A DNA stretch of 64,000 nucleotides. It comes from Pyrenophora tritici-repentis (lineage: Eukaryota; Ascomycota; Dothideomycetes; Pleosporales; Pleosporaceae). The notes under the pieces were generated by a model. That model made no database searches and was not told the DNA's origin. It worked only from the letters and a program-made list of their open reading frames with translations. The stretch is from positions 992,001 through 1,056,000 of the forward strand of contig NC_089393.1 in NCBI RefSeq assembly GCF_003171515.1. The letters are read 5' to 3'. The position numbers were made by a program, and so were the translations under genes. Of the stretch, positions 1 to 64,000 are shown in pieces. Numbering within the stretch: the first letter of the stretch is position 1; the number at the start of each line of letters is the position of its first letter.

Positions 1-383
1 GTCGTCTTGGGCGCATATCTGCGGAAAGATGGGAAAGTTTCCCAAACTGGGATTCCCCCCTGTTCCAGAATCGTGAAGCGCTGAAAAACCGGTGATGTTT
101 GATCCGTCAGTAGAGAAGCCTCCGGTATTCGCGCCATCAACGTCGCCAACGGCTGTACAGTTATAAGCTTATAGGATAGTTCTACGATCAACATCTACTT
201 GCCTTTTGCCATGCCATACGGCAAAGTCGCACCTGAAAAGACGTTCCCACCATTTTGACTGCCTATCAACGGGTTGACCCATTTCAATACATCGACATCT
301 TCGGTTAGCCTCATTTGTAGTTTGGCTGATGATAGCGTAGTAAGGTGGGTGAAAGTCCACAGATAAATGATGAGGCTATACAT
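1..383 (-). CDS. GH92 alpha-mannosidase, secreted, N-terminal part (runs off left edge)
   Basis: Two exons are visible, 383-203 and 152-1, and the frame is still open at the window edge. The N-terminus is hydrophobic (about 18 residues ending SSA), a plausible signal peptide. It is followed by WVNPLIGSQNGGNVF, GATLPYGMAKAVGDVDG, GFSTDGSNITGFS and HDSGTGG, the well-known N-terminal signature of glycoside hydrolase family 92. This family consists of calcium-dependent exo-acting alpha-mannosidases that trim mannose from N-glycans or mannans. The intron (202-153) has a GC donor (GCAAGT) and a TACAG acceptor. Only this splice restores the conserved GMAKAV motif: the GT two bases later gives the wrong frame. 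The catalytic half is outside the window, so activity cannot be judged. Family call is secure; bond specificity is inference. Confidence 0.85.
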
Positions 384-1240
384 GCTGAACTGTACTCTCC
401 GTGCTGCAACAACGTGCGCACGCCGATCTTGTTTGGCAAAGCAATAGTATAACTTGTTTATGGAAACAATCGCAAGAATGGGTGGTTGCCTCTGAGGTAC
501 TCTGGGTTTGATTGAACAGCTAGGAACTATCTAGATAGCGACATATGTACCAAGAGCGAAGCATGTGAAAGGTAAGACCCATGTCTGCAACGGCCTTTCC
601 TGTCACCCTGGCGACGTCACTCGGGTTGGGAAGGTGATGGCTCCGTCCACTCCGAGTGGTGCGGGGTAATGCAACGGGCTTTCTGCTGCTATGTAACCTC
701 ATGGTTAATTGCAGTTATAAGAATTCTTTCCATTGCTGTCAGCATACCCCTACCATGGCATAGAGTTGAAGCTACAAGCTAAACAAGCCTCGCGCAGCTG
801 TCTTGTTGTGGCGTCCCATGGCGTTGTCGGCCAAGACAGCGCCCAGTGCTACCTACCCCACAACAGGTTTGTTTGTGCTAGCACAAGCTTCTGCACATAT
901 CACATGCAGTAGAATTTCCTTCGAAAATAGCGGCTAACGCAGAGCCGTGCACCGTAACGGCAGTTTTCAAGGTTTAATTTCACCGTGCCTGATTACCCCG
1001 GCAGATCAGAGGCTAAGCACTAACCATAAATATATCACCAAGCTTCAGACACGCAATCTTCTCGCGAAATATTACCTGGTGGGCCCCAGTGACCGAGCTG
1101 GAACAGAATATACTCTCGCTTCTTACGGAGATAGAAGCTGAACTTCTTTTTTGCAGACGATTTAGAGCCTAGATGATCCATCTTCTAACATTACAGTCGA
1201 TAATGCCAAACTCCGAAGATGGAAGTTTATATTCCAAATC
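384..1240. other. Intergenic, promoter side of the GH92 gene
   Basis: No convincing coding frame. Short open frames here lack family signatures and splice logic. It presumably holds the GH92 promoter and the 3' flank of the next gene on the same strand. Confidence 0.5.
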
Positions 1241-1849
1241 TCAGGATGCTGCTTTGCGTTCTAGGTTCTTGCCATGTAAAACGCCTAGCATCTTCAACCC
1301 TTCATCCTCAACTGCAACACTATCTTTGTCATTGCTTTCCTTTTTGACCAAAGTTACATGAGCCTGTGTAGTTTCCCATCCGCTGATGAGGAGAACCTCA
1401 TGGTCTCCCGGAGCCATGTCGCATCTCCAGCCATGTGCTACATTGAACGGATGAGTAGTTTTGAGCTGTTGCATATGCTTGATAACAGCGCGGTCGACCG
1501 ATTCAACCTGCTCTCCTTTGACATACATTCTCTCCATTGCCAGGATAGGCGCATCCGCTGGAATCAAATGCATGCCACCAAACTCCACGTGTATTGTCCA
1601 ACGAAATTCGAGCATGTCCTCCTGGGGTCCGAGAACCTCTTCCCGTGCCGGAGAAGCCAGAAACTTTAGATGAGCGTCCAGATCTGGCCATATACCCAGA
1701 ATGAAGATCAAATCGGGCTCCTCAACGGAGACGTAGAATTGCGAGTTGGTCTGTAGTTTGTCTCGGACAGCCGATAAAGTTTGGAGCAACGCTGGATCAT
1801 CCGCGGTAATACCTTTCAGACATAGCTGAGTGATCTCGAGAACCGGCAT
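1241..1849 (-). CDS. Tandem dimeric alpha/beta-barrel (ABM/EthD-like) protein, unknown function
   Basis: An intronless frame of 202 residues starting at the ATG at 1849 (MPVLEITQL). The frame continues upstream but has no earlier ATG. Two similar halves can be seen: EITQLCLKG followed by DLIFILGIWPDLDAHLKFL, and MERMYVKGE followed by EVLLISGWETTQAHVTL. Each has the beta-alpha-beta pattern and terminal W-x(3-5)-H signature typical of ferredoxin-like dimeric alpha/beta-barrel proteins (ABM, Dabb, EthD superfamily). Fungal proteins of this two-domain kind are common and mostly uncharacterised; relatives include monooxygenases and stress proteins, but no catalytic residue can be identified here. 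There is no signal peptide or membrane segment, so it is probably cytosolic. Superfamily placement is inference from pattern only. Confidence 0.65.
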   Translation of the reverse strand: MPVLEITQLCLKGITADDPALLQTLSAVRDKLQTNSQFYVSVEEPDLIFILGIWPDLDAHLKFLASPAREEVLGPQEDMLEFRWTIHVEFGGMHLIPADAPILAMERMYVKGEQVESVDRAVIKHMQQLKTTHPFNVAHGWRCDMAPGDHEVLLISGWETTQAHVTLVKKESNDKDSVAVEDEGLKMLGVLHGKNLERKAAS

Positions 1850-2238
1850 GCTTGCGGGCGTGAAACTGATAGCGGCTGGTATCGTTGACCAATATGAATA
1901 GGTACAGGGCAGAAACACTCGTGTGAGAAAAAAAGTTTGTAATTTTAAGACTAGCAGCTGGCGGCGTTATGGTCAACGTAAAAGCGATATTCCCATCCTA
2001 GAGGTGCTGACCTGGCCAAGTACCGTTGTTGCCCGCCTGATTAACCCTGGCCTTCTGTTCCTGGTGCCCCATGACGTTGTTGGCCAACCACGTGTCGAAC
2101 GTACAGTACTTAAGCCTTGGCTCCAACTGCGTCTCAACTTTAGTTTACTCAAAGCAATAACATCCTCCCAGAAGGTACCCATCCCTCGCAGTTGTGTAAA
2201 AACAAGCGGTTAGCACGCAATTCGTAAAGCATACAATT

Positions 2239-2501
2239 CTACTTACGAGGTCGCCCACTGCAAAAAGGATTCTTCCCGGGGTTTGCGTTGCATTTGTCGC
2301 AATTATGTTGCTGCTCTGCGCTTCCACAACGGCCCCATGTCGCTTCGTCGCATTTGCTCTGCCAGTGTAGGCACATAGCGCTGTAAGTATTTTCTTGGTG
2401 TGCATCGGCGCAGCAGGCAGCGTTTGTCATGTATGTTTTGTACGTTTTGCCAAACCGCTCCCACCAAGAAGGCTAAGAAATAGAATGAGAATAGCCCTCA
2501 T
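2239..2501 (-). CDS. Small cysteine-rich secreted-type protein (candidate effector-like peptide)
   Basis: Two exons give a 70-residue product. Exon 1 (2501-2444) encodes a classical signal peptide, MRAILILFLSLLGGSGLA. A 50-nt intron (2443-2394, GTACAA donor, CCAAG acceptor, phase 1) joins exon 2 (2393-2239), which encodes about 50 residues with six cysteines spaced C-x(7)-C-x(7)-C-x(8)-C-x(2)-C-x(9)-C, and stops after SGRPRK. Without the intron the signal-peptide frame stops after 24 codons and the cysteine frame has no leader, so each supports the other. A GTAAGT at 2246 with a TGCTAAC downstream could be a second intron giving an alternative C-terminus. No family is recognised. Small size, leader and even cysteine number resemble fungal secreted effectors or antimicrobial peptides, but function is unknown. 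Confidence 0.5.
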
Positions 2502-3966
2502 TTCAAATACTGTGAAGGTGATTGAGAGGAAAGTATCGATCGAGTTTGGGGTACTTTTAAAGAATGCAGACGTTTTGTATCAAACTCTGGTATGGATGTT
2601 TCTGATAGCGGTGTCTCCCTAACGTGTCAGTAGCCACCTTTTTTGTGTTTGTGTTGAGAATATCTGGGTTCAGTCCAGGTAGAAGGTGCTTGGGGATCAC
2701 ATGATGTGCTGGTGTGGCAGGCACTGCCCGGTGGGCAATAGCACCCACCACAATAGAGTGAGACCTTGACAGATAACACGACAGTTAATACAATACGTTG
2801 CAGCCACCCCGCCTTGTCCCTCCTCCCACTCGGTTATCCATAGTAGTCATACTACTAGAGGGACCTTGTTTCAATAGTTTGGATCATAGCCTAATATGGA
2901 ACCACTTACTAAATGAATGAAGCTGTTGATGGGTGTCCGCAGCGAGTCTAGAACAATTCGTCTCGTATTTGGTATTGGTCCGAAACTCAATTCTTGCTTA
3001 CAATTTTCTACTCTAAGATTTCTTATGGGTGAGTTTGCCTCATTCAATTGCCGTGGTACAGTCAGAACCTTCTTGGTCTGAGAACCGAATGTTAATCCGG
3101 GTCAGCCGGCACTCTATGATTGCGATATATTTACCGAAATGAAAAACAACAAAAAAGTAATTCATCCGTAGTGGTACGCAAGACCACGAGATTTCTTTGT
3201 GTTTCGTAGACACACAATGTGTTCAATGACTGAATTCTGCACCAGTACCAACAATATCAGCACATCAAACACTGACAGGCAGCACAAACTCAACTGAGAC
3301 GACGCGTACTCAGAAGTGACCACCAACCCCATATCCTATACCCCACAACAACCCCATAGCCTGTCGCTCCACACGCCCCACCAGTTCGTACATGAACTTT
3401 GTAACGCCCATCAGCTTATTAGCTCCCCGCGATACTACCGAATAAACTACCGAATGCCTCGCGGGTGGCTTACCCATACGAAGAACATGCACTGTAGCCA
3501 GTTACATTTTTGTACTTTACATCAGAGCACACCTTCAAATGCTTCCAGGCAGAACGCTTTGTATTGCCCTGACTATTGACTGTTCACCATTTTACTTTCG
3601 CTTTCGCTCAACTGGCCGGGCTAGAGAGACTAGTGATCTCTTTAGAATTCTAGTAGTTCTAGATCCCTGGAGTCAATATGTTTACTTCTAGCCGTGAGAG
3701 TTTGTTTGATACGCTCGATTGTTCGAGACAGGAGCTCGTGTGTACAGAAAGATGAAGATTTGGGTATTATGCGTAGATGCATCTTCTGGATACTCGATCG
3801 TAGATGCATGGGGAAGTTTCTCAGCTCCTCACCTTCACCTGCTGCGATGTCATCCTTGTTGCACTTTCCAAAAGTGCAAGCCCCACTTCTGCAACCTCAA
3901 CAGCCGATTTCGTAGTATACGTCTTCCCTCTTTCTACGTTAAACCCTTATCAGTACAGTAAACGCG
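2502..3966. other. Intergenic, no gene recognised
   Basis: Short frames only, none with a signature. The sequence is relatively AT-rich and includes the promoter region of the small secreted-type gene. Confidence 0.5.
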
Positions 3967-4884
3967 ATGGCGTCTCGAGATCAAGTTCCGCCGGCGCCTT
4001 CAATCCTGTAAGTCAGGTTGAAAGACATTCCAGGGTTTCAAAAGCTAACGTTGGCAAAGCACCGCTACTGCAGGTGACATCGTGCTCCTGAAGAGAAGGT
4101 GTAGTGCCTCTGTTAGATATCGAGCTACAGCCCTGTGAGTAAAATGAGTATCGAGCACTCAGTGTTCCCTTAATAACACAATTATTCAGTCAAGGTTTTC
4201 GTCGAATGGCTGTATACAGGCGTACTTCCCGATTCAAAGAAGGCTTGGCTTGAGAAGCTCGACCTTGTTCAGGGCGAAGAAGACTGTATGCAAACGTACA
4301 CCGCCCTGGGTCTAGTCCTGCTTAAAGCCTATGTCCTCGGTGACCGATTCGTTGCGCCGACTTTCCGTTCGGCCATTATGGATAGCATCATTTCGCATGT
4401 GCTTATGTCCGACAAAAACGACGAACTTCCCGGTGCTTCCATCGAACTGGTCAACTACTCGTACATCAATGTTGTTTCGAAGAGTGCAGTTGTGCAGCTC
4501 CTAGTTGATGGGTTTTGTAAGCATTGGCCCTTTGCTAACGGTTCAATCAAGACTGTTCACAAGGAACTACCCTCGGCATTTCTGCACCGGACTTTGGCCA
4601 GGTTCGGCGGGGTGCAATGGGCATGCGAGGAGCCTCTTCGTTGCCGCAAAGGAGTGATTGCAGCAGGGGACAAGATCGACAGGTATCGTTACAGTGGAGG
4701 AAGTGCGGCCGTACAGGCTGAGGCTGAGTACAAAGTTGTGTCCGAGGAAGAGACGATGTTGAAGCACAAGCTGCGGAGCCGATGCTACAGGGAACATCTC
4801 ACAGAGCAGGGTAAAAATGATTGTGCCAAAACATACTCCCACATGCGTTACGACGAGGAAGCTGACTACGGCTTCTTTGAGTGA
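3967..4884 (+). pseudogene. BTB/POZ-type gene, probably damaged (core of BTB domain missing)
   Basis: The 5' part starts at ATG 3967 (MASRDQVPPAPSIL). A clean intron (4008-4059, GTAAGT, GCTAACG) leads to LTATAGDIVLLK, the typical start of a fungal BTB domain. About one codon later the frame breaks: the following stretch reads EGVVPLLDIELQP in another frame, then crosses a second intron (4135-4189, GTGAGT) into FKVFVEWLYTGVLPDS and a long frame (to 4884) with LLKAYVLGDRFVAPTFRSA, the back half of a BTB protein. The conserved middle (the VHK and SPFF region expected in BTB proteins) is absent. I read this as an internal deletion plus frameshift, so a pseudogene or a gene truncated to the C-terminal frame from 4288 (198 residues). 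An unseen splice pattern is the alternative. Confidence 0.5.
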
Positions 4885-5260
4885 GGGTATATGATGGCTT
4901 CGGAGGAATGATAACGGACGGTTTCGGAACATATCTCAGGCATACTGATGGATAATTCGTACCCGAGATAGTCGAGGGCGAATATGGGCTCTGATCGGCA
5001 TCTGCGTATCAATGCATCATGAGCTAAGCAAGACCAAGTAGGGCTAACGAATAAATCAAAGAACAAAGCAAATAAAAGATGTGATTCGTGATCTCATAAG
5101 CCCGAGCACTTCGCGCAAGACCAATCTACCATCAGAATAAAAACCCTCTCATGCAGTACCCATGCCCAGACATGCCCGATCATCATGGGCAACCCAATGC
5201 CCCGAAGCCCATAAACAGGCTACTGTTCACCGACAGTAGTACCGTTACATGTATCTAAGA
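4885..5260. other. Short intergenic gap between convergent genes
   Basis: Lies between the 3' ends of the BTB gene and the mitochondrial-type gene. No gene seen; both transcripts presumably end here. Confidence 0.5.
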
Positions 5261-5954
5261 CTAAGCCCTAGTGGGGCCGCGTTTGGAAACACCGATATCC
5301 TCCATGAAGTCGGTCAAGATCTGTCTGACCATGCTCTCGCCCTCTTGGCGGGTCTCGGTGAACTTGTTGGCAACGGTCTCAGCCATGCCCTGGTAATCAA
5401 ACTGGTTTGTGTCGGTCATCTCGGACATGGCAGAGGGGGAGTGGATGTGGGTACCATCAGCGGCAACGGTGTAGATGGTTGGCTGCATGACCTGTGTAGC
5501 GCATTCGTCAGCATCATGTCATGACGCAAGAGCCGAAAGATAAGGAAAGACTTACCACGTTATCGCTCTCGGAAGAGTGACCCTGGACATCGGCCCACGG
5601 GAGGATCGGAACTCGGAGACCGAGAGGCGCGCTCCTTGTCTCCGGATCAAAGTCCGGAATATAGGTAAAATCCATGGTACTGGAATCCTTGATGGCCTTT
5701 CGGCTCCTCGATGTGTTGAAGCGTCGGACTTTGTTGCCAGTCTCCGTGGCTTCCGGGACAGGAATGACCTGTTCGCCAGAAAGACGAATTGGGTTTGTAC
5801 GACGATTTGAGGCGTAGGGCTTGTCGGTTGTGAGGAGCGAGGAGAAGGTTGTTGGGCCCGTCATGGAGAGCTGACGGACAGTGAGGCGGGGACCGAGGAG
5901 ACGGGGACCTGCGAGGGCGCTCATAGCGCGGATGCACGGTTTTGAGGCTTGCAT
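5261..5954 (-). CDS. Conserved hypothetical protein, probable mitochondrial targeting sequence
   Basis: Two exons (5954-5556 and 5491-5261) joined by a 64-nt intron (5555-5492, GTAAGT donor, CACAG acceptor) give 209 residues. The N-terminus MQASKPCIRAMSALAGPRLL continues with Arg and Ser but no acidic residue, a typical mitochondrial presequence, so I prefer this ATG over an upstream in-frame one at 6017. The body contains FTYIPDFDPETRSAPLGLRVP and ends with a polar helix-rich region (ETVANKFTETRQEGESMVRQ). No membrane segment and no catalytic motif are visible. I do not recognise the family. The coherent splice and codon pattern make the gene itself likely; the mitochondrial location is inference from the N-terminus alone. 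Confidence 0.7.
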
Positions 5955-7254
5955 GTTGAGAATGTGTGGTAGTGTATTGATTGAAGGTAAAGTGCAAGGA
6001 GGATAACGATGTAGCAATGGAAGCAGCTGACAGCGAAAAGAAGGCGGATTATAAAGTAGTGGGAAGATGATAGATTAGATATTATGAGACGATAAGGTTT
6101 CGATGAAGACTACAAGCTTCGGGAATGGTCGGAAGATTTGATCGCGATCAGGATATCCGGCAGGCTGGGAGGTGTTGAGAAGGTGGAATGACAGAGCAAG
6201 GTCGCGATCGGGAGGGGAAGCTGTCCCTTTTCTAATGCTCAAACCTTAGGCGCAGCAGCCACGGCCTTTCCAGACCTCTTGGCCTTTGGTTTGGAAGCGG
6301 TCAGTGGGCTGTGCGACGACGCATCACACCATCATAAGTTGTTCATAACACTGACTGCTCTATCGGGGATGCAGCAATAGGCTCCGTTGTGCTCAGTGGA
6401 TGAGAGGAAGCTTGGGGCAGCTGCCATACTGCATCTGTTACAAGCGGGGGCCCGAGCCAATGGACGAGATCCACCAGCCCTCTTCCCCGCACTTTCGACA
6501 CCTCCCAGCTTGCGCTTGCGGAAGAGAGCAACGAGCGTGCTAAGAACGATGAGAACTTGTCTTGAAATTCCTTGAAAATTGTATATTTCAACAAATATAC
6601 ATAATGGTGTCCTTGGTGACACCCGTTGACAGCCGTTGAGCACATGACGATGGCGCGAAAATGTCGGTGTAGACCTTGTTGAACGCGCCGCTGACAGGGG
6701 GGATCGTCATAGGGTTAGCGATGTCGGCTCCCTCCCGCAACCATGCAGCACTGGTGTGCCTGTATGATCGGCTCTCCGCCCACCGCTAGCACTGTACGCT
6801 ACAAGTGAGGCGCGCGATAAGGCGATGCAACGAGCCTATGATGCTCCTCAACCCCTCAAGACCAGAGGCTTGGGCATTGCTTGTGTCAGATCTGCTGGCG
6901 ACAGCACACGAGTCTGCAACGCAATCGCCATGGCAGTGACCATCTCGGCCACCCGATAGCTTCGTGGCTGAACTCCGGCAGCTCTAATACTCCGAGTCAA
7001 CCGTCGAGTAGAATGCCAAAACTAGGCATTTTTCTGCTCGCAAAATGTTCCTAGTAGAGTAAAGTGAGGCTACAAGCTATGGATACACCGTTCCACAGCC
7101 CTGCCTAGAATCCGTCATTATTCAACGCCCCACCATCGGAGCATAGGGATATAGGGGTAAACCCATGACTCGACTAATCCTCAGTAGAATACACGTATAA
7201 CAGCCAAAGATATATCATGTGTAGCCCAAAAATTTGTCATCAATCAGTTAGATC
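5955..7254. other. Intergenic, no protein gene recognised
   Basis: Only short frames without signatures. It contains the promoter side of the mitochondrial-type gene and the 5' flank of the tRNA-Pro gene. Confidence 0.5.
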
Positions 7255-7409
7255 GGCCTGATGGTCTAGTGGTGTAAGTAGCGTCCAACGCCTCGCTCTC
7301 CGCCCATATCTAACAACCCCCCCAGATGATTGTCGCTTCGGGTTATCTTTACCTGGATACAGTGTATCTGTTCTGTGACAGGCCCCGGGTTCGAATCCCG
7401 GTCAGGCCC
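7255..7409 (+). tRNA. tRNA-Pro (anticodon CGG) with two introns
   Basis: The cloverleaf is complete once two insertions are removed. Acceptor arm GGCCTGA (7255-7261) pairs perfectly with TCAGGCC (7402-7408), discriminator C at 7409. The anticodon stem GTCGC (7332-7336) pairs with GTGAC (7375-7379, one G-U). The loop is TTCGGG plus T7374, anticodon CGG at 7339-7341. The T arm is CCGGG-TTCGAAT-CCCGG (7385-7401). A box TGGTCTAGTGG and B box GGTTCGAATCC are intact. A 31-nt insertion (7343-7373) sits at the canonical 37/38 position recognised by the tRNA splicing endonuclease. A second, 52-nt insertion (7274-7325) lies in the D-loop and looks like an mRNA intron; it is described separately. The joined tRNA is 72 nt. 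It reads CCG codons. If the D-loop insertion cannot be removed, this copy would be non-functional. Confidence 0.85.
7274..7325 (+). other. Spliceosomal-type intron inside the D-loop of tRNA-Pro
   Basis: The 52-nt insert starts GTAAGT, has ATCTAAC as a branch site at about 7308-7314, then a C-rich tract and CCCAG. Size, donor, branch site and branch-to-acceptor spacing all match the protein-gene introns in this window. Its removal joins TAGTGGT to ATGATT, the normal proline tRNA D-arm. Known family context: U6 snRNA of fission yeast and rDNA of some lichen ascomycetes carry mRNA-type introns, but I know of no established tRNA example. That it is spliced is inference. Confidence 0.7.
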
Positions 7410-8592
7410 AACCTTTTTTGGCTCCTATTTTGCCATCCGGCGGAGGTTTGGCTTTCTTTTTTGCTTTCACGCTTTTTGCCAAAAAATTAAGCGAGATCTA
7501 GGTAGTGATGTCGGGTGATATAGACACATGGCGACTACACAAACATGCCGAGCTCTTATAAGGCATAGATCTACTTAGCAGGTTTTTAATACTCTAGACC
7601 TCCTTCTTCTTCTGCTCCTTTTTGCCGAAAAGTCGGGAGAGTGAAGGGAGAATGTAGTAGAAGGCAACCACGACGGGGTAACAGAAGCAACACTCTACCC
7701 GTGTTCTACTCTTCAGCCAGGCCTCGTCCACTCCAAACCTTTCTTCTGATATCTCGACCTTTCTTTTTTGAAGTGCCTGCATTCATTTCGTCAAAACATC
7801 ACCCGGGAAACGGCGGAAGAACCCCCGGCATTGACAGTCTTAGGAAGCAACAACGAACATTCCTTCTCTTACAGTAATCAAGAGTGTAAGAAGAAAGAGC
7901 CGTCGGGACCTCCTTCCTGATCACCCCACCCACCGCAATACTAAGCAAGCACGAATGGGTCAACCGTGAGAAACCATCCAAGTGGCATGTCTGTTGCGCT
8001 GCTATTATGAGGTTTGCCAAAGGGGACGCTGGATTTGGAACATGGCCGTTGTCTTTGTTTGCTACGTTTCCCCGACAGTGCTACTTGTGCCGCACTGTTG
8101 TGTTCGGCCGAGAAACATCCTATCAGCGGGACAGTAGGAGAATTGGCAAGTGTAAAGCAAGGTAGAAACATGGCGTAAAGTCCGTCCAACACTTCCTTTC
8201 AGCTGTCCAAGCCACTCTAGCCACAGCCGACAGCACATGGCTCTTCTCCGTGAACCTTGGCCAAATCAGCCACTATGCAGTAACCGTGGATTGTAGCATG
8301 TGGATCTAGACCCTCTGCTCCCTGGCATCCAAACAAGTCCATGTTCATCACAACCACAAGAGATGAACAAAAATAGTCGATTACGTAAAATCTACTATCG
8401 TCTACAGCAAACGCCCTCAGGCAAGCCTCGGAAACATCGCAAAAACTCCTTTGTGTACTCAAATCCCGGGGTATAAGATGACCCTGCTCTCGCGCATAAA
8501 GCAGTGAAAGTGGTATCTAACATATGAAGCGACAGAAAGTTGATGTAGTCATAAACGCGTAGGAGGATCATAAGGAGAAGAAGCCGAAAATA
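7410..8592. other. Intergenic, 3' of tRNA-Pro and of CRZ1
   Basis: A T-run directly after the tRNA (CCTTTTTTGG, about 7412) is a plausible RNA polymerase III terminator. No coding frame with any family signature; the right end is the CRZ1 3' flank. Confidence 0.5.
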
Positions 8593-10809
8593 TCACCGTC
8601 CGTCATAGGAATCGCTGACCCAGCCATTGTTGCCACCGGCATAAATGGTCTGGTGATTGCCCTGCTGGTACTCATTCTCCTCTTCGTAGTATTCGCCTCC
8701 ACTAGAAGCATCAAAACTGCTACGACCGCTAACGTCTCCATCCTCGTCAGGCGGTCCGGCAGGGAGCTGGTCCCATTGAATACCCGCAAGCGCAGGGTAC
8801 TGAGCTAGAAGAGCTGCTGGCAAGAACTGCTGCGATGATTGCATGCCACCGGGCTGAGAGTATGAATCAAAGCCAGGCTGTCCAGACATCATACCGCCAA
8901 AGTTCTGAGCAGGCATTGGCGCAAACATGCCGTTGCCGTTGTTCATCTGCTGATTCTGGCCATCCCATTCACCCTTCTCGCGTGCCTCCTCTTCAAGCAA
9001 GGGACGAATACATACGCGACCAGCTTCAGATCGGAAGTGACGACCCAAAGCATCCGCACGAGCGAAGCGCCTGCCACAACCCCAGTTGCTACCATCTTTG
9101 AGATTACCGCGGCACACAAACTTCTTCTCCCCAGAATGTAGTCCTTCATGTCGTTTCCGATCGTGCTGACGTGCGAATGCTTTGCCACATACGCTGCACA
9201 CAAAAGGACGCTCGTCTGTATGTGTACGCAAATGCGACCGAAGATTGTACGCTCTTGTAAAGCGCTTCGGGCATAGTGTGCACTGAAATGTCGCGGGGTG
9301 CTTTTGCGTACGCTTCGGGTTTGACCCATCAGCAGGCGCAGGCCTCGAAGGATCTGCAAGATCCAAAATGTAGTCGCGATTGGGCACGCTTGAAGTAGAC
9401 GAGCGGCGAGAAGACTTGCCTGAAGGCGAGGGAGATCGAGACTTTGCGGCGTTGGGAGACAGTGATCGGCGCACTTCAGAGCCAGGCGTAGATGCGCGCG
9501 AACTAGCGCTACTAAATGGATCGGATTTGGCGCGCATCCTGTTCCGACTACGTGCTAGTGACTGTTAGAAACGCCCCAAAAAAGTGATGAATTGCTTACA
9601 TCGGTCAGGCGGGCTCAGCGCATCTATCTGGTGCTCAGGCTTCGGCGGCTCAAAGCTCGGCTGGCGCGAGGGCGGGGCAAAGTCAATGTTGATCTCCGGC
9701 GGTGACATTGCATCGGCTTGGCCAAACTCAGGCATAGGCTGGTTCAGCGATGGAAAGGGTTCTGAGCTCTGTCCTGAGTACCCGTTCATGCTCGGGTTCG
9801 CATACGGGTTCATGTTCTGGTTCAGACCGAATGTCTCGGGCTGAAACTGGGGTAGCACCTGCTGATTCTGCGGGAGCAGACGAGGCGAGATGTGTGGACT
9901 GTTGCCCGCGCTGAGGTGTGCATTGCCGCTGTTCAAGTTGAATCTGTCAAAGCCTGGGACGGGATCCTGGAACAGCTGTGGGTCATTTTGCGCGTTGAGG
10001 AGCGGCGACGGCTGGTCATTGTCGAAGCTGTCGTGCTGTTGCAGGTAGGGAGAGTTGTGTACAGAGGAAGCGACGTCGGAAAAGGCGGCATCGCTATTTC
10101 CCCTAGACCTATGACCTCCGAAGCTTGCGCCTGCCATCTGCCCCCACTCTGTTCCATACGCAGCGCTGGGGTCCAAGGACGTGTTGCGCGAGTGACCTGG
10201 AGGCCTGAACGGACCTTGATTTATGTTCGGAGACGCGTGTGGACTTGGGCTCTGGTGGCTGTTCATGTTTGGCAGGAGGTGTGGCGGGGTAGGCGCGTTG
10301 TGTTGTGCGGTTGCCATCTGGTGCATGAGCTCGGATGGGTTGACCGACTGATTTTGTTGCGACTGCGTTTCGAGCAGATGCGGATCGAGTGTGTTTCCCA
10401 GGTACGACGACAGCGATTGGTTCTGGCCGAGGGCGTTGCTCTGGAAGAAGTTGAAGTCGGGATTGTTTGTGTTGGTCAGGTCAAGTGGGTCAGGCGAGAT
10501 ATTATTGCTGCCTTGGGGGCCAAATTGAGGCGTATTGTGCTGAGAAATACTCTGTGTCGTCTGGAAGAAACCCGGATCGGCAAAGGAAGTTTGCTGCGAA
10601 AAGGGCTGTCCCTGGGTGGTGGTAAGGAACTGCGCGTTGTTTAGCCCCGCGCTGGTGACGGCGTACGAGGACGGGTCCTGGATAGCTTCGAAGCCCAAGT
10701 TTGCGTTGTGCTGATGCTGGAATGGCGCGTGTGGGCTGGGCGAGGGTGAGTGTCCTTTATGAATGCGCTGGCCCGTAGAGGGAGAGCGCCCTCGTTGTTG
10801 GATATCCAT
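8593..10809 (-). CDS. crz1: Calcineurin-responsive C2H2 zinc-finger transcription factor CRZ1/CrzA
   Basis: Two exons (10809-9600 and 9554-8593) with a 45-nt intron (9599-9555, GTAAGC donor). The acceptor is the TAG at 9555-9557; the nearer CAG would create a stop. Product 723 residues. The N-terminal 400 residues are rich in Gln, Asn, Ser and Pro. At about 371-376 there is PEINID, a PxIxIT-like calcineurin docking motif. After an SRSRNR serine-rich linker come two canonical C2H2 fingers (FQCTLC...H, FVCSVC...H, about 493-545) and a third atypical finger (FVCRGNL...[14 protein letters not shown]) characteristic of Crz1. In fungi calcineurin dephosphorylates Crz1, which enters the nucleus and activates calcium, ion and cell-wall stress genes. 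A GNGGCKCA-type site lies upstream and could allow self-regulation (inference). Confidence 0.92.
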
Positions 10810-12457
10810 CGTCTACGTTCGCGTGTACCTAACAATAGGTGGGATGTGGACGAGTGAGCCCTGGAGGCCGCGCTTGGGCCCGCGTGGAGTCGACGACACC
10901 AAGAATCTAGCACGAACTGTGAATGGTCCAGTGTCCGCCAGGAACACGCAACGTTTGCTCGTGACTGGCTTGACTGCTGAGGCTGGTGAGTGTGAAGGAG
11001 GCGCAGTGTTGTCTTCGGTCGCGGACACAGCCCTCTTGACGAAGAGCGACGTCGCTCAAAGTTGCCTAGCCCGCTATTATTAGCCCCGCGACGGGAAGCC
11101 CTCTACAAGTCCCCTTGTGCGTTCCCGGTTTCAGGCTCTAGAGATACTTGAAACGATCAGCTAGGAGTCGTATTATGCGTTGTCTTGTGGGTGCTGTTCA
11201 CCGCAGTGCGAGAGTTGAAGTTGATCATGTCGGTTGCGCCGGCCTAAGGGGGAGTAGATACGAGGGCATGAGCTGAACCTACCGGTAGTCGCGTGATGCT
11301 TGCAAAACAATTCGGTGCCGTCAACGTTACTGCTAGACAAAGCTGAAGTAGAGTGAACTGCTACCCTCAGTCGCGTTCCTGGCAAACACTGCGCAACACG
11401 CTGACACAGCCCCAGCCTTATACAACTAGATCGCTTGCCTGAAGGACAGGCACGACTTCACCAACCGGTCAATTGGCAACCTGTCTAATACCCGGCTACG
11501 ACAGGCGGCAAGCGTCACCGCTGTCCAACCCCAAAGTGTCGCCGAGCCGTCACAAAAAGTCTAGACATGTCTCCGTCGCCGTTGCGACCAATTGCACATG
11601 CAAAACCGCTGATCCAATTTCACAAAACGCGCGAGACTTTGGCGCGTAGACCAGTCAGCGAGCCCTTGACCGTGAGGTCATTACCCGGGGTCTCCCACCT
11701 GCCACCTGCACAGCCTCGCTCAGACGAATCCTCAAGGCAGACTCCCACGTCCCTGTCCCCACATACCAGAAAACACACCAAGTCCTTGTTTCCGCCCAGC
11801 CTACCTTGTGTTGTTCATCACTTTGCTGCGATAATTATAGCATACTTTGTTCCAGACGATTACTCTGTTGGAGCCGCACATGTATGCGTGGGATCCACAC
11901 AACCTTGCTCAAGCCTCATACACTGAGCCCACTAAACAATGCGCCGCACATAGCATAGCTTTGCCGCACATGTCATAACAGAATTCGAGACATGGCCATA
12001 AAGAAAGTATGCGGCATCCGGCTGTCTCAGATGCATCGCCAATTGATTAGCAAGTCGGGTAAGTACCCGAGGATTATGCCTAATACATCTGCCGTATTCC
12101 TTTTACGCGTGGAGAGAAGCCGCCCTGCGTTTCGCAGATGTAAGGTTTTGAGATATGGGTTTTCACCGGCCGAGATAACCATTGTGACACAATAGAAGAA
12201 CTATACGCCTTTGGGAAGAGGATAGGTGTTGAGGCATGCATAATATCGTTCTCTGTTATGTAGGTCTTTACGATGAGGCATAAGCGCATCTTGACGTACG
12301 TAGGCCGCTCTTCTCTCACAGGAACATGACCAACCATCTTCATATGTAGACGTTGAAACCCAGAAGTTCGATATAGCCTCTCATCCTCACTGAATGTAAG
12401 ATTGTATGCCCAGAACGGCTTTGATATTCACACCAGTGTATACCCAAGCTTGTCCAT
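10810..12457. other. Intergenic, CRZ1 promoter region
   Basis: About 1.6 kb without a recognisable gene. It includes the CRZ1 promoter and a possible Crz1-type site at 10998-11005. The long frame at 11567-11926 has low-complexity Pro/Ser/His composition and no signature. Confidence 0.5.
10998..11005 (+). promoter_or_regulatory. CDRE-like site upstream of CRZ1
   Basis: GAGGCGCA matches the calcineurin-dependent response element consensus GNGGC(G/T)CA about 190 bp upstream of the CRZ1 start codon. A match of this size is expected now and then by chance in 1.6 kb, so support is weak. Confidence 0.3.
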
Positions 12458-13025
12458 CTACAGCGCCTTCCTCAACGCACTCTTGAACGGGATAATCTTG
12501 ACCTCATCCAAATTCCACACACCCTCCTTTACATAAACATCATTCTTCAACTTCTCCACCACCTCCTCCCTCGTCTTGGCGCCAATCAAACAAGCCGAGC
12601 CCGCCATCTTGGGGGGATTCGTGTCCCCTTCTTTGATTGGCTCTACAAGCATGGCACCTTTTATGTACGGCGCCAGCAATGTCCTCTTTTTTCTTAGGTA
12701 GCAGAAAAGAAAACGAGCATCGGGAGGGAGAGAGGCAAAGCACAAAAGACCGGGATTGTAGAGAGACAGAGAAGAGCTATAATGACATACCGCCCCACAA
12801 CCACATATCATCCCTATCAGCCTTTAGTCCCTCCAAATGCTTCGGTCGAGCCGCTAGCCTCTTATGCAGCACTCCGCTGTGATCGGGCACGATGACGAGC
12901 CATTCTTGCAAAGGAGCGGCGCTGGTAGATGCCATTGTGCGATAAACGGCAGGTTTGCGGAGCGAAGATGATAATGTAGAGTTTGGTTTAGGGGTAGTTC
13001 GTAGGAAAGGGCGGAGGAGGAGCAT
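12458..13025 (-). CDS. YCII-domain protein, possibly mitochondrial
   Basis: Two exons (13025-12791 and 12657-12458) and a 133-nt intron (12790-12658, GTATGT donor, AAAAG acceptor, phase 1) give 144 residues. The core EWLVIVPDHSGVLHKRLAARPKHL followed by GGAMLVEP, SACLIGAKTREEV and DDV-like repeats is the YCII (YciI-like) alpha/beta barrel: an N-terminal strand with a conserved Asp, an R-x(3)-H-L helix and a hydrophobic GS-x-hydrophobic strand. The N-terminal 30 residues are basic with Ser/Thr and no acids, a likely mitochondrial leader; a downstream ATG at 12935 (MASTSAAP) would give a cytosolic form. YCII proteins are mostly of unknown function; a His/Asp pair is thought to be the active site in some bacterial members. 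The gene is convincing, its role is not known. Confidence 0.8.
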
Positions 13026-13550
13026 ATATGTCTCGTGTGGGGAAACCCGGGAGTGAGGGGTCGGGTTGCGGGTGTGGGTGTCTGGTGTAACGGAGCTATA
13101 CGAGTTGCGAATTATGTTAGCTTTGTATTTAGGAGCTTATTAATGTATATACCCTAGATTAGGTATACAGTATGATTTGTACCCGTAAAGGGCGTGAGTG
13201 GATTTGTAGGGCGCATGTAATGGATGTGGGGGTAAGACGTAGCTGCAGCTCCTTGCGGAACTGAGCCGCGGTAATCTCGGAATCAAACTATACCGAACTA
13301 GATAATAATAGTTACACCTCGGTGGCATCACCAGAGACAAGACGTGATTGTTGAATGTGAAAAAGCGTCTATCGCTGCATCTACTAACACTAAACAACGG
13401 CCATATCCAAGCTCATCAAGTCATTTCCTCCCTGCATCATCCTCATATCCAAGCGTTAAACCCGTAAGCGCCGTAAACCATGTCAAAAGCGAATGATAAA
13501 AGACAACCCAGCTTGCCTGCACCTGTCAGGGATATATACATCTACCGACT
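13026..13550. other. Intergenic between the YCII gene and RNR1
   Basis: Holds the YCII promoter and the RNR1 3' flank. No additional gene seen. Confidence 0.5.
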
Positions 13551-16340
13551 TTAACCGCTGCACATGACGCAAGATTCTGGGTTCTCTATCGAGCAAGCCA
13601 GGACAGCATCAGCGTAGATGTCTCCATCTCGTGCCTCGCTATCGTCTTTGGAGTCTTCGTCCTGCTTGGCCTTTGATGACACCTCCTCGTCTGGCTTGCC
13701 AATAGCATCGATTGCAACCATCTTTGGGCTGTCACCATCCTCTATATCGGCCTTGAACGGCTTGCTTGCAAGCGCATTCTTGCTCTCCGCATTGACACCA
13801 TTTTCATTGCCAGCGCCATTGGGAGTTTGGGTAGCGAACATGGGTCGCGGCTCCGAATCTGGCGCACTACGTACTGCCTCGGGCACAAATCCAGGCTGCT
13901 TCCGTATCTTGGGGAGTGACTTGGCAATGTTTGTGTCTGCAACCTTGAGTTGTTCTTGATCGACGGTAAATTGGATAGGCGCAGAGGCGGCCATGGTACG
14001 GAGGTAGTACATGCCAGTCTTGAGACCGAGCTTCCATCCGGCAAAGTGCATGGATGTGATCTTGCCCATGGTTGGCTCCTTCATGTGGATGTTAAGGGAT
14101 TGAGACTGGTCGATGAAAGCACCACGATCAGCAGCCATCTGAATGATGGTTCGCTGCGAGATCTCCCAGACGGTCTTGTAAAGAGTCTTGGTCTCCTCAG
14201 GGATGTTGGGAATCCTTGCAATAGAACCTCCATCGGCAATGATGCGGTTCTTCATGTTCTCTGACCACAAGCCCATGTCGACAAGGTCCTTGAGCAGCCA
14301 TGGGTTGACGACCTGGAACTCACCAGCGAGTACGCGACGAGAGTAAATGTTGGAAGTGTACGGCTCGAAGCACTCGTTGTTTCCGAGAATCTGGGAAGTG
14401 GAAGCAGTAGGCATGGGCGCGATGAGCAGCGAGTTGCGCACACCGTGCTCAGCAATCTTTGCCTTTAGGCTGGCCCAATCCCAAAGATCGGTAGGAGTGA
14501 CATTCCACATGTCGTATTGCAAGATACCCTGGGATACGGGTGAGCCCTCGTAGGTCTGGTAGGGACCGAGCTCCTTGGCAATCTCGCAAGATGAAGTGAG
14601 AGCAGCGTGGTAGATGGTCTCGAAGATCTGGATGTTCAGCTTCTTCGCCTCCTCAGACTCAAAGGGAAGGCGTAAGGCAAGGAAAGCATCAGCAAGACCC
14701 TGCACACCCATACCGATAGGTCGGTGACGGAAGTTGCTGCGGCGAGCCTCCTCTACAGGGTAGTGGTTGACCTCAATGATCTTGTTCAAGTTGCGGGTGA
14801 CAACCTGAGTGACTTCATGAAGCTTCTGGAAGTCAAACTCGCCACGCTTGTAGTCGACGAAAGAAGGTAGAGCAAGAGAAGCCAAGTTGCAAACAGCAAC
14901 CTCGTCAGGAGCGGTGTACTCAACAATCTCTGTGCACAGGTTGGAGCTGCGGATGGTACCGAGGTTCTTCTGGTTGCTCTTGCGGTTGCAAGCATCCTTG
15001 TAGAGCATGAAGGGGTTACCAGTCTCAGTCTGGGCCTCGAGAATGGCATACCAGAGCTTTTGAGCGCGAACAGTCTCACGGCCCTTGTTCTGCTTCTCGT
15101 AGCTCTCGTACAGTGCCTCAAATTCATCACCGTAGACGTCGGCGAGACCTGGGCATTCGTTAGGGCACATGAGGGTCCACTCGCCGTTCTCTTGCACACG
15201 CTTCATGAACAAGTCGGGGATCCACAGGGCGTAGAAGAGATCACGAGCGCGAACCTCCTCTTTACCATGGTTCTTGCGGAGGTCAAGGAAGCCAAAGACA
15301 TCAGCGTGCCATGGCTCAAGGTAGATGGCAAAAGCACCAGGGCGCTTGTTGCCACCCTGGTCAACGTAGCGTGCAGTGTTGTTATACACGCGTAGCATAG
15401 GAATGAGACCGTTCGATGTGCCGTTGGTGCCGCCAATGTATGAGCCAGTGGCACGAATTCGGTGCACGTTGAGACCAATACCGCCAGCGGTCTTGGAAAT
15501 CAGAGCGCACGTCTTGAGTGTGTCGTAGATACCATCGATACTGTCCTCCTTCATGTCGATGAGGAAGCAGGACGACATCTGCGGGGAAGGTGTGCCTGCG
15601 TTGAACAGTGTAGGTGAAGCATGTGTAAAGTACTTCTGCGACATGTAGTCGTATGTCTCAATGGCCTTTGGGATGTCCTCGCCGTGAATACCAACAGCGA
15701 CACGCATGAGCATGTGCTGGGGGCGCTCGGCAACCTTGCCATTTATGCGGAGAAGGTATGAACGCTCGAGTGTCTTGAAGCCGAAGAACTGGTAGTTGAA
15801 ATCGCGGTCGTACACTATAGCCGAATTGAGCTCCTCGGCGTGGTCTTGAATGACCTTGTAGACATGGTCCGAGATCATTGGCTGGCTCTTGCCGTTCTTG
15901 GGGTTGACATATGAGTAGAGGTCCTCCACTACGGCGGAGAATTGCTTCTTTGTCTGCTTGTGGAGATTCGACACAGCGATACGGGCTGCTAGGATGGCAT
16001 AATCAGGATGTGTGGTAGTCATGTATGCTGCTGTTTCGGCAGCCTGTCTTCTGTCAGCAATTGAGTAGACAAAGGCAGACTCAATGGCATACCAAGTCGT
16101 CCAACTGGATGGTAGTAACACCCTGGTAGACACCAGAAATGACCTTCATTGTAATTGCAGCAGGGTCAACATGGTCAGGGTCAAGGCCATAACATAGCCT
16201 GGACACCCGTGCTGTGATCTTGTCGAACTGCACACGCTCTTTGCGTCCATCTGAGGGGATTGTTAGCCTTGCGAAGTTTTGCAGCGACTTCAAGTAGCGG
16301 TGAAAAGAGACAAATACATACCACGCTTGAAGACGAACAT
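13551..16340 (-). CDS. rnr1: Ribonucleoside-diphosphate reductase large subunit
   Basis: Three exons: 16340-16322 (only MFVFKR and one base), 16250-16093 and 16043-13551, separated by introns of 71 and 49 nt. Product 889 residues, the usual length for fungal Rnr1. Residues 1-90 form the ATP cone ([34 protein letters not shown]). The catalytic barrel shows the redox cysteine in MSSCFLID, the radical-site cysteine in [10 protein letters not shown], the second redox cysteine in [10 protein letters not shown], and [15 protein letters not shown]. The C-terminus ends SCVMCSG, the swinging-arm cysteine pair that re-reduces the active site. It makes dNDPs for DNA synthesis with the small subunit. The gene is head-to-head with the bL17m gene. 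MluI cell-cycle-box-like sites lie in the shared promoter, in line with S-phase control known for RNR1 in yeasts. Confidence 0.97.
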
Positions 16341-16443
16341 GTTGAATTAGAAAAAGAGTATGGGTATCTGTGTGGCTATATGAAAGGGGGGTTGTATTTG
16401 GAAGAGGGTGCAGTAGAGGGGTTGTGTGGGTGCAGGCACTTAT

Positions 16444-16471
16444 AACGCGGTAGGAGAAACGCGCGACGCGT
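16444..16471. promoter_or_regulatory. MCB-type cell-cycle elements upstream of RNR1
   Basis: A perfect ACGCGT palindrome (16466-16471) with further ACGCG cores at about 16444 and 16460 lies roughly 105-130 bp upstream of the RNR1 start codon. ACGCGT is the MBF binding site, and RNR1 is a classical MBF target in yeasts. Occupancy here is inference. Confidence 0.5.
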
Positions 16472-16678
16472 GCATGGTTGCTTGGGTCACGGATTGGTGG
16501 CGTAAAGTGCTTGCTTGTGTAAGCAGTGCAGGGATGTGGGGTCGGGGAAATGGCCTCCGGCGCCCGAACTTTTCGCGGACAGTGTGGTCGTGATGGAAGG
16601 TTGAGTGCAACTGAGGCTCCGCAGCAATCCACGTCTAAATCACCCTCTCCCGGGCCTAGCTAGCACCAATTGCCCGTC

Positions 16679-17492
16679 ATGCCACGCGGCCACATGAAAT
16701 ACCGCCATCTCAGTCGGTCGTCGTCGCATCGACAAGCGCTCCTGCGAAACCTCGTCACATCGCTCTTCAAGCATGAGACCATAGCAACAACATGGCATAA
16801 GGCCAAGGAAGCGCAGGTATTGGCCGAGAAGCTGGTCACGCTGGGGAAGAAGAACACAGAGGCCACTCGGCGGAGAGCAATGCAGATATTCTACGTACGA
16901 CCACTCTGCGAAACTGCGACAATGGCCTACTGACAATGGTCAGGAACCGAATGACTTGGTCCCTAAGCTGTTTGGGTCCATAAGGGAGCGCTATGCAAAT
17001 AGGCCTGGTGGATATACGCGCATTCTCCGCATCGAACCTATGAAGGAAGACCAGGCCGAATCTGCCATTCTCGAACTCGTCGACGGACCAAAAGACATGC
17101 GTTTCGCCATGACTGCAAAGTCACTAGCACGGAGAGACCCATCCCAGGCTTTCTCTCCTGCAGTTACAACTCATGTGAAGAAGGCCACACAATTCCGCAA
17201 AAACGGGGTGGAGGACTTGCGCACAATGGTTGAAACCCTGCGACGAGCACACCAGAATGGTCTCGACGACCGAATATTACCCAAGCCGAGGAGCGTTTAC
17301 CCCGAGGATGCCATGAAGAGAGGTATGCATTACTTTGAGGAGGTTGACGACCACAAGAAGCCAAACCCTGATCGTATAAAGTGGTTCAAGAAGGTCGGGA
17401 AGAAAGTTCACAAGTCGCTGCATGGTCGGAAAAAGCCTGTCTCGGTACAAGAGCCAGCGTCAAACAAAGAAAATATCAAGCAAATAGTGTAA
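16679..17492 (+). CDS. Mitochondrial large ribosomal subunit protein bL17m
   Basis: Two exons (16679-16894 and 16944-17492) with a 49-nt intron (GTACGA donor, GTCAG acceptor) encode 254 residues. The start MPRGHMKYRHLSRSSSHRQALLRNL is the conserved L17 N-terminus. It is followed by TSLFKHETIATTWHKAKEAQVLAEKLVTLGK and, across the splice, LFGSIRERYANRPGGYTRILRIEP, all diagnostic for the bacterial-type L17 family. The last 120 residues form the fungal mitochondrial extension, ending in a lysine-rich tail (KKVGKKVHKSLHGRKK). It is a structural protein of the mitochondrial 54S subunit (yeast Mrpl8 is the counterpart). It shares a 338-bp divergent promoter with RNR1. Confidence 0.93.
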
Positions 17493-17869
17493 AAATGCCA
17501 CGGCAACAATGTACAATATCAGTATTCCAACATGGCTCGCGTCATTGCGCTCCACCCATCAAGTCGGCACTACTTTCATATATATGGCTTACATTGCTGA
17601 TGACCCTGACATCTACAAAGCAAGAAACAATACTATACTCAAGCCAAGCTCCTATTCTTTGGTGCGAACCTGTATACATGTCTAAAGCGTCGCTCATTGA
17701 TGTTCTGGTGGGGTCGGGGTCACCTCGACATGGGAACTACGGTGAATAACAATTTCACTTCGTCAAGACTTCCAACTTAGCATGCGTTGAAGAACTTTGG
17801 TAAAAAAAAGCTTTAACCTCCAATTCGATTTCCTCTCTATCTCCTACAAGCTCTTCCCATCCGCACAAG

Positions 17870-18597
17870 ATGGCCTCAAACACGGCTGCAACCCAAAACC
17901 TGAAGTCGCCTACATTCCCTCGCCTATCGTAAGTTCTACAATGAGTCTACTTCATACAACCCACTAACCTTACGACAGGCGCCCCAACGCCCCCTTCGCT
18001 ACCGTCATCGTCGGACCTGAAAAGATCAGCTTTACAGTTCACCTCGACCTCCTCGTCTACCACTCGCCCTTTTTCCGCGCGGCTTTGACTGGAAACTTCA
18101 AGGAAGCGACTACCAAGACCGTCCTTCTTCCCACTGAAAAGTCCGAGACATTCGAGTTTTGTGTGCACTGGCTCTACAACAACCGCTTACCGGACCCCAA
18201 TAACGATGACACTCTGTTGATCGAGAAATGGGGTACATCAAATCAAGAGGGTGGATACACAAAGACAGGTAACCTCATTGAGCTGTATGTCTTTTGTGGA
18301 AAATACCAAATCGACAAGTTGCGCGTCAAATGCCTGGAAAAACTGCTCATCCACGTGGAGCAGCCGGGGACGTGGCTGCCGAGCTGCGAGATGGTGCAGC
18401 ATGCGTTTGAGAATTTGGATTCAAGGGACATTCTCTGTCGATGGATGGTCCATGCGCAGTGCCAGTGGGGTGATTGGGGTCATACTGACACTTGGGCTTG
18501 GCCTGAGAAGTTTCTGACAGGCGTTCTGGAGAGGTATGCTATGCTTGCGAAAACGAGTCAAAAGCAACGCCGACCTGTTCTCCCACAGTCTTCATGA
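17870..18597 (+). CDS. BTB/POZ-domain protein
   Basis: Two exons (17870-17928 and 17979-18597) and a 50-nt intron (GTAAGT, CACTAACC, CGACAG) give 225 residues. After a short Ser/Thr-rich leader, residues 20-110 form a BTB domain: VIVGPEKISFTVHLDLLVYHSPFFRAAL, then NFKEAT, VLLPTEKSETFEFCVHWLYNNRLP. The second half (LIELYVFCGKYQIDKLRVKCLEKL) is the helical region that usually follows. No kelch, MATH or zinc-finger partner domain is present. Such stand-alone BTB proteins are numerous in Pezizomycotina; some act as cullin-3 adaptors, most are unstudied. It is an intact counterpart of the damaged BTB gene at 3967-4884, but the two belong to different subgroups. Confidence 0.85.
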
Positions 18598-18789
18598 CTG
18601 TGATGAGTCGGATGTTTGCTCTAGAATCCTACCAAGTTTACAGCTGGGAGGCAGAAGTTCAGGGGGCCTTTTGTGACATTTTCTGAGGTTGGGCCTTGGG
18701 TTGGGACGCTCATTTGGGAGATAGTTTCTTTTGAGGTTCTTCCATTTTCTCAAATACACTAATGACTCCACGTTCTTCGCATCTAGCGA

Positions 18790-19369
18790 TTAGACGGTCA
18801 TGAAAACGCCGTTCTGATAGTCAACCACGATTGTTTTGTCGATTGCCATACCCACCGCCTCTTTAAACGCTTTGTGAACCGGATCGTCGTTAACGTAGTA
18901 ATCACGGTCTTCAATGGAATGGAACTGCATCACAAATGCGTGACTAATGCCATTCTGCGCACCGTGTCAGACTGCTGGTGTCTTTGAACTCAGCCACAAA
19001 GATGACAATACCTGCAAATTCTCGGTCGAGATATCCTTCCCGCCCGATATCGAGACGATATACGGCCTCAGCGTAGCCGGATGTATACAAGACTTCTTCA
19101 GTCCAACAAACTGTGAGACAATCTATCACACAATCTCAGCGTTGCCCCCAAGATAGCCGCAGTGAGCCCCTCACCTCCTTGATTGCAAACTTGCTCGTCC
19201 CATGTTTGAACTGGAACAGCACAACATGTGTCGTGTACGGGATAACCGGTCCATGAGGCCCGAAGAAGTACTCGGCCAGCGAATGTCCAACAGTGCGCGA
19301 GAAAAGCAGCAGGCTCACGCCAAACAACAAGAACGCAACGAGTCCAAAGGCTTTCTTGGGAATCATCAT
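18790..19369 (-). CDS. Stress-responsive A/B barrel (Dabb) domain protein with membrane anchor
   Basis: Three exons (19369-19175, 19110-19012, 18954-18790) with introns of 64 and 57 nt give 152 residues. Residues 1-30 (KKAFGLVAFLLFGVSLLLFS) form a single membrane segment or uncleaved signal. The rest is one Dabb domain: THVVLFQFKHG, FVGLKKSCIHPATLRPYIVS, SISGGKDISTENLQNGISHAFVMQF, EDRDYYVNDDPVHKAFK. The YVNDDPVHKAF motif is diagnostic. Dabb proteins are small dimers implicated in stress responses; no enzyme role can be claimed here. The anchor suggests location on the outside or lumenal face of a membrane, which is unusual for this mostly soluble family. None of the three exons is recognisable alone, so the splices rest on family fit. 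Confidence 0.85.
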
Positions 19370-20038
19370 GCTTCTTCGCGATAGCCTTGCTGCGCGCGTG
19401 AAGCTAACGGAACGATGTCAAAAGCAAGTATAAACGGTCACTTGACTGCACGTAAACACGGCAGATAAGCGCATACGACGTCGTGACAGCTGTACGACAA
19501 GGATGGAGGACACATCTTCTCTCCCTGCCGTGTACCTGATTTTCCGCATGCGCAGGCGAGAGACCTCGGGAGGGGGGAAGGCAAGCGCTAGATCCTTCAG
19601 CGCAAATAGCCGCAAATAGTTTGATTGCTTGCCCGCCATCAAGCGTCAAGGACCGGGGTAGTGGTCCAAGCTCCCTGCTCATGCTCCCCACCTCACTCGG
19701 TGACGTACCTGAACCAGCTTCCGCCCAAAAGCGCGTCGCAAAACATGAAAATCCAGTCTTTTTCACTGCAATTCGAGCATGCTAAAGGCTGTTTGGCGTC
19801 AGGCCAGACCCGCTCGTGGGCAAGTGGGTTTGACTTGCGTCAATGTGGACGGCTCAGGCCAGGTTCTCGATCCACTGGCGGCTCGCTTGGCAGCTACGTC
19901 ACAGCGATGACATGATGCAGGTGGGAGTACAAAAGCGCCTGCATTCCTTGTCTGTCTACACACCATCAACCGCAATCAAACGAGTTCTCACCCAATTCCA
20001 CACACTAAACTCATCAACAACCACAGAAAACCATCAAA
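19370..20038. other. Divergent promoter region between the Dabb and DUF1761 genes
   Basis: About 670 bp. Open frames on the minus strand here lack signatures and overlap the promoter; I see no gene. Confidence 0.5.
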
Positions 20039-20645
20039 ATGGCGTCCCTCCACTGTATGTTGCCCTCTGTTTACTACGTGCGGATGCAATGCTAGCAATT
20101 GAGCATTGTTTTGATGCACAATAAAGAGTTTTACTGACAGCTCATCCAAGACCTCCCTCCCGTCAAGCCCTCTGCCATTGCTCTCGGCACGGCCTTCAAC
20201 CACGCTGTCTCACTCGCCGTCCTCGGTCCCGTCTTTGGTGACGCATACCGCCGCGCGGAGCAGGCAAACTCCAAGGAGGAGTACTTCCACTCCAAGGAGG
20301 CCGCCACCGCTGCCGCAACATGGGGTAGCTCCATCGTCGGCTCAGGTATCCAGGCCTACGGTGTCGGAGCTCTGATCAACGCTACTGGAACTCTCACCTA
20401 CAAGGGCGCTGCCTACCTCGGATCTCTCATCTTCTTCGCCTCTGCCGCTCCCTCAGTACGTCATCCCGCATATGAAACAATATTGGAGAATACACACTAA
20501 CTTCTTCTAGATCGTCTCCCAGGTCCTTACCGAGAAGCGCCCCATGGACACTATCGCCGTCGGTGCTCTTGCCCGTGCGCTCGAGACTGTCGGCCTCAGC
20601 ATGTTCCTCACCTACTGGGGAACCCGCACCAACCCCTTCGACTAA
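20039..20645 (+). CDS. DUF1761-family small membrane protein
   Basis: Three exons (20039-20054, 20151-20455, 20511-20645) give 151 residues. The first exon encodes only five residues and one base. The chosen acceptor CCAAG (ending 20150) keeps frame into YLPPVKPSAIALGTAFNHAV; the nearer GACAG acceptor does not. Four hydrophobic segments are visible: around AIALGTAF, the Ala-rich AATAAATWGSSIVGS, AAYLGSLIFFASAAPS and GLSMFLTYWG. The overall pattern and the TAFNHAVSLAVLGPVFG motif resemble DUF1761 proteins, small integral membrane proteins of unknown role. Codon use is strongly biased to C-ending codons, which suggests high expression. Function unknown. Confidence 0.8.
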
Positions 20646-21403
20646 GCGTCGCGCTTCACAAGGGCAAGGGAGTTTTAGCATTCTCATCTTGGTGGTTTAG
20701 ATTGAATGCCTCGGTCACAGATACCATTAGCTAAGAAAAGCCGCACAGAGCAGGCTTCTATTATGATGTAATACCAACAACTCAATGAACAAAGTAATTT
20801 CAACGCGCATTACCCTGATTGCTGTGAGATTACGTGGTAGGTCATGTTGACATGTTGCGGGTGGTTACGGAACGAGATATTGAATGATTACTCAAATGTT
20901 CGAGAAACCCGTTCGTAGATGTGGGGTTTATATTAGTAAGTTCGATTAGGGTGGTACCATGTAGCCCTACATGTTTCGTAATCAGTACCTATCAAGCACG
21001 TTGATACAAGTGAGAGTTGCTTACTGTAGCGTCCACTCATATATTTGTTGTGTTGCTTGAGGTTGCTCGGGAAACCTTCCTGTTATAGAAAATGCGTGTG
21101 TTCATCCTATGAACGAGGACGTTTACTTGTAAATACAAGAGCAGAACCAGTTTGTTCGACGGGGTTTCTATATTTTGCAATACATCTACAACAACCAGAT
21201 GGCCATGATGGGAAGCTTGAAATGGCAGGACAGTCAATGGTGACAAGGGCATGTGAAATTGCCAGGCGTTTTTGAAGTGCGAGCTTATAAGGAGCCGTAA
21301 ATGTGGGGTCGCCCTCGAATACGTTGCCACGCAATTCGTAAAAGTAAAAAGTGCTCCTCGTAACATGATCGTAGCCATCAACTCCAGCACCAACCCATCT
21401 CTT
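20646..21403. other. Intergenic between convergent genes
   Basis: Holds the 3' flanks of the DUF1761 gene and the deacetylase gene. No coding signal with support. Confidence 0.5.
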
Positions 21404-22210
21404 TCAATCCTCGCCGCTCCTTTTCGCAGCCTCCAATAACCCACCTATATGCGTAATCCTGTATCCCCTCTTCTTCAACTCTGGCAAAACGATCCTCAGC
21501 ATAGGCACCGTCCAACTCCTCCTGTCATGACAAATGATAATCGCCCCAGGCCTCACCATACTAAGCACATGTCGTGCATTCACTCTCGGATACGATATTT
21601 GTGGATCATGCGGATACACACTCCCCAGTACCATCTGGTACTCCAATCCGCGTATAATTCCACGCATACGGGTGCTAAAGAACCCAGAGCCAGGGCGAAA
21701 GTAGCGCGGTGGATGTGGGAGCAGTACATCATCATATGTGCCGTTGATGTAACCTTCCACTTGCTTCACCTCTTCAACCAACTGTTCCGGTGATAGCGAC
21801 CGCGAAGGCTCATCATGCATGGCGTGATTCCCCAATTCCATGCCCCCTTTAACCACCTCTTTCAGCACATCCTGCCTTCCCGCAACCTGGCCGCCAATGA
21901 CGAAAAACGTGGCTTTTGCCTCGTTTTCTCGGAGCAGCTCGAGAATTTCGAGTGTGTGCTCAGACGGCGCGTCGTCGATGGTTAGGGCAATTACTTTTTC
22001 GTTCGTGTTGCTGAGAGGCACGTGCCAGAGCACATCAGGCCAATTGTACGCAAAGTATCGTATCAGGAGATGAGGGGGTTTGTAGATGAAGTAAAAGGGT
22101 AGTAAGAAGGTTACGACTACGAAGATGGCGGCTAACATTGTGTACATGCGCCGTCGGCGGGCAGCGCGTGATGTGGGGAGGCGGAAGATGCGGAGCGGGG
22201 GGCGGGGCAT
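21404..22210 (-). CDS. Polysaccharide (chitin-type) deacetylase, NodB fold, membrane-anchored
   Basis: A single exon of 268 residues starting at ATG 22210. Residues 1-21 are basic, residues 22-43 form a membrane segment, so this is a type II membrane protein. The catalytic NodB domain follows: motif 1 ALTIDDAPSEHT (catalytic base and metal Asp), KATFFVIGG, motif 2 ELGNHAMHDE (metal-binding His-x3-His/Asp), motif 3 RYFRPGSGFFS, motif 4 near DPQISYP and motif 5 IIICHDRRSW with a conserved His. The reaction is metal-dependent removal of acetyl from N-acetylglucosamine units of chitin or a related glycan, probably in the secretory pathway or at the wall. Exact substrate is inference. The protein is short, with no chitin-binding module and no GPI signal. 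Confidence 0.88.
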   Translation of the reverse strand: MPRPPLRIFRLPTSRAARRRRMYTMLAAIFVVVTFLLPFYFIYKPPHLLIRYFAYNWPDVLWHVPLSNTNEKVIALTIDDAPSEHTLEILELLRENEAKATFFVIGGQVAGRQDVLKEVVKGGMELGNHAMHDEPSRSLSPEQLVEEVKQVEGYINGTYDDVLLPHPPRYFRPGSGFFSTRMRGIIRGLEYQMVLGSVYPHDPQISYPRVNARHVLSMVRPGAIIICHDRRSWTVPMLRIVLPELKKRGYRITHIGGLLEAAKRSGED

Positions 22211-24910
22211 GGTCTGCCGTTTGAGAGGATAAGTGTAGTGCGAGATGTCATTATTGGTGTCGGACTTGCAGGGAAGTGGAGAGGCACAAAGGAGACATGA
22301 TAGTTGTGGGGTTTCCTGGTATCGTGAGGTTTGATGGTGATTGAGATACGTGCTTGAAAGGGCTTAGGGGTCCTGCTAGATGTGGCTTAGTGTCTACACG
22401 TGCAGCTGTGGATCTTGGCGCTGGCCGAATTCTCTGCACGCGGAAAGTTTTCTCTTCTGTTCACTTACCAACACCACTTTTCCAAGGTTACGCCAAAACG
22501 CTTCAAATAAAGCCACGAGACGAAAACATCACCTTTTTATATAAAGTCGAACAGTTTCGGTTCACCCATCATCTCACCGTCTCTAGATAGCAGGGTGTAG
22601 CTGTTCCACCATCGCGCCACGACTTTGCGCTTTAATCATGTGTCGTTACACTTGAACCCTATCGCAAAGATGCTCTGCTGTAGAAATCAGGAACCAATTT
22701 GTCACGCTTATTCGAACAGCCTCAACTTCGATATAAGCCCTCTAAGAATGTTCCAAGAACAACCCGTGAGCGTTTAATTGACCTGGCTGCCTACTATTTT
22801 GTGGCTACTCGGGTCTCATTGCGTTCGTACATGCATGGTTCCATCGTGGTGACTCGTATGCTCTTTCCGGTGAAAATGGTGGCTGCAAAGGTCTCACACT
22901 TGTACGACTCGTGATATCCTTTAGACGGCGGGTAAGGTTGTGGAGGGTAGATGCTTGCTACCATAGTGTTGGTGCGAATGTATGGACTTTACGATTCAGA
23001 AAGTACCATATCTGCATTACATCTGGCGCTTGTAAGAAATGCCGCTGTTCGGGCGGACGCAAGCTTAGCTGCTGTTACCAGACAGCCTCGTAAAACTTAA
23101 ATGTGCACGTGCAATATCACCATCCGCTCTTCCATCCGTGAAAAAGCAAAGAAAACCGGTTCTGTACATGCACAGAAGCCTGCTAGCACCGTGGACTGAT
23201 ATATTTTTACGAGTCAAATTTCTGGTATGGTATCCTCGTAATTTTTGACGAGCTGATGGGTGATAATGCGTATCTCGTGTGTAAGTTCAGCTGAGGCAAA
23301 TGCGGTAAGACGCCTCGGTACTCTTGCTTGTAAGTCTTTGTCGCCGTGCATTGGTACGAAGCTGTCTTCGGGACCGACGCTCTTGGCACTTCCATGTCAA
23401 ATTGTCAATGCTGTCATGCAGCTGATGTGCAATTGTCCGTCGACCCGTTGCAGATCTGGCGTTTGTGTCGCGCCGACACTTCATCCGCAAATGCAGGTCC
23501 GCCGACACCCCATGAATCGTCATTTACGGCGCGTCCATCATGTCATGGTCAAGATGGCAAAGTTGAGGACTTGTCGTCGGTGTTTCATCGGAAGTACGCT
23601 GCCGTACACGCAATCGCGGTTCCAAGTCCGACATTCCGATCGATCATGCTGATGTGATTGATGGAAGTAAGCCGGGAAGATCGTGACCACGAGTAAGAGC
23701 TTGGAGCATCTAGGGGATCTTGCAGACTTCTCCAATGCCAAACAGTAATATCACCGACAAAGTTCAATTAGTAGTCCAACCGAGCAGGCAGAACCATTCT
23801 CAAACACATGGTCCTGATGACGAATGCGGGACAGTGCAACTCTCCTCTTCTCCTCTGGCAGCGCAGAAGTTTATCGATTAGCATCGAGACAAGGTTTCGA
23901 AAGCATGGCTCTGAGCCTAAGGAATTCATCGGTGCGAACGGGTTCAGGGTACGAATCGGGTAAGCGAGCAACTTTGAGGACGTAGTGAGAACCCGAGTAG
24001 CAGGGATGGCTTCGATACGAAAAGGACCGATACGCGAGTGTGAGGATCAAAATGAACTAGGTAGAGCCCGGCCTAGGCCTTGCGACCAAAGTTCCACAAG
24101 TTTGGGGGAAGGTTTGCGGGCATGATACCACAGTCCGGGTTACGCTATCCCAAAGAACGGCCTACGGGTGTGTGCCGGTTGCATACGACCGAGGCGCAGG
24201 GTAAGATTCGGTAATATATGCCAATCACTTCTACATTTCTAGCACGGCCGAATGCCGGAAAGGTAATCGAAGTAATCTGAGGTCAAGATTAGGTTCCACT
24301 ACGGTCCGGACTCGTGTGTTATGCATAACAGTAGCGCCGTTGCAGTTGAAGTGTGGCTCAGGGCTGAACCTGGTTTCACATGGAGTGGCTGGATGCGCAG
24401 TCGATGATACTCTGAACTGCATGCTCTTCGGGCAACATTTCCTACAATGGAATGGATGCACTGTGTTTCCGAGCGAATCGTGCGGGAAGGGGCCGCATCT
24501 TGTTTGGGCTGTCGAGTTTTGGCGATCAATCGTGGGGGGGAACTGAAACCGTTTTCGTTGTGCGCGGGTGGCCTTTGACGTTTAAAGCAGACTCATTTTT
24601 GGATCAAAGTCGCAATGTTTGAGACTTGATGAATTCCTTGAAGCTTCCAAAGAAAGCCAAGAAGACGTGGCAGCAAGGATTGGAAATGTATTTACGGCCA
24701 GCATTCGAGAATGCTCAAACAGCTGGTTTGCTGATATGAAATGTACCGAGAGTATGTCTCTTACATTCGTATTTTACACTTTTGTACTGTTACAGAGTCG
24801 TGATGCATGAGAATATACAGGGACGGGTCCTCGAGGACCCATGTGCTAATGTTGTGATGGTTTTGATGTGACAGCCGGGTGCACTGAGTCAACCCCCACA
24901 TTGATACCAG
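22211..24910. other. Gene-poor intergenic stretch
   Basis: About 2.7 kb with only short frames, none having a domain signature, splice-consistent extension or biased codon use. No transposon ends recognised. Left end includes the deacetylase promoter. Confidence 0.5.
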
Positions 24911-25705
24911 TTAGTTCTTCGGTTTCTTCTTACCGATGTTGTACCCCCAACTCCTCAAGGTCTTGACAACTTTGGGAAGGACAGCTGCGGTAAGTGGTAC
25001 GCGGAAGAAGATTAAGGACTTGTGGACGAGGTAGGCTAGACCGAGTTGGGTCCAGATTGCTGTGATTCTTGTTAGACATGGTGATACCGCTAAGGGAGAT
25101 TGGGTTTCCATACATGCATCAGCACCGCCGTTGTGCCCAACTGCTCTCCCAGCCTCGACATAGCCCTCTCTTGCAGTGGCTTCGGAGACGTCTTCATCCG
25201 CGCCTGGCTCTGCTGGCATCTTGCCTGCGTCTGGAAAAGCCATGCGTATTACATTCCAAAAGGCATTTTTTATCACCTCCTCATAGTGGCCAATTCTGTC
25301 GGTTCCGAGTAGGCGCACTGCTACGAAGCAGAGGGGAAAGTCGACGAGTGACAGGGCGAAGTATACACCGACGGCTGTCCAGCCATATTCTCGGGAGAGC
25401 TGTTTCAGACGCTGCGATATTGAAGGTGCGGGTTCGGGGCTGCCTAGGTGTGGCGTGGGATTGTGCGACTGATACGTGGGCTTGTCGCTCTTGAGGCGGA
25501 GCGATTGGAAGCGACGGCCCAGGGCGGACCGCTGCAGGCGAAAGAAGAGAAGGGCGCTTTGGTGGAGAGGCGTTGCGGACGGTCCTTGGCGGGCAGAGGT
25601 GAAGAAGTTGCGTGGAAGTGGCGCCGAGAATCGCGATGCAGAGCCCGTGGCCGCACTGCCGAACAGAAAGCGGGCCGTCCTTATGCGTGCGAGTCGCGGC
25701 TTCAT
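24911..25705 (-). CDS. DUF1279 (FAM210-like) mitochondrial membrane protein
   Basis: Two exons (25705-25114, 25059-24911) give 246 residues. The 54-nt intron (25113-25060, GTATGG donor, TGTCTAAC branch, TCACAG acceptor) is a multiple of three and has no stop, so the frame reads through it. Removing it gives IWTQLGLAYLVHKSLIFFRVPLTAAVLPKVVKTL, the conserved end of the DUF1279 domain. Residues 1-70 are Arg/Ser/Ala-rich, a mitochondrial presequence. The domain starts with QRLKQLSREYGWTAVGVYFALSLVDFPLCFVAVRLLG, including the first membrane helix. Family members (yeast Nat2, animal FAM210A/B) are mitochondrial inner-membrane proteins; FAM210A affects mitochondrial translation. An Asp/Glu-rich loop separates the two halves. 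The family call is firm, molecular role unknown. Confidence 0.88.
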   Translation of the reverse strand: MKPRLARIRTARFLFGSAATGSASRFSAPLPRNFFTSARQGPSATPLHQSALLFFRLQRSALGRRFQSLRLKSDKPTYQSHNPTPHLGSPEPAPSISQRLKQLSREYGWTAVGVYFALSLVDFPLCFVAVRLLGTDRIGHYEEVIKNAFWNVIRMAFPDAGKMPAEPGADEDVSEATAREGYVEAGRAVGHNGGADACMETQSPLAVSPCLTRITAIWTQLGLAYLVHKSLIFFRVPLTAAVLPKVVKTLRSWGYNIGKKKPKN

Positions 25706-28211
25706 TGCGTGAGTCGCTCCTCACGTGGGGCTTCTAGTCGAATTGGAGTCGCAGTGGCAGCTCGTCGTTCCAGAAGTTGTTGCCAACGTAAAATGTCAGT
25801 ACAGCGTCACAAGTGCCAAGGCCGGCGAAGGAGTAAATCCGCTCCGACATATTCTCCGTCGCCGCACGAACAGCAATGGTGCCATGTCTGTCGCTTGGTC
25901 GGGATGCCGATTGGTGCGTACTTTTTACCACTCTTGTCAAAGTACAGAAATCCAAGGCTTATCCAGTAGACCGGCATATACTGTCCGGTGAAGACGTTTG
26001 TCGGCACGAGGGCGGCGATATTGCGTCTTGCAACTCTAGCACATGGTGGCCCTGTGATGGATGATGTGATGGATGTGATGGCACTGGCACTGGCACTGGC
26101 ACCAGGCGTCCGGGCATGTAGTCATCTGGGCATCCATGACTGTCGGAACCTATCCAAGCCGCCCGCATGTCGAGGCTCCCTGGCGGGCTGGTGCCGCAGG
26201 CTCGGGCGGAAGGGCGTCAAGCTTCAGGGACGTTTCGTGGCTTCTTGTCAAGGCCCGTCTCGCAATTTGGTGGACACTGTACGCGTAGGGCTTCTGGGGC
26301 ACCGTTGCGGCGGCACATTGCCCTCCCCAGCGTCGCGACACTTGCTGCCATGATGCAAGCTGCAAGCCATGGCAAGCCAGGAAGGTCGGCTGACAGAAGC
26401 GTCAGCGTGCATTAGCCCAGCATCAAGAAGTTCCGCGAAAAGTCTCGAAGCGTGTTTGCTGCAAACATGTGTTGCAGTTGCAAAGCCAAAGCAGCCTAGT
26501 TAGTAACTACTGACTGGTAGCGGGCAGAACCTCGACGGTATGTACCTATGTATGCAGATGCAAACATGGTGCATTCTGCATTCTGCATTCTGCATTCTGC
26601 ATTCTTTGCGCCACATGCGCCGACTCTTCGCCCTCTCGGCTGCAGCCATCATCATGGTAATGGCGTGCCAGCGCCAGCATGGGCGATCGTGTCCCGTGTC
26701 GGCCCTCTCCAAAAGGTCGTATTTCACGTCTCGAAGCCTAAATTGCGGGGACACCACGCGTAGCTTTATTCGCAACCCTGCCCGCCCAAGTGGCCCCTCC
26801 CACCCCCCTCCCTCTTGCTCTGCATGCGAACCTGTTCACTGGTACCGATAGCGCCGTTGTGGAACAGGAGAGCCCTCCGTTACAAGAACTCATTCGACAC
26901 GACCGTTTCACAACCAAAGGCCTTTTTGCTTGCCTTTTCCAACACGGCATGGGCTCCGGGTATGCCTACCTACAGCCTTGCACACCGACTACCATGGCCT
27001 TGACCATGCTGGCGAGGCCGTCGTCAAGGGCGTTGGAGTCGTGCGGACACAGCCGGCCTCTAGCAGTCGCCAACGTCTTACATTAGCCTGATTTGATCTG
27101 ACAAGGTTCCACACATGGTCCGCTGCGGTGCTGTCTCTTGCGGTCGGCGACTCACTCGCTCACGATGCTGATACCTGACGACGCCCGCTCCCATTCCCGG
27201 CACCACTCTCACTGCCGCGCTGCATCATCACAGGTGGGTGCCCGGGCAGCCGACTGTCATCGTAACCATGCACCCCAGAACATTTCCCATTTCCCATTTC
27301 CCATATCCCTCAATCTCTCACCTACCTACATCCCACGTCCCCCATCCCCATCATATCCAACTCTGCCGACAATGGCCACAGCACGGCTCGGCGCCTGACG
27401 GCGAGGGCCAGCGAAGGTTTGCAAGTTGATCCTTAAGGTTTTCGGCGTTCCCACAACCCTGCAACCGCACCAGTCTCAAAGTTTGAGCTTTGGGTACTGC
27501 GCTGACGAGTGATGCCACTGTGATGGGCTCCATTATTCATCTTCCTAGCCTTATGAATGGTCATCTTGCAGCCGCAGTAGCCCCAACATGGCCCGTGGTC
27601 ACGAGCACCGTCTCTGCCTCTGCCCTCTGACGTCCCAGAGCATCGGCCCAGGGCTCCTCTTCGAACGGCGCTGCGTCGTGTGTCTCCCCTGCTAGTTCGG
27701 CTGAACTCTGGAGTTGATCGCCCCGCCCCTGTAAAAAGCTCGGCGCCGTTTGTGACTTCCTGGCGGACAAGGGCCCTGGCAGACCTCATGATTCGGCGGG
27801 ATGATACTGCGCTGTGGTGTTACACCCATTCCTTCGCTTCACAACTTGACAGCGCCCAAAACGGCACGCTCCCGGAGCCAACTGTTTGAGGCTTTGACTA
27901 GGCTCTCACCTTGCGTAGGTGCATGAGGTCTTGTGAGGGATCTTCCTAATTCTCCACGTGGGTTCGTCTCATTCTCAAGTTGCCTACTCATATGCTTTCA
28001 TATATATACCACCAGCCCGCACTATTCCCTCACCTCGTCTGCACCGTGTCTCACTACCTGTCGCTTGTTCCTTGGTTCACTTTTCGACCGCCACGTTCCT
28101 TATCAAGTCAACACTATACCATCACCACACCATAAACAATCGCTCCTTCCTGTCTCGTTTAGCCTCAACATCAATCAATAAACCAATCGTCACTCTGCAT
28201 TAGCCAGCAAC
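25706..28211. other. Gene-poor stretch with short tandem repeats
   Basis: About 2.5 kb without a supported gene. It holds GGCACT repeats (26080-26102), five GCATTCT copies (26571-26605) and three CATTTCC copies (27281-27301). A CT- and CA-rich tract before 28211 is a typical fungal promoter and 5' leader for the following gene. Confidence 0.5.
26571..26605. repeat. Perfect heptamer tandem repeat (GCATTCT)x5
   Basis: Five exact head-to-tail copies of GCATTCT, 35 bp, in non-coding DNA. Confidence 0.9.
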
Positions 28212-28496
28212 ATGGGTGCCAGCACTGAATTCATACAAGGCCACGGCTACCTCTCTCTCGGTCAAGCTGTCCACGTCGCCCAGAACAGCGAAGGCGGTGT
28301 TGACCAGCGACTTGCTCAATTCCTCGAAAAACGTCTTGCCGAAGTTTGGTCAAAACTAAACGCCCAGCCGAACACGTACGTTCTGCCTTCGGACGAATTC
28401 GCGCTTATCAACTACTATCGCACAAGATTTGGAGACAACGAATTAGTCAAGCAAGCAACTCGGCGCTTCTGGGATAACCATAAAGGCAGTCAATAA
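28212..28496 (+). CDS. Small hypothetical protein
   Basis: A 94-residue intronless frame starting MGASTEFIQGHGYLSLGQAV. The 5' flank is a long pyrimidine-rich leader with ACAATC and CACCAC runs, typical of fungal transcripts, and CAACATGG is a good start context. Composition is polar and mixed (QRLAQFLEKRLAEVWSKL is a likely amphipathic helix; YVLPSDEFALINYYRTRFG follows). There are no cysteines, signal peptide or membrane segment, so it is probably a small cytosolic or nuclear protein. I recognise no family. Support comes from codon use and promoter layout only. It lies 450 bp upstream of the PNGase A-type gene on the same strand. Confidence 0.6.
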   Translation: MGASTEFIQGHGYLSLGQAVHVAQNSEGGVDQRLAQFLEKRLAEVWSKLNAQPNTYVLPSDEFALINYYRTRFGDNELVKQATRRFWDNHKGSQ

Positions 28497-28944
28497 CTCC
28501 TCGTCTGATCCTACTGCTCTCTTCTGAATAAGCCGGCACTCAGTCAGTACCACAAACGTACTGCACCATTGCCGGTGGCAACTTGCTACGCAATCGCGCC
28601 AAGCGTTACCCAGTCGGCCTTGTTTACGGTGATTCTCAGAAGAGGCGGTTTTTACTTTTTTCTGCATTGATGAGGTACGTAGAAGCTTCCAACCCGAATA
28701 CGAGCCGTTTTAACACAGACCAGACAGCACACGAACGTCAATACTGGCCTTCTCATTCGGCGTTCAACGGCGTACTAAAATACCGGAGACTTTCCGCATA
28801 GATACCTCTGATCACGGAGTTTACGGAGTTCGCGCAATAGACCACTCCTGGCAGGTTCCCAAAATGGTGTTGGATATGGGTTTATGGAAGCATAAGAGCG
28901 ATGGAGTCTTTGCATGGCGTATTGGCAGATCATTAGAATTGGAC

Positions 28945-30867
28945 ATGCGAAAATCACCTACGCGGGCGGCGCCCAGCTACGGATCGCTAAGCGTCACAAC
29001 ACTGTTTTTAATGCTAATCACGCTTTTCCAATGCACTTCCGCTTCATCTACGACGCCACCGCATCCCCATGTTCAGACCCACTTATTGGGACGCCGTGCT
29101 ACGAACGAGTCCTCCCTGCTCCAATGTTTGCAAGTTGCACCGCCGGTCCTGAGCCCTGCCGGTGGATGCCATGAGACTTTGATGCAATACACCTTTGCTC
29201 GCTCTTATGGTCAGCCGTTTGTAGGCCAGTACAGCCCGCCAAACTGTAGCTTTAACAGAGTCACGATCAACTTCACTGTCACGTCTGCTGGGCGCCAGTT
29301 TGATAGACTAGCCCTGATGTTTTTAGATGACACAGAGGTCTTCCGCACATCAACTGCCGAACCGACGCAGGATGGCATTATCTGGAGCTATGTCAAAGAT
29401 ATGAGCAGCTACCTTGCCCTCTTTAAGACAACACAAAAGATTGTCTTCGACCTTGGAAATCTCATCGACGATACTTACACGGGGTCCTGGGATACGGTCC
29501 TAACCGCAACCTTCTTCACCGCTGAGGACAACATCGATGCTGCCGATGTCATCATTCCCATCTCGGCTCGAAAATCCACACAAAATGCTTCAAGCGCATT
29601 TGTTGTGCCAGACACGAGGGCTGTTGACACTGTCACGCTTCCGCAGAATGCCAAGAAGGCTGTTTTCTCCATTGCCGCATGCGGGCAGGCTGCCGAGGAG
29701 TTTTGGTGGAGCAACGTGCTGCAATCCGATGTCAATACCTTTGGCGGTGAGACTACGCTGTACGGCCACTCGGCCTTCAGAGAGCTTCGGGTCCTCATTG
29801 ATGGATATATTGCTGGGGTTGTTTGGCCTTTTCCGGTCATCTTCACAGGGGGTGTGGTACCAGGGTTCTGGAGACCAGTTGTCGGCATTGATGCGTTCGA
29901 TCTGCAGGAAGACGAGATCGACATTACCCCGTTCGTACCATTGCTTAGCGACGGTCAACCCCATACCTTTGAAATTCAAGTTATTGGCATCGACAATGAT
30001 GAGAGTGGCACAGGAACATTCACGACGGCTATTGGATCAAACTGGGTCGTGACTGGTAAAGTCTTCATCTGGCTCGATGACAGCGAAGGTCCCACCACAG
30101 GCACCATTCCTACCATTTCAGCACCAGCTTCCTCGATTGTACTGCAATCGACAACATACCGACTTGGGAATAGCAGTCAAAGCACCGTCTTAGGCTACTC
30201 GCTTGAAGTGTTACGTAGCGTACACATTGAGTCCACCATCCATACATCTACGGGATCAAAGATATCTGTCTGGTCGCAAAACGTCACCTTTTCCAATGTT
30301 GGAACACTCAGTAATGGCGGCAATGACCAGCTTGTGAGTCAATCAACCAAAGGTACCCTGTCTGGATCCCCCGACTATCGTAAGACTTTCGACTACCCTC
30401 TATCGGTAAATTCGTCGTACAGCGCCCCAACAGGTGGCAACGTGACCATCGACGCCAGCATGGATCGAGCCAAGAACGTGCTGCAGCTAGGCGACCTCGC
30501 CTTTCCAAACAGCTGGGAGACATTCGACTACGCCCCTCATACTCCATTCGGCGGCTCAAATATTGTCAATCGCCAAAATGGCACAGCGTCGTACTTGTCA
30601 GTGCCCACGCAGAAAAAGTCGTACAGCGCAGGCACCACGGAGCAGCGCTACACGCTCAGCGGTATCGACGGACCCCAGTCGGAGCTTCTCTACCAGCGCC
30701 ACATTGTCGCCGCCAACAACTCGGTCGTGTACGATGAGGAAAGCTACGGGCGTCAGCTGCGTGGGCACAGCACATTTGCCGCTCCCAGTGAGCGGTTCAA
30801 TCGCGGCGGCATGCATGATTTTGCGGTCATGGCAATCAGGTCCATGTTGGGGCGAGGCCCGGCGTAA
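28945..30867 (+). CDS. PNGase A-type peptide N-glycanase, secretory or membrane-anchored
   Basis: A single exon. I prefer the ATG at 28945 (MRKSPTRAAPSYGSLS), giving 640 residues, because a membrane segment or signal (VTTLFLMLITLFQCTSA) follows directly; an in-frame ATG at 28864 adds 27 residues. The body matches the peptide-N4-(N-acetyl-beta-glucosaminyl)asparagine amidase A family: NCSFNRVTINFTVTSAGRQFDRLALMFLDDTEVFRTSTAEPT, IIWSYVKDMSSYLALF, FDLGNLIDDTYTGSWDTVLTATFF, and later SNVL, FRELRVLIDGYIAGVVWPFPVIFTGGVVPGFWRP, where the PFPVIFTGG motif is highly conserved. Plant PNGase A cleaves N-glycans from glycopeptides at acidic pH. Several N-x-S/T sites fit a lumenal or extracellular protein. 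Whether fungal members keep activity is not settled by the sequence. Confidence 0.88.
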   Translation: MRKSPTRAAPSYGSLSVTTLFLMLITLFQCTSASSTTPPHPHVQTHLLGRRATNESSLLQCLQVAPPVLSPAGGCHETLMQYTFARSYGQPFVGQYSPPNCSFNRVTINFTVTSAGRQFDRLALMFLDDTEVFRTSTAEPTQDGIIWSYVKDMSSYLALFKTTQKIVFDLGNLIDDTYTGSWDTVLTATFFTAEDNIDAADVIIPISARKSTQNASSAFVVPDTRAVDTVTLPQNAKKAVFSIAACGQAAEEFWWSNVLQSDVNTFGGETTLYGHSAFRELRVLIDGYIAGVVWPFPVIFTGGVVPGFWRPVVGIDAFDLQEDEIDITPFVPLLSDGQPHTFEIQVIGIDNDESGTGTFTTAIGSNWVVTGKVFIWLDDSEGPTTGTIPTISAPASSIVLQSTTYRLGNSSQSTVLGYSLEVLRSVHIESTIHTSTGSKISVWSQNVTFSNVGTLSNGGNDQLVSQSTKGTLSGSPDYRKTFDYPLSVNSSYSAPTGGNVTIDASMDRAKNVLQLGDLAFPNSWETFDYAPHTPFGGSNIVNRQNGTASYLSVPTQKKSYSAGTTEQRYTLSGIDGPQSELLYQRHIVAANNSVVYDEESYGRQLRGHSTFAAPSERFNRGGMHDFAVMAIRSMLGRGPA

Positions 30868-33800
30868 GCGACCAAGAGGTGGGAGCGGAAGGAAGGTGGG
30901 AGGGGGATGGGGATCTGCATGGGTGCAAGGGAAGGTTTACCGGCTTTGTGCCTCGTATACGGAGGCTTGACGGGCACCCACGCGATGTAGCACTACAGCA
31001 TGTAGGCGTATTTTTTCGTCTGTCGTACATGGATACAGTTGTCATGGCAGACAGGCATGCAAGTTTGCTTTTTTGCTTGCATTGTACGTAGCGAGAAAGC
31101 GCCAGAGTTAAACTTTGATTGTGTGTATGATTTTCGTTTCACTGCATTTCCCATCACCCCGCTATCCGCCCTTGTTCCTTTTTTCTCTCCGCCACCCCAT
31201 CACACTTGCATGTGGCGTTTTAACATTTCTGCGACACACAAACGCATGCAAGTGTTGGACAAGTGCATGTGTCAAAAATCCACAATCGACGATGTCTTGT
31301 CACAAGTACACTACTCACATGTAGCCATCGTTATCAAGCGGAAAAAAACGCCACAGGACCCGCTTACCCAGATTTTGCGTATTGAATGCCGCGATTGCGT
31401 TCTTTTTTCCACCTGGGCATGTCACTTATTTTCCTTCATATGTATGTGTAACCCACGCCACTCATCAAACCTTGGAGAAGAGATATGCAAGTAGAACCCC
31501 CGTATCGCACCGCTCCAAGCCCAAAATAGACACTGCAGTGTCGGTCATTTGCTCGACCGTTTCTCTACCACTACGGTTCTACTCTTAGCCCATGCTACAC
31601 ATCTTTCGGCCAATTGTATTAAGATGGCCAACCCAAGCCCAGGATACGCGTCACAACAAGCCGGTCCTGAATTCGCTTGTCTAACCTCCGCCAGCATCAG
31701 CATCAGCATCATACATTGTTAGCATGGTCAATGACAACCACACGTTTAGCCCTCCGGTCAACAACTGTTACACTGCATGTTTACTACCCAAATCTTATAA
31801 GCGTTCTAAGGGGAGGGGGGGTAGGCATAGCCCAGGCAATAGTCCAAGTTGAAGCAAGAGTAGCTCCAAAATTCTAAACTTCGCGGGGCGCCTACCACAA
31901 AACAAGGCGGTTGTTCAATATGCCTTGTACTGCCGGACTGCCGGTGACACCGTCGTCGTCCGCCCCGCACCTATATCACAGACGGAGCTATAGGGAAGCG
32001 CAATATGTGCGCGGCATTATTACAACGACCACCCCTTCTGCCGATCCATACAAGAGAGCCGGACCGGGCATCAGGTTATCGTACTATTCAGTTTCCAGCA
32101 TCATGGGTCTTCCTGGTCGCGTTGCGCCGTGTCGGTAATGCTGAGGAGGTAGTGCCGAAGTGGACGTGTCAAACTGTGTACTGTGGAGAACGGTAGATGG
32201 ACGAGAGATGAGGGTGAGGAAGAGAGGCCGTCGGGTGCCAAGCTAGGAACCGCCCCCTCCCTCCCTCTCTCTCTCTCCCCACGACAAAGGCGCCAATTGC
32301 AGTGGTGGTGGTGCAGTAACGGTCATGCTCGCCAATAGTAGGCCTTATCTGCCCCGACCCCAGGGTTTCCGCATGAAACCTAATCGCGAAAGAAGCGACA
32401 ATAAGGAAAACGAAAAGGGAAGCTTGTTTTCATCCGTTCTCCCGCTTTCGCGACACAGACTATAACAGGGTGAGCATTAAGGTCGCATATGCCGCAGCAA
32501 CCAACCTTGACAATTTCTCACCTCCTCAAACAGGGTGAGAAGTGGAGTTTGCTTGCTCGGTCACGGAATCATCAATGACCTCGGGGGGCGTAAGGTGGCT
32601 TGGGTGACAGAAGAGAGACATATGTGCGCGCTTAGTGGTTCCGCGTTCTCGACCCTTTTTAGCCGACTTGGTTTCCTCTTACGCGCGCTCCCGCGGGGGC
32701 CTTGAGCGGGAGATTTGCAGTCGATCTGTGCGCACGCTGCGTCTCGGCTTGGCTCACATGTCTGAAACGAGGGTAATGCACCTGAACGGTGGTTTTTTGC
32801 TGGGGATTGCTACATGGGTCTTCTGGGGACCTCTTCCGGGTGAGTCCCGGACCTCACGCGATGCTGGAAAGGCCTCCCGTCGCTTCCGTCACAGCTACCC
32901 GACATGCGCGCAAGGGTATGAAATCGTTTAGAGTTTTTTTGTGTCTCGGTCAGCATCTTGTGCTTTGTGAAGGAGTGGTTCTCTGGTTCGAGCGCGTGTG
33001 GCGTCTTTTTTTATCTCCCTTGAGCAAGTCCTACCCTTCTGAACCCCTGAGGCTAATTCGCAATGGTGAAGAAATTGCCTTTCTTCGTAAGAGTCTGTCA
33101 GCGACTGGGCGCGGTGCTTCTGCGCTACCCGGAGAGACTCATCACTTGGACATTATTTACGGGCGTAGTGTGTCCAGCCTTGCACGAGCTACGCACAACA
33201 AACTTCGAGTCATGATAGTCGTTATGAAACCACATCATTACTATCCTACTTTGGATCCAGCTTACCGGTCATTGTATGGTGCCACATGGGTGCACTGTGG
33301 TATCCATGACGCAAACTTAGTGCGCGCCTCTTTCACGTCTTCGGTAAAGAAGGTTCATAGATTGTCACTGACAGCTGCTGCTGCTGCTGCGAATCGGGCC
33401 CAGTGTGTAACACTTGTTGCCATCCGCCATCCCCGACATGCACACGCGTGATTGACAGGCCAGGGTGATGGCTTCGGTTGTGTTGACTGACAAATAATAG
33501 GGTTTAAGAATGGATACTTGGTGTTGCGTGCGAGGACAGCGGCAGCCTGCCGTCTCACGGGCTGGGACATGCCGCGGTCCGCCGACAGAAGCGGCTTGCT
33601 AGCGTTAGTGGACATGGACGTCGTGACCGGCGGCACCTCAGTTCGGCTTGATGAGCACACATGGTTCATCGCCGAAGTGAAGTAGTGGTAGTGTGCTGCT
33701 CGCATACAAGACCCTTTTCAGACGCACCCTGGCGTGTCTTTGATGGCGCCAAACTTGCAGCAGCGCAACCCTGGTGTATCTGGTGGCTGCGCGCCGTTGA

Positions 33801-34825
33801 CCCGTCGACATGCATATACGATGTATTTGAGTATTGGCCCGATAATTGCTGGTTCCGTGTGACGTCCAGCGCCTCCTGCCGCTGATCGGTGTGGCATTCC
33901 TTCCTCATGCATAACTGCCCCAAAAGAGTGTTTCTAAACTTTGTCTTGACCACCCATGCAGTGACGGCGGGGCCACTAGCGGAGCTCGTATCAATTGGGG
34001 CCACGACCACGAAATTGGGGCCCGAGCCAAAGGAAAATAGTTGCTGCGCTGAAGCATCGCATGAGAAGCCGTTTGATGAACCCGATCATGATCTCGGTGC
34101 CTTGGCGAGTGCTATGGGTGCGAAAGGATATCCGGTCGTCGGACACTCCGACAGGCAGCAAAAGGCCCGATGAATGCTACCGTAGTTTATACGCGAGGAG
34201 ACAACATCATACGGCAAGGACATCGTGGCTGGATGCATCGGATGCTCATGTGCTGAACCGGTACCGGTACATCTGGTAGGTTTGATGACGTCGGCGTTCG
34301 TGTTGCATTCACCCTGACGCTATGTCATGCTTGGTAAGCTGATCACGTGTTTCAGTTCCGTCGCCTCTCGCCCATCACCATCTCTAGCATATCCTGTTGT
34401 ATCTTCAACATTCCTCTCTCCTCGGTTTCTCCCATGTAAAACTCAGAACGGTGTCGAAGTTTGTAGACTGTTGTGTTTTGGGGTCCGTGCGCGCCCGTTC
34501 GCGGGATACCCCACGTCATCTTGACAAGACTCTCCTACTTCAACACCAAGTCAGACTGACAGATTACCATAGAGTATGTTTAGAACCGACATATTGTCAA
34601 GAGGTAGCATTAGCAGCTATCAAACAACAAATAGATGGCTGTGGGTCTGGGGCAAACTTGTCTGTCTGTGACTCGTCCATTCTGCTGCCGCCTTCCTTAT
34701 TCATCACATGGCGCCTATGACGGAAAAGCCACAGCCCGAGGCTGGGTCGTCTTCCCCTCGCTTTCCATCATGTTTCGTATCTTCGTCACTTCCAAACTCG
34801 AGTTGACAACTCACTGTGAAGTACT
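30868..34825. other. Four-kilobase stretch without recognisable genes
   Basis: No frame has a domain signature or a plausible splice-linked extension on either strand. It contains CAGCAT repeats (about 31692-31709), a CT tract near 32257-32280 and a GCT run at about 33374-33390. It may hold promoter DNA, unannotated non-coding RNA or decayed sequence; I cannot tell which. Confidence 0.5.
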
Positions 34826-36531
34826 ATGGCTCAGTCACCACCCTCAAAATTGATCGAAGACGATGATAGACCTACGCAGCAACACAACGAGCATCAAGTA
34901 GTGGCTGGGCTTACCCTTAAACCCGGGGACAATCCCGAGGACGCGCTAAGAGTCAATCGCGGGGCAATCCGCGTGCCATCCCCAAACCCATCTGTTATAT
35001 CGATAGACGATTTGAACAATATACGACTTGTTCAGCACTCAGTGTATATTCCTTGTCATGATGAGAGTCATGCTTCGCCCTCGCCAGCCCCTCCTAGGAC
35101 CTTGAAAGGCAGGATACAGGCATCGTGGACAGCCAACAAGGGGCTGGTTCTTGTCCTAATCGCGCAAATGTTTGGTACTCTGATGAACGTCACAACGAGA
35201 CTTTTGGAGATGGAAGGAAACAATGGCAGGATACTTCCAATCAATTGCATGTCGACTTTCTAACATTTCATAGGCAGGGGCTATCACCCTTTTCAGATTC
35301 TCTTTGCTAGAATGAGCATCACAGTTATATGTGCTTCTTTGTACATGTGGTATAAGAAGACTGAGCACTTTCCATTCGGTATGAAAGAGGTACGCTCACT
35401 ACTAGTAGCTCGCGGCTTGCTCGGCTTCTTCGGGGTCTTTGGAATGTACTGTAAGTCATCCGCCCTTGCTCATGGGACCATGTGTAGGCACAATAGCTTG
35501 TATAAGCTTTTCCGATATTGGCTTGTTACGGAAGCTACTCCATACTCTGCTACCTTTGGTTGAAACCACAGTAGTACTCATGAGTCCTGCTATCGGCTAT
35601 GTAACTGACTTCTGCAGATTCTCTGCTGTACCTCCCACTTGCCGATGCAACTGTCATCACCTTTCTCGCACCTAGCCTTGCATGTTGGGCATGCTCCTAC
35701 TTCATCAACGAACCCTTTACTCGAATGGAACAAATGGCTGCATACGTCTCGCTTTTGGGTGTCATCTTGATTGCAAGGCCTGTATCACTATTCACCGCTT
35801 TTACCCACTCTGAACATACCGTCCCTCCTACAAGCGGCAACTTGGGCCTGATACCATCGAACACCACTACTGCCGATCTTCCCGGCCGCCTTGCTGTCGA
35901 CTATGATTCTGTGACGCCCACACAACGAGCAATGGCAGTCGGCTTAGCAATGTTGGGTGTGCTAGGAGCAGCAGGGGCTATCACAACCATACGATGGATC
36001 GGCAAGAGAGCGCATCCGCTCATTTCTGTAAACTACTTTGCTGTCTGGTGCACAATCGTCAGCATCGTCGCGATGTTCGCATTGCCCGGTGTAGGCTTCT
36101 TGCTTCCGAATAGCCTCAAAGACTGGAGTTATCTGATCTTCCTGGGTATTTGTGGATTTGTCATGGTAGGTCAAACCCTAATGACAACTGCACGTCCTCA
36201 TACTAACCAGATCCAGCAATTCCTCCTCGCTGCAGGATTGCAATATGAGAAGTCTTCGCGCGCTACCAATATGCTCTACATGCAGATGCTCTTCGCACTC
36301 GCATTCGACAAGCTGGTTTGGGGTACTACACCCGGCGCCCTGTCCATTACTGGATCGTCGCTCATCCTAGGCTCCGCGATTTACGTTGCGATCCACAAGG
36401 AAGAGCCCAAGAAGAAGGTTCAGCTCGGAGAAAGCGGTGATGGAGACGAAGAGATTGGAATTATGTCGCCTGGTTTTGACAGTGAAGAAAGGGAGGAGTA
36501 TGCAGACATTGCAATGGGGCGGTTGAGATGA
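34826..36531 (+). CDS. Drug/metabolite transporter superfamily (EamA-like) membrane protein
   Basis: Four exons: 34826-35225, 35274-35450, 35618-36165, 36217-36531. Intron 1 (35226-35273) has a GC donor (GCAGGA) with a perfect TTCTAAC branch and ATAG acceptor, and gives NNGRGYHPFQILFARMS. Intron 2 (35451-35617) is long for this genome, 167 nt. Intron 3 (36166-36216) is 51 nt, stop-free and in frame. The product is about 479 residues: a 100-residue polar N-terminus, then about ten membrane segments in two EamA halves (VLVLIAQMFGTLMN, LLVARGLLGFFGVFGMY, YLPLADATVITFLAPSLAC, AAYVSLLGVILIARP, and a second set ending SLILGSAIYVAIHK), then an acidic tail. LADATVITFLAP is the hallmark of SLC35G-type transporters. 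Substrate unknown; yeast-type relatives are vacuolar or Golgi proteins. Confidence 0.88.
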
Positions 36532-37080
36532 GTTCTCATGGTTTACACTTGGAGTTTGGATTCCATGCATGATAATTGGTAAGAGCATAGTGAAACATAC
36601 AGATGAATACAGATGCATCGCAATATTCCAAATTATCAAGCTCAGTCCCGTATTGACAAGCTGATCGCTGGCGCTCGAGAAACATTGTTCACATCATATA
36701 CGTTTCCAGCCCAAAGATGTTGTTCACCGGAACCCGACGATCGCACCTACCAAAACTTTTTACTTTTGTATCTCGCTGAACCCCAGGAATACCAAAAAAA
36801 TGTACTATACGTAGCCAGCACCTCGCTTTCGTATTCTCGTCCCGTCAGTTCAGATAAGTTTACTCGGCGAGGCCCACACCACTCGGTACCCCCCGCTCGG
36901 AAACTTTTTTCCTCTTTACCCCACATACGTTTCGTCAAAAGCCAGCCCCACCAATTACGCATGTGCGTCACCGAACACCAAAACCTTGCCGGTGGTATAC
37001 CTGTTCTCTGCCTAGATGTGTTGTTTTTTGAGATTGACTTCATATATTAATATTGTGGTGGATTTTCCATCAGTCAATAA
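36532..37080. other. Intergenic, transporter 3' flank and tRNA-Asn 5' flank
   Basis: No coding signal supported. Confidence 0.5.
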
Positions 37081-37168
37081 TCCTCCGTGGCGCAATTGGC
37101 TAGCGCGTCTGACTGTTACAGTGATGTGGCTCATCAGGAGGTTGAAAGTTCGAGCCTTTCCGGGGGAG
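37081..37168 (+). tRNA. tRNA-Asn (anticodon GTT) with 14-nt intron
   Basis: The cloverleaf is complete. TCCTCCG (37081-37087) pairs with CGGGGGA (37161-37167; one G-U), discriminator G. D arm GGCGCAATTGGCTAGCGC; anticodon stem TCTGA/TCAGG; loop CTGTTA, intron, A. Anticodon GTT lies at 37115-37117. The 14-nt intron (37119-37132) is at the canonical 37/38 position. The T arm is GAAAG-TTCGAGC-CTTTC. A T6 run shortly after (about 37177) can terminate polymerase III. It decodes asparagine codons. Confidence 0.92.
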
Positions 37169-37828
37169 GAGTCATATTTTTTTGCTGTTTCATGCGGCAT
37201 ACATACAGTAGTGTTATGTGATGAATGAATGAAGAAGTGTGGTTGTATTGTTATTTTTAGTAGTTAGAGGATGTGATTGCTATAATGTGAGAATGTGATA
37301 AGTGTATGTATGTAGGTATACATTTCAGTTGGTTTAGGATGCGAGCATGTAGTTTGGAAGATAGATCAGGTCGTTGAGTTTGGTGAAGGCTTTCTTGTTA
37401 GGTATAGGGTAAACTTAGTTTCTAGTTCTACACCAAGCAGGCTCTTTGTAGAATGAATGGTCGGCTTGATGACCACTCCGGAGATGGAGTGAGGCTATAT
37501 ACGTTGAATGCTACCTACATGAATACCGCCCATTTCTTTTACGTTGAGGAGTCACTTGGACAGAGATACTGGACTTTCACTGTGGCTCTTGTCTTTCAGG
37601 GCGAAATGCTGTACAGAAGAAGCAGGTATAAACACCAGCAAGAAACCTCCTTTCTCATGTAGAACTTTTGAGACTTGATAAATCTACAATCAGGTTTTCT
37701 CCAAGTTCCAGCATGTTAGGCCATCATTCGAATTACAAATCTTTTTAGCACTATTCTTTTTCTCATTTTATCTCCAACTCAACAACTATGGCCGTGTAAC
37801 TCCTCACGTTGTTATTTTGTTCAGAGAA
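37169..37828. other. Intergenic, AT-rich
   Basis: Between tRNA-Asn and the hAT relic. No gene recognised. Confidence 0.5.
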
Positions 37829-38896
37829 ATAGCAACCACAGATGTCAATGAGCAAGCTGAGCGAGCTCAGCCAATTGGCTTGCTCAGCCAATTGAGCGGA
37901 GGCCAGCAGCTCGCTCGGCTCGCTCGGATTGGCTGAAACAGGGCTGTCAGCTCGCTCGGCTTGATGGGCTCAGTCCCGATTAGGAAAGTTATATAGAAAC
38001 CTTGGTGTTGAGTTTCTCAGCTAATATCCCACTTATGTACACCGTATTTCGCGTCCATCTCCTCATCGCTGATAACCCCCTTTACAGGCACCTCACCACT
38101 GCCAAATCCAGCTCTTATCCATCGTCGATCGCACTGTATTGCTGCTAGAAGTTGCGGAGAAATGCTGCGCCGACGGGGCTCGAGGAGGTCACCCAGCTCG
38201 CTGAATAAGCGCTCACACTCACAGCTTGAGCCTGGGATTGATAGCATGTCGATAGCAAATTTGCTAAGGCTAGGGTGGCGATCGCGGAGTTCTACCCAGT
38301 ATTTTATAGGGTCGACGCCCTCGCCAGCGATCGGTTCGCTGCGTTTCCAAGCCTCATATTCATCTTCCTCGTTCTCCGTAAGCCCTGCAGGCTCAATAAA
38401 GTTGTTGATAAAGTTGCCGCGATTTCTGGAGCATTAACGCGTGTTCTTTTTGCTGGCATTATAGCAACGGCGAGGTAGATAGTAGCTGCAAATAGAGACG
38501 CGTTGATGGAGTATAGATGAGTGTGGTGGGTGATAAGTAGTAAGTGAAGTGTCGCAAAAGGAGAATATTGTTGCCAGGCGGTTAGCCGGAAATTTAGTAG
38601 CTTATTTGCTAGAAATATAGCAAAAAAGAGTGTATTTTATGTTATAACTAGGTTTCGAACTTACGCACTACACCTAAAAATCATCGTGAGATTGCCCCTC
38701 CACCAAGTCCTTCAGCCCCAAGTTTCCAACCGCCCCATCTAACCAAGCTAAGCAAGCTGACTGAGCGAGCGCCTATCCCTAAGCTCGCTCGGCTTGCAAG
38801 CGCGCATTGCGCGCTCAGCTCATTCGGCTTGGTCAAAACGTCCAAGCCGAGCGAGCTGAGCGAGCCGGCTCGCTCGTTGACAAGTATGATAGCAAC
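37829..38896. mobile_element. hAT transposon relic with 8-bp target-site duplication
   Basis: ATAGCAAC occurs directly at both edges (37829-37836 and 38889-38896), the 8-bp duplication expected of hAT elements. Between them, the 1,052-bp element (37837-38888) has imperfect terminal inverted repeats: CACAGATGTCAATGAGC at the left, and CATACTTGTCAACGAGC read from the right end. Both subterminal regions, about 120 bp each, are packed with GAGCGAGC/GCTCGCTC motifs in both orientations, the usual transposase-binding layout. The middle encodes only the C-terminal part of a hAT transposase on the minus strand (38433-38017), so the element is internally deleted and non-autonomous. Well-preserved ends suggest it moved not very long ago, with a transposase supplied in trans (inference). 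Confidence 0.9.
38017..38433 (-). pseudogene. hAT transposase C-terminal fragment
   Basis: An open frame without an N-terminus (bounded upstream by a TAA at 38436-38434). It reads FIEPAGLTENEEDEYEAW, then DPIKYWVELRDRHPSLSKFA and IDMLSIPGSSCECERLFSE followed by LEPRRRSISPQ. This is the hAT family C-terminal dimerisation domain, with the conserved W, the PGSSCECERLFS block and the R-x-L/I-S-P motif. The RNase H-like catalytic core and BED zinc finger are absent, so it cannot transpose by itself. The first ATG in frame (38247) would give 76 residues. Confidence 0.85.
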
Positions 38897-40166
38897 GGAC
38901 ATGCCTTCTGTTGTTCCGTGTAGTTGTATAGATAGGATGTTTCCATTACTCTTCTAAGACGAAGCGGGTATCAGAATTGATATCACGTTTCTTGTATTAT
39001 CGATTAGCTCCGTACCGGCTTCCGGTCAAACTACACTTTCACATTTTATGGTGAACATGTTCATTCTCGAGCCTCAGCGTCACATATCCAGAGACAAAAG
39101 TACTATCGCGCCCTTCTTGTAGTAACATCAACTACTTACAGGATAACATCAGTCACTAAAACGTGAACGGAACATAGGCAATGTAATCGCATATTGTACT
39201 TGTTCTAGAACAACGCCATTGTGATATTCACACCAATGTTTTCATCTCCAGTGTTTCCCCAGAGGAATTCATTTGCTTGACTTCATATGATAACGTGAGG
39301 CCACAATCTAGCAAGTCTATATGAACTTTTAGAATGGGCAAGCAAGCTAAACGGGACCGAACACATGTATCCTTTTCAGTCTAAACGATAGTTATGTATG
39401 GTGTATCGGAAGTGATCAGAACCCTCTCCACTCAATGTAAAAATTAAAGGCCCACTCGAACTGCTGGCAAAAACTGTCCATATCAACAGCACCGCGTTCG
39501 TGGGGTTCGGCTCTATCGGACCGCATAAAGCCCCCTCCTGTTATCCAAATGAGTGGTACATGTTATGCGATGCTCTCAAGAACGGGGGTAACCTATCTAG
39601 ATGTCGGTGTCACACCGACACTTAGTTCCACCCGAGTATACACCGGCAGCATATGTAACTGTAGCAGTCTGTACTCTAAGCCACTCTATGTCACATCCAA
39701 GACCTCAGGCTTGAGGCCAGTTTCATTCGACATCCGCTTCTCGGTGTATGTTGTAACAGTGATCGCCCCGAGCCTATCGTTCATGTGATGCCCGTATAGA
39801 CTTTGGTTGCTACGTCAGATTTTAATGGAACAGTGACATCATGCGTTGGATGCGGCAGTCATGCGCCAAACGATTAGACGGGTTCTAGACTCCATGTCTT
39901 CATACTACTTTCTGCCACTCCCGTGGGAACGACAGGTACACGTGAAGACAGGGTATCGGAAGGTGCCGGCATTTCCCTTACCTGAGACTTGAACAGGCTC
40001 GGCCAACGTTACGGAAGACTCGGATTACGAAACGTATCAGAAGACATACGAGAATAACGGAAGAGATGCAAGATGCTAAGAGGAAATAGGAAGGGCCAAA
40101 CGCGGCGCAAGATTTATACGACCACACTATATAGCCAAGGGGTCGTGTAACCGTGTAAGCCCTAGA
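38897..40166. other. Intergenic, no gene recognised
   Basis: About 1.3 kb between the hAT relic and the FMT1 3' end. One perfect 9-bp-arm inverted repeat is at 39602-39620. No coding frame with support. Confidence 0.5.
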
Positions 40167-41295
40167 CTATGATGATACGCACGCAGGAGCCAACATGCGC
40201 ATCAATTTTTCGTTTCCAAAACCATGTTTTTTTCCCTCATATGTGCTCTTATTCAGAGAAGCGATCTTGCCGCAGGCTGCTCGTATAAGGAGCAGGTTTG
40301 GCGTGGCTGTCAGGGTTGGGTCTATAAAGATGCCGGGCGCACGTTGCGCTGCATCGATCATGCCTGTATCCACGATATCGTGGAGAATGAGGCGATCGCC
40401 GTTGGGTAGCGTGCACCACGAGTCGCCGAAAGCGTGCAGTTTAGCCAGAATTTCGGCCAACGTGTGCTGTCCAAAGTCGACGAATCGGTCTTGCTTTGTG
40501 GTCTTGGGCGCGTGGCTTACGGGACCGTTGGAGGTGGCATACCATCCCGCAGGCTCGTGTGGGGGCACAAATCTGCGCGACTTGAGCACATGTACGAGTA
40601 GTTCTGCACCTGCCTTTGCCAATTGCCGCTCCAATTCCGGAGCCGTTGTTCCGTGGGGAATGGCAACGCCCGGGTGAGGCGTTTGGGCAAGGATAGTACC
40701 CTGATCAAAATGTAGCGGATGTAGTGTTTGGACAGTGACACCGGTGTATTCGCGTCCTTTGGTGATGGCATGTTCAATGGGGGCTGGGCCATGCAGGTCT
40801 GGAAGCAGCGAAGGGTGCACATTCAAGCCGCCGTATTGCGCATGACGGAGAATGCGAGGCGGGACAAGGAGACCAAAGGAGACAGCAATAATAAGGCTGA
40901 TGGGAATGGGCGGAGTCCAGCCTGTGAAGGTGTCAACTGCATGGGTGGACAAGTTGAGCTCTTCGGTGGCTACTCGCTTGATGGGTACTGCATCGTGTCA
41001 ATTGATGCCCGTATTCATTGGAGGTGTGATGTCATCGCGCACCCTCTCTCAGCGTCTTTAGCCCCCGGCCTGTTGGTTTTGCTGGTCGGTGGAGTACATG
41101 GATGTCATGTATGAGACCTGGTACATGCCGTTGTGCTGCTACTACTGCGCGCAAGGATGCAATGCTGAATTCATCGGCGCCGCAGAACAATATGCGCAAC
41201 TGTTCCGATGTCCCGAGTGAAGCGTTCGTAGACTTGTATCGGCGATGAGTGACATGTGCCAAAGAGCGCACGGGGCCTGGCAGCGTCCAAAGCAT
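40167..41295 (-). CDS. fmt1: Mitochondrial methionyl-tRNA formyltransferase
   Basis: Two exons (41295-41043 and 40987-40167) and a 55-nt intron (41042-40988, GTGCGC donor, TGCAG acceptor) give 357 residues. The start at 41295 (MLWTLPGPVRSLAHVTHRRYKST) provides a mitochondrial presequence; the open frame extends upstream without an ATG. The formyltransferase fold follows: LRILFCGADEFSIASLRAVV, VLHRPAKPTGRGLKTLRE, VPIKRVA, VSFGLLVPPRIL, then GGLNVHPSLLPDLHGPAPIEHAI with the catalytic Asn and His, and TGVTVQTLHPLHFDQGTIL with the catalytic Asp. It transfers a formyl group from 10-formyl-THF to Met-tRNA for mitochondrial initiation. The usual SLLPxxRG arginine is His here (DLHGPAP), a small departure. 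Head-to-head with CCZ1, 308 bp apart. Confidence 0.93.
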
Positions 41296-41603
41296 GGTTC
41301 GAATAGGATGAAGATGTTCGGTGAGTGCCGCACAGAGCCTCCAGAGCACGTCACGATCGCGATCTCGTGGGGCATCTTTCACCACGACAAGCGGAGGTAT
41401 CCTTGCTGTGCATGCACCGCATCGCCCTGGGCTGACGTTGCTGTTGACATGGTCTACAAATAGTTTTGCGATGGCGTGGTGTTGTTGGCAGGGCCGACAT
41501 TCGACTTTCTTTCTTTTCCGTGTTCTCCTACGTACGTGTGACGCAACACGTACATACTAAGTTACCCGACGCGTCTGTCACTGGCACTTTGTAGCATGCA
41601 CGA

Positions 41604-44266
41604 ATGTCGTCCACGGCAATCCCAAAGGTCGTTCCGGCCCAACTCTCCTTCTTAGCCATATACAGCCCCGCGCTCGGTACGTCGGATGAGACTTTCCACC
41701 AGCAGATTGTCTTTTACTACTCAAAAGCCGCCAAGGCTCGCTCCAAGCTGAAGGATGGCGACACGCGTAGGGAGCAGGAACTGCGCGAGGAGGAGAACGA
41801 GAAACTGCGTCAGGTTGGGCTAGCCCAGGGCATGGTAGGGTTTGCGAAGTAGGGCACATGCAATACGTGACTTCCACGCACTGGCACTGACTCAACTTCA
41901 GAAGCTTTTCCAATGGCGAAGCAGTCGACTCGGTGGAAACACAAAAGTCACGCATCGTACTCCGTGAACTAGAAGATGGGTGGTGGATATTGGCTGTATG
42001 CAAGACCCGCCTGCTGGAAATGTTCATGATTAATCCCACCATAGTCGATTGATCTCACCCAACTCCCCGCTCCCACCGGCCTCACGCGAACCGACTCGAG
42101 CACCGATACCACCGAGCCCGTCATTGAGTACTCGGCACGCGAAGTCAGCCCACCTCAACTACTCATTCAGCAACTCCTGCGCGCCCAATCGACCTTCCTG
42201 CTCCATCATGGCTCAACAATGGAGGCCATGTTCGCAAAGTATGGTCGCACAAAGTTCTGCAGTATACTGGACAAGTACTGGTCCCGCTTCTCTGCCAGCT
42301 GGGACGTGCTTCTCCATGGAAGTCCTGCAGTGGACATATATGGCGGCATGAAGCTGGCGGCGGGTGGAGAGTTGGGCATGGGCGTGGGGGAAGAGGAGTG
42401 GGGCAGCAGCGAGCGTGATGTGCTTGAGGACTTTGCCCGGAGAACAACAGGACTTGTTGATGTCATGGTATCGCGCTTCGGCGAAGCCCCACCTCTACAG
42501 CAAGCAAAGACTTCCCCAGACCCGAAGACGCTCGAAGTGTCGGAACTGGGACCTTGGATTGGAGCGGGGAGGAATGTACATGCATCAGACGGAGTCGTCT
42601 TTTCAGGGTTGGGGGCAGTGAGCAGGAAATCGCTACGAGATCTCTCTCACTGGATAGAAACCATTTACTGTCATGGCGAGTATGCCTATGGTGTGCGCGA
42701 CAATCCCACTTCTGATCGGAGAAAAAGGCGGAGAAGAGACGTGAAGTCAATACCTGAACCAGAGGCAGGAACACCAGAAACCCGGTCTGTACGAAGTGAG
42801 AGACCGCGTCTTACTGCGTCGACCCAGGCTTCGATGCTACCACTGGGCATCCCTCCACCGATCGTCAAGGCTGCTGAAAACTCCCTTGACAAGGCAGCAG
42901 CCGCTGTTGAAAACAAGGCCCAGGCAGATGCACCCGCACCTGAATCTAAGCCGATGCTGGCATCTCTAGGTGACACCGAGACATGGATGAAATACATGAC
43001 GCTTGGCTATGGCACAGCATGGGGTGGAAGGAAGACGACGGAAACCCCTGAACCTGCGGTTCCAGCTCCAGCTCTAGCACCTTCGCGCGCGCGTGAACGG
43101 ACACCTTCGCCAGCAGCCATGCGTTACGTCGAACCAGCGCCTGATGTAGACCCGACAGAAGAGAAGTTGAAACTACAGATACGACTAGAGAATGATGGCT
43201 ATTTTCTGGTAGGGCTCAAGGGTGATTTGCGAGAAGTGCACGATGGGGAAGACGACGAGGGCGACTGGAACAACCGAATACCACTGCGAACAATCCATGT
43301 TGAGATCAACCGCAAAAACTCTTCAGTGGGGTCAACTGATGTCGACTCAGACGACACACCACAATACGAGAAGGACATGAGTGTACAGTCTACAACCACA
43401 GGCAAACTATCCCGGTTACGGCCTGTGGTTTATGTGGTAAGCTTTCACCGTGAAATGATACTAGCAACCTTTTAACAGTACTTCAGCATCGTCCTTTTGT
43501 CTATACCTTCCTCTTCGAACACCGAACCCACTCTCTGGGTGTTGCATCCTTCTACCGCGACATTCACAACTTCTTCTCTCCGCTCCATCGTTCTCTAGAT
43601 AAAAGCACATCGCCAGGCAATGTCGCCGCACGTCTCCACGCAGTCTCCAACCACTTCACCACTGAATCCTCAACAGGTGGCTCAGGACCCAGTTCGGGCC
43701 CAAATACACAGCCCATCTACGACCTGGTCTTTGACCCCCGCACATACACAGTGCATTCAAGTCTTCCCAATATCCCCGATCCAGGATCACTATTAGCCGA
43801 AGGCCTCAATGGAAACGGATGGAGTAGAGTCGAGGCTCTCAACGTCCACTCGCAGATCCTAGCCACCGTCCAATCCACACGTCGCAATCTCGCAGAAATA
43901 GAGCGGACATGCAAGACATCGCGTGGCTGGTGGGTGGTCTGGATGCGATTACCGCCTTCTCAGCCCAGCGGCAACGATACCGAAACACTCACAAGTCAAA
44001 CTTCAACATCAGCGCCATTCAATACTGATGAGCTCAGGGAAGCGTTTTTGGTCAGACGAGCAAGAGACACATCACATTCCAGTACCGCGAGTACTTCAAG
44101 CCGTTTTGCGAATGGTATGTGGAGTAGCCTTGGTATGGGCGGTGGCCAGAGTCAGAACATGAAGATGGGGGGTACGGCAGCAGGATGGGGACCTAAGGGG
44201 CTTGGGGAGGGAATTGGCATTGATGCGCGGAGGTACGTTGAAGAGTTGTTGAGTTTGAATAGATAG
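41604..44266 (+). CDS. ccz1: Vacuolar fusion protein CCZ1
   Basis: Four exons (41604-41848, 41902-41995, 42045-43436, 43487-44266) with introns of 53, 49 and 50 nt give 836 residues. The last acceptor is the second AG (CTTCAG, 43486); the first would give the wrong frame. The N-terminus VPAQLSFLAIYSPALGTSDETFHQQIVFYYS is the first longin domain of the CCZ1/HPS4 (intu-like) family. RIVLRELEDGWWILASIDL across the second splice, and FLLHHGSTMEAMFAKYGRTKF are also typical. The centre is disordered and Ala/Pro/Glu-rich; a second longin region starts near HRPFVYTFLFEHRTHSLGVASFYRDIHNFFSPLHRSL. With Mon1, Ccz1 forms the exchange factor for Rab7/Ypt7, needed for late endosome-vacuole fusion and autophagy. 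Fits family length and order. Confidence 0.9.
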
Positions 44267-45280
44267 TGTAATGCTTAGCGAGCAGTAATGATATCACAGT
44301 AGGAATGCGGAATGTTCTTTGGCTAGCGACAGGATGGTAGTAAGTAGATACAAAGTCACAAAATAATAATAAAAAGAATACAATAGAATGCATAATTCCT
44401 CTTACCTGTAAGCTAAAACATGACCTCGAAATAAACAAGAAAAGATATGCATGAAGCTCTCAGACATTTCGCCTCATTTATTAACAACTGCAATCGGAGC
44501 GGTCACCCCGTCATGTCTGGCAAAGTTGCAAGGACGCGGTTACTAAAAAGCTGAGATTGCGTGTTCATGCCTCGCCTTTGCCCCGTTGATTGGCGTGCCT
44601 GACATGCACCCGCTGTTTCAAACCACGCGTTCGGACAGATCCGGCCTCTTGGTATACCGAGCCAGACCCCACACTAAACTGCGTTAGAAGGGGCTTAGCT
44701 GAACCCAGGCCCAGTCGGTCTGCTCCGCTCGCTCTCTTGGTTACGCGACTCAGCTGGGACGTCATGTTGGGGGTGCGGCTTGCATGAGGCTGAGAGGGGG
44801 GAGGGATTGCGGATGAAGGGGGTCGGGTGTTTCTGCTTCTCAGCTTTCTCTTCGAGTCTTCTTCCTTTCCATCATCCCTTTCGTGCGTTTCTCGGGCTGA
44901 GAGAGGGCGCTGTTCATTCGTTCCGTCGTTGTTCATACTGCCTTACTGTAATATATTTCGCAAAAAGGGACGAGCCTTGATCGACTCCCAGCCTACGTTT
45001 TTAGTTATCCGTCACCCTTCGTTAAGGTGGTACATTTTTGCTTCTTCGTTGGAGACGGGGTCTTCATTGTTACAACTTTACTGGGCTTGCAGATCGTTTT
45101 ACGCACCGTCGCGAGACAGATTCAGGATTGGGTTTACCAAGCACGCGTCGTCGGTCACCCGAAAAGATATACAGTTTGACGGGTTTGACTAGAAAGAAAG
45201 AGTGTATATTAGGAAGAGGGGCCCGGAATTTCGCAGTCGTTGCGCTGTCGACCAGACGGGAAGCTGCGGATTACAATACG
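44267..45280. other. Intergenic between CCZ1 and the aspartic protease gene
   Basis: About 1 kb, holding the protease promoter. A minus-strand open frame (44936-44565) has low-complexity charged sequence and no signature; not called. Confidence 0.5.
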
Positions 45281-46827
45281 ATGTACACACCACCACCATC
45301 ATGGCTCGCCATCTCAGCCTTGTTACTCCACCCCACCTACGCTTTCTACCCATACTCCCCCTCCTCCGCTAATGGCGCCGCGCCACCATCTTCGCGCTCT
45401 CTGGATGCCACCTCTTTTGACTCCAACTCACGCTCGCTCACCCTCCCCATCCGCCGTGTCCCCACACGCCGACAAAACGTTTACAACATTGTGAACTCAC
45501 GCGACCCCACGCAATCCAACAGCGTGGCCATTGACCAAGATGGAAAAGACATAAGCTACATGGTCGCCGTATCTTTCGGCGACAGCAAAGAGGAATACCA
45601 CATGTTGCTTGATTCAGCGGCGAGCAACACATGGGTTATGAGCCAGGATTGCAGCACCGATGCGTGTAAGACGCATACACTGTTTGGGAAGGAGGATTCG
45701 ACTAGTCTCAAGGTGAGTTTCTTGAATTTTCAAACCCCCATTTGGTTACACAAGTATATTGGAGAAAATACAAGGCTTGAATAGAAATGCTAACAGTTAT
45801 TGTGACATAGACAACCACCGAATCCTTCAGCATAACCTACGGCACCGGCTCCTCTAGCGGAACCCTCGCAACAGACACGCTCCACCTAGGCCCTTTATCC
45901 CCCACCCTGACTTTCGGCCTCGCAACCAACGTCTCCTCTGAATTCCGCTCCTACCCCATGGACGGCATCCTCGGTCTCGGCCGTGGCACTTCTTCCCCCT
46001 CCACTTCTTCCTCCGCAGAAACCCCACAAATAATGGACATCCTAACCACAACCTCACTTATAACCTCCAAAATCTACGCCCTCCACCTCCCGCGTGCCTC
46101 CGCCCTCGACGGCGAATTAAACCTCGGCTCTATCAATACGGCACGCTTCAGTGGCTCCATCAACTACATCCCTTGCATACCCAGCAGTACCGGGTTCTGG
46201 GAAATCCCCCTTTCAGCCGCATCCGTCGAAGGCGCTGATGTCGCTTTGGCGGGCCCCCGCACTGCGATTATTGATACGGGCACGTCGTTTATCCTCCTTC
46301 CGCCCGCCGATGCACTCGCCATCCACCAGAAGATAAAGGGATACAGTCAAAACGGCGAAACTTTCTTCGTCCCTTGCGACACCAGCGCGGTCATTCAATT
46401 TTCGTTCAACAAGCAAAACTACAACATCTCAACTGCGGACTGGGTGGGCGAGAAAGTGGATGCCGAGGGCAAGGTCTGTAGGAGTAATGTTGTGGGAAGG
46501 CAGACGTTTGGCGAGGCGCAGTGGTTGGTTGGGGATGTGTTTTTGAAGAACGTGTACACTGTTTTTGATTTTGAGAAGAGTAGGGTGGGGTTTGGGGTCA
46601 AGGTTGAGGGTGTGGACGGTGTGGCGGGTACTGAGGCTGGCAGTGGAAGTGGGAATGGGACGGTGGCAACGACGACTGCGGCGGGAAGTATGGCGCCGCA
46701 GAATTCGGGGGCGGCGACTACATCTGCGGCAAAGGCACAGGATCAGCAGGGTGGTGCGGGTGTGTATGCTGCACCGCTTCTGCTTATGATTGGTGTCATG
46801 GGAGCGTCACTTTTGGTGCTGATGTAG
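45281..46827 (+). CDS. Secreted aspartic protease, pepsin family A1, likely GPI-anchored
   Basis: Two exons (45281-45712, 45811-46827) and a 98-nt intron (GTGAGT donor, GACATAG acceptor) give 482 residues. Residues 1-21 form a signal peptide; a propeptide ending near PTRRQ suggests Kex2-type processing. The mature part has the A1 fold: MVAVSFGD, catalytic site 1 LLDSAASNTWVM (Asp111), SITYGTGSSSGTLATDTL (flap region), GILGLGRG, IPCIPSSTGFWEIPL, catalytic site 2 AIIDTGTSFILLPP (Asp299), and LVGDVFLKNVYTVFDFEKSRVGF. Site 1 is D-S-A instead of the standard D-T/S-G. The C-terminus has a Ser/Thr/Gly/Ala-rich stalk and a hydrophobic tail (APLLLMIGVMGASLLVLM), typical of GPI attachment. Probably a wall- or membrane-linked yapsin-like protease; activity with the altered triad is not certain. 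Confidence 0.9.
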
Positions 46828-47225
46828 ACAATAGCGGGCTATTTCAGGTACATATTTTGGATCTTCTTGTGTATATAGGTACGGGTGTATTATTAGCGTG
46901 GAAAAAAAGAACCCAGAATGGGCATATAGGGCACAAGGCATAGGCGTTGGAATCATCAACTTGATATTCGTCTCTTCTCACAACGTATCGGATCGTGAAT
47001 AGTAGTAACGATGAATAGATAGAAACCCATCTGTACTGCCGCCTTTCCATCAATAGTGAAGAATACAGTGGGGGTCTCTTATGGTATGCTCTGCCCATAC
47101 ACCTCTATCCCAGATACATATCCCAAGTCCGTCCGTGCATGCTCCGCCCGTACACCTCCATGCAAAAGACCCATACGATTCCACCATCTGCAGAACGCCT
47201 ATAATGCCAAGAGAGTACAGAAAAG
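46828..47225. other. Gap between convergent protease and UFD2 genes
   Basis: 3' flanks of both genes. No gene seen. Confidence 0.5.
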
Positions 47226-50200
47226 CTACGTGGAAGTATCCATGGCTTCAGCAGGCGGCGCAGTAGCAGCGTTGCGTTCGGCCATCTTTTGTGCCAAGCG
47301 ATTCTGTTTCCAGGCCTGAATCTCCTCCCGGAGAGCGTCGTTGGGAATGACGTCTTCGATTTTGAGTGGAGTACGGTTGAAAGGATCGTGTGGATCGCTG
47401 AGGAGATGCGATTGGATTGTACTTCGGTCGACAATCTGCTTGCTGATGGGAAGAGTGACGGGATCCTCCATGAGCGAGGCCATGAGAGGGTCCTCGTACT
47501 GCTCGGGGATGTCACCAAGATCTGCCTCTTCTAGATCGGCCTGGTCCTTGGCTGTCTTGATGCGCTCCGCCATGCTCTGCCACTGCTCCATCTGCTCAGG
47601 TGTCTTGAGCTTGAAGCGCTGCAAGATCTTGTAGGCTTCATCCCAGTACTCTGCGCGGTACGAGCGTCCGTCTGTAGCTACTGCGTCAATGAAAGACTGC
47701 TTGTCTTGCAAATTGAGGTAAACATCAGTGACTTCTGCCAGCATTTCACGCGGGTCCCAGCCATACTCCTGGGGGTTTTCAACTTTAAGGTTGGACTTCT
47801 TGGGCCCCACCAGAGCCTCCAGGTTGTAGTCCAGCATGTGTGCAAGTCGTACAACGACCTCCTTCTTGGTGAAAGAATCAGCCAGTGCCTCAGTAAACAG
47901 CTTCAACATGGCAACGGTCTCCTTTGTCAGCTGCATGTAGCTCTTCGCCTTGCTTTGGGCCGATGTCAACTTCTCTTCTTGCTCTTGACGCGCCGTCGGA
48001 TCCATGTCTGCCGGGGCGTTTTTCAGCTCCCTGGAAAGGTCGTGGATCTCCTTGAATGCCGTGAATGATTCATCCAAGACGAACGTCACGTCATTGAGAA
48101 GCAAGTTGACAAACTGAACGAAAAAGTCCAGGTTGATGCGTGCTTCGGTTGCAAGGTGCTCCCTATAGACGGGATTTGGCCAGATACATTTGATGACCTG
48201 GAAGATCTCGTAACGAATGTTAAACTTGTCGAAGAATTGCGTATGTGTTCCTGTGCTCTCGCATTCAATGTAAAACTTCATGAGTGCGTGCAGCAGATGC
48301 TTCATTGCGAAGTCGTGCGCAAACAGCGTGTCACCAAGCACACCTTTTGGTCTTCCTGGAATGGCCCATACTCCATGGTACAGGATGGTTACTAGGCCGG
48401 ACTTTAGGTACGGATTCTTGATGTATTCGGAGCTCCGCAACAAAGCGATGCAAATCTTGACCAGCTCCTCGCACTGTGTTGTTGTAATGATGTGCGGCAT
48501 GTAGCGAGTGATGAACTTGAAGTTACCCACGATGTCCTCAACAAAGTATTCAGGTAAACACTTGAACTGTATCGGTTGCTCTGCTGGCAGAGGTAGCTGT
48601 AGTTCAGTCTTGGGGAAACCAGGAGTAGTGAGTCGTAGTAGCCATACGATGACATAGCGCATCAGTTGCATAGATCGAGCTTGCATTGTCTCATCCAGCA
48701 ATACACCCTGGATGGCTAGTATGCTGCACTTGCCCCGCTCGATCTGATCCTTGACCTTCTTGATATGGTTGTCGAACAGGATAAGTTGAGCTGGATTTCC
48801 CATATACTTGGGTCGCTCAGGTTCAAGCTTAGCGAGTTCCTTTTCGAGCCATTTGACATCCTTTTGCAAGGAGCTCAGCTTCGCGTTTGCCGCTTCAAGA
48901 CCGTAGTGGTGAGCAGCCACGGTTAGGAAGAAGATTTCGCTGATGAAGTTGTTTGTACCAGATACTTGGGTGCTGTAGAAGTCATCAGAGGTCTTTTGGT
49001 CGGCGTTGATCTTGGTCTCGTCTTTGATATTAACGCGAGGCGACCGACGCAGGTAGTCAATGTCGATGCGGTCGATCTTGGAGAATGTGGCGTCCATGAA
49101 GGGCTCACACAGGCGATCTAAGATGACAGTAACATTGACCATGAAACCATCAGACGAAACTAGCTTCCTGTCTACTTGCATGGCACGTCGCTTGTGGTTC
49201 TTGTTGACTGTCAAGGCTAGCCAGTCCAGCATTTTCTCACGAGACTCCTTATTCTTGATGAAAGTGTTCGTAATATCCAACAGTTCCTCTTGGTGGGTTT
49301 GCAGTGTCATGCGGACGGCGCGTTGAGCGTTTGCGATGAGACCCCTGTCGATGGCTGACGAGCCAGCGAAGTAGTTCATGGCTACTTCCGCCTGCATGGG
49401 GGAGAGGCGGAAGAAGGGCCCCAAGAGGCTGTGTGTTTCAATGTCTTGGGCCTCGATGTTCACGGGCAGGAAGGTGTTAGAATTGGCCAGGGCAGCGACT
49501 AGCGGTGGGAAGCGAACGAATACCCGGAGTATCAACATGTGTGGCCTATAGTCTCCATTCATGGAAACACTGGAAAGTCGGCGGCTCACTTCCTCCATAG
49601 CACCGACAAGAGCTTCCCTAATCATATCGTCTTCGCCTATCCGTTGACTAGCTTCGGTAAGAAATTCGTAGCAGATACCGCGTTCATCGTCGGGCCCGAG
49701 AAGGAGACGGTCGGCTAGAGCGTTCTCTGCGGGGGTGTCTTCGCCAAACATATCTGGCATAGTTGCAGCGAATATACAATAGCTGAAGCATAGCCTCCGA
49801 GCCTCCTTGACAACCTCAAATCTCGGACCAGTCTTGTTGGTAGTAGTCTTTAACAGCCTGGACAAACGCTTCCAGCAGCTCAGCAGATATTCCAATGCTG
49901 AGCCATGTGCCTGACTTGAGGCCGCTTCCAAAATGACAGAGTCTAGCATGTCTGTCGAAAGACGAATCGGCCTCCCCTCATCTTCCAGGTCGCTCTTTGC
50001 ATTGGCGACGTAGTGGAGCTTGCCTCCATGGGCATCTTGTGTGTGGCTTTCATCCAGCGTTATCCGGAAGATGTTGCTGAGAGTCCGGTCTTCCCATTGT
50101 TCTATGCTTAGTTCCTGGGGCTTCTGGGCGGGCGTGCTGCTTGACGGCTGAGCAGGCTTGATGGTGATGCGCTTCTTAGGCGCCTCGTCGGCCTTGATGC

Positions 50201-50576
50201 CTAATTGCGAGAAAGGGTTCGCAGTGGTCTGGGTCTGGGGCTGGGGTTTCGGCGTTGGGGGCTGTGATTCGGCTGGCTTTGGAGATGAGGCGCCGGACGA
50301 GGCAGCATCTGGGGCGGCTGAGGAGGGTCGTGAGGGGGGATTCGACGATGCGGGGCCGCCGAGCTTTGCAAGACGCTTTGCGCGAATCTGAGTAATGTCG
50401 TCGTCAGCAGCAGATCTCTTGAGCGCGCGGCTGGCACTTTGTGAGCTCACTTTATCGGCGTCGGACATGGCGTCGGGCGCAGGAGCTGGGGCGGGAGCGG
50501 GAGCGGGGGCAGCATCTGGCATGGCGCTGTCCTGCTGCTCCGGCTGCGGAGCTTGGTCTGGCTGTTGGTCGGCCAT
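47226..50576 (-). CDS. ufd2: Ubiquitin conjugation factor E4
   Basis: A single exon encoding 1,116 residues from ATG 50576 (MADQQPDQAPQ). Residues 1-150 are disordered and Pro/Ala-rich. The long Ufd2 core follows: LSIEQWEDRTLSNIFRITLD, ERGICYEFLTEA, GPFFRLSPMQAEVAMNYFAGS, and helical repeats such as DATFSKIDRIDIDYLRRSPRVNI and ALVGPKKSNLKVENPQEYGWDPREMLAEVTDVYLNL. The last 90 residues are the U-box: DPLMASLMEDPVTLPISKQIVDRSTIQSHLLSDPHDPFNRTPL, all diagnostic. Ufd2 elongates short ubiquitin chains on substrates of Cdc48 in the ubiquitin-fusion degradation and ER-associated degradation pathways. The 1.5-kb divergent region to RHO1 contains a GCTTTT repeat. Absence of introns over 3.3 kb is notable beside the intron-rich neighbours. 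Confidence 0.95.
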   Translation of the reverse strand: MADQQPDQAPQPEQQDSAMPDAAPAPAPAPAPAPDAMSDADKVSSQSASRALKRSAADDDITQIRAKRLAKLGGPASSNPPSRPSSAAPDAASSGASSPKPAESQPPTPKPQPQTQTTANPFSQLGIKADEAPKKRITIKPAQPSSSTPAQKPQELSIEQWEDRTLSNIFRITLDESHTQDAHGGKLHYVANAKSDLEDEGRPIRLSTDMLDSVILEAASSQAHGSALEYLLSCWKRLSRLLKTTTNKTGPRFEVVKEARRLCFSYCIFAATMPDMFGEDTPAENALADRLLLGPDDERGICYEFLTEASQRIGEDDMIREALVGAMEEVSRRLSSVSMNGDYRPHMLILRVFVRFPPLVAALANSNTFLPVNIEAQDIETHSLLGPFFRLSPMQAEVAMNYFAGSSAIDRGLIANAQRAVRMTLQTHQEELLDITNTFIKNKESREKMLDWLALTVNKNHKRRAMQVDRKLVSSDGFMVNVTVILDRLCEPFMDATFSKIDRIDIDYLRRSPRVNIKDETKINADQKTSDDFYSTQVSGTNNFISEIFFLTVAAHHYGLEAANAKLSSLQKDVKWLEKELAKLEPERPKYMGNPAQLILFDNHIKKVKDQIERGKCSILAIQGVLLDETMQARSMQLMRYVIVWLLRLTTPGFPKTELQLPLPAEQPIQFKCLPEYFVEDIVGNFKFITRYMPHIITTTQCEELVKICIALLRSSEYIKNPYLKSGLVTILYHGVWAIPGRPKGVLGDTLFAHDFAMKHLLHALMKFYIECESTGTHTQFFDKFNIRYEIFQVIKCIWPNPVYREHLATEARINLDFFVQFVNLLLNDVTFVLDESFTAFKEIHDLSRELKNAPADMDPTARQEQEEKLTSAQSKAKSYMQLTKETVAMLKLFTEALADSFTKKEVVVRLAHMLDYNLEALVGPKKSNLKVENPQEYGWDPREMLAEVTDVYLNLQDKQSFIDAVATDGRSYRAEYWDEAYKILQRFKLKTPEQMEQWQSMAERIKTAKDQADLEEADLGDIPEQYEDPLMASLMEDPVTLPISKQIVDRSTIQSHLLSDPHDPFNRTPLKIEDVIPNDALREEIQAWKQNRLAQKMAERNAATAPPAEAMDTST

Positions 50577-52117
50577 GTTGTTGAAGTGGCACACGTCTCT
50601 AGGCTGCGATTTGAGTCGTCGAGTGTCTGCCGTGTGGAGTTGAGTTGAGGCTAATGCAGGCGGGGCTTGGAGGGGAATGTATTAAGTAGGCTAAGAAGAG
50701 CAGACAGAAAGTCAATGAAAGAAACAAAGCGTGCTTCGCAAAGGCAGTGAAATTGTGGTAGAGGCGCGCACTGCGTCGGTACCGTTGGCCGTTGGATGCA
50801 TCATGGAACCGGGAGAGCTTCTAGTCTGCCCGTCTGCCCCGCCACTTGCGGCCCTGCAGCCACGCCTCGCCAACTCACGTTACCACAGGGTGACGTAGAA
50901 TACTGTACGGTACTTGACAATGTGGGTAAAGTCTGTTAGGTATTCCTCCTGATAGACGTGTCCGGCGCCTATAGTAGACTCTGTACACTAGCGTGTCAAG
51001 TATTTTGTATTGCCCAGGTGTTTCCAGTTACCCCAGACCTGGCTTGGAACTGGAATCCAGATGAAGCGCGACGAAGACAAAGGGCGTATGACTGTATTTC
51101 CGCTGTTATCTCCGGGCCCACTATCACGCAGAATACTTATAATGGGGAGGTTTGCGTTGATTCAGTTTGAATAATGTAGTGTGGTGAAGGTCATTTCCTG
51201 CGGCCTGCACGTGATCAAGTCACATCTCCAGAGATGAGGAGACATGATGATAGTGGCCCTGCTTTTGCTTTTGCTTTTGCTTTTGCGTGGCACGTCCATG
51301 TAATCTGCGGACGGCTCAAGACTCGACGGTGCACGCCCGGTGTCAGGCTTGCAAGAGGCGCGCGTCCAGTTTACACAAGGCTTTACATGGCACTGGTCCA
51401 CGACGTTGGCACTCGTTAGGGTCGTGGGTTAGAGGGTTAGAGCATGGTAACCTAGGGAACATGCATGAGTAGTCCAACAAGGAAGACGGGGGCAGGCGAG
51501 CTGTCATAACCAGGCCTGAAACCCTTGTTGCGGACAAGTCTGCACGTCTGCACCTCTCGCAGGCCCTGCTGGGCTCAACGAGAGTAGGCATCATGGCGTC
51601 ACCATCGCGGGCATTAATGCAGAGGCGTGGGTAAAGTCAGTCGTCTTGTCCGTCGTTGCCATGTGACGGCCCCGGCGTATGCATGGGTGGGTTACCGTGT
51701 GGGTTAGTAGCAAGGCGCTTGAAGCAGCAGATAGCTAATCGCGCCGTGCCTCCTCTTCTCTCGGCAACACTACTTTGTAACAATCGACCACTCTCTCCGC
51801 CTGCCACTGTAACTCATCCATCCAAACTCAGGCCGACTTGTCCAGGTACGTGACACTCAGCTTCACTCGTCTTCAGCCTAGGCCACAATCGCCAAAGCGC
51901 CGAGTGGCGCAACCATCTGCTCAGCCGCAGTTGTTGCAGCACGACCCCCGTTGCGGCCATGGTGCCTAGCCATAACACACCCTGAAGCCGCTGCTCTCCA
52001 ACCTCAATCACCGCCAGTCCACCTCCATCTGCACTCCAGCTTCGACACCATACCTGCATCCCACTTGATCTCTTACTAAGAAGCTGCCTTCAGAACCACC
52101 ATCACACATTCAGCACC
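50577..52117. other. Divergent intergenic region between UFD2 and RHO1
   Basis: About 1.5 kb. Contains (GCTTTT)x4 at 51261-51286 and, next to RHO1, a pyrimidine-rich leader (CACCATC, TTCAGCACC). No supported gene. Confidence 0.5.
51261..51286. repeat. Hexamer tandem repeat (GCTTTT)x4
   Basis: Four exact GCTTTT copies plus GC, in the UFD2-RHO1 intergenic region. Confidence 0.9.
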
Positions 52118-53029
52118 ATGGCCGAGATTCGACGAAAGCTTGTTATTGTCGGTGACGGCGCCTGTGGAAAGACCTGTCTGCTCATGTACGTCCTTTTGCA
52201 CCGCGCCTATCCACGCCGCAAACACGCCTTTCACCCTGACCGATGCCTTTGCTAACCTGCTCTCGACTACAGTGTCTTCTCCAAGGGCACCTTCCCCGAG
52301 GTTAGTAACTGCCGCGCACCGAGTCTGCGTCCCTGAGCCGCGTCAGCCTAGCTGGTCCCCATTCGCAGCATAGCACTCCCCAACCCTCACCATCTCGCGC
52401 TATGACGCACTCACTGACGCTCTTGCCCCCAGGTCTACGTCCCCACTGTCTTCGAGAACTACGTCGCCGACGTCGAAGTTGACGGCAAGCACGTTGAGCT
52501 CGCCCTTTGGGATACCGCCGGCCAGGAAGATTACGACCGTCTCCGCCCTCTGTCCTACCCCGATTCGCATGTCATCCTCATTTGCTTCGCCATCGACTCG
52601 CCCGATTCGCTCGACAATGTCCAGGAGAAGGTACGCGAGCTGCATCACGAGGCTTGTACCAACGGTTAAACTAACAAACACCTACAGTGGATCTCCGAGG
52701 TTCTGCACTTTTGCCAGGGCCTTCCCATCATCCTCGTAGGCTGCAAGAAGGATTTGCGCTTCGACCAGAAGACTATTGAGGAGCTACACAAGACCTCGCA
52801 GAAGCCCGTCACACCCGAGCAGGTCAGTCTTTTGCCACTCACCCTCTCATTACATACCCCCCTAACTCCCCCCTAGGCAGAGGATGTGCGCAAGAAGATT
52901 GGTGCCCAGAAGTACCTCGAGTGCTCGGCAAAGACCAACGAAGGCGTCCGAGAAGTATTCGAGCACGCCACCCGGGCTGCTCTCCTGACCCGGAAAGAGA
53001 AGAAGACCAAGAAGTGCTTGATCTTGTAA
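52118..53029 (+). CDS. rho1: Rho1 small GTPase
   Basis: Five exons (52118-52185, 52273-52300, 52433-52630, 52688-52822, 52877-53029) with introns of 87, 132, 57 and 54 nt give exactly 193 residues, the usual Rho1 length. The 28-nt second exon (VFSKGTFPE) is very small. All GTPase boxes are visible: P-loop GDGACGKT, switch [14 protein letters not shown], switch [19 protein letters not shown], base-binding GCKKDL (the Rho form of NKxD is degenerate here) and [10 protein letters not shown]. The Rho insert helix and a polybasic RKEKKTKK precede the CLIL box; a final Leu predicts geranylgeranylation and plasma membrane attachment. Rho1 activates beta-1,3-glucan synthase and the protein kinase C cell-wall integrity pathway and organises actin. 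Codon use is strongly biased, suggesting high expression. Confidence 0.97.
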
Positions 53030-54083
53030 GCGCGGCAAGGTTGTAGGTGAAGTACCGCCGCAACCGCGCCTTGTTGAGCCTGGACAAGAACAACATGTAG
53101 CGGCTACCGGGTGTGTAACAGGGGTCTATCTGACAAGGAGGCAAGACGTGAAGGGCCGCTCGAGGTAGCAGAGAGTCGAATCTCGGGCCTGCCAAGGCCA
53201 TGTCCTCACGGCACCTATACGAGGCGTTACTGTGCTGGATCTTTTGTGTGTTTGGACCGTACATCATCTTGGGGTAGTTCATGATGGGGTTATCTTCTGC
53301 AGAGCGTGTGGATCGAGATTGAGCAAATGGTAGGATCTTTCTAATAATCGGTGCTCTTGTTTTGCGACCTGCGTGTGTCTCCTCCGGCAGCCTCTCTATG
53401 ATGCTTCCATAACAATCGCTGACTATGATTTCCTGCCTCCCTTCTGTGTTTTTTGAACAAATGAGACTGTTTTAGTTGATGTGATGATGTGACATGACAG
53501 TGTGACAGTGATTGAAATTGGAATTTGCCATGATAGGATTCCCATAAGTATCAAGTACCATGCTGACAAGGTGAAACCCACGCCTCATTCATCCCATCCC
53601 GCATACGGCATACGCGTGTTGTTATCCCGACTGACTGACTCGCCACCGCTACTTTTCCCACTTTCCCACTTCCCATTTCCCACTTCCCGTCCTCCCCACA
53701 TACACATGCATGCATCAAGTTACCAAGCCAACACAAACTATGCATGACATGACATGTTTTTCTGTTTTAGACTCTTTAGCCTTGGCTTTTCTTCGCTTCT
53801 ATTCGGAACTTGAGATCCGATGGGCCGCCCCACTTATGCTTTGTGCCATGATAGCGGAGTGGAGTGGATAAGTGGGGAGAGGGATGGACGAGGAAACGGT
53901 GTTGTGTCAGCCTTGTCTTTGGTCGGATTAGGAAGCATGGAGAACAAGAACAAGAACTAGAAAAAGAACAAGAGAAGAAGCGATATAGATACTCAATATC
54001 CTTAATCATGTAGATTGGATTACACAAAAATCTACAATACCTTTTTTCTTACTACATCCAACTTTCCCTTTTGCCATTAGCAA
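53030..54083. other. Intergenic between convergent RHO1 and NDC1
   Basis: About 1 kb of 3' flank, with a C/T-rich imperfect CCCACTT/CCCATTT repeat at about 53650-53690. No gene recognised. Confidence 0.5.
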
Positions 54084-56097
54084 TCATCTACCACCCTTCT
54101 CAATCATCTCCGGCCCTTTCTTCGCCGCACTAAGCGCCTTTTTTGCATCCATAATCTCCAATCTATTCATGCCCAAATTAGGAAGATACTCGATGAAGCT
54201 ACCCAACACCTTCTTCAGGCCCTCCCTCAAACAGGCCCTGACTTCCTCCACCTCGGCCACCTTTCTCCTATCTGCCTCGTCCTTCTCCAGTGTCTCCTTG
54301 TCGCTCCAGTGGATAGGTACTGTTTCCATGTACTCATCTAGCTTGAGGAGCGCCGAAGTAAAGACGCGAATTATCTCTGGGACGCACTGGTGATAGCGAC
54401 CGAAGGCATCCTCTGTGATGGAGAGGACAGCGAGGTTCACCACAGCGGTGATGGCGTTGCAGATGAGTGAGATGCGTGAATAAGGCGCACCGAGGACTAC
54501 AATGTTGCATGTGCGGGCGAGAGAATAGCGGAACAGTGCGCCAACGGGTGCGGAAACAAACATGTTGTAGTATTTTGTCCAGAGGCCCCCTACCTCTTTT
54601 GCGCCTTCTTGTGCTTTCTTGACTCCTTGTCTGATGGCTTCCCGGCTGTACGCGTGCTGTGCGTTGCCCGGGGCGCTGTGTGAGTTTGCGAGACCGGCCA
54701 CTGCTGCCTTGAAGTGTCCTAGACCGGTGCTGGGTATCGGTGCTACAGCAGTGACGGCCGTGTCATCCTTTGGTGGTTGCGAGATCCGTGGTACCAGGTT
54801 AACGGGCACGGCTGGTTGCTCCTTTCCGTCTCCAGCAGGGGGGTTGTATGTAGGGTCTAGGGCAGTACTAATGCGGTGGGTGAGGAACTTGACTTCATCT
54901 AGACAGCGATCCGTAGCTTGCTTGAAAGTGGCCCCTTTGCTGCGATCGATCTCGCTGTAGATGGTCTTGCGGCGGTCAGGGAAAGCATCGGTGATGAGGG
55001 CCAGCTCCCAGAATGCGATTGCCTGTAATCTGTTAGGTTGAGAAGCTCTAGAGAATGCGGTGCTCCTTGCCTTGACGGTATCCTTCTTCGACTTAAGCCC
55101 CTGGAGTAGAGAACCGTTGGGGTCTTTTGAGTCATTCGTGATTGGTTGGTCGTTCTTCAGCGGCTCCTGGGCCATATATATGTCAAATGTTTTGTTGACA
55201 AACTCCCAGAGCAAAACAAGCAGCGTACCCTCTGTCAGGAACATGAAGCATAAAGGCAAGAAAGGAGCTATTCCGGTCGGCGTAGAGGTCTTGGATAAGC
55301 TCCAGAGGTATCGACCGACGCTGTAGTAGTAGCCCCAGACTACGTGACGTGCCAATGTGAAATAGAGTAGACCTCCCAGTATGGCGATGACTACAGTAAG
55401 GAAGCTCGACTGAAAAGCCATGCCCTTGAACTGCTTTGGAAGGACATGCCTGGGCTTGGGTGCCCGTCGCGCTGGTCCCGATCCTGTCGCGTCGCCGTGC
55501 TTCTTCTCGGGCTTCATAGCCGGCACGTCAATGGTGTCGTAGTCCTTCCACAGATGTACGGCAGACTGCGCCGCAGCCAGCATGTAGAACAGCGACCGCA
55601 GGTACAACGGACGCTCGTTGAGCCTATATCGTTCGTGCATGCGCCCAGCCTCGATGAAGTTCAGCCTGTCTTTTGGACCCCGCGACCAAATATATGTCTC
55701 GACGAACATCATGGCGGAGAAGCTATAGGCGAAGAGAGTCACGAGCGTCGACACCCGGAAGAAGTATTTCTTAAAGGTTTCTGCTCGCGTCTCAGTGTGG
55801 CGCTTGCCGACATGCCATTGCGCAACACGGAGGACGTAAATGGTAATGGCGGAGAGGAAGAGGAGAAGGGTGCGAATGCCCGTGAGGCTTAATGGGAAAC
55901 AAAGCCACAGAACTGGATAATCATTAGCATACACGACTGAGTCCTGACCGAGCCATGAACTTGCAGTTATCCCATTGGCCCATCCATAACGCGATGATAT
56001 AACACAGCAACAGCGTATATCTGCTGGCTTTATTGAATCTTCGGTGCAGAGCTGGCGTCAGATAGTCGCGGTATGGGCGCACTGGAGCGAGCGCCAT
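54084..56097 (-). CDS. ndc1: Nucleoporin NDC1 (membrane nucleoporin / spindle-pole anchor)
   Basis: Three exons (56097-55965, 55912-55071, 55022-54084) give 637 residues. Both introns need GC donors: 55964-55913 (GCAAGT, TGCTAATG branch) gives WDNFLWLCFPLSLTGIRTLLLF, and 55070-55023 (GCAAGG, CCTAAC branch) joins KKDTVK to AIAFWELALITDAFPDRR. The second is 48 nt, in frame and stop-free, so it could be retained. Six membrane helices lie in the first 260 residues (TLLLCYIIALWMG, TLLLFLSAITIYVLRVAQ, VTLFAYSFSAMMF, LTVVIAILGGLLYFTL, PLCFMFLTEGTLLVLLW), with the conserved RPLYLRSLFYMLAAAQSAVHLWKDYD. The soluble C-terminal half includes APYSRISLICNAITAVVNLAVLS. Ndc1 anchors nuclear pores and spindle pole bodies in the envelope. 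It shares a 435-bp divergent promoter with the syntaxin gene. Confidence 0.9.
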
Positions 56098-56532
56098 GGT
56101 TGCGGACAAGAGAGAGAGCGTATTGGTGAGGAAAAGCAGCTATTTCATAGCAAGCATTAAAGAACGGAACTCGCGCCAGTTGAATGCGACAGGCGGGGCG
56201 AAAAAGGTAACTGTCAGTATAGCTTGCAGCCGAATGCAGCTTGCAGCCGTGAAAGGCCGCTCAACCTTTGGTAGCAACAAACATTGGATCGGCGAGGCTG
56301 CACGCTTACCTAAGACCCGGACCCGCTTGTGCCATGTGCCCGTGCCTGCCCTGTGCCGCGCGGGTGTTCGTCATCGTCGCAGGAACACTACCTGTAGTAA
56401 CCCAACCCCCAGGCACCGACAATTGGACGTATATAGGCTGCCGTAGCTATTTCCTCGATCGCGTAGCTTTTTCATTCCCGCTATTCTCTTCGAAAGGTGC
56501 ATATTGTTGCCTTGTTTCCCTTATCCAGCACC
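56098..56532. other. Divergent promoter between NDC1 and the syntaxin gene
   Basis: 435 bp, no coding frame; presumably a bidirectional promoter. Confidence 0.5.
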
Positions 56533-57403
56533 ATGTCGTTCCAACGCTCCAGCGCCCTCGAATCGCAGCCCACGACCTGGCGACGAGAAGACGATGCATC
56601 ATACGCCGATGACCCCGAGTTCCGCGACTTTGCTACAAAGCTCTCCGACGACCTCTTCGCCCTCACACGCAACGTAGCCCGCCTATCGCAAGAGACGGCC
56701 AAGCTAGGGACCAAGCACGAGACAGCCCGTGTGCGCGAGCGTGTCAAGACAACAGTCGAAGAGACATCAGACAAGTTCAAAGAGCTGGGCGAGGGCCTCA
56801 AGAAGATTACAACATGGCCCGATGTCGGGGTACGATGAACCCATGTCCCTTTCACTATCAGCAACAACTAACACACCACTCTAGCCCTCGCAAAAGTTCA
56901 CCCAGTCCAAGCTCCAGCGCGAGTTCAAAGCCACCCTCACAGAGTTCCAGCACCTCCAGAAGCAGGCTTTAGAGAAGGAGAAGCAATCGGCTCAAGCGGC
57001 ACGCACAGCCCTGCAAGACGCATCATCGCCAAGCGACGAGCGGGGAGGAGAGTTTGGACAGCAGCAGGAGCAGGAACAGCTGCGCTTGGCAAACCAGGAC
57101 GAAGTTGACTTCCAGGAATCGCTCATTATCGAGCGCGAGTCTGAGATCCGTAACATCGAGCAGTCGGTCGGTGAGCTCAACGAGCTGTTCCGTGATGTCG
57201 CCCACATGGTGCATGAACAAGGTGCCCAGCTCGACATCATCGAGGAGAACGTCGACACTACACACGATGCGTCGCGAGGCGCACACATCAATCTCAAACA
57301 GGCGAGCAACTACCAGAAGAGCGCCAGAAGTAAGGCGTGCATTCTGTTGCTCATCCTTGCCATTGTACTCGTAATCATCGTCCTGGCTGTTGCTCTGGAC
57401 TAA
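56533..57403 (+). CDS. Syntaxin (Qa-SNARE), PEP12/VAM3 type
   Basis: Two exons (56533-56829, 56885-57403) and a 55-nt intron (GTACGA donor, CTCTAG acceptor) give 271 residues. The N-terminal part (residues 25-140) is a three-helix Habc-type domain: FATKLSDDLFALTRNVARLSQETAKLG, QKFTQSKLQREFKATLTEFQHLQKQA. The SNARE motif (about 180-243) is IIERESEIRNIEQSVGELNELF, with the central zero-layer Gln in HEQGAQLDIIEENVD. It ends with one C-terminal membrane anchor (CILLLILAIVLVIIVLAVALD). The pattern fits endosomal/vacuolar Qa-SNAREs (yeast Pep12 or Vam3), which pair with Qb, Qc and R-SNAREs to fuse membranes. Which of the two it is cannot be decided from sequence by eye. Functionally it lies downstream of the Ccz1-Ypt7 step. 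Confidence 0.88.
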
Positions 57404-57651
57404 GCCTGTGCTATTTCCCCTTGTTGCTGGTATTGGTTGTTTTGGGCGTTGCATTAAGTACTTGGTGGGCTTATACCATGGTGTGAATGCCTTTGTTTCA
57501 GTTGCACATTCTGTCGTTTTGGAGTCAAGCATGCACCGACTGTACCATTTCAGCTGTCTATCGCCTACTTTGCAGTGGCCTACATGGTCCTATCTAATTC
57601 ATCTTCACAAGTACTTCATCGTTTCTCACAGTATTACCTCCAGCGAGTGCT
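57404..57651. other. Short gap between convergent genes
   Basis: 3' flanks of the syntaxin and decarboxylase genes; nothing else seen. Confidence 0.5.
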
Positions 57652-58848
57652 CTAAGCCTTGTTAACAGGCTCGCCCTTCTCGTCAATCAAGCTCTCGTCG
57701 GTCTTGATAGGACCCTCGCCAACGCCAGTCAAGATAACCCTGCTAACACCCTCCTCCAAGAATGCGATAGCTGGTCCAGCCTCAAACTTGACCTTCTCCA
57801 GTGCCTCGGCATTTGCCTGGACTGACTGGCCCCTCGCGCCCTGCCAACCATCTTTCTCGTTCAAGATGGTCTTGAACAGACCCGCCACCTCCTTCTCGTT
57901 CTCCTCGAGGTAGTAGATGACAGCATTTGGACCAGCGTCGAACGTGTACGCAGCAATGATCTTGCCTGCTGCCGCATTGATGCTCTCAACGACCTTGATA
58001 GCCGCCCTTGAGACATCGTTGAGGTAGAAGATGGGAGGGAAAGTGTCGAGACATGTGGCATGGAAAGAGTTGCTGTCCATCATGGTGACCTTGCCGAAAG
58101 TCTCAAAGTCCTTGTCCTGGATAGCCTTCTGCATCTCCTTCATGCGGCGCGGGACGGTCTCCGTAGCTCTCGACTGGAACAGGCTGGATGTAGCGACCGT
58201 AATCTGCATACCCGAAGTACTCGACACGCCCTTCTTTGCAGCACTGACAACTAGGATAACGGCACGCATGTTGGGCCAGTGGCTCGCGGGTGCCACCTGG
58301 AAAGCAACACTGTCGCTTCCATCCGAGGCGGAGCCCTGCTCCCAGCCTACGTATCCACCAAAGAGCGACCTGCACGCTGAGCCAGAGCCCTGTCTCGCAA
58401 TGCGGGAGAGGTCCGTTGGCGAAGAAGGAAGCTCGTAGAGGTTCGCAATCGCGCGGACGAGAGCCGCGAAACCAGCTGCCGAACTAGCCAGTCCAGCAGC
58501 AGTGGGGAAGTTGTTCTCGGAAACAATGCGCAGGGGAAGCTCGGACAGCTTGGGCAGGCTAGAGTCCTTGTCCTCGAGTTGCTTCCTCAGCGCCCTGAGC
58601 TCCCTGAAGCATGCCTGTGTCCTAGCACCAGACACATCTTGCGATTGGCCGTTGAGGAGAAGCGTGTCTTCTTTTGGGTAGGTGGACGAGCACGACGCGG
58701 TCGTGTGCGTACGGAGATCCGACTGCGCGAGGGTAACACTAAGGGATGAGTTGGTAGGAAGGTTGAGCTTCGGGTCGCGCTTTCCCCAGTACTTGATCAC
58801 GGCAATGTTGACAGGAGCAGTAGTGCTGGCACGGTGCATGTCGGACAT
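57652..58848 (-). CDS. mvd1: Mevalonate diphosphate decarboxylase
   Basis: A single exon of 398 residues from ATG 58848 (MSDMHRASTTAPVNIAVIKYWGK). GHMP kinase-fold motifs are clear: APVNIAVIKYWGKRDPKLNLPTNSSLSVTL (substrate-binding Lys and Ser), NNFPTAAGLASSAAGFAALVRAI (ATP-binding loop), RQGSGSACRSLFGGYVGW, MDSNSFHATCLDTFPPIFYL, and YTFDAGPNAVIYYL, whose Asp is the catalytic base. The enzyme makes isopentenyl diphosphate from mevalonate diphosphate using ATP, the last step of the mevalonate pathway feeding ergosterol and protein prenylation (including Rho1). Length equals the fungal norm. Known as ERG19/MVD1 in yeast. The promoter is shared, head-to-head, with the heme lyase gene (408 bp). 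Confidence 0.96.
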   Translation of the reverse strand: MSDMHRASTTAPVNIAVIKYWGKRDPKLNLPTNSSLSVTLAQSDLRTHTTASCSSTYPKEDTLLLNGQSQDVSGARTQACFRELRALRKQLEDKDSSLPKLSELPLRIVSENNFPTAAGLASSAAGFAALVRAIANLYELPSSPTDLSRIARQGSGSACRSLFGGYVGWEQGSASDGSDSVAFQVAPASHWPNMRAVILVVSAAKKGVSSTSGMQITVATSSLFQSRATETVPRRMKEMQKAIQDKDFETFGKVTMMDSNSFHATCLDTFPPIFYLNDVSRAAIKVVESINAAAGKIIAAYTFDAGPNAVIYYLEENEKEVAGLFKTILNEKDGWQGARGQSVQANAEALEKVKFEAGPAIAFLEEGVSRVILTGVGEGPIKTDESLIDEKGEPVNKA

Positions 58849-59256
58849 TTTGAGCAAGTTTGATAGATTGTTCGCTGCAAGAGCAAAAAGGAAAGAAAGC
58901 GGGAAAGCGGTGAATGTGACAGTTTGGTGGGGTCTGTTTATATGCAGGGTCTAAGTGGGTGGGGTTCTAGATGGGAAGAAAGGTGCCAATAACGAAGACA
59001 ATACTCAACGACGCTTAATGGGGTAAAGAAGGGCATTCCCAATTATTTGATTTACCAGGATGACTTCTCAATTGAGGACCGAGGCTTTATCGACACGTCC
59101 TGGTGAGCGTAGCGGTGAAAGAAGGATAGCATCTAAGCCAGCCAATCACAGCATCTCAACTTCCGCGCGAGGCCCGTGCCCAAGATTTCTCGACTCGAAT
59201 CGCTGCCGTCACCAATCCATCCCGACTCTTTCCCACACACACGCCAAACTTGCACA
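58849..59256. other. Divergent promoter between MVD1 and the heme lyase gene
   Basis: 408 bp without a coding frame; probably bidirectional promoter. Confidence 0.5.
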
Positions 59257-60048
59257 ATGTCTTCACAAGACGACCCAGCAGCCGCCTGTCCCGTCGACCA
59301 CAAAACACGCGAAGCATGGCTCGCCCAAGCCCGCGCCCAAAATACCAATGCGCCTACAAACCTTCATAACACCCCGGTCGCCCCGCCAGCACCTTCACAA
59401 GCAAAACCCGCCGTCCCACAATCCTGCGACTCCTCCTCCCTAGACCAAAGTACCACATCCCCGCCACCCACAAGCACAGGCATCCTCTCCCAAATCCGAC
59501 TTGGCACCGACCGCGAAGTCAGCACCATCCCGCGTGCCCTCCCCGACGCCCCCAGCGCCCGCCCCGCAAACAACGAGCGCGACACGGGCGCGGACAAGAA
59601 AACAGGTAACTGGATCTACCCGTCCGAGCAAATGTTCTTCGATGCCATGCGACGCAAAGCCTACGACCCCTCCGCCCCAGACATGCGCACCATAGTCCCC
59701 ATCCACAACGCCGTCAATGAGCGCGCCTGGCACGAGATCAAGGGCTGGGAGCGCGGCCGCGGCGCTGAAGCCTGTGGTGGACCCAAGTTGGCGAGTTTTA
59801 GTGGGCTGAGCACTAGTTTGACGCCGAGAGCGAGATGGAAGAGTCTGATGGGCTATCAGGCGCCGTTTGATCGCCACGACTGGGTTGTGGATCGTTGCGG
59901 GACAAAAGTAGAATATGTGATTGATTTCTATGCGGGCAAGGATGAGAAGAAGGAGGGAAAGGCGCTGAATTTCTATCTGGATGTTAGGCCCAAGTTGAAT
60001 AGTTGGGAGGGGGTTAAGATGAGGGTTTTGAGGTTTTGGGGGTTTTAG
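59257..60048 (+). CDS. cyc3: Cytochrome c heme lyase (holocytochrome c synthase)
   Basis: A single exon of 263 residues starting at ATG 59257 (MSSQDDPAAACPVDH). The ACPVD Cys-Pro motif is the N-terminal heme-regulatory type motif of the family. A Pro/Ser-rich linker is followed by the HCCS core: LSQIRLGTDREVSTIPRALP, GNWIYPSEQMFFDAMRRK, MRTIVPIHNAVNERAWHEIKGWE (heme-binding His in PIHNAVNE), FSGLSTSLTPRARW, PFDRHDWVVDRCGTKVEYVIDFYAG, and LDVRPKLNSWEGVKMR. It attaches heme covalently to apocytochrome c in the mitochondrial intermembrane space. Fungi often have separate lyases for c and c1; the sequence by eye fits CCHL/Cyc3 but Cyt2 cannot be fully excluded. Confidence 0.92.
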   Translation: MSSQDDPAAACPVDHKTREAWLAQARAQNTNAPTNLHNTPVAPPAPSQAKPAVPQSCDSSSLDQSTTSPPPTSTGILSQIRLGTDREVSTIPRALPDAPSARPANNERDTGADKKTGNWIYPSEQMFFDAMRRKAYDPSAPDMRTIVPIHNAVNERAWHEIKGWERGRGAEACGGPKLASFSGLSTSLTPRARWKSLMGYQAPFDRHDWVVDRCGTKVEYVIDFYAGKDEKKEGKALNFYLDVRPKLNSWEGVKMRVLRFWGF

Positions 60049-60464
60049 GGACTTTTGGTGATGATGATGATGATGAGATGTTGTAAATATATATGTTTGA
60101 GATGATTAGATACTTGTATTATATGTAACAAACGACACACAGCATTATGGATCCAAGGACATTCCAGGATAAATGCCTTTGTAGACGGCGTGCGTGGCTT
60201 CGATGGGATATATCTATCTATAAGAAGAGAACAACAGGGAGCACAAGAAAACAACATTATCTGCTCGACCCTTCGTTATCGAAAACGCCGTATACGCCAT
60301 GCGAACCTCCCCAGCACGAAGCCGCCGCAGATGTCCCACCAAGACAGCAAGACAACAACGGCGCAAAGAAAGCCATACGTACACCAAACCACGACATCCC
60401 CATCATTCCAATCATACAAACAACTATTCATCCACCCCCAGAGACTTTAATCAATTAATCATAA
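60049..60464. other. Gap between convergent heme lyase and J-protein genes
   Basis: 3' flanks; includes a (GAT)6 microsatellite at about 60060-60076. No gene called. Confidence 0.5.
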
Positions 60465-61625
60465 TCACTGCCCATAAACCTCCAATCCCAACTTTCTCAA
60501 TTTATTACAATTCTTCAACTCCATATTCCTGGCCTTATTCATCGCCTCCGTGTCGACGCTAAACCAGCCCTGCGCATCTTCCATGGCTTTCCTCTGCTTA
60601 AACTTTTCCGTCTGACACCTCGTGTTGGTAATGGAGACGTACTGGTTCTCGGCCGCCTCGTCGAGTTTACGCCATTTCTTAGGTGTGTAATCCTGCACGT
60701 CCTTTGGGTCGACAAAGTAGTCTATTTTTATGCGCGAGGAGACGCGCTTCATCGTGTTTGGCGTGCGGGGGGTTTCGAAGACGAGCGAAGGGCCGGCTGC
60801 GGTTGTGGAGGAGCCGGAGAAGAGGGAGGAGAGGAGGGGGAGGACAAAGAGGAAGAGGAGTGGGAGGAGGTTGGCCAAGGCGGAGCTAATGTTTTGGGGC
60901 TCTGAGCCGTTTGGGGGTGCGGCTGTGCGGGGGCGTCGTTGTGGGAAGCCGCCGCCGAATTGGTGAACGCGCACGCCGGGGCCGCCGCCGAGGTTGAAGA
61001 CGAAACCGGGACCCGTATCCATGCCGCCTGGTGTTGTGTTAGTATGCTTGTTTCCCAAAGAGTCTTCCGCGGAATGGCATTGTGTAAGCCTAGGCTTCAC
61101 ATCTCAGCAACGTACCAAAAGGACCCCCAAACGCACCACCGAAGAACTGTCTAAACAGCTCCTCAGGCGTCATCTCCTCATCCCCAAACCCACCCCCCTC
61201 CTCTCCTCGCAAACCCATTGCCAAACGGACTCGGTCCCCCCACCACCACCATTGGCCCCCGCCGCAGCCCGCGGGTCAAACCTCGCATCAGGATCCAACC
61301 CAAACTGATCGTACTTCTTCTTCTTATCCGGGTCGCTGAGCACCTGGAACGCCTTGCTAACTAACTTGAACGCATCGTCCGCGCCATCATACCCATTCTT
61401 ATCCGGATGCGTAAGCAGCGAGAGTTTGCGGTACGCCTTCTTGATATCAGAGTCCGAGCACGTGGCTTTTACTTCTTCAAGTCCCAGAATCTTATAGTAG
61501 GCCGTCGGTGCGCACTGCTTGATTCGTATTACTGCGGCTTTTTGCTCGACGGTGAAGGCGCGGCCTGCGCTGCCGTCGTGGTGGTCTCGCCCTTTTGCAT
61601 CGGAGCCTGACGTCTTGCCTGACAT
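60465..61625 (-). CDS. hlj1: ER membrane J-protein HLJ1-like (DnaJ plus DUF1977), two apparent frameshifts
   Basis: Starts at ATG 61625. Residues 40-115 are a J domain: AYYKILGLEEV, IKKAYRKLSLLTHPDKN with the HPD triad, and AFQVLSDPDKKKKYDQFGLDPDARF. Then follows a Gly-rich segment, and after an 88-nt intron (61115-61028, GTACG donor, ACCAG acceptor) MDTGPGFVFNLGGGPGVRVHQFGGG, a membrane helix (NLLPLLFLFVLPLLSSLFSG) and the DUF1977 tail ending KLRKLGLEVYG. Between the J domain and the intron the reading frame changes twice, at a G6 run at 61241-61236 and another at 61198-61193; the family-like residues SPFGNGF and EEMTPEELFRQFFGG are each in a different frame. One base fewer in each run restores one frame. 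HLJ1 recruits Hsp70 to ER membranes for ER-associated degradation. Confidence 0.82.
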
Positions 61626-62165
61626 TTTCCGGTGGTTGTTCGTGTGCCGCGGAGATGTTTCCGTGTATTTGTGTATACGAGCGGAATCCGTTTGTGAGGT
61701 TCTTGTCGAGAGAGAGATTTATATGGCTGCCGGGCGGGCAGCGGGCTCGCTGGGAAAGCCCCCCGAGATGCGCAAAAAGTGTAAAAGGTCGACTTCTATC
61801 GTGCAGGCGATACGCATGCGTCGGGATCAGTTGGATTCGCGGATACGTAAAACAATAAAAGTCGTGGTCGTGGCGGGTCCGTCGTTCGTGTCGTTGCACT
61901 GCAAGTCGTACTGTATTATGTGGTTATCTGTTGTTTGGAGTTCGCGAGTCGGATTTGGCTGCACGCTGGGTTGGCACGGGCGGAAGCGTGACGGTCCTGG
62001 GTCCCAGCAACCCACTTCCGAACCTAACGTCATTGAACCGCTACCAAATCTCAATCCAGATCCAGAATCTGGGCCAATTCCTCCATCCAATTCACTTTAC
62101 CTATGCATTTTGTTTACCCTGGGCTAAATTCTCAATCTCATCGTACACACGACAAAACGAACATA
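61626..62165. other. Divergent promoter between HLJ1-like and small membrane protein genes
   Basis: 540 bp; no supported coding frame. Confidence 0.5.
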
Positions 62166-62765
62166 ATGCCTGAACAAGCAAAGGATTCTATGCTCCAATC
62201 GCTCAGAAACTGGGGAGGTACGTTCATCCATGTCACTTCCCAACATTGAAGGCTGTTACATACTTCCCTACGCTCACGTGCCTCACTTTGCGCATCGATC
62301 GATACATGTATACAATGACACAACTGATAGTCCACCAGAAAACTCTGTACCCCCAACTCTCCTCGCCACTCTCATCACCGCTCAACATGCCCGTCCCTTC
62401 CAGGTCTTCCCCATGATGTTCCCACCCGTCCTGCTCTTCTCATCCTACCTGAACCTGAGCAACTACAAGACGGATTCTGCTGGGATAACAGCGGCCTGGA
62501 GTGGGTTGTACGCATTACTTGCCATGCGCAGAAGACAGGTATGTTCTCGAAACCTCTTTGCAACGCTCTTTGCTTCTTCCATCTTGGTTGCATCAAGAAC
62601 CATCACATTGTTCTGTACCTAACAGCAAGCCAGGGAATCAGGAACAAACTCACTGTTCGCGGTGTTGTCAGAGGAAGCTCGCTCGCACTTTGTGCTGTTA
62701 ACGTGGTAGGCTGTGGGTTGGCCTACACGTTTGGCAAGCGGGAAAAGGAAGAGAAGAAAGTGTAG
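62166..62765 (+). CDS. Small integral membrane protein, possibly AIM19-like
   Basis: Three exons (62166-62217, 62339-62538, 62634-62765) with introns of 121 and 95 nt give 127 residues. The first acceptor (CACCAG, 62338) is chosen because it keeps frame from SLRNWGE into NSVPPTLLATLITAQHARPF; the second intron has a clear ACCTAAC branch. Hydrophobic segments are VPPTLLATLITA, FPMMFPPVLLFSSYLNL, ITAAWSGLYALLAM and SLALCAVNVVGCGLAYTFG, so three or four membrane helices, ending in a charged REKEEKK tail. The LLFSSYLNLSNYKTDSAGITAAWSGLY block looks strongly conserved. It reminds me of fungal Aim19-type mitochondrial proteins, but this is from memory and weak. Function unknown. Confidence 0.65.
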
Positions 62766-62932
62766 AGACCTGATGAGAATGAAAACTGGCCAATGTGACA
62801 TACTGTAATTCTAGACGTGAAGTTTGTCCGGAAAGAGTAGGCCGGCAATGAAACGAAATCTATCAGCAATCCATCTTAGACGACACCGTCGCTATGCTAA
62901 ACAATCGACATCATCTACAAGACACGCAACTA

Positions 62933-64000
62933 CTACCAAGCATCACCCCATCCTTCTGCTTCCTCATCCTCTTCAGCTGGTTTGGGTTTCGGTGTCTCCT
63001 TTTTGACCTCCTTCTTTGGCGCTGCAACAACCTTTCTCGTTGAGCCTGTCGTACTTGATCGCGCTCCAACCACTGGCCTCGCTGCTTTGGCTGCTGGCGA
63101 TGTTGATTTCGTAAGACCTTTTGGCAGAGGGCTCTTGGTTGTCTTCTTCGCGTTTGACTGTGCTGCTAACCACCCTGCAAAGTCAGGCTCGCCTTTGTCG
63201 TCATATGAGGTCGCGGTTGTCGGCTTTGATACAGCTGGTGCACCCCAAGGGTCCTCATCTTCGTCGTGAGCCATGGGCTCCTCATCAGCAGCAGTATCAG
63301 CAAAGCCACCCCAGTCGTTGTTAAAGTCCTCAACTTCGGCCTCGTCGTCGAACGCTGTTGTACCAGGCGATTTGATTGTAGGTATAGAAGCGGTGCTTTT
63401 GGCGCTGTGCAGTTGCATTCCTGGTTTCGTTGCTAGCGGAACTGGTGGCTTGTTGGCTGACGTAGTTGGTGGTACTGAAGACGACCTTTGCTCTGCTGCT
63501 CCGTTGGTTGACCCAGCCTGTATCTGTCCGGCCGTTGATGCTAATTTGTTTGTGAAGCTCGAAATGGCCCAGCCAGCCCATGAAGTATCGTTCGCAGGCG
63601 TTCCCATGCGGGGTGTAGGTCCTCCACCAGTAGCGAGACCTGGCGATGGGAGGACTGTATCAGGCATAGTGGCAGCGAACTTTCGGATGCGGGCAATGTA
63701 GATGTCAACGCTCTTCTGCGCCTGGTCCCGAATGAGCTTCTCCTTATCGACTAAAGACGGACACATGATCGGAAGCAGCTTCGTCGCGCAGTCGTCCTCG
63801 CTGAAGAGGTCGGCAGTCGCGGCTAGGGCCAAGAGTGCAGCATTCCGAGCATGAACGAAAGGGTCCCGTAGTGAGCGTGCGAATGCGGCCGCGAGGACTT
63901 TGGCTCGAGTCTTTCAGAATATTAGTATTCTACTGAACAAGATCGGATCGGGAAAACGGCATACATTTGCTCCCAGGTTTCGCGCAATCTTTCCTAAACA
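62933..64000 (-). CDS. SCY1-like pseudokinase (SCYL1/CEX1 type), C-terminal part, runs off right edge
   Basis: Two exons are visible: the right one (64000-63965) and 63910-62933, split by a 54-nt intron (63964-63911, GTATGC donor, ACTAAT branch, GAAAG acceptor). Joined, it reads CLGKIARNLGANTRAKVL then AAAFARSLRDPFVHARNAALLALAATADLFSE, the HEAT-repeat region of SCY1-like proteins, then LLPIMCPSLVDKEKLIRDQAQKSVDIYIARI. The last 230 residues are disordered (Ser/Thr/Pro/Lys-rich) with WG/FADT-type motifs (FNNDWGGFADT, DPWGAP, DFAGWLAAQ) and end in EGWGDAW. These proteins bind coatomer and clathrin components and, as yeast Cex1, take part in nuclear tRNA export. The kinase-like N-terminus is beyond the window. 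A transcript end lies near 62930, facing the small membrane protein gene. Confidence 0.9.

Follow-up and report, generated by a model that had tools for sequence, protein, structure and literature searches.

How can a tRNA gene accommodate, besides the intron expected next to its anticodon, a second intron built like those of protein-coding genes? The question is raised by a tRNA-Pro(CGG) gene at positions 7255–7409 on the forward strand of a 64,000-nucleotide stretch of Pyrenophora tritici-repentis DNA, called here the window, which corresponds to C4:992001-1056000 in a genome of 40.9 Mb and 41 contigs. Protein comparisons put the fungus near or inside Pleosporaceae: for a ubiquitin ligase E4 of the window, the matches are an unnamed protein (94%), Pyrenophora seminiperda (87%), and then many Alternaria proteins (81–86%), and for the ribonucleotide reductase, a cluster bearing the name of Bipolaris maydis (94%). 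An earlier note on this DNA described a proline tRNA with two insertions of different kinds, one of 52 nt in the D-loop and the other an ordinary 37/38 intron, and direct reading together with ARAGORN shows this description to be correct to the base. Exon 1 (7255–7273) comprises the 5′ strand of the acceptor stem, the 5′ strand of the D-stem, and the D-loop up to position 20, after which the 52-nt mRNA-type intron occupies 7274–7325 at position 20/21. Exon 2 (7326–7342) supplies the remaining D-arm, the 5′ strand of the anticodon stem, the anticodon CGG (7339–7341), and G37; it is followed by a canonical 31-nt 37/38 intron (7343–7373; i(37,31) in ARAGORN), presumably a tRNA-endonuclease substrate, and by exon 3 (7374–7409), with the 3′ strand of the anticodon stem, the variable loop, the T-arm, and the 3′ strand of the acceptor. 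The signals that the note had claimed for the 52-nt insert can all be read: the 5′ splice site GTAAGT (7274–7279), the branch-point motif CTAAC (7310–7314) within ATCTAAC, and the 3′ splice site CAG (7323–7325), where the intron ends in CCCCAG and so carries the terminal CCCAG of the note. The 37/38 intron has neither GT-AG ends nor CTAAY.

Excision of the insert does restore a proline tRNA: ARAGORN returns a false “tRNA-Stop(tta)” from the unspliced gene and recognizes tRNA-Pro(cgg), its remaining intron being 31 nt long, only after 7274–7325 have been removed. With its default setting without introns, ARAGORN finds zero tRNAs in the window, and the Rfam scan of the window at the gathering threshold misses the Pro(CGG) gene. 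The sole window tRNA at that threshold, at 37081–37168 (+), is Asn-like (GTT by eye) and has a short canonical intron but no mRNA-type intron. Of 400,000 random stretches of 50–70 nt from the window, 1 opens with GTRNG, closes with AG, and has CTAAY where a branch point would lie, whereas the boundaries of the Pro(CGG) intron are set in advance by the cloverleaf.

One simple explanation would be that an intron-like sequence was inserted into a Pro(CGG) gene that is now a pseudogene. In keeping with this, the unspliced gene is missed or misread by both ARAGORN and Rfam, CCG could be read by tRNA-Pro(TGG) through wobble, and the gene is single-copy: a genome BLAST with the whole gene, intron included, gave only the self-match, its T-arm occurs once in the genome at one mismatch or fewer, and the check for other Pro(CGG) genes that had been proposed found none, leaving the intron-bearing copy as one of one. 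Exon 1 has the same sequence as the beginning of Pro(TGG)-1, with C4:999255-999273 aligning at 100% to the Pro(TGG) portion of a query. Against a dead copy, the other exon features are all intact. They include the A box TGGTCTAGTGG (7262–7272), which stops just 5′ of the mRNA-type intron, and the B box GGTTCGAATCC (7388–7398), both recognized by their consensus; a T6 run at 7414–7419 is the presumed Pol III terminator.

The fate of this explanation depends on whether the gene stands alone. It does not: pattern and similarity searches of the genome found the same kind of intron in 18 further genes, bringing the total to at least 21 mRNA-type introns, housed in at least 19 nuclear tRNA genes that represent 11 isoacceptors and are spread over eight contigs (C1, C2, C3, C4, C6, C7, C8, and C9). 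These genes are Pro(CGG) (one), Pro(TGG) (two, with two such introns each), His(GTG) (three), Ala(CGC) (two), Ala(AGC) (two), Gly(GCC) (three), Leu(AAG) (two), Leu(TAG) (one), Leu(TAA) (one), Asp(GTC) (one), and Lys(CTT) (one). The first of the further genes were reached via the Pro D-arm pattern and the others via other D-arm patterns and short reads, with genes read among the matches listed and some listed places left unread. Another 37 nuclear tRNA genes were read, and all are without an mRNA-type intron; they include Pro(AGG) (three), Thr (five), initiator Met (three), Phe (three), Ser (three), Asp (three), and Gly(TCC) (two), and no such intron was found in the one to five genes sampled for each of Thr, initiator Met, Phe, Ser, Val, Tyr, Arg, and Asn. 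Three loci (L118–L120) that ARAGORN calls Tyr are read here as Phe(GAA). The sample is non-random, as Rfam more readily picks up genes that are intact, with 63 of 1172 candidates scored, so that 19/56 is no estimate of frequency. PMC3538342 reports 129 tRNA genes for P. tritici-repentis. Seven yeast tRNAs used as genome queries gave no match.

When unspliced, these 19 genes resist recognition: ARAGORN makes no call for 15 and a wrong call for 3, and reads the remaining one as Lys(ctt) with a 92-nt intron. After splicing in silico, a tRNA is called in 19/19, with isotype and anticodon agreeing with the assignment in 17. The two others are the Pro(TGG) genes, in which ARAGORN sets the canonical intron differently and so arrives at Pro(ggg) and Ser(tga). 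An assignment of two genes to Arg(TCG) was dropped in favour of Ala(CGC), on which the ARAGORN call Ala(cgc), the acceptor pair G3:U70, and the loop agree.

The counts leave out one truncated Leu(TAG) fragment and SINE-like tRNA heads. Nineteen Rfam tRNA matches among those listed have an equal score of 46.1 bits and a length of 84 nt (L069 and L088 are examples, L076 and L092 a variant), with a common 3′ flank in those that were read; they are probably a tRNA-derived SINE family, and a SINE family with a tRNA-Ser head has been reported in this species in passages of PMC3538342. A repeated B-box-like site occurs in two pairs (L070/L071 and L082/L083), each exactly 5.5 kb apart, which are possibly the ends of LTR-type retrotransposons rather than tRNA genes. 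On the mitochondrial-looking contig C41 of the assembly (G000:C41, 183 kb), equal-scoring tRNA matches lie in opposite orientation (e.g., 376–448 + and 62342–62414 −), perhaps reflecting a large inverted duplication or an assembly overlap.

The grammar of the introns is uniform. All 21 have GT..AG ends; the 5′ splice site is GTRNGY in 20 and GTAAGA in 1; and the branch motif CTAAC or CTAAT is present in 21/21, its last base lying 9–18 nt from the intron end (9–13 nt in 20, 18 nt in 1). Their length is 50–68 nt (mean 55.7, median 55), and that of 21 predicted protein-gene introns is 44–88 nt (median 54), which bears out the view that the 52-nt insert has the size of a protein-gene intron; length alone is an independent comparison because the protein set was picked with CTAAY required. 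This set consists of introns predicted to link coding frames, taken from 303 kb in which overlapping loci count more than once, and a reversed-sequence control gave one match; one of its members, inside the coding sequence of ribonucleotide reductase (RNR), is false, and the median without it is 54.5 nt. A homology-defined RNR intron has 49 nt, the branch motif CTGAC, and the end CAG. As a control, the 16 canonical introns in the same 19 genes (ARAGORN boundaries; 8–36 nt) comprise 0 with GT-AG and 0 with CTAAY, and none of the 21 mRNA-type introns lies at 37/38.

Another possibility is that these are ectopic tRNA introns cut by the endonuclease at a bulge-helix-bulge, as proposed for Cyanidioschyzon, with GT..AG arising by chance or convergence. 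Ectopic introns do sit at 20/21 and 53/54 in archaea, and a red alga has them at 53/54, according to PMC4090602 and PMC9602550. However, such a coincidence would have to account for GT-AG and CTAAY in 21/21 mRNA-type introns as against 0/16 canonical ones. Moreover, the central helix of a bulge-helix-bulge averages 1.6 of 4 pairs compared with about 1.5 at random and reaches 4/4 in only 1 of 21, in a crude and weak test where three canonical controls themselves score 3 or less. Endonuclease-cut introns are therefore highly improbable. A group I or group II self-splicing intron was rejected, as no such family was found in the window by Rfam at the gathering threshold and 50–68 nt is too short. 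As for an assembly or sequencing artefact, no evidence in its support was found, and nineteen genes on eight contigs, with differing intron sequences and a common grammar, leave it next to no likelihood. The 52-nt insert is very probably spliceosomal, a U2-type intron that interrupts a working nuclear tRNA gene and belongs to a set of at least 21 in this genome.

An important question is whether the genes that carry these introns function. A query with the mature His(GTG) sequence found three copies, all split at the same site. Both Pro(TGG) copies found, one via the mature query and the second via a D-arm pattern, are intron-bearing, and so are all copies found of Ala(CGC) (2/2), Leu(TAA) (1/1), and Leu(TAG) (1/1, plus the truncated fragment). 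Similarity and pattern searches, which detect close sequences and could let a strongly diverged copy escape from a census that is incomplete, found no intron-free copy of His(GTG), Pro(TGG), Pro(CGG), Ala(CGC), Leu(TAA), or Leu(TAG). Histidine codons and UUA have, by the logic of the genetic code, no substitute decoder. Since all the His(GTG) and Leu(TAA) copies found bear the intron, at least those tRNAs must presumably be spliced, and genes with mRNA-type introns, as far as their sequences tell, cannot all be dead.

The pattern of conservation points the same way, with introns diverged and exons conserved. Mature exons are identical within the paralogues of His(GTG) (three), Ala(CGC) (two), Ala(AGC) (two), and Leu(AAG) (two); in the same paralogues, the bodies of the mRNA-type introns diverge, as do the canonical introns where present, and the splice signals are kept. 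Like the introns themselves and the uniformity of their signals, this contrast between exons and introns and the presence of the intron in all copies found of six isoacceptors are read directly from the DNA. The acceptor stems of the Pro(TGG) pair, GGCCTGA/TCAGGCC and GGCTCAA/TTGAGCC, differ by three paired changes (by eye), brought together across two mRNA-type introns; Pro(TGG)-2 has an altered D-loop G and could be decaying. Of the two fates that the note had considered for Pro(CGG), processing by the spliceosome and death of the copy, the former is strongly supported and the latter has become very unlikely, given that the intron class fills all the His(GTG) and Leu(TAA) genes found.

In the cloverleaf, numbered by eye, the mRNA-type introns occupy eight sites: 10/11 in both Ala(CGC) genes; 20/21 in Pro(CGG); 34/35, inside the anticodon, in both Pro(TGG) genes; 52/53 in Leu(TAA) and Lys(CTT); 53/54 in both Ala(AGC) genes; 54/55 in both Pro(TGG) genes, both Leu(AAG) genes, and Leu(TAG); 57/58 in the three Gly(GCC) genes and Asp(GTC); and 58/59 in the three His(GTG) genes. 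The T-arm holds 16 of the 21. This diversity of sites suggests repeated intron gain. Copies that lack the mRNA-type intron exist at other loci for Gly(GCC) (3/6), Ala(AGC) (2/4), Leu(AAG) (2/4, one of them as an unbroken BLAST match only), and Lys(CTT) (4/5, one of them as an Rfam match only), and these copies mark unoccupied sites. In Gly(GCC), the canonical introns have 8, 9, and 16 nt in the copies with an mRNA-type intron (L059, L112, and L113) and 24, 24, and 37 nt in those without (L057, L110, and L111); the shorter length might reflect a trade-off or chance.

As to where the introns came from, near-identical bodies, looked for as a sign of introners or introner-like elements, were not found: 3 of 210 intron pairs have a similarity of z > 4, and each of the three joins copies of a single isoacceptor (the Ala(AGC) pair, His 1/3, and His 2/3). 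Between different isoacceptors, the highest value, z 3.6, is that of Gly-3/Asp, which have the stretch TCCATTCGATTC in common, and the bodies are otherwise little alike. The introns may have originated by reverse splicing or from an introner-like element. A scan for two T-loop splice junctions in viral contigs met 22 contigs, 0 of them with a tRNA-intron context. The branch motif of the His(GTG) introns (L042, L043, and L048) lies between the arms of an inverted repeat, AGACAT/ATGTCT, which all three retain; the repeat is part of the minimum-energy fold in two, and no His intron folds better than its shuffles.

Which polymerase makes the transcript? The note's statement that the A and B boxes are intact is true of Pro(CGG) but not of the class, as in the 18 other genes the internal promoter is interrupted by an intron, at the A box in Ala(CGC) and at the B box elsewhere. 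This might be taken to mean that the introns are spliceosomal but are removed from Pol II read-through transcripts, out of which the tRNA is then cut, and capped Pol II transcripts are the usual substrate of the spliceosome. Yet a run of at least four T starts 3–36 nt past the gene end in 19/19 genes, and in 18/19 a stretch of at least five T begins no farther than 40 nt past the gene, compared with 3.3% of random window positions. Some of the introns hold surrogates of the B box. In fission yeast, moreover, the introns of the Pol III-made U6 RNA are known to be spliced. Pol II read-through is consequently a very unlikely route, and transcription of the intron-bearing tRNA genes by Pol III is inferred here from boxes and terminators. 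TTTT occurs in 1 of the 21 mRNA-type tRNA introns, when shuffling predicts 6.2, but this depletion was discarded as proof of Pol III, since protein-gene introns have TTTT no more often (1/21). Downstream of 15/19 genes, GC comes immediately after the first stretch of at least five T, possibly a lineage-specific terminator context. CATCAA is found within 45 nt upstream of 10/19 genes, a raw count in which 9/19 had less than 45 nt of upstream sequence; it might mark the Pol III start site or act as an upstream element.

How might a split B box be replaced? Where the intron lies at 52/53 or 53/54, its 3′ splice site together with the exon behind it rebuilds a near-perfect B box (GGTTCGAACCC, GGTTCGACCCC, and AGTTCGATTCC), and at 58/59, GGTTCGA is left whole on the 5′ side. 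Restoration at these three sites is due to the site, as any AG-ending intron there scores alike. When the T-arm introns are grouped by junction, a grouping made after looking, TTCGA lies inside 5 of the 9 without a B box kept or restored at the junction (0.28 expected from shuffling) and inside 0 of the 7 with one. An intron-borne TTCGA may maintain TFIIIC binding, which is a lead only; the internal TTCGA could instead be left over from a duplicated T-arm, which would look alike. In B-box score, T-arm introns rank above 20 protein-gene introns (p 0.002), but no excess was found in comparison with the five other tRNA introns (p 0.39), and the grouping by junction is the comparison relied on here.

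Fission yeast and other fungi are known to have spliceosomal introns in their U6 snRNA genes. Those introns are, like the present ones, short and mRNA-type, with GT..AG and a branch motif in a Pol III transcript; the difference is that here the host is a tRNA, with many genes and positions involved and two splicing systems apparently acting per transcript. The U6 gene of P. tritici-repentis itself (L123, C2:1204140-1204700) is intact and intron-free. A second, truncated U6 copy lies about 0.3 kb away on the opposite strand, and L124, L125, and L126 are listed with L123; diverged U6-like pieces occur on C10. Spliceosomal introns are likewise known in ascomycete rDNA, and reportedly figure in a title of 1993; they too are short, mRNA-type, and located in a structural RNA of filamentous ascomycetes, but in a Pol I transcript.

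Among tRNA introns, the closest parallels are ectopic ones. Nuclear tRNAs of Cyanidioschyzon merolae contain such introns in the D-, anticodon-, and T-arms, and several may occupy one tRNA (at 12/13, 37/38, and 53/54), as described in passages of PMC9602550, PMC3978253, and PMC4090602. The D- and T-arm introns supposedly leave before the anticodon intron, by another system (PMC9602550, in part). As far as these passages go, the C. merolae introns are thought to be recognized by the tRNA endonuclease through the bulge-helix-bulge, whereas those described here have GT-AG, CTAAY, and 50–68 nt. The nucleomorph of Guillardia theta similarly has insertions in the D- and T-arms of eukaryotic tRNA genes, but these non-canonical introns are given as 3–24 nt in a passage of PMC4090602, far below spliceosomal size. 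Canonical 37/38 introns co-occur with the mRNA-type ones in 16 of the 19 genes and differ from them in lacking GT-AG and a branch motif and in having 8–36 nt. A search of open-access full text, with preprints and most subscription journals outside its reach, turned up no paper describing tRNA genes with spliceosomal introns; tRNA splicing is described as spliceosome-independent in the relevant part of a 2026 review (PMC13149111), and the stem “spliceosom” does not occur in the available text of a 2014 review of tRNA introns (PMC4090602). The intron class is known; the host RNA, a tRNA, and its consequences are new.

A maturation path may be proposed on the basis of these features. Pol III would transcribe the tRNA gene up to the T-run, as suggested by the T-runs, the A and B boxes, and the B-box-like surrogates. 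The spliceosome would then recognize GTRNGY, CTAAY, and AG in the pre-tRNA and join the exons, to judge from the signals and their conservation, and this joining would restore the D-loop, the T-loop, or the anticodon loop. RNase P, the tRNA endonuclease, and the ligase would act next on the restored fold, with removal of the canonical 37/38 intron if present. Spliceosomal removal and the order of these steps are both deduced from sequence: the spliceosome is expected to act first because the mRNA-type introns break loops that are read by RNase P, export factors, and the tRNA endonuclease, and in Pro(TGG) the location of an intron inside the anticodon leads one to expect the spliceosomal step before that of the endonuclease.

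If this is true, two splicing systems meet on one short Pol III transcript, and the spliceosome requires neither Pol II nor long flanking exons. Such genes would offer a natural system for ordering the actions of the spliceosome, RNase P, and the tRNA endonuclease, and would show how a split B box is replaced; they would also mean that, in genomes of this kind, essential tRNA genes escape the standard tRNA finders. Gain and loss can be traced directly, since for Gly, Ala, Leu(AAG), and Lys this genome has copies with the mRNA-type intron as well as copies lacking it. For His, an essential tRNA, genome searches found no other source, which suggests that the cell needs its mRNA splicing machinery in order to have working tRNAs. 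Translation in the lineage of this fungus is likely, then, to depend on the spliceosome twice, as the tRNAs for His, Leu(UAA), Leu(UAG), Pro(UGG), Pro(CGG), and Ala(CGC) would require splicing of a Pol III pre-tRNA; these introns would constitute a third class of tRNA intron, with a maturation route not described before, and would split promoters while carrying, in part, a replacement B box.
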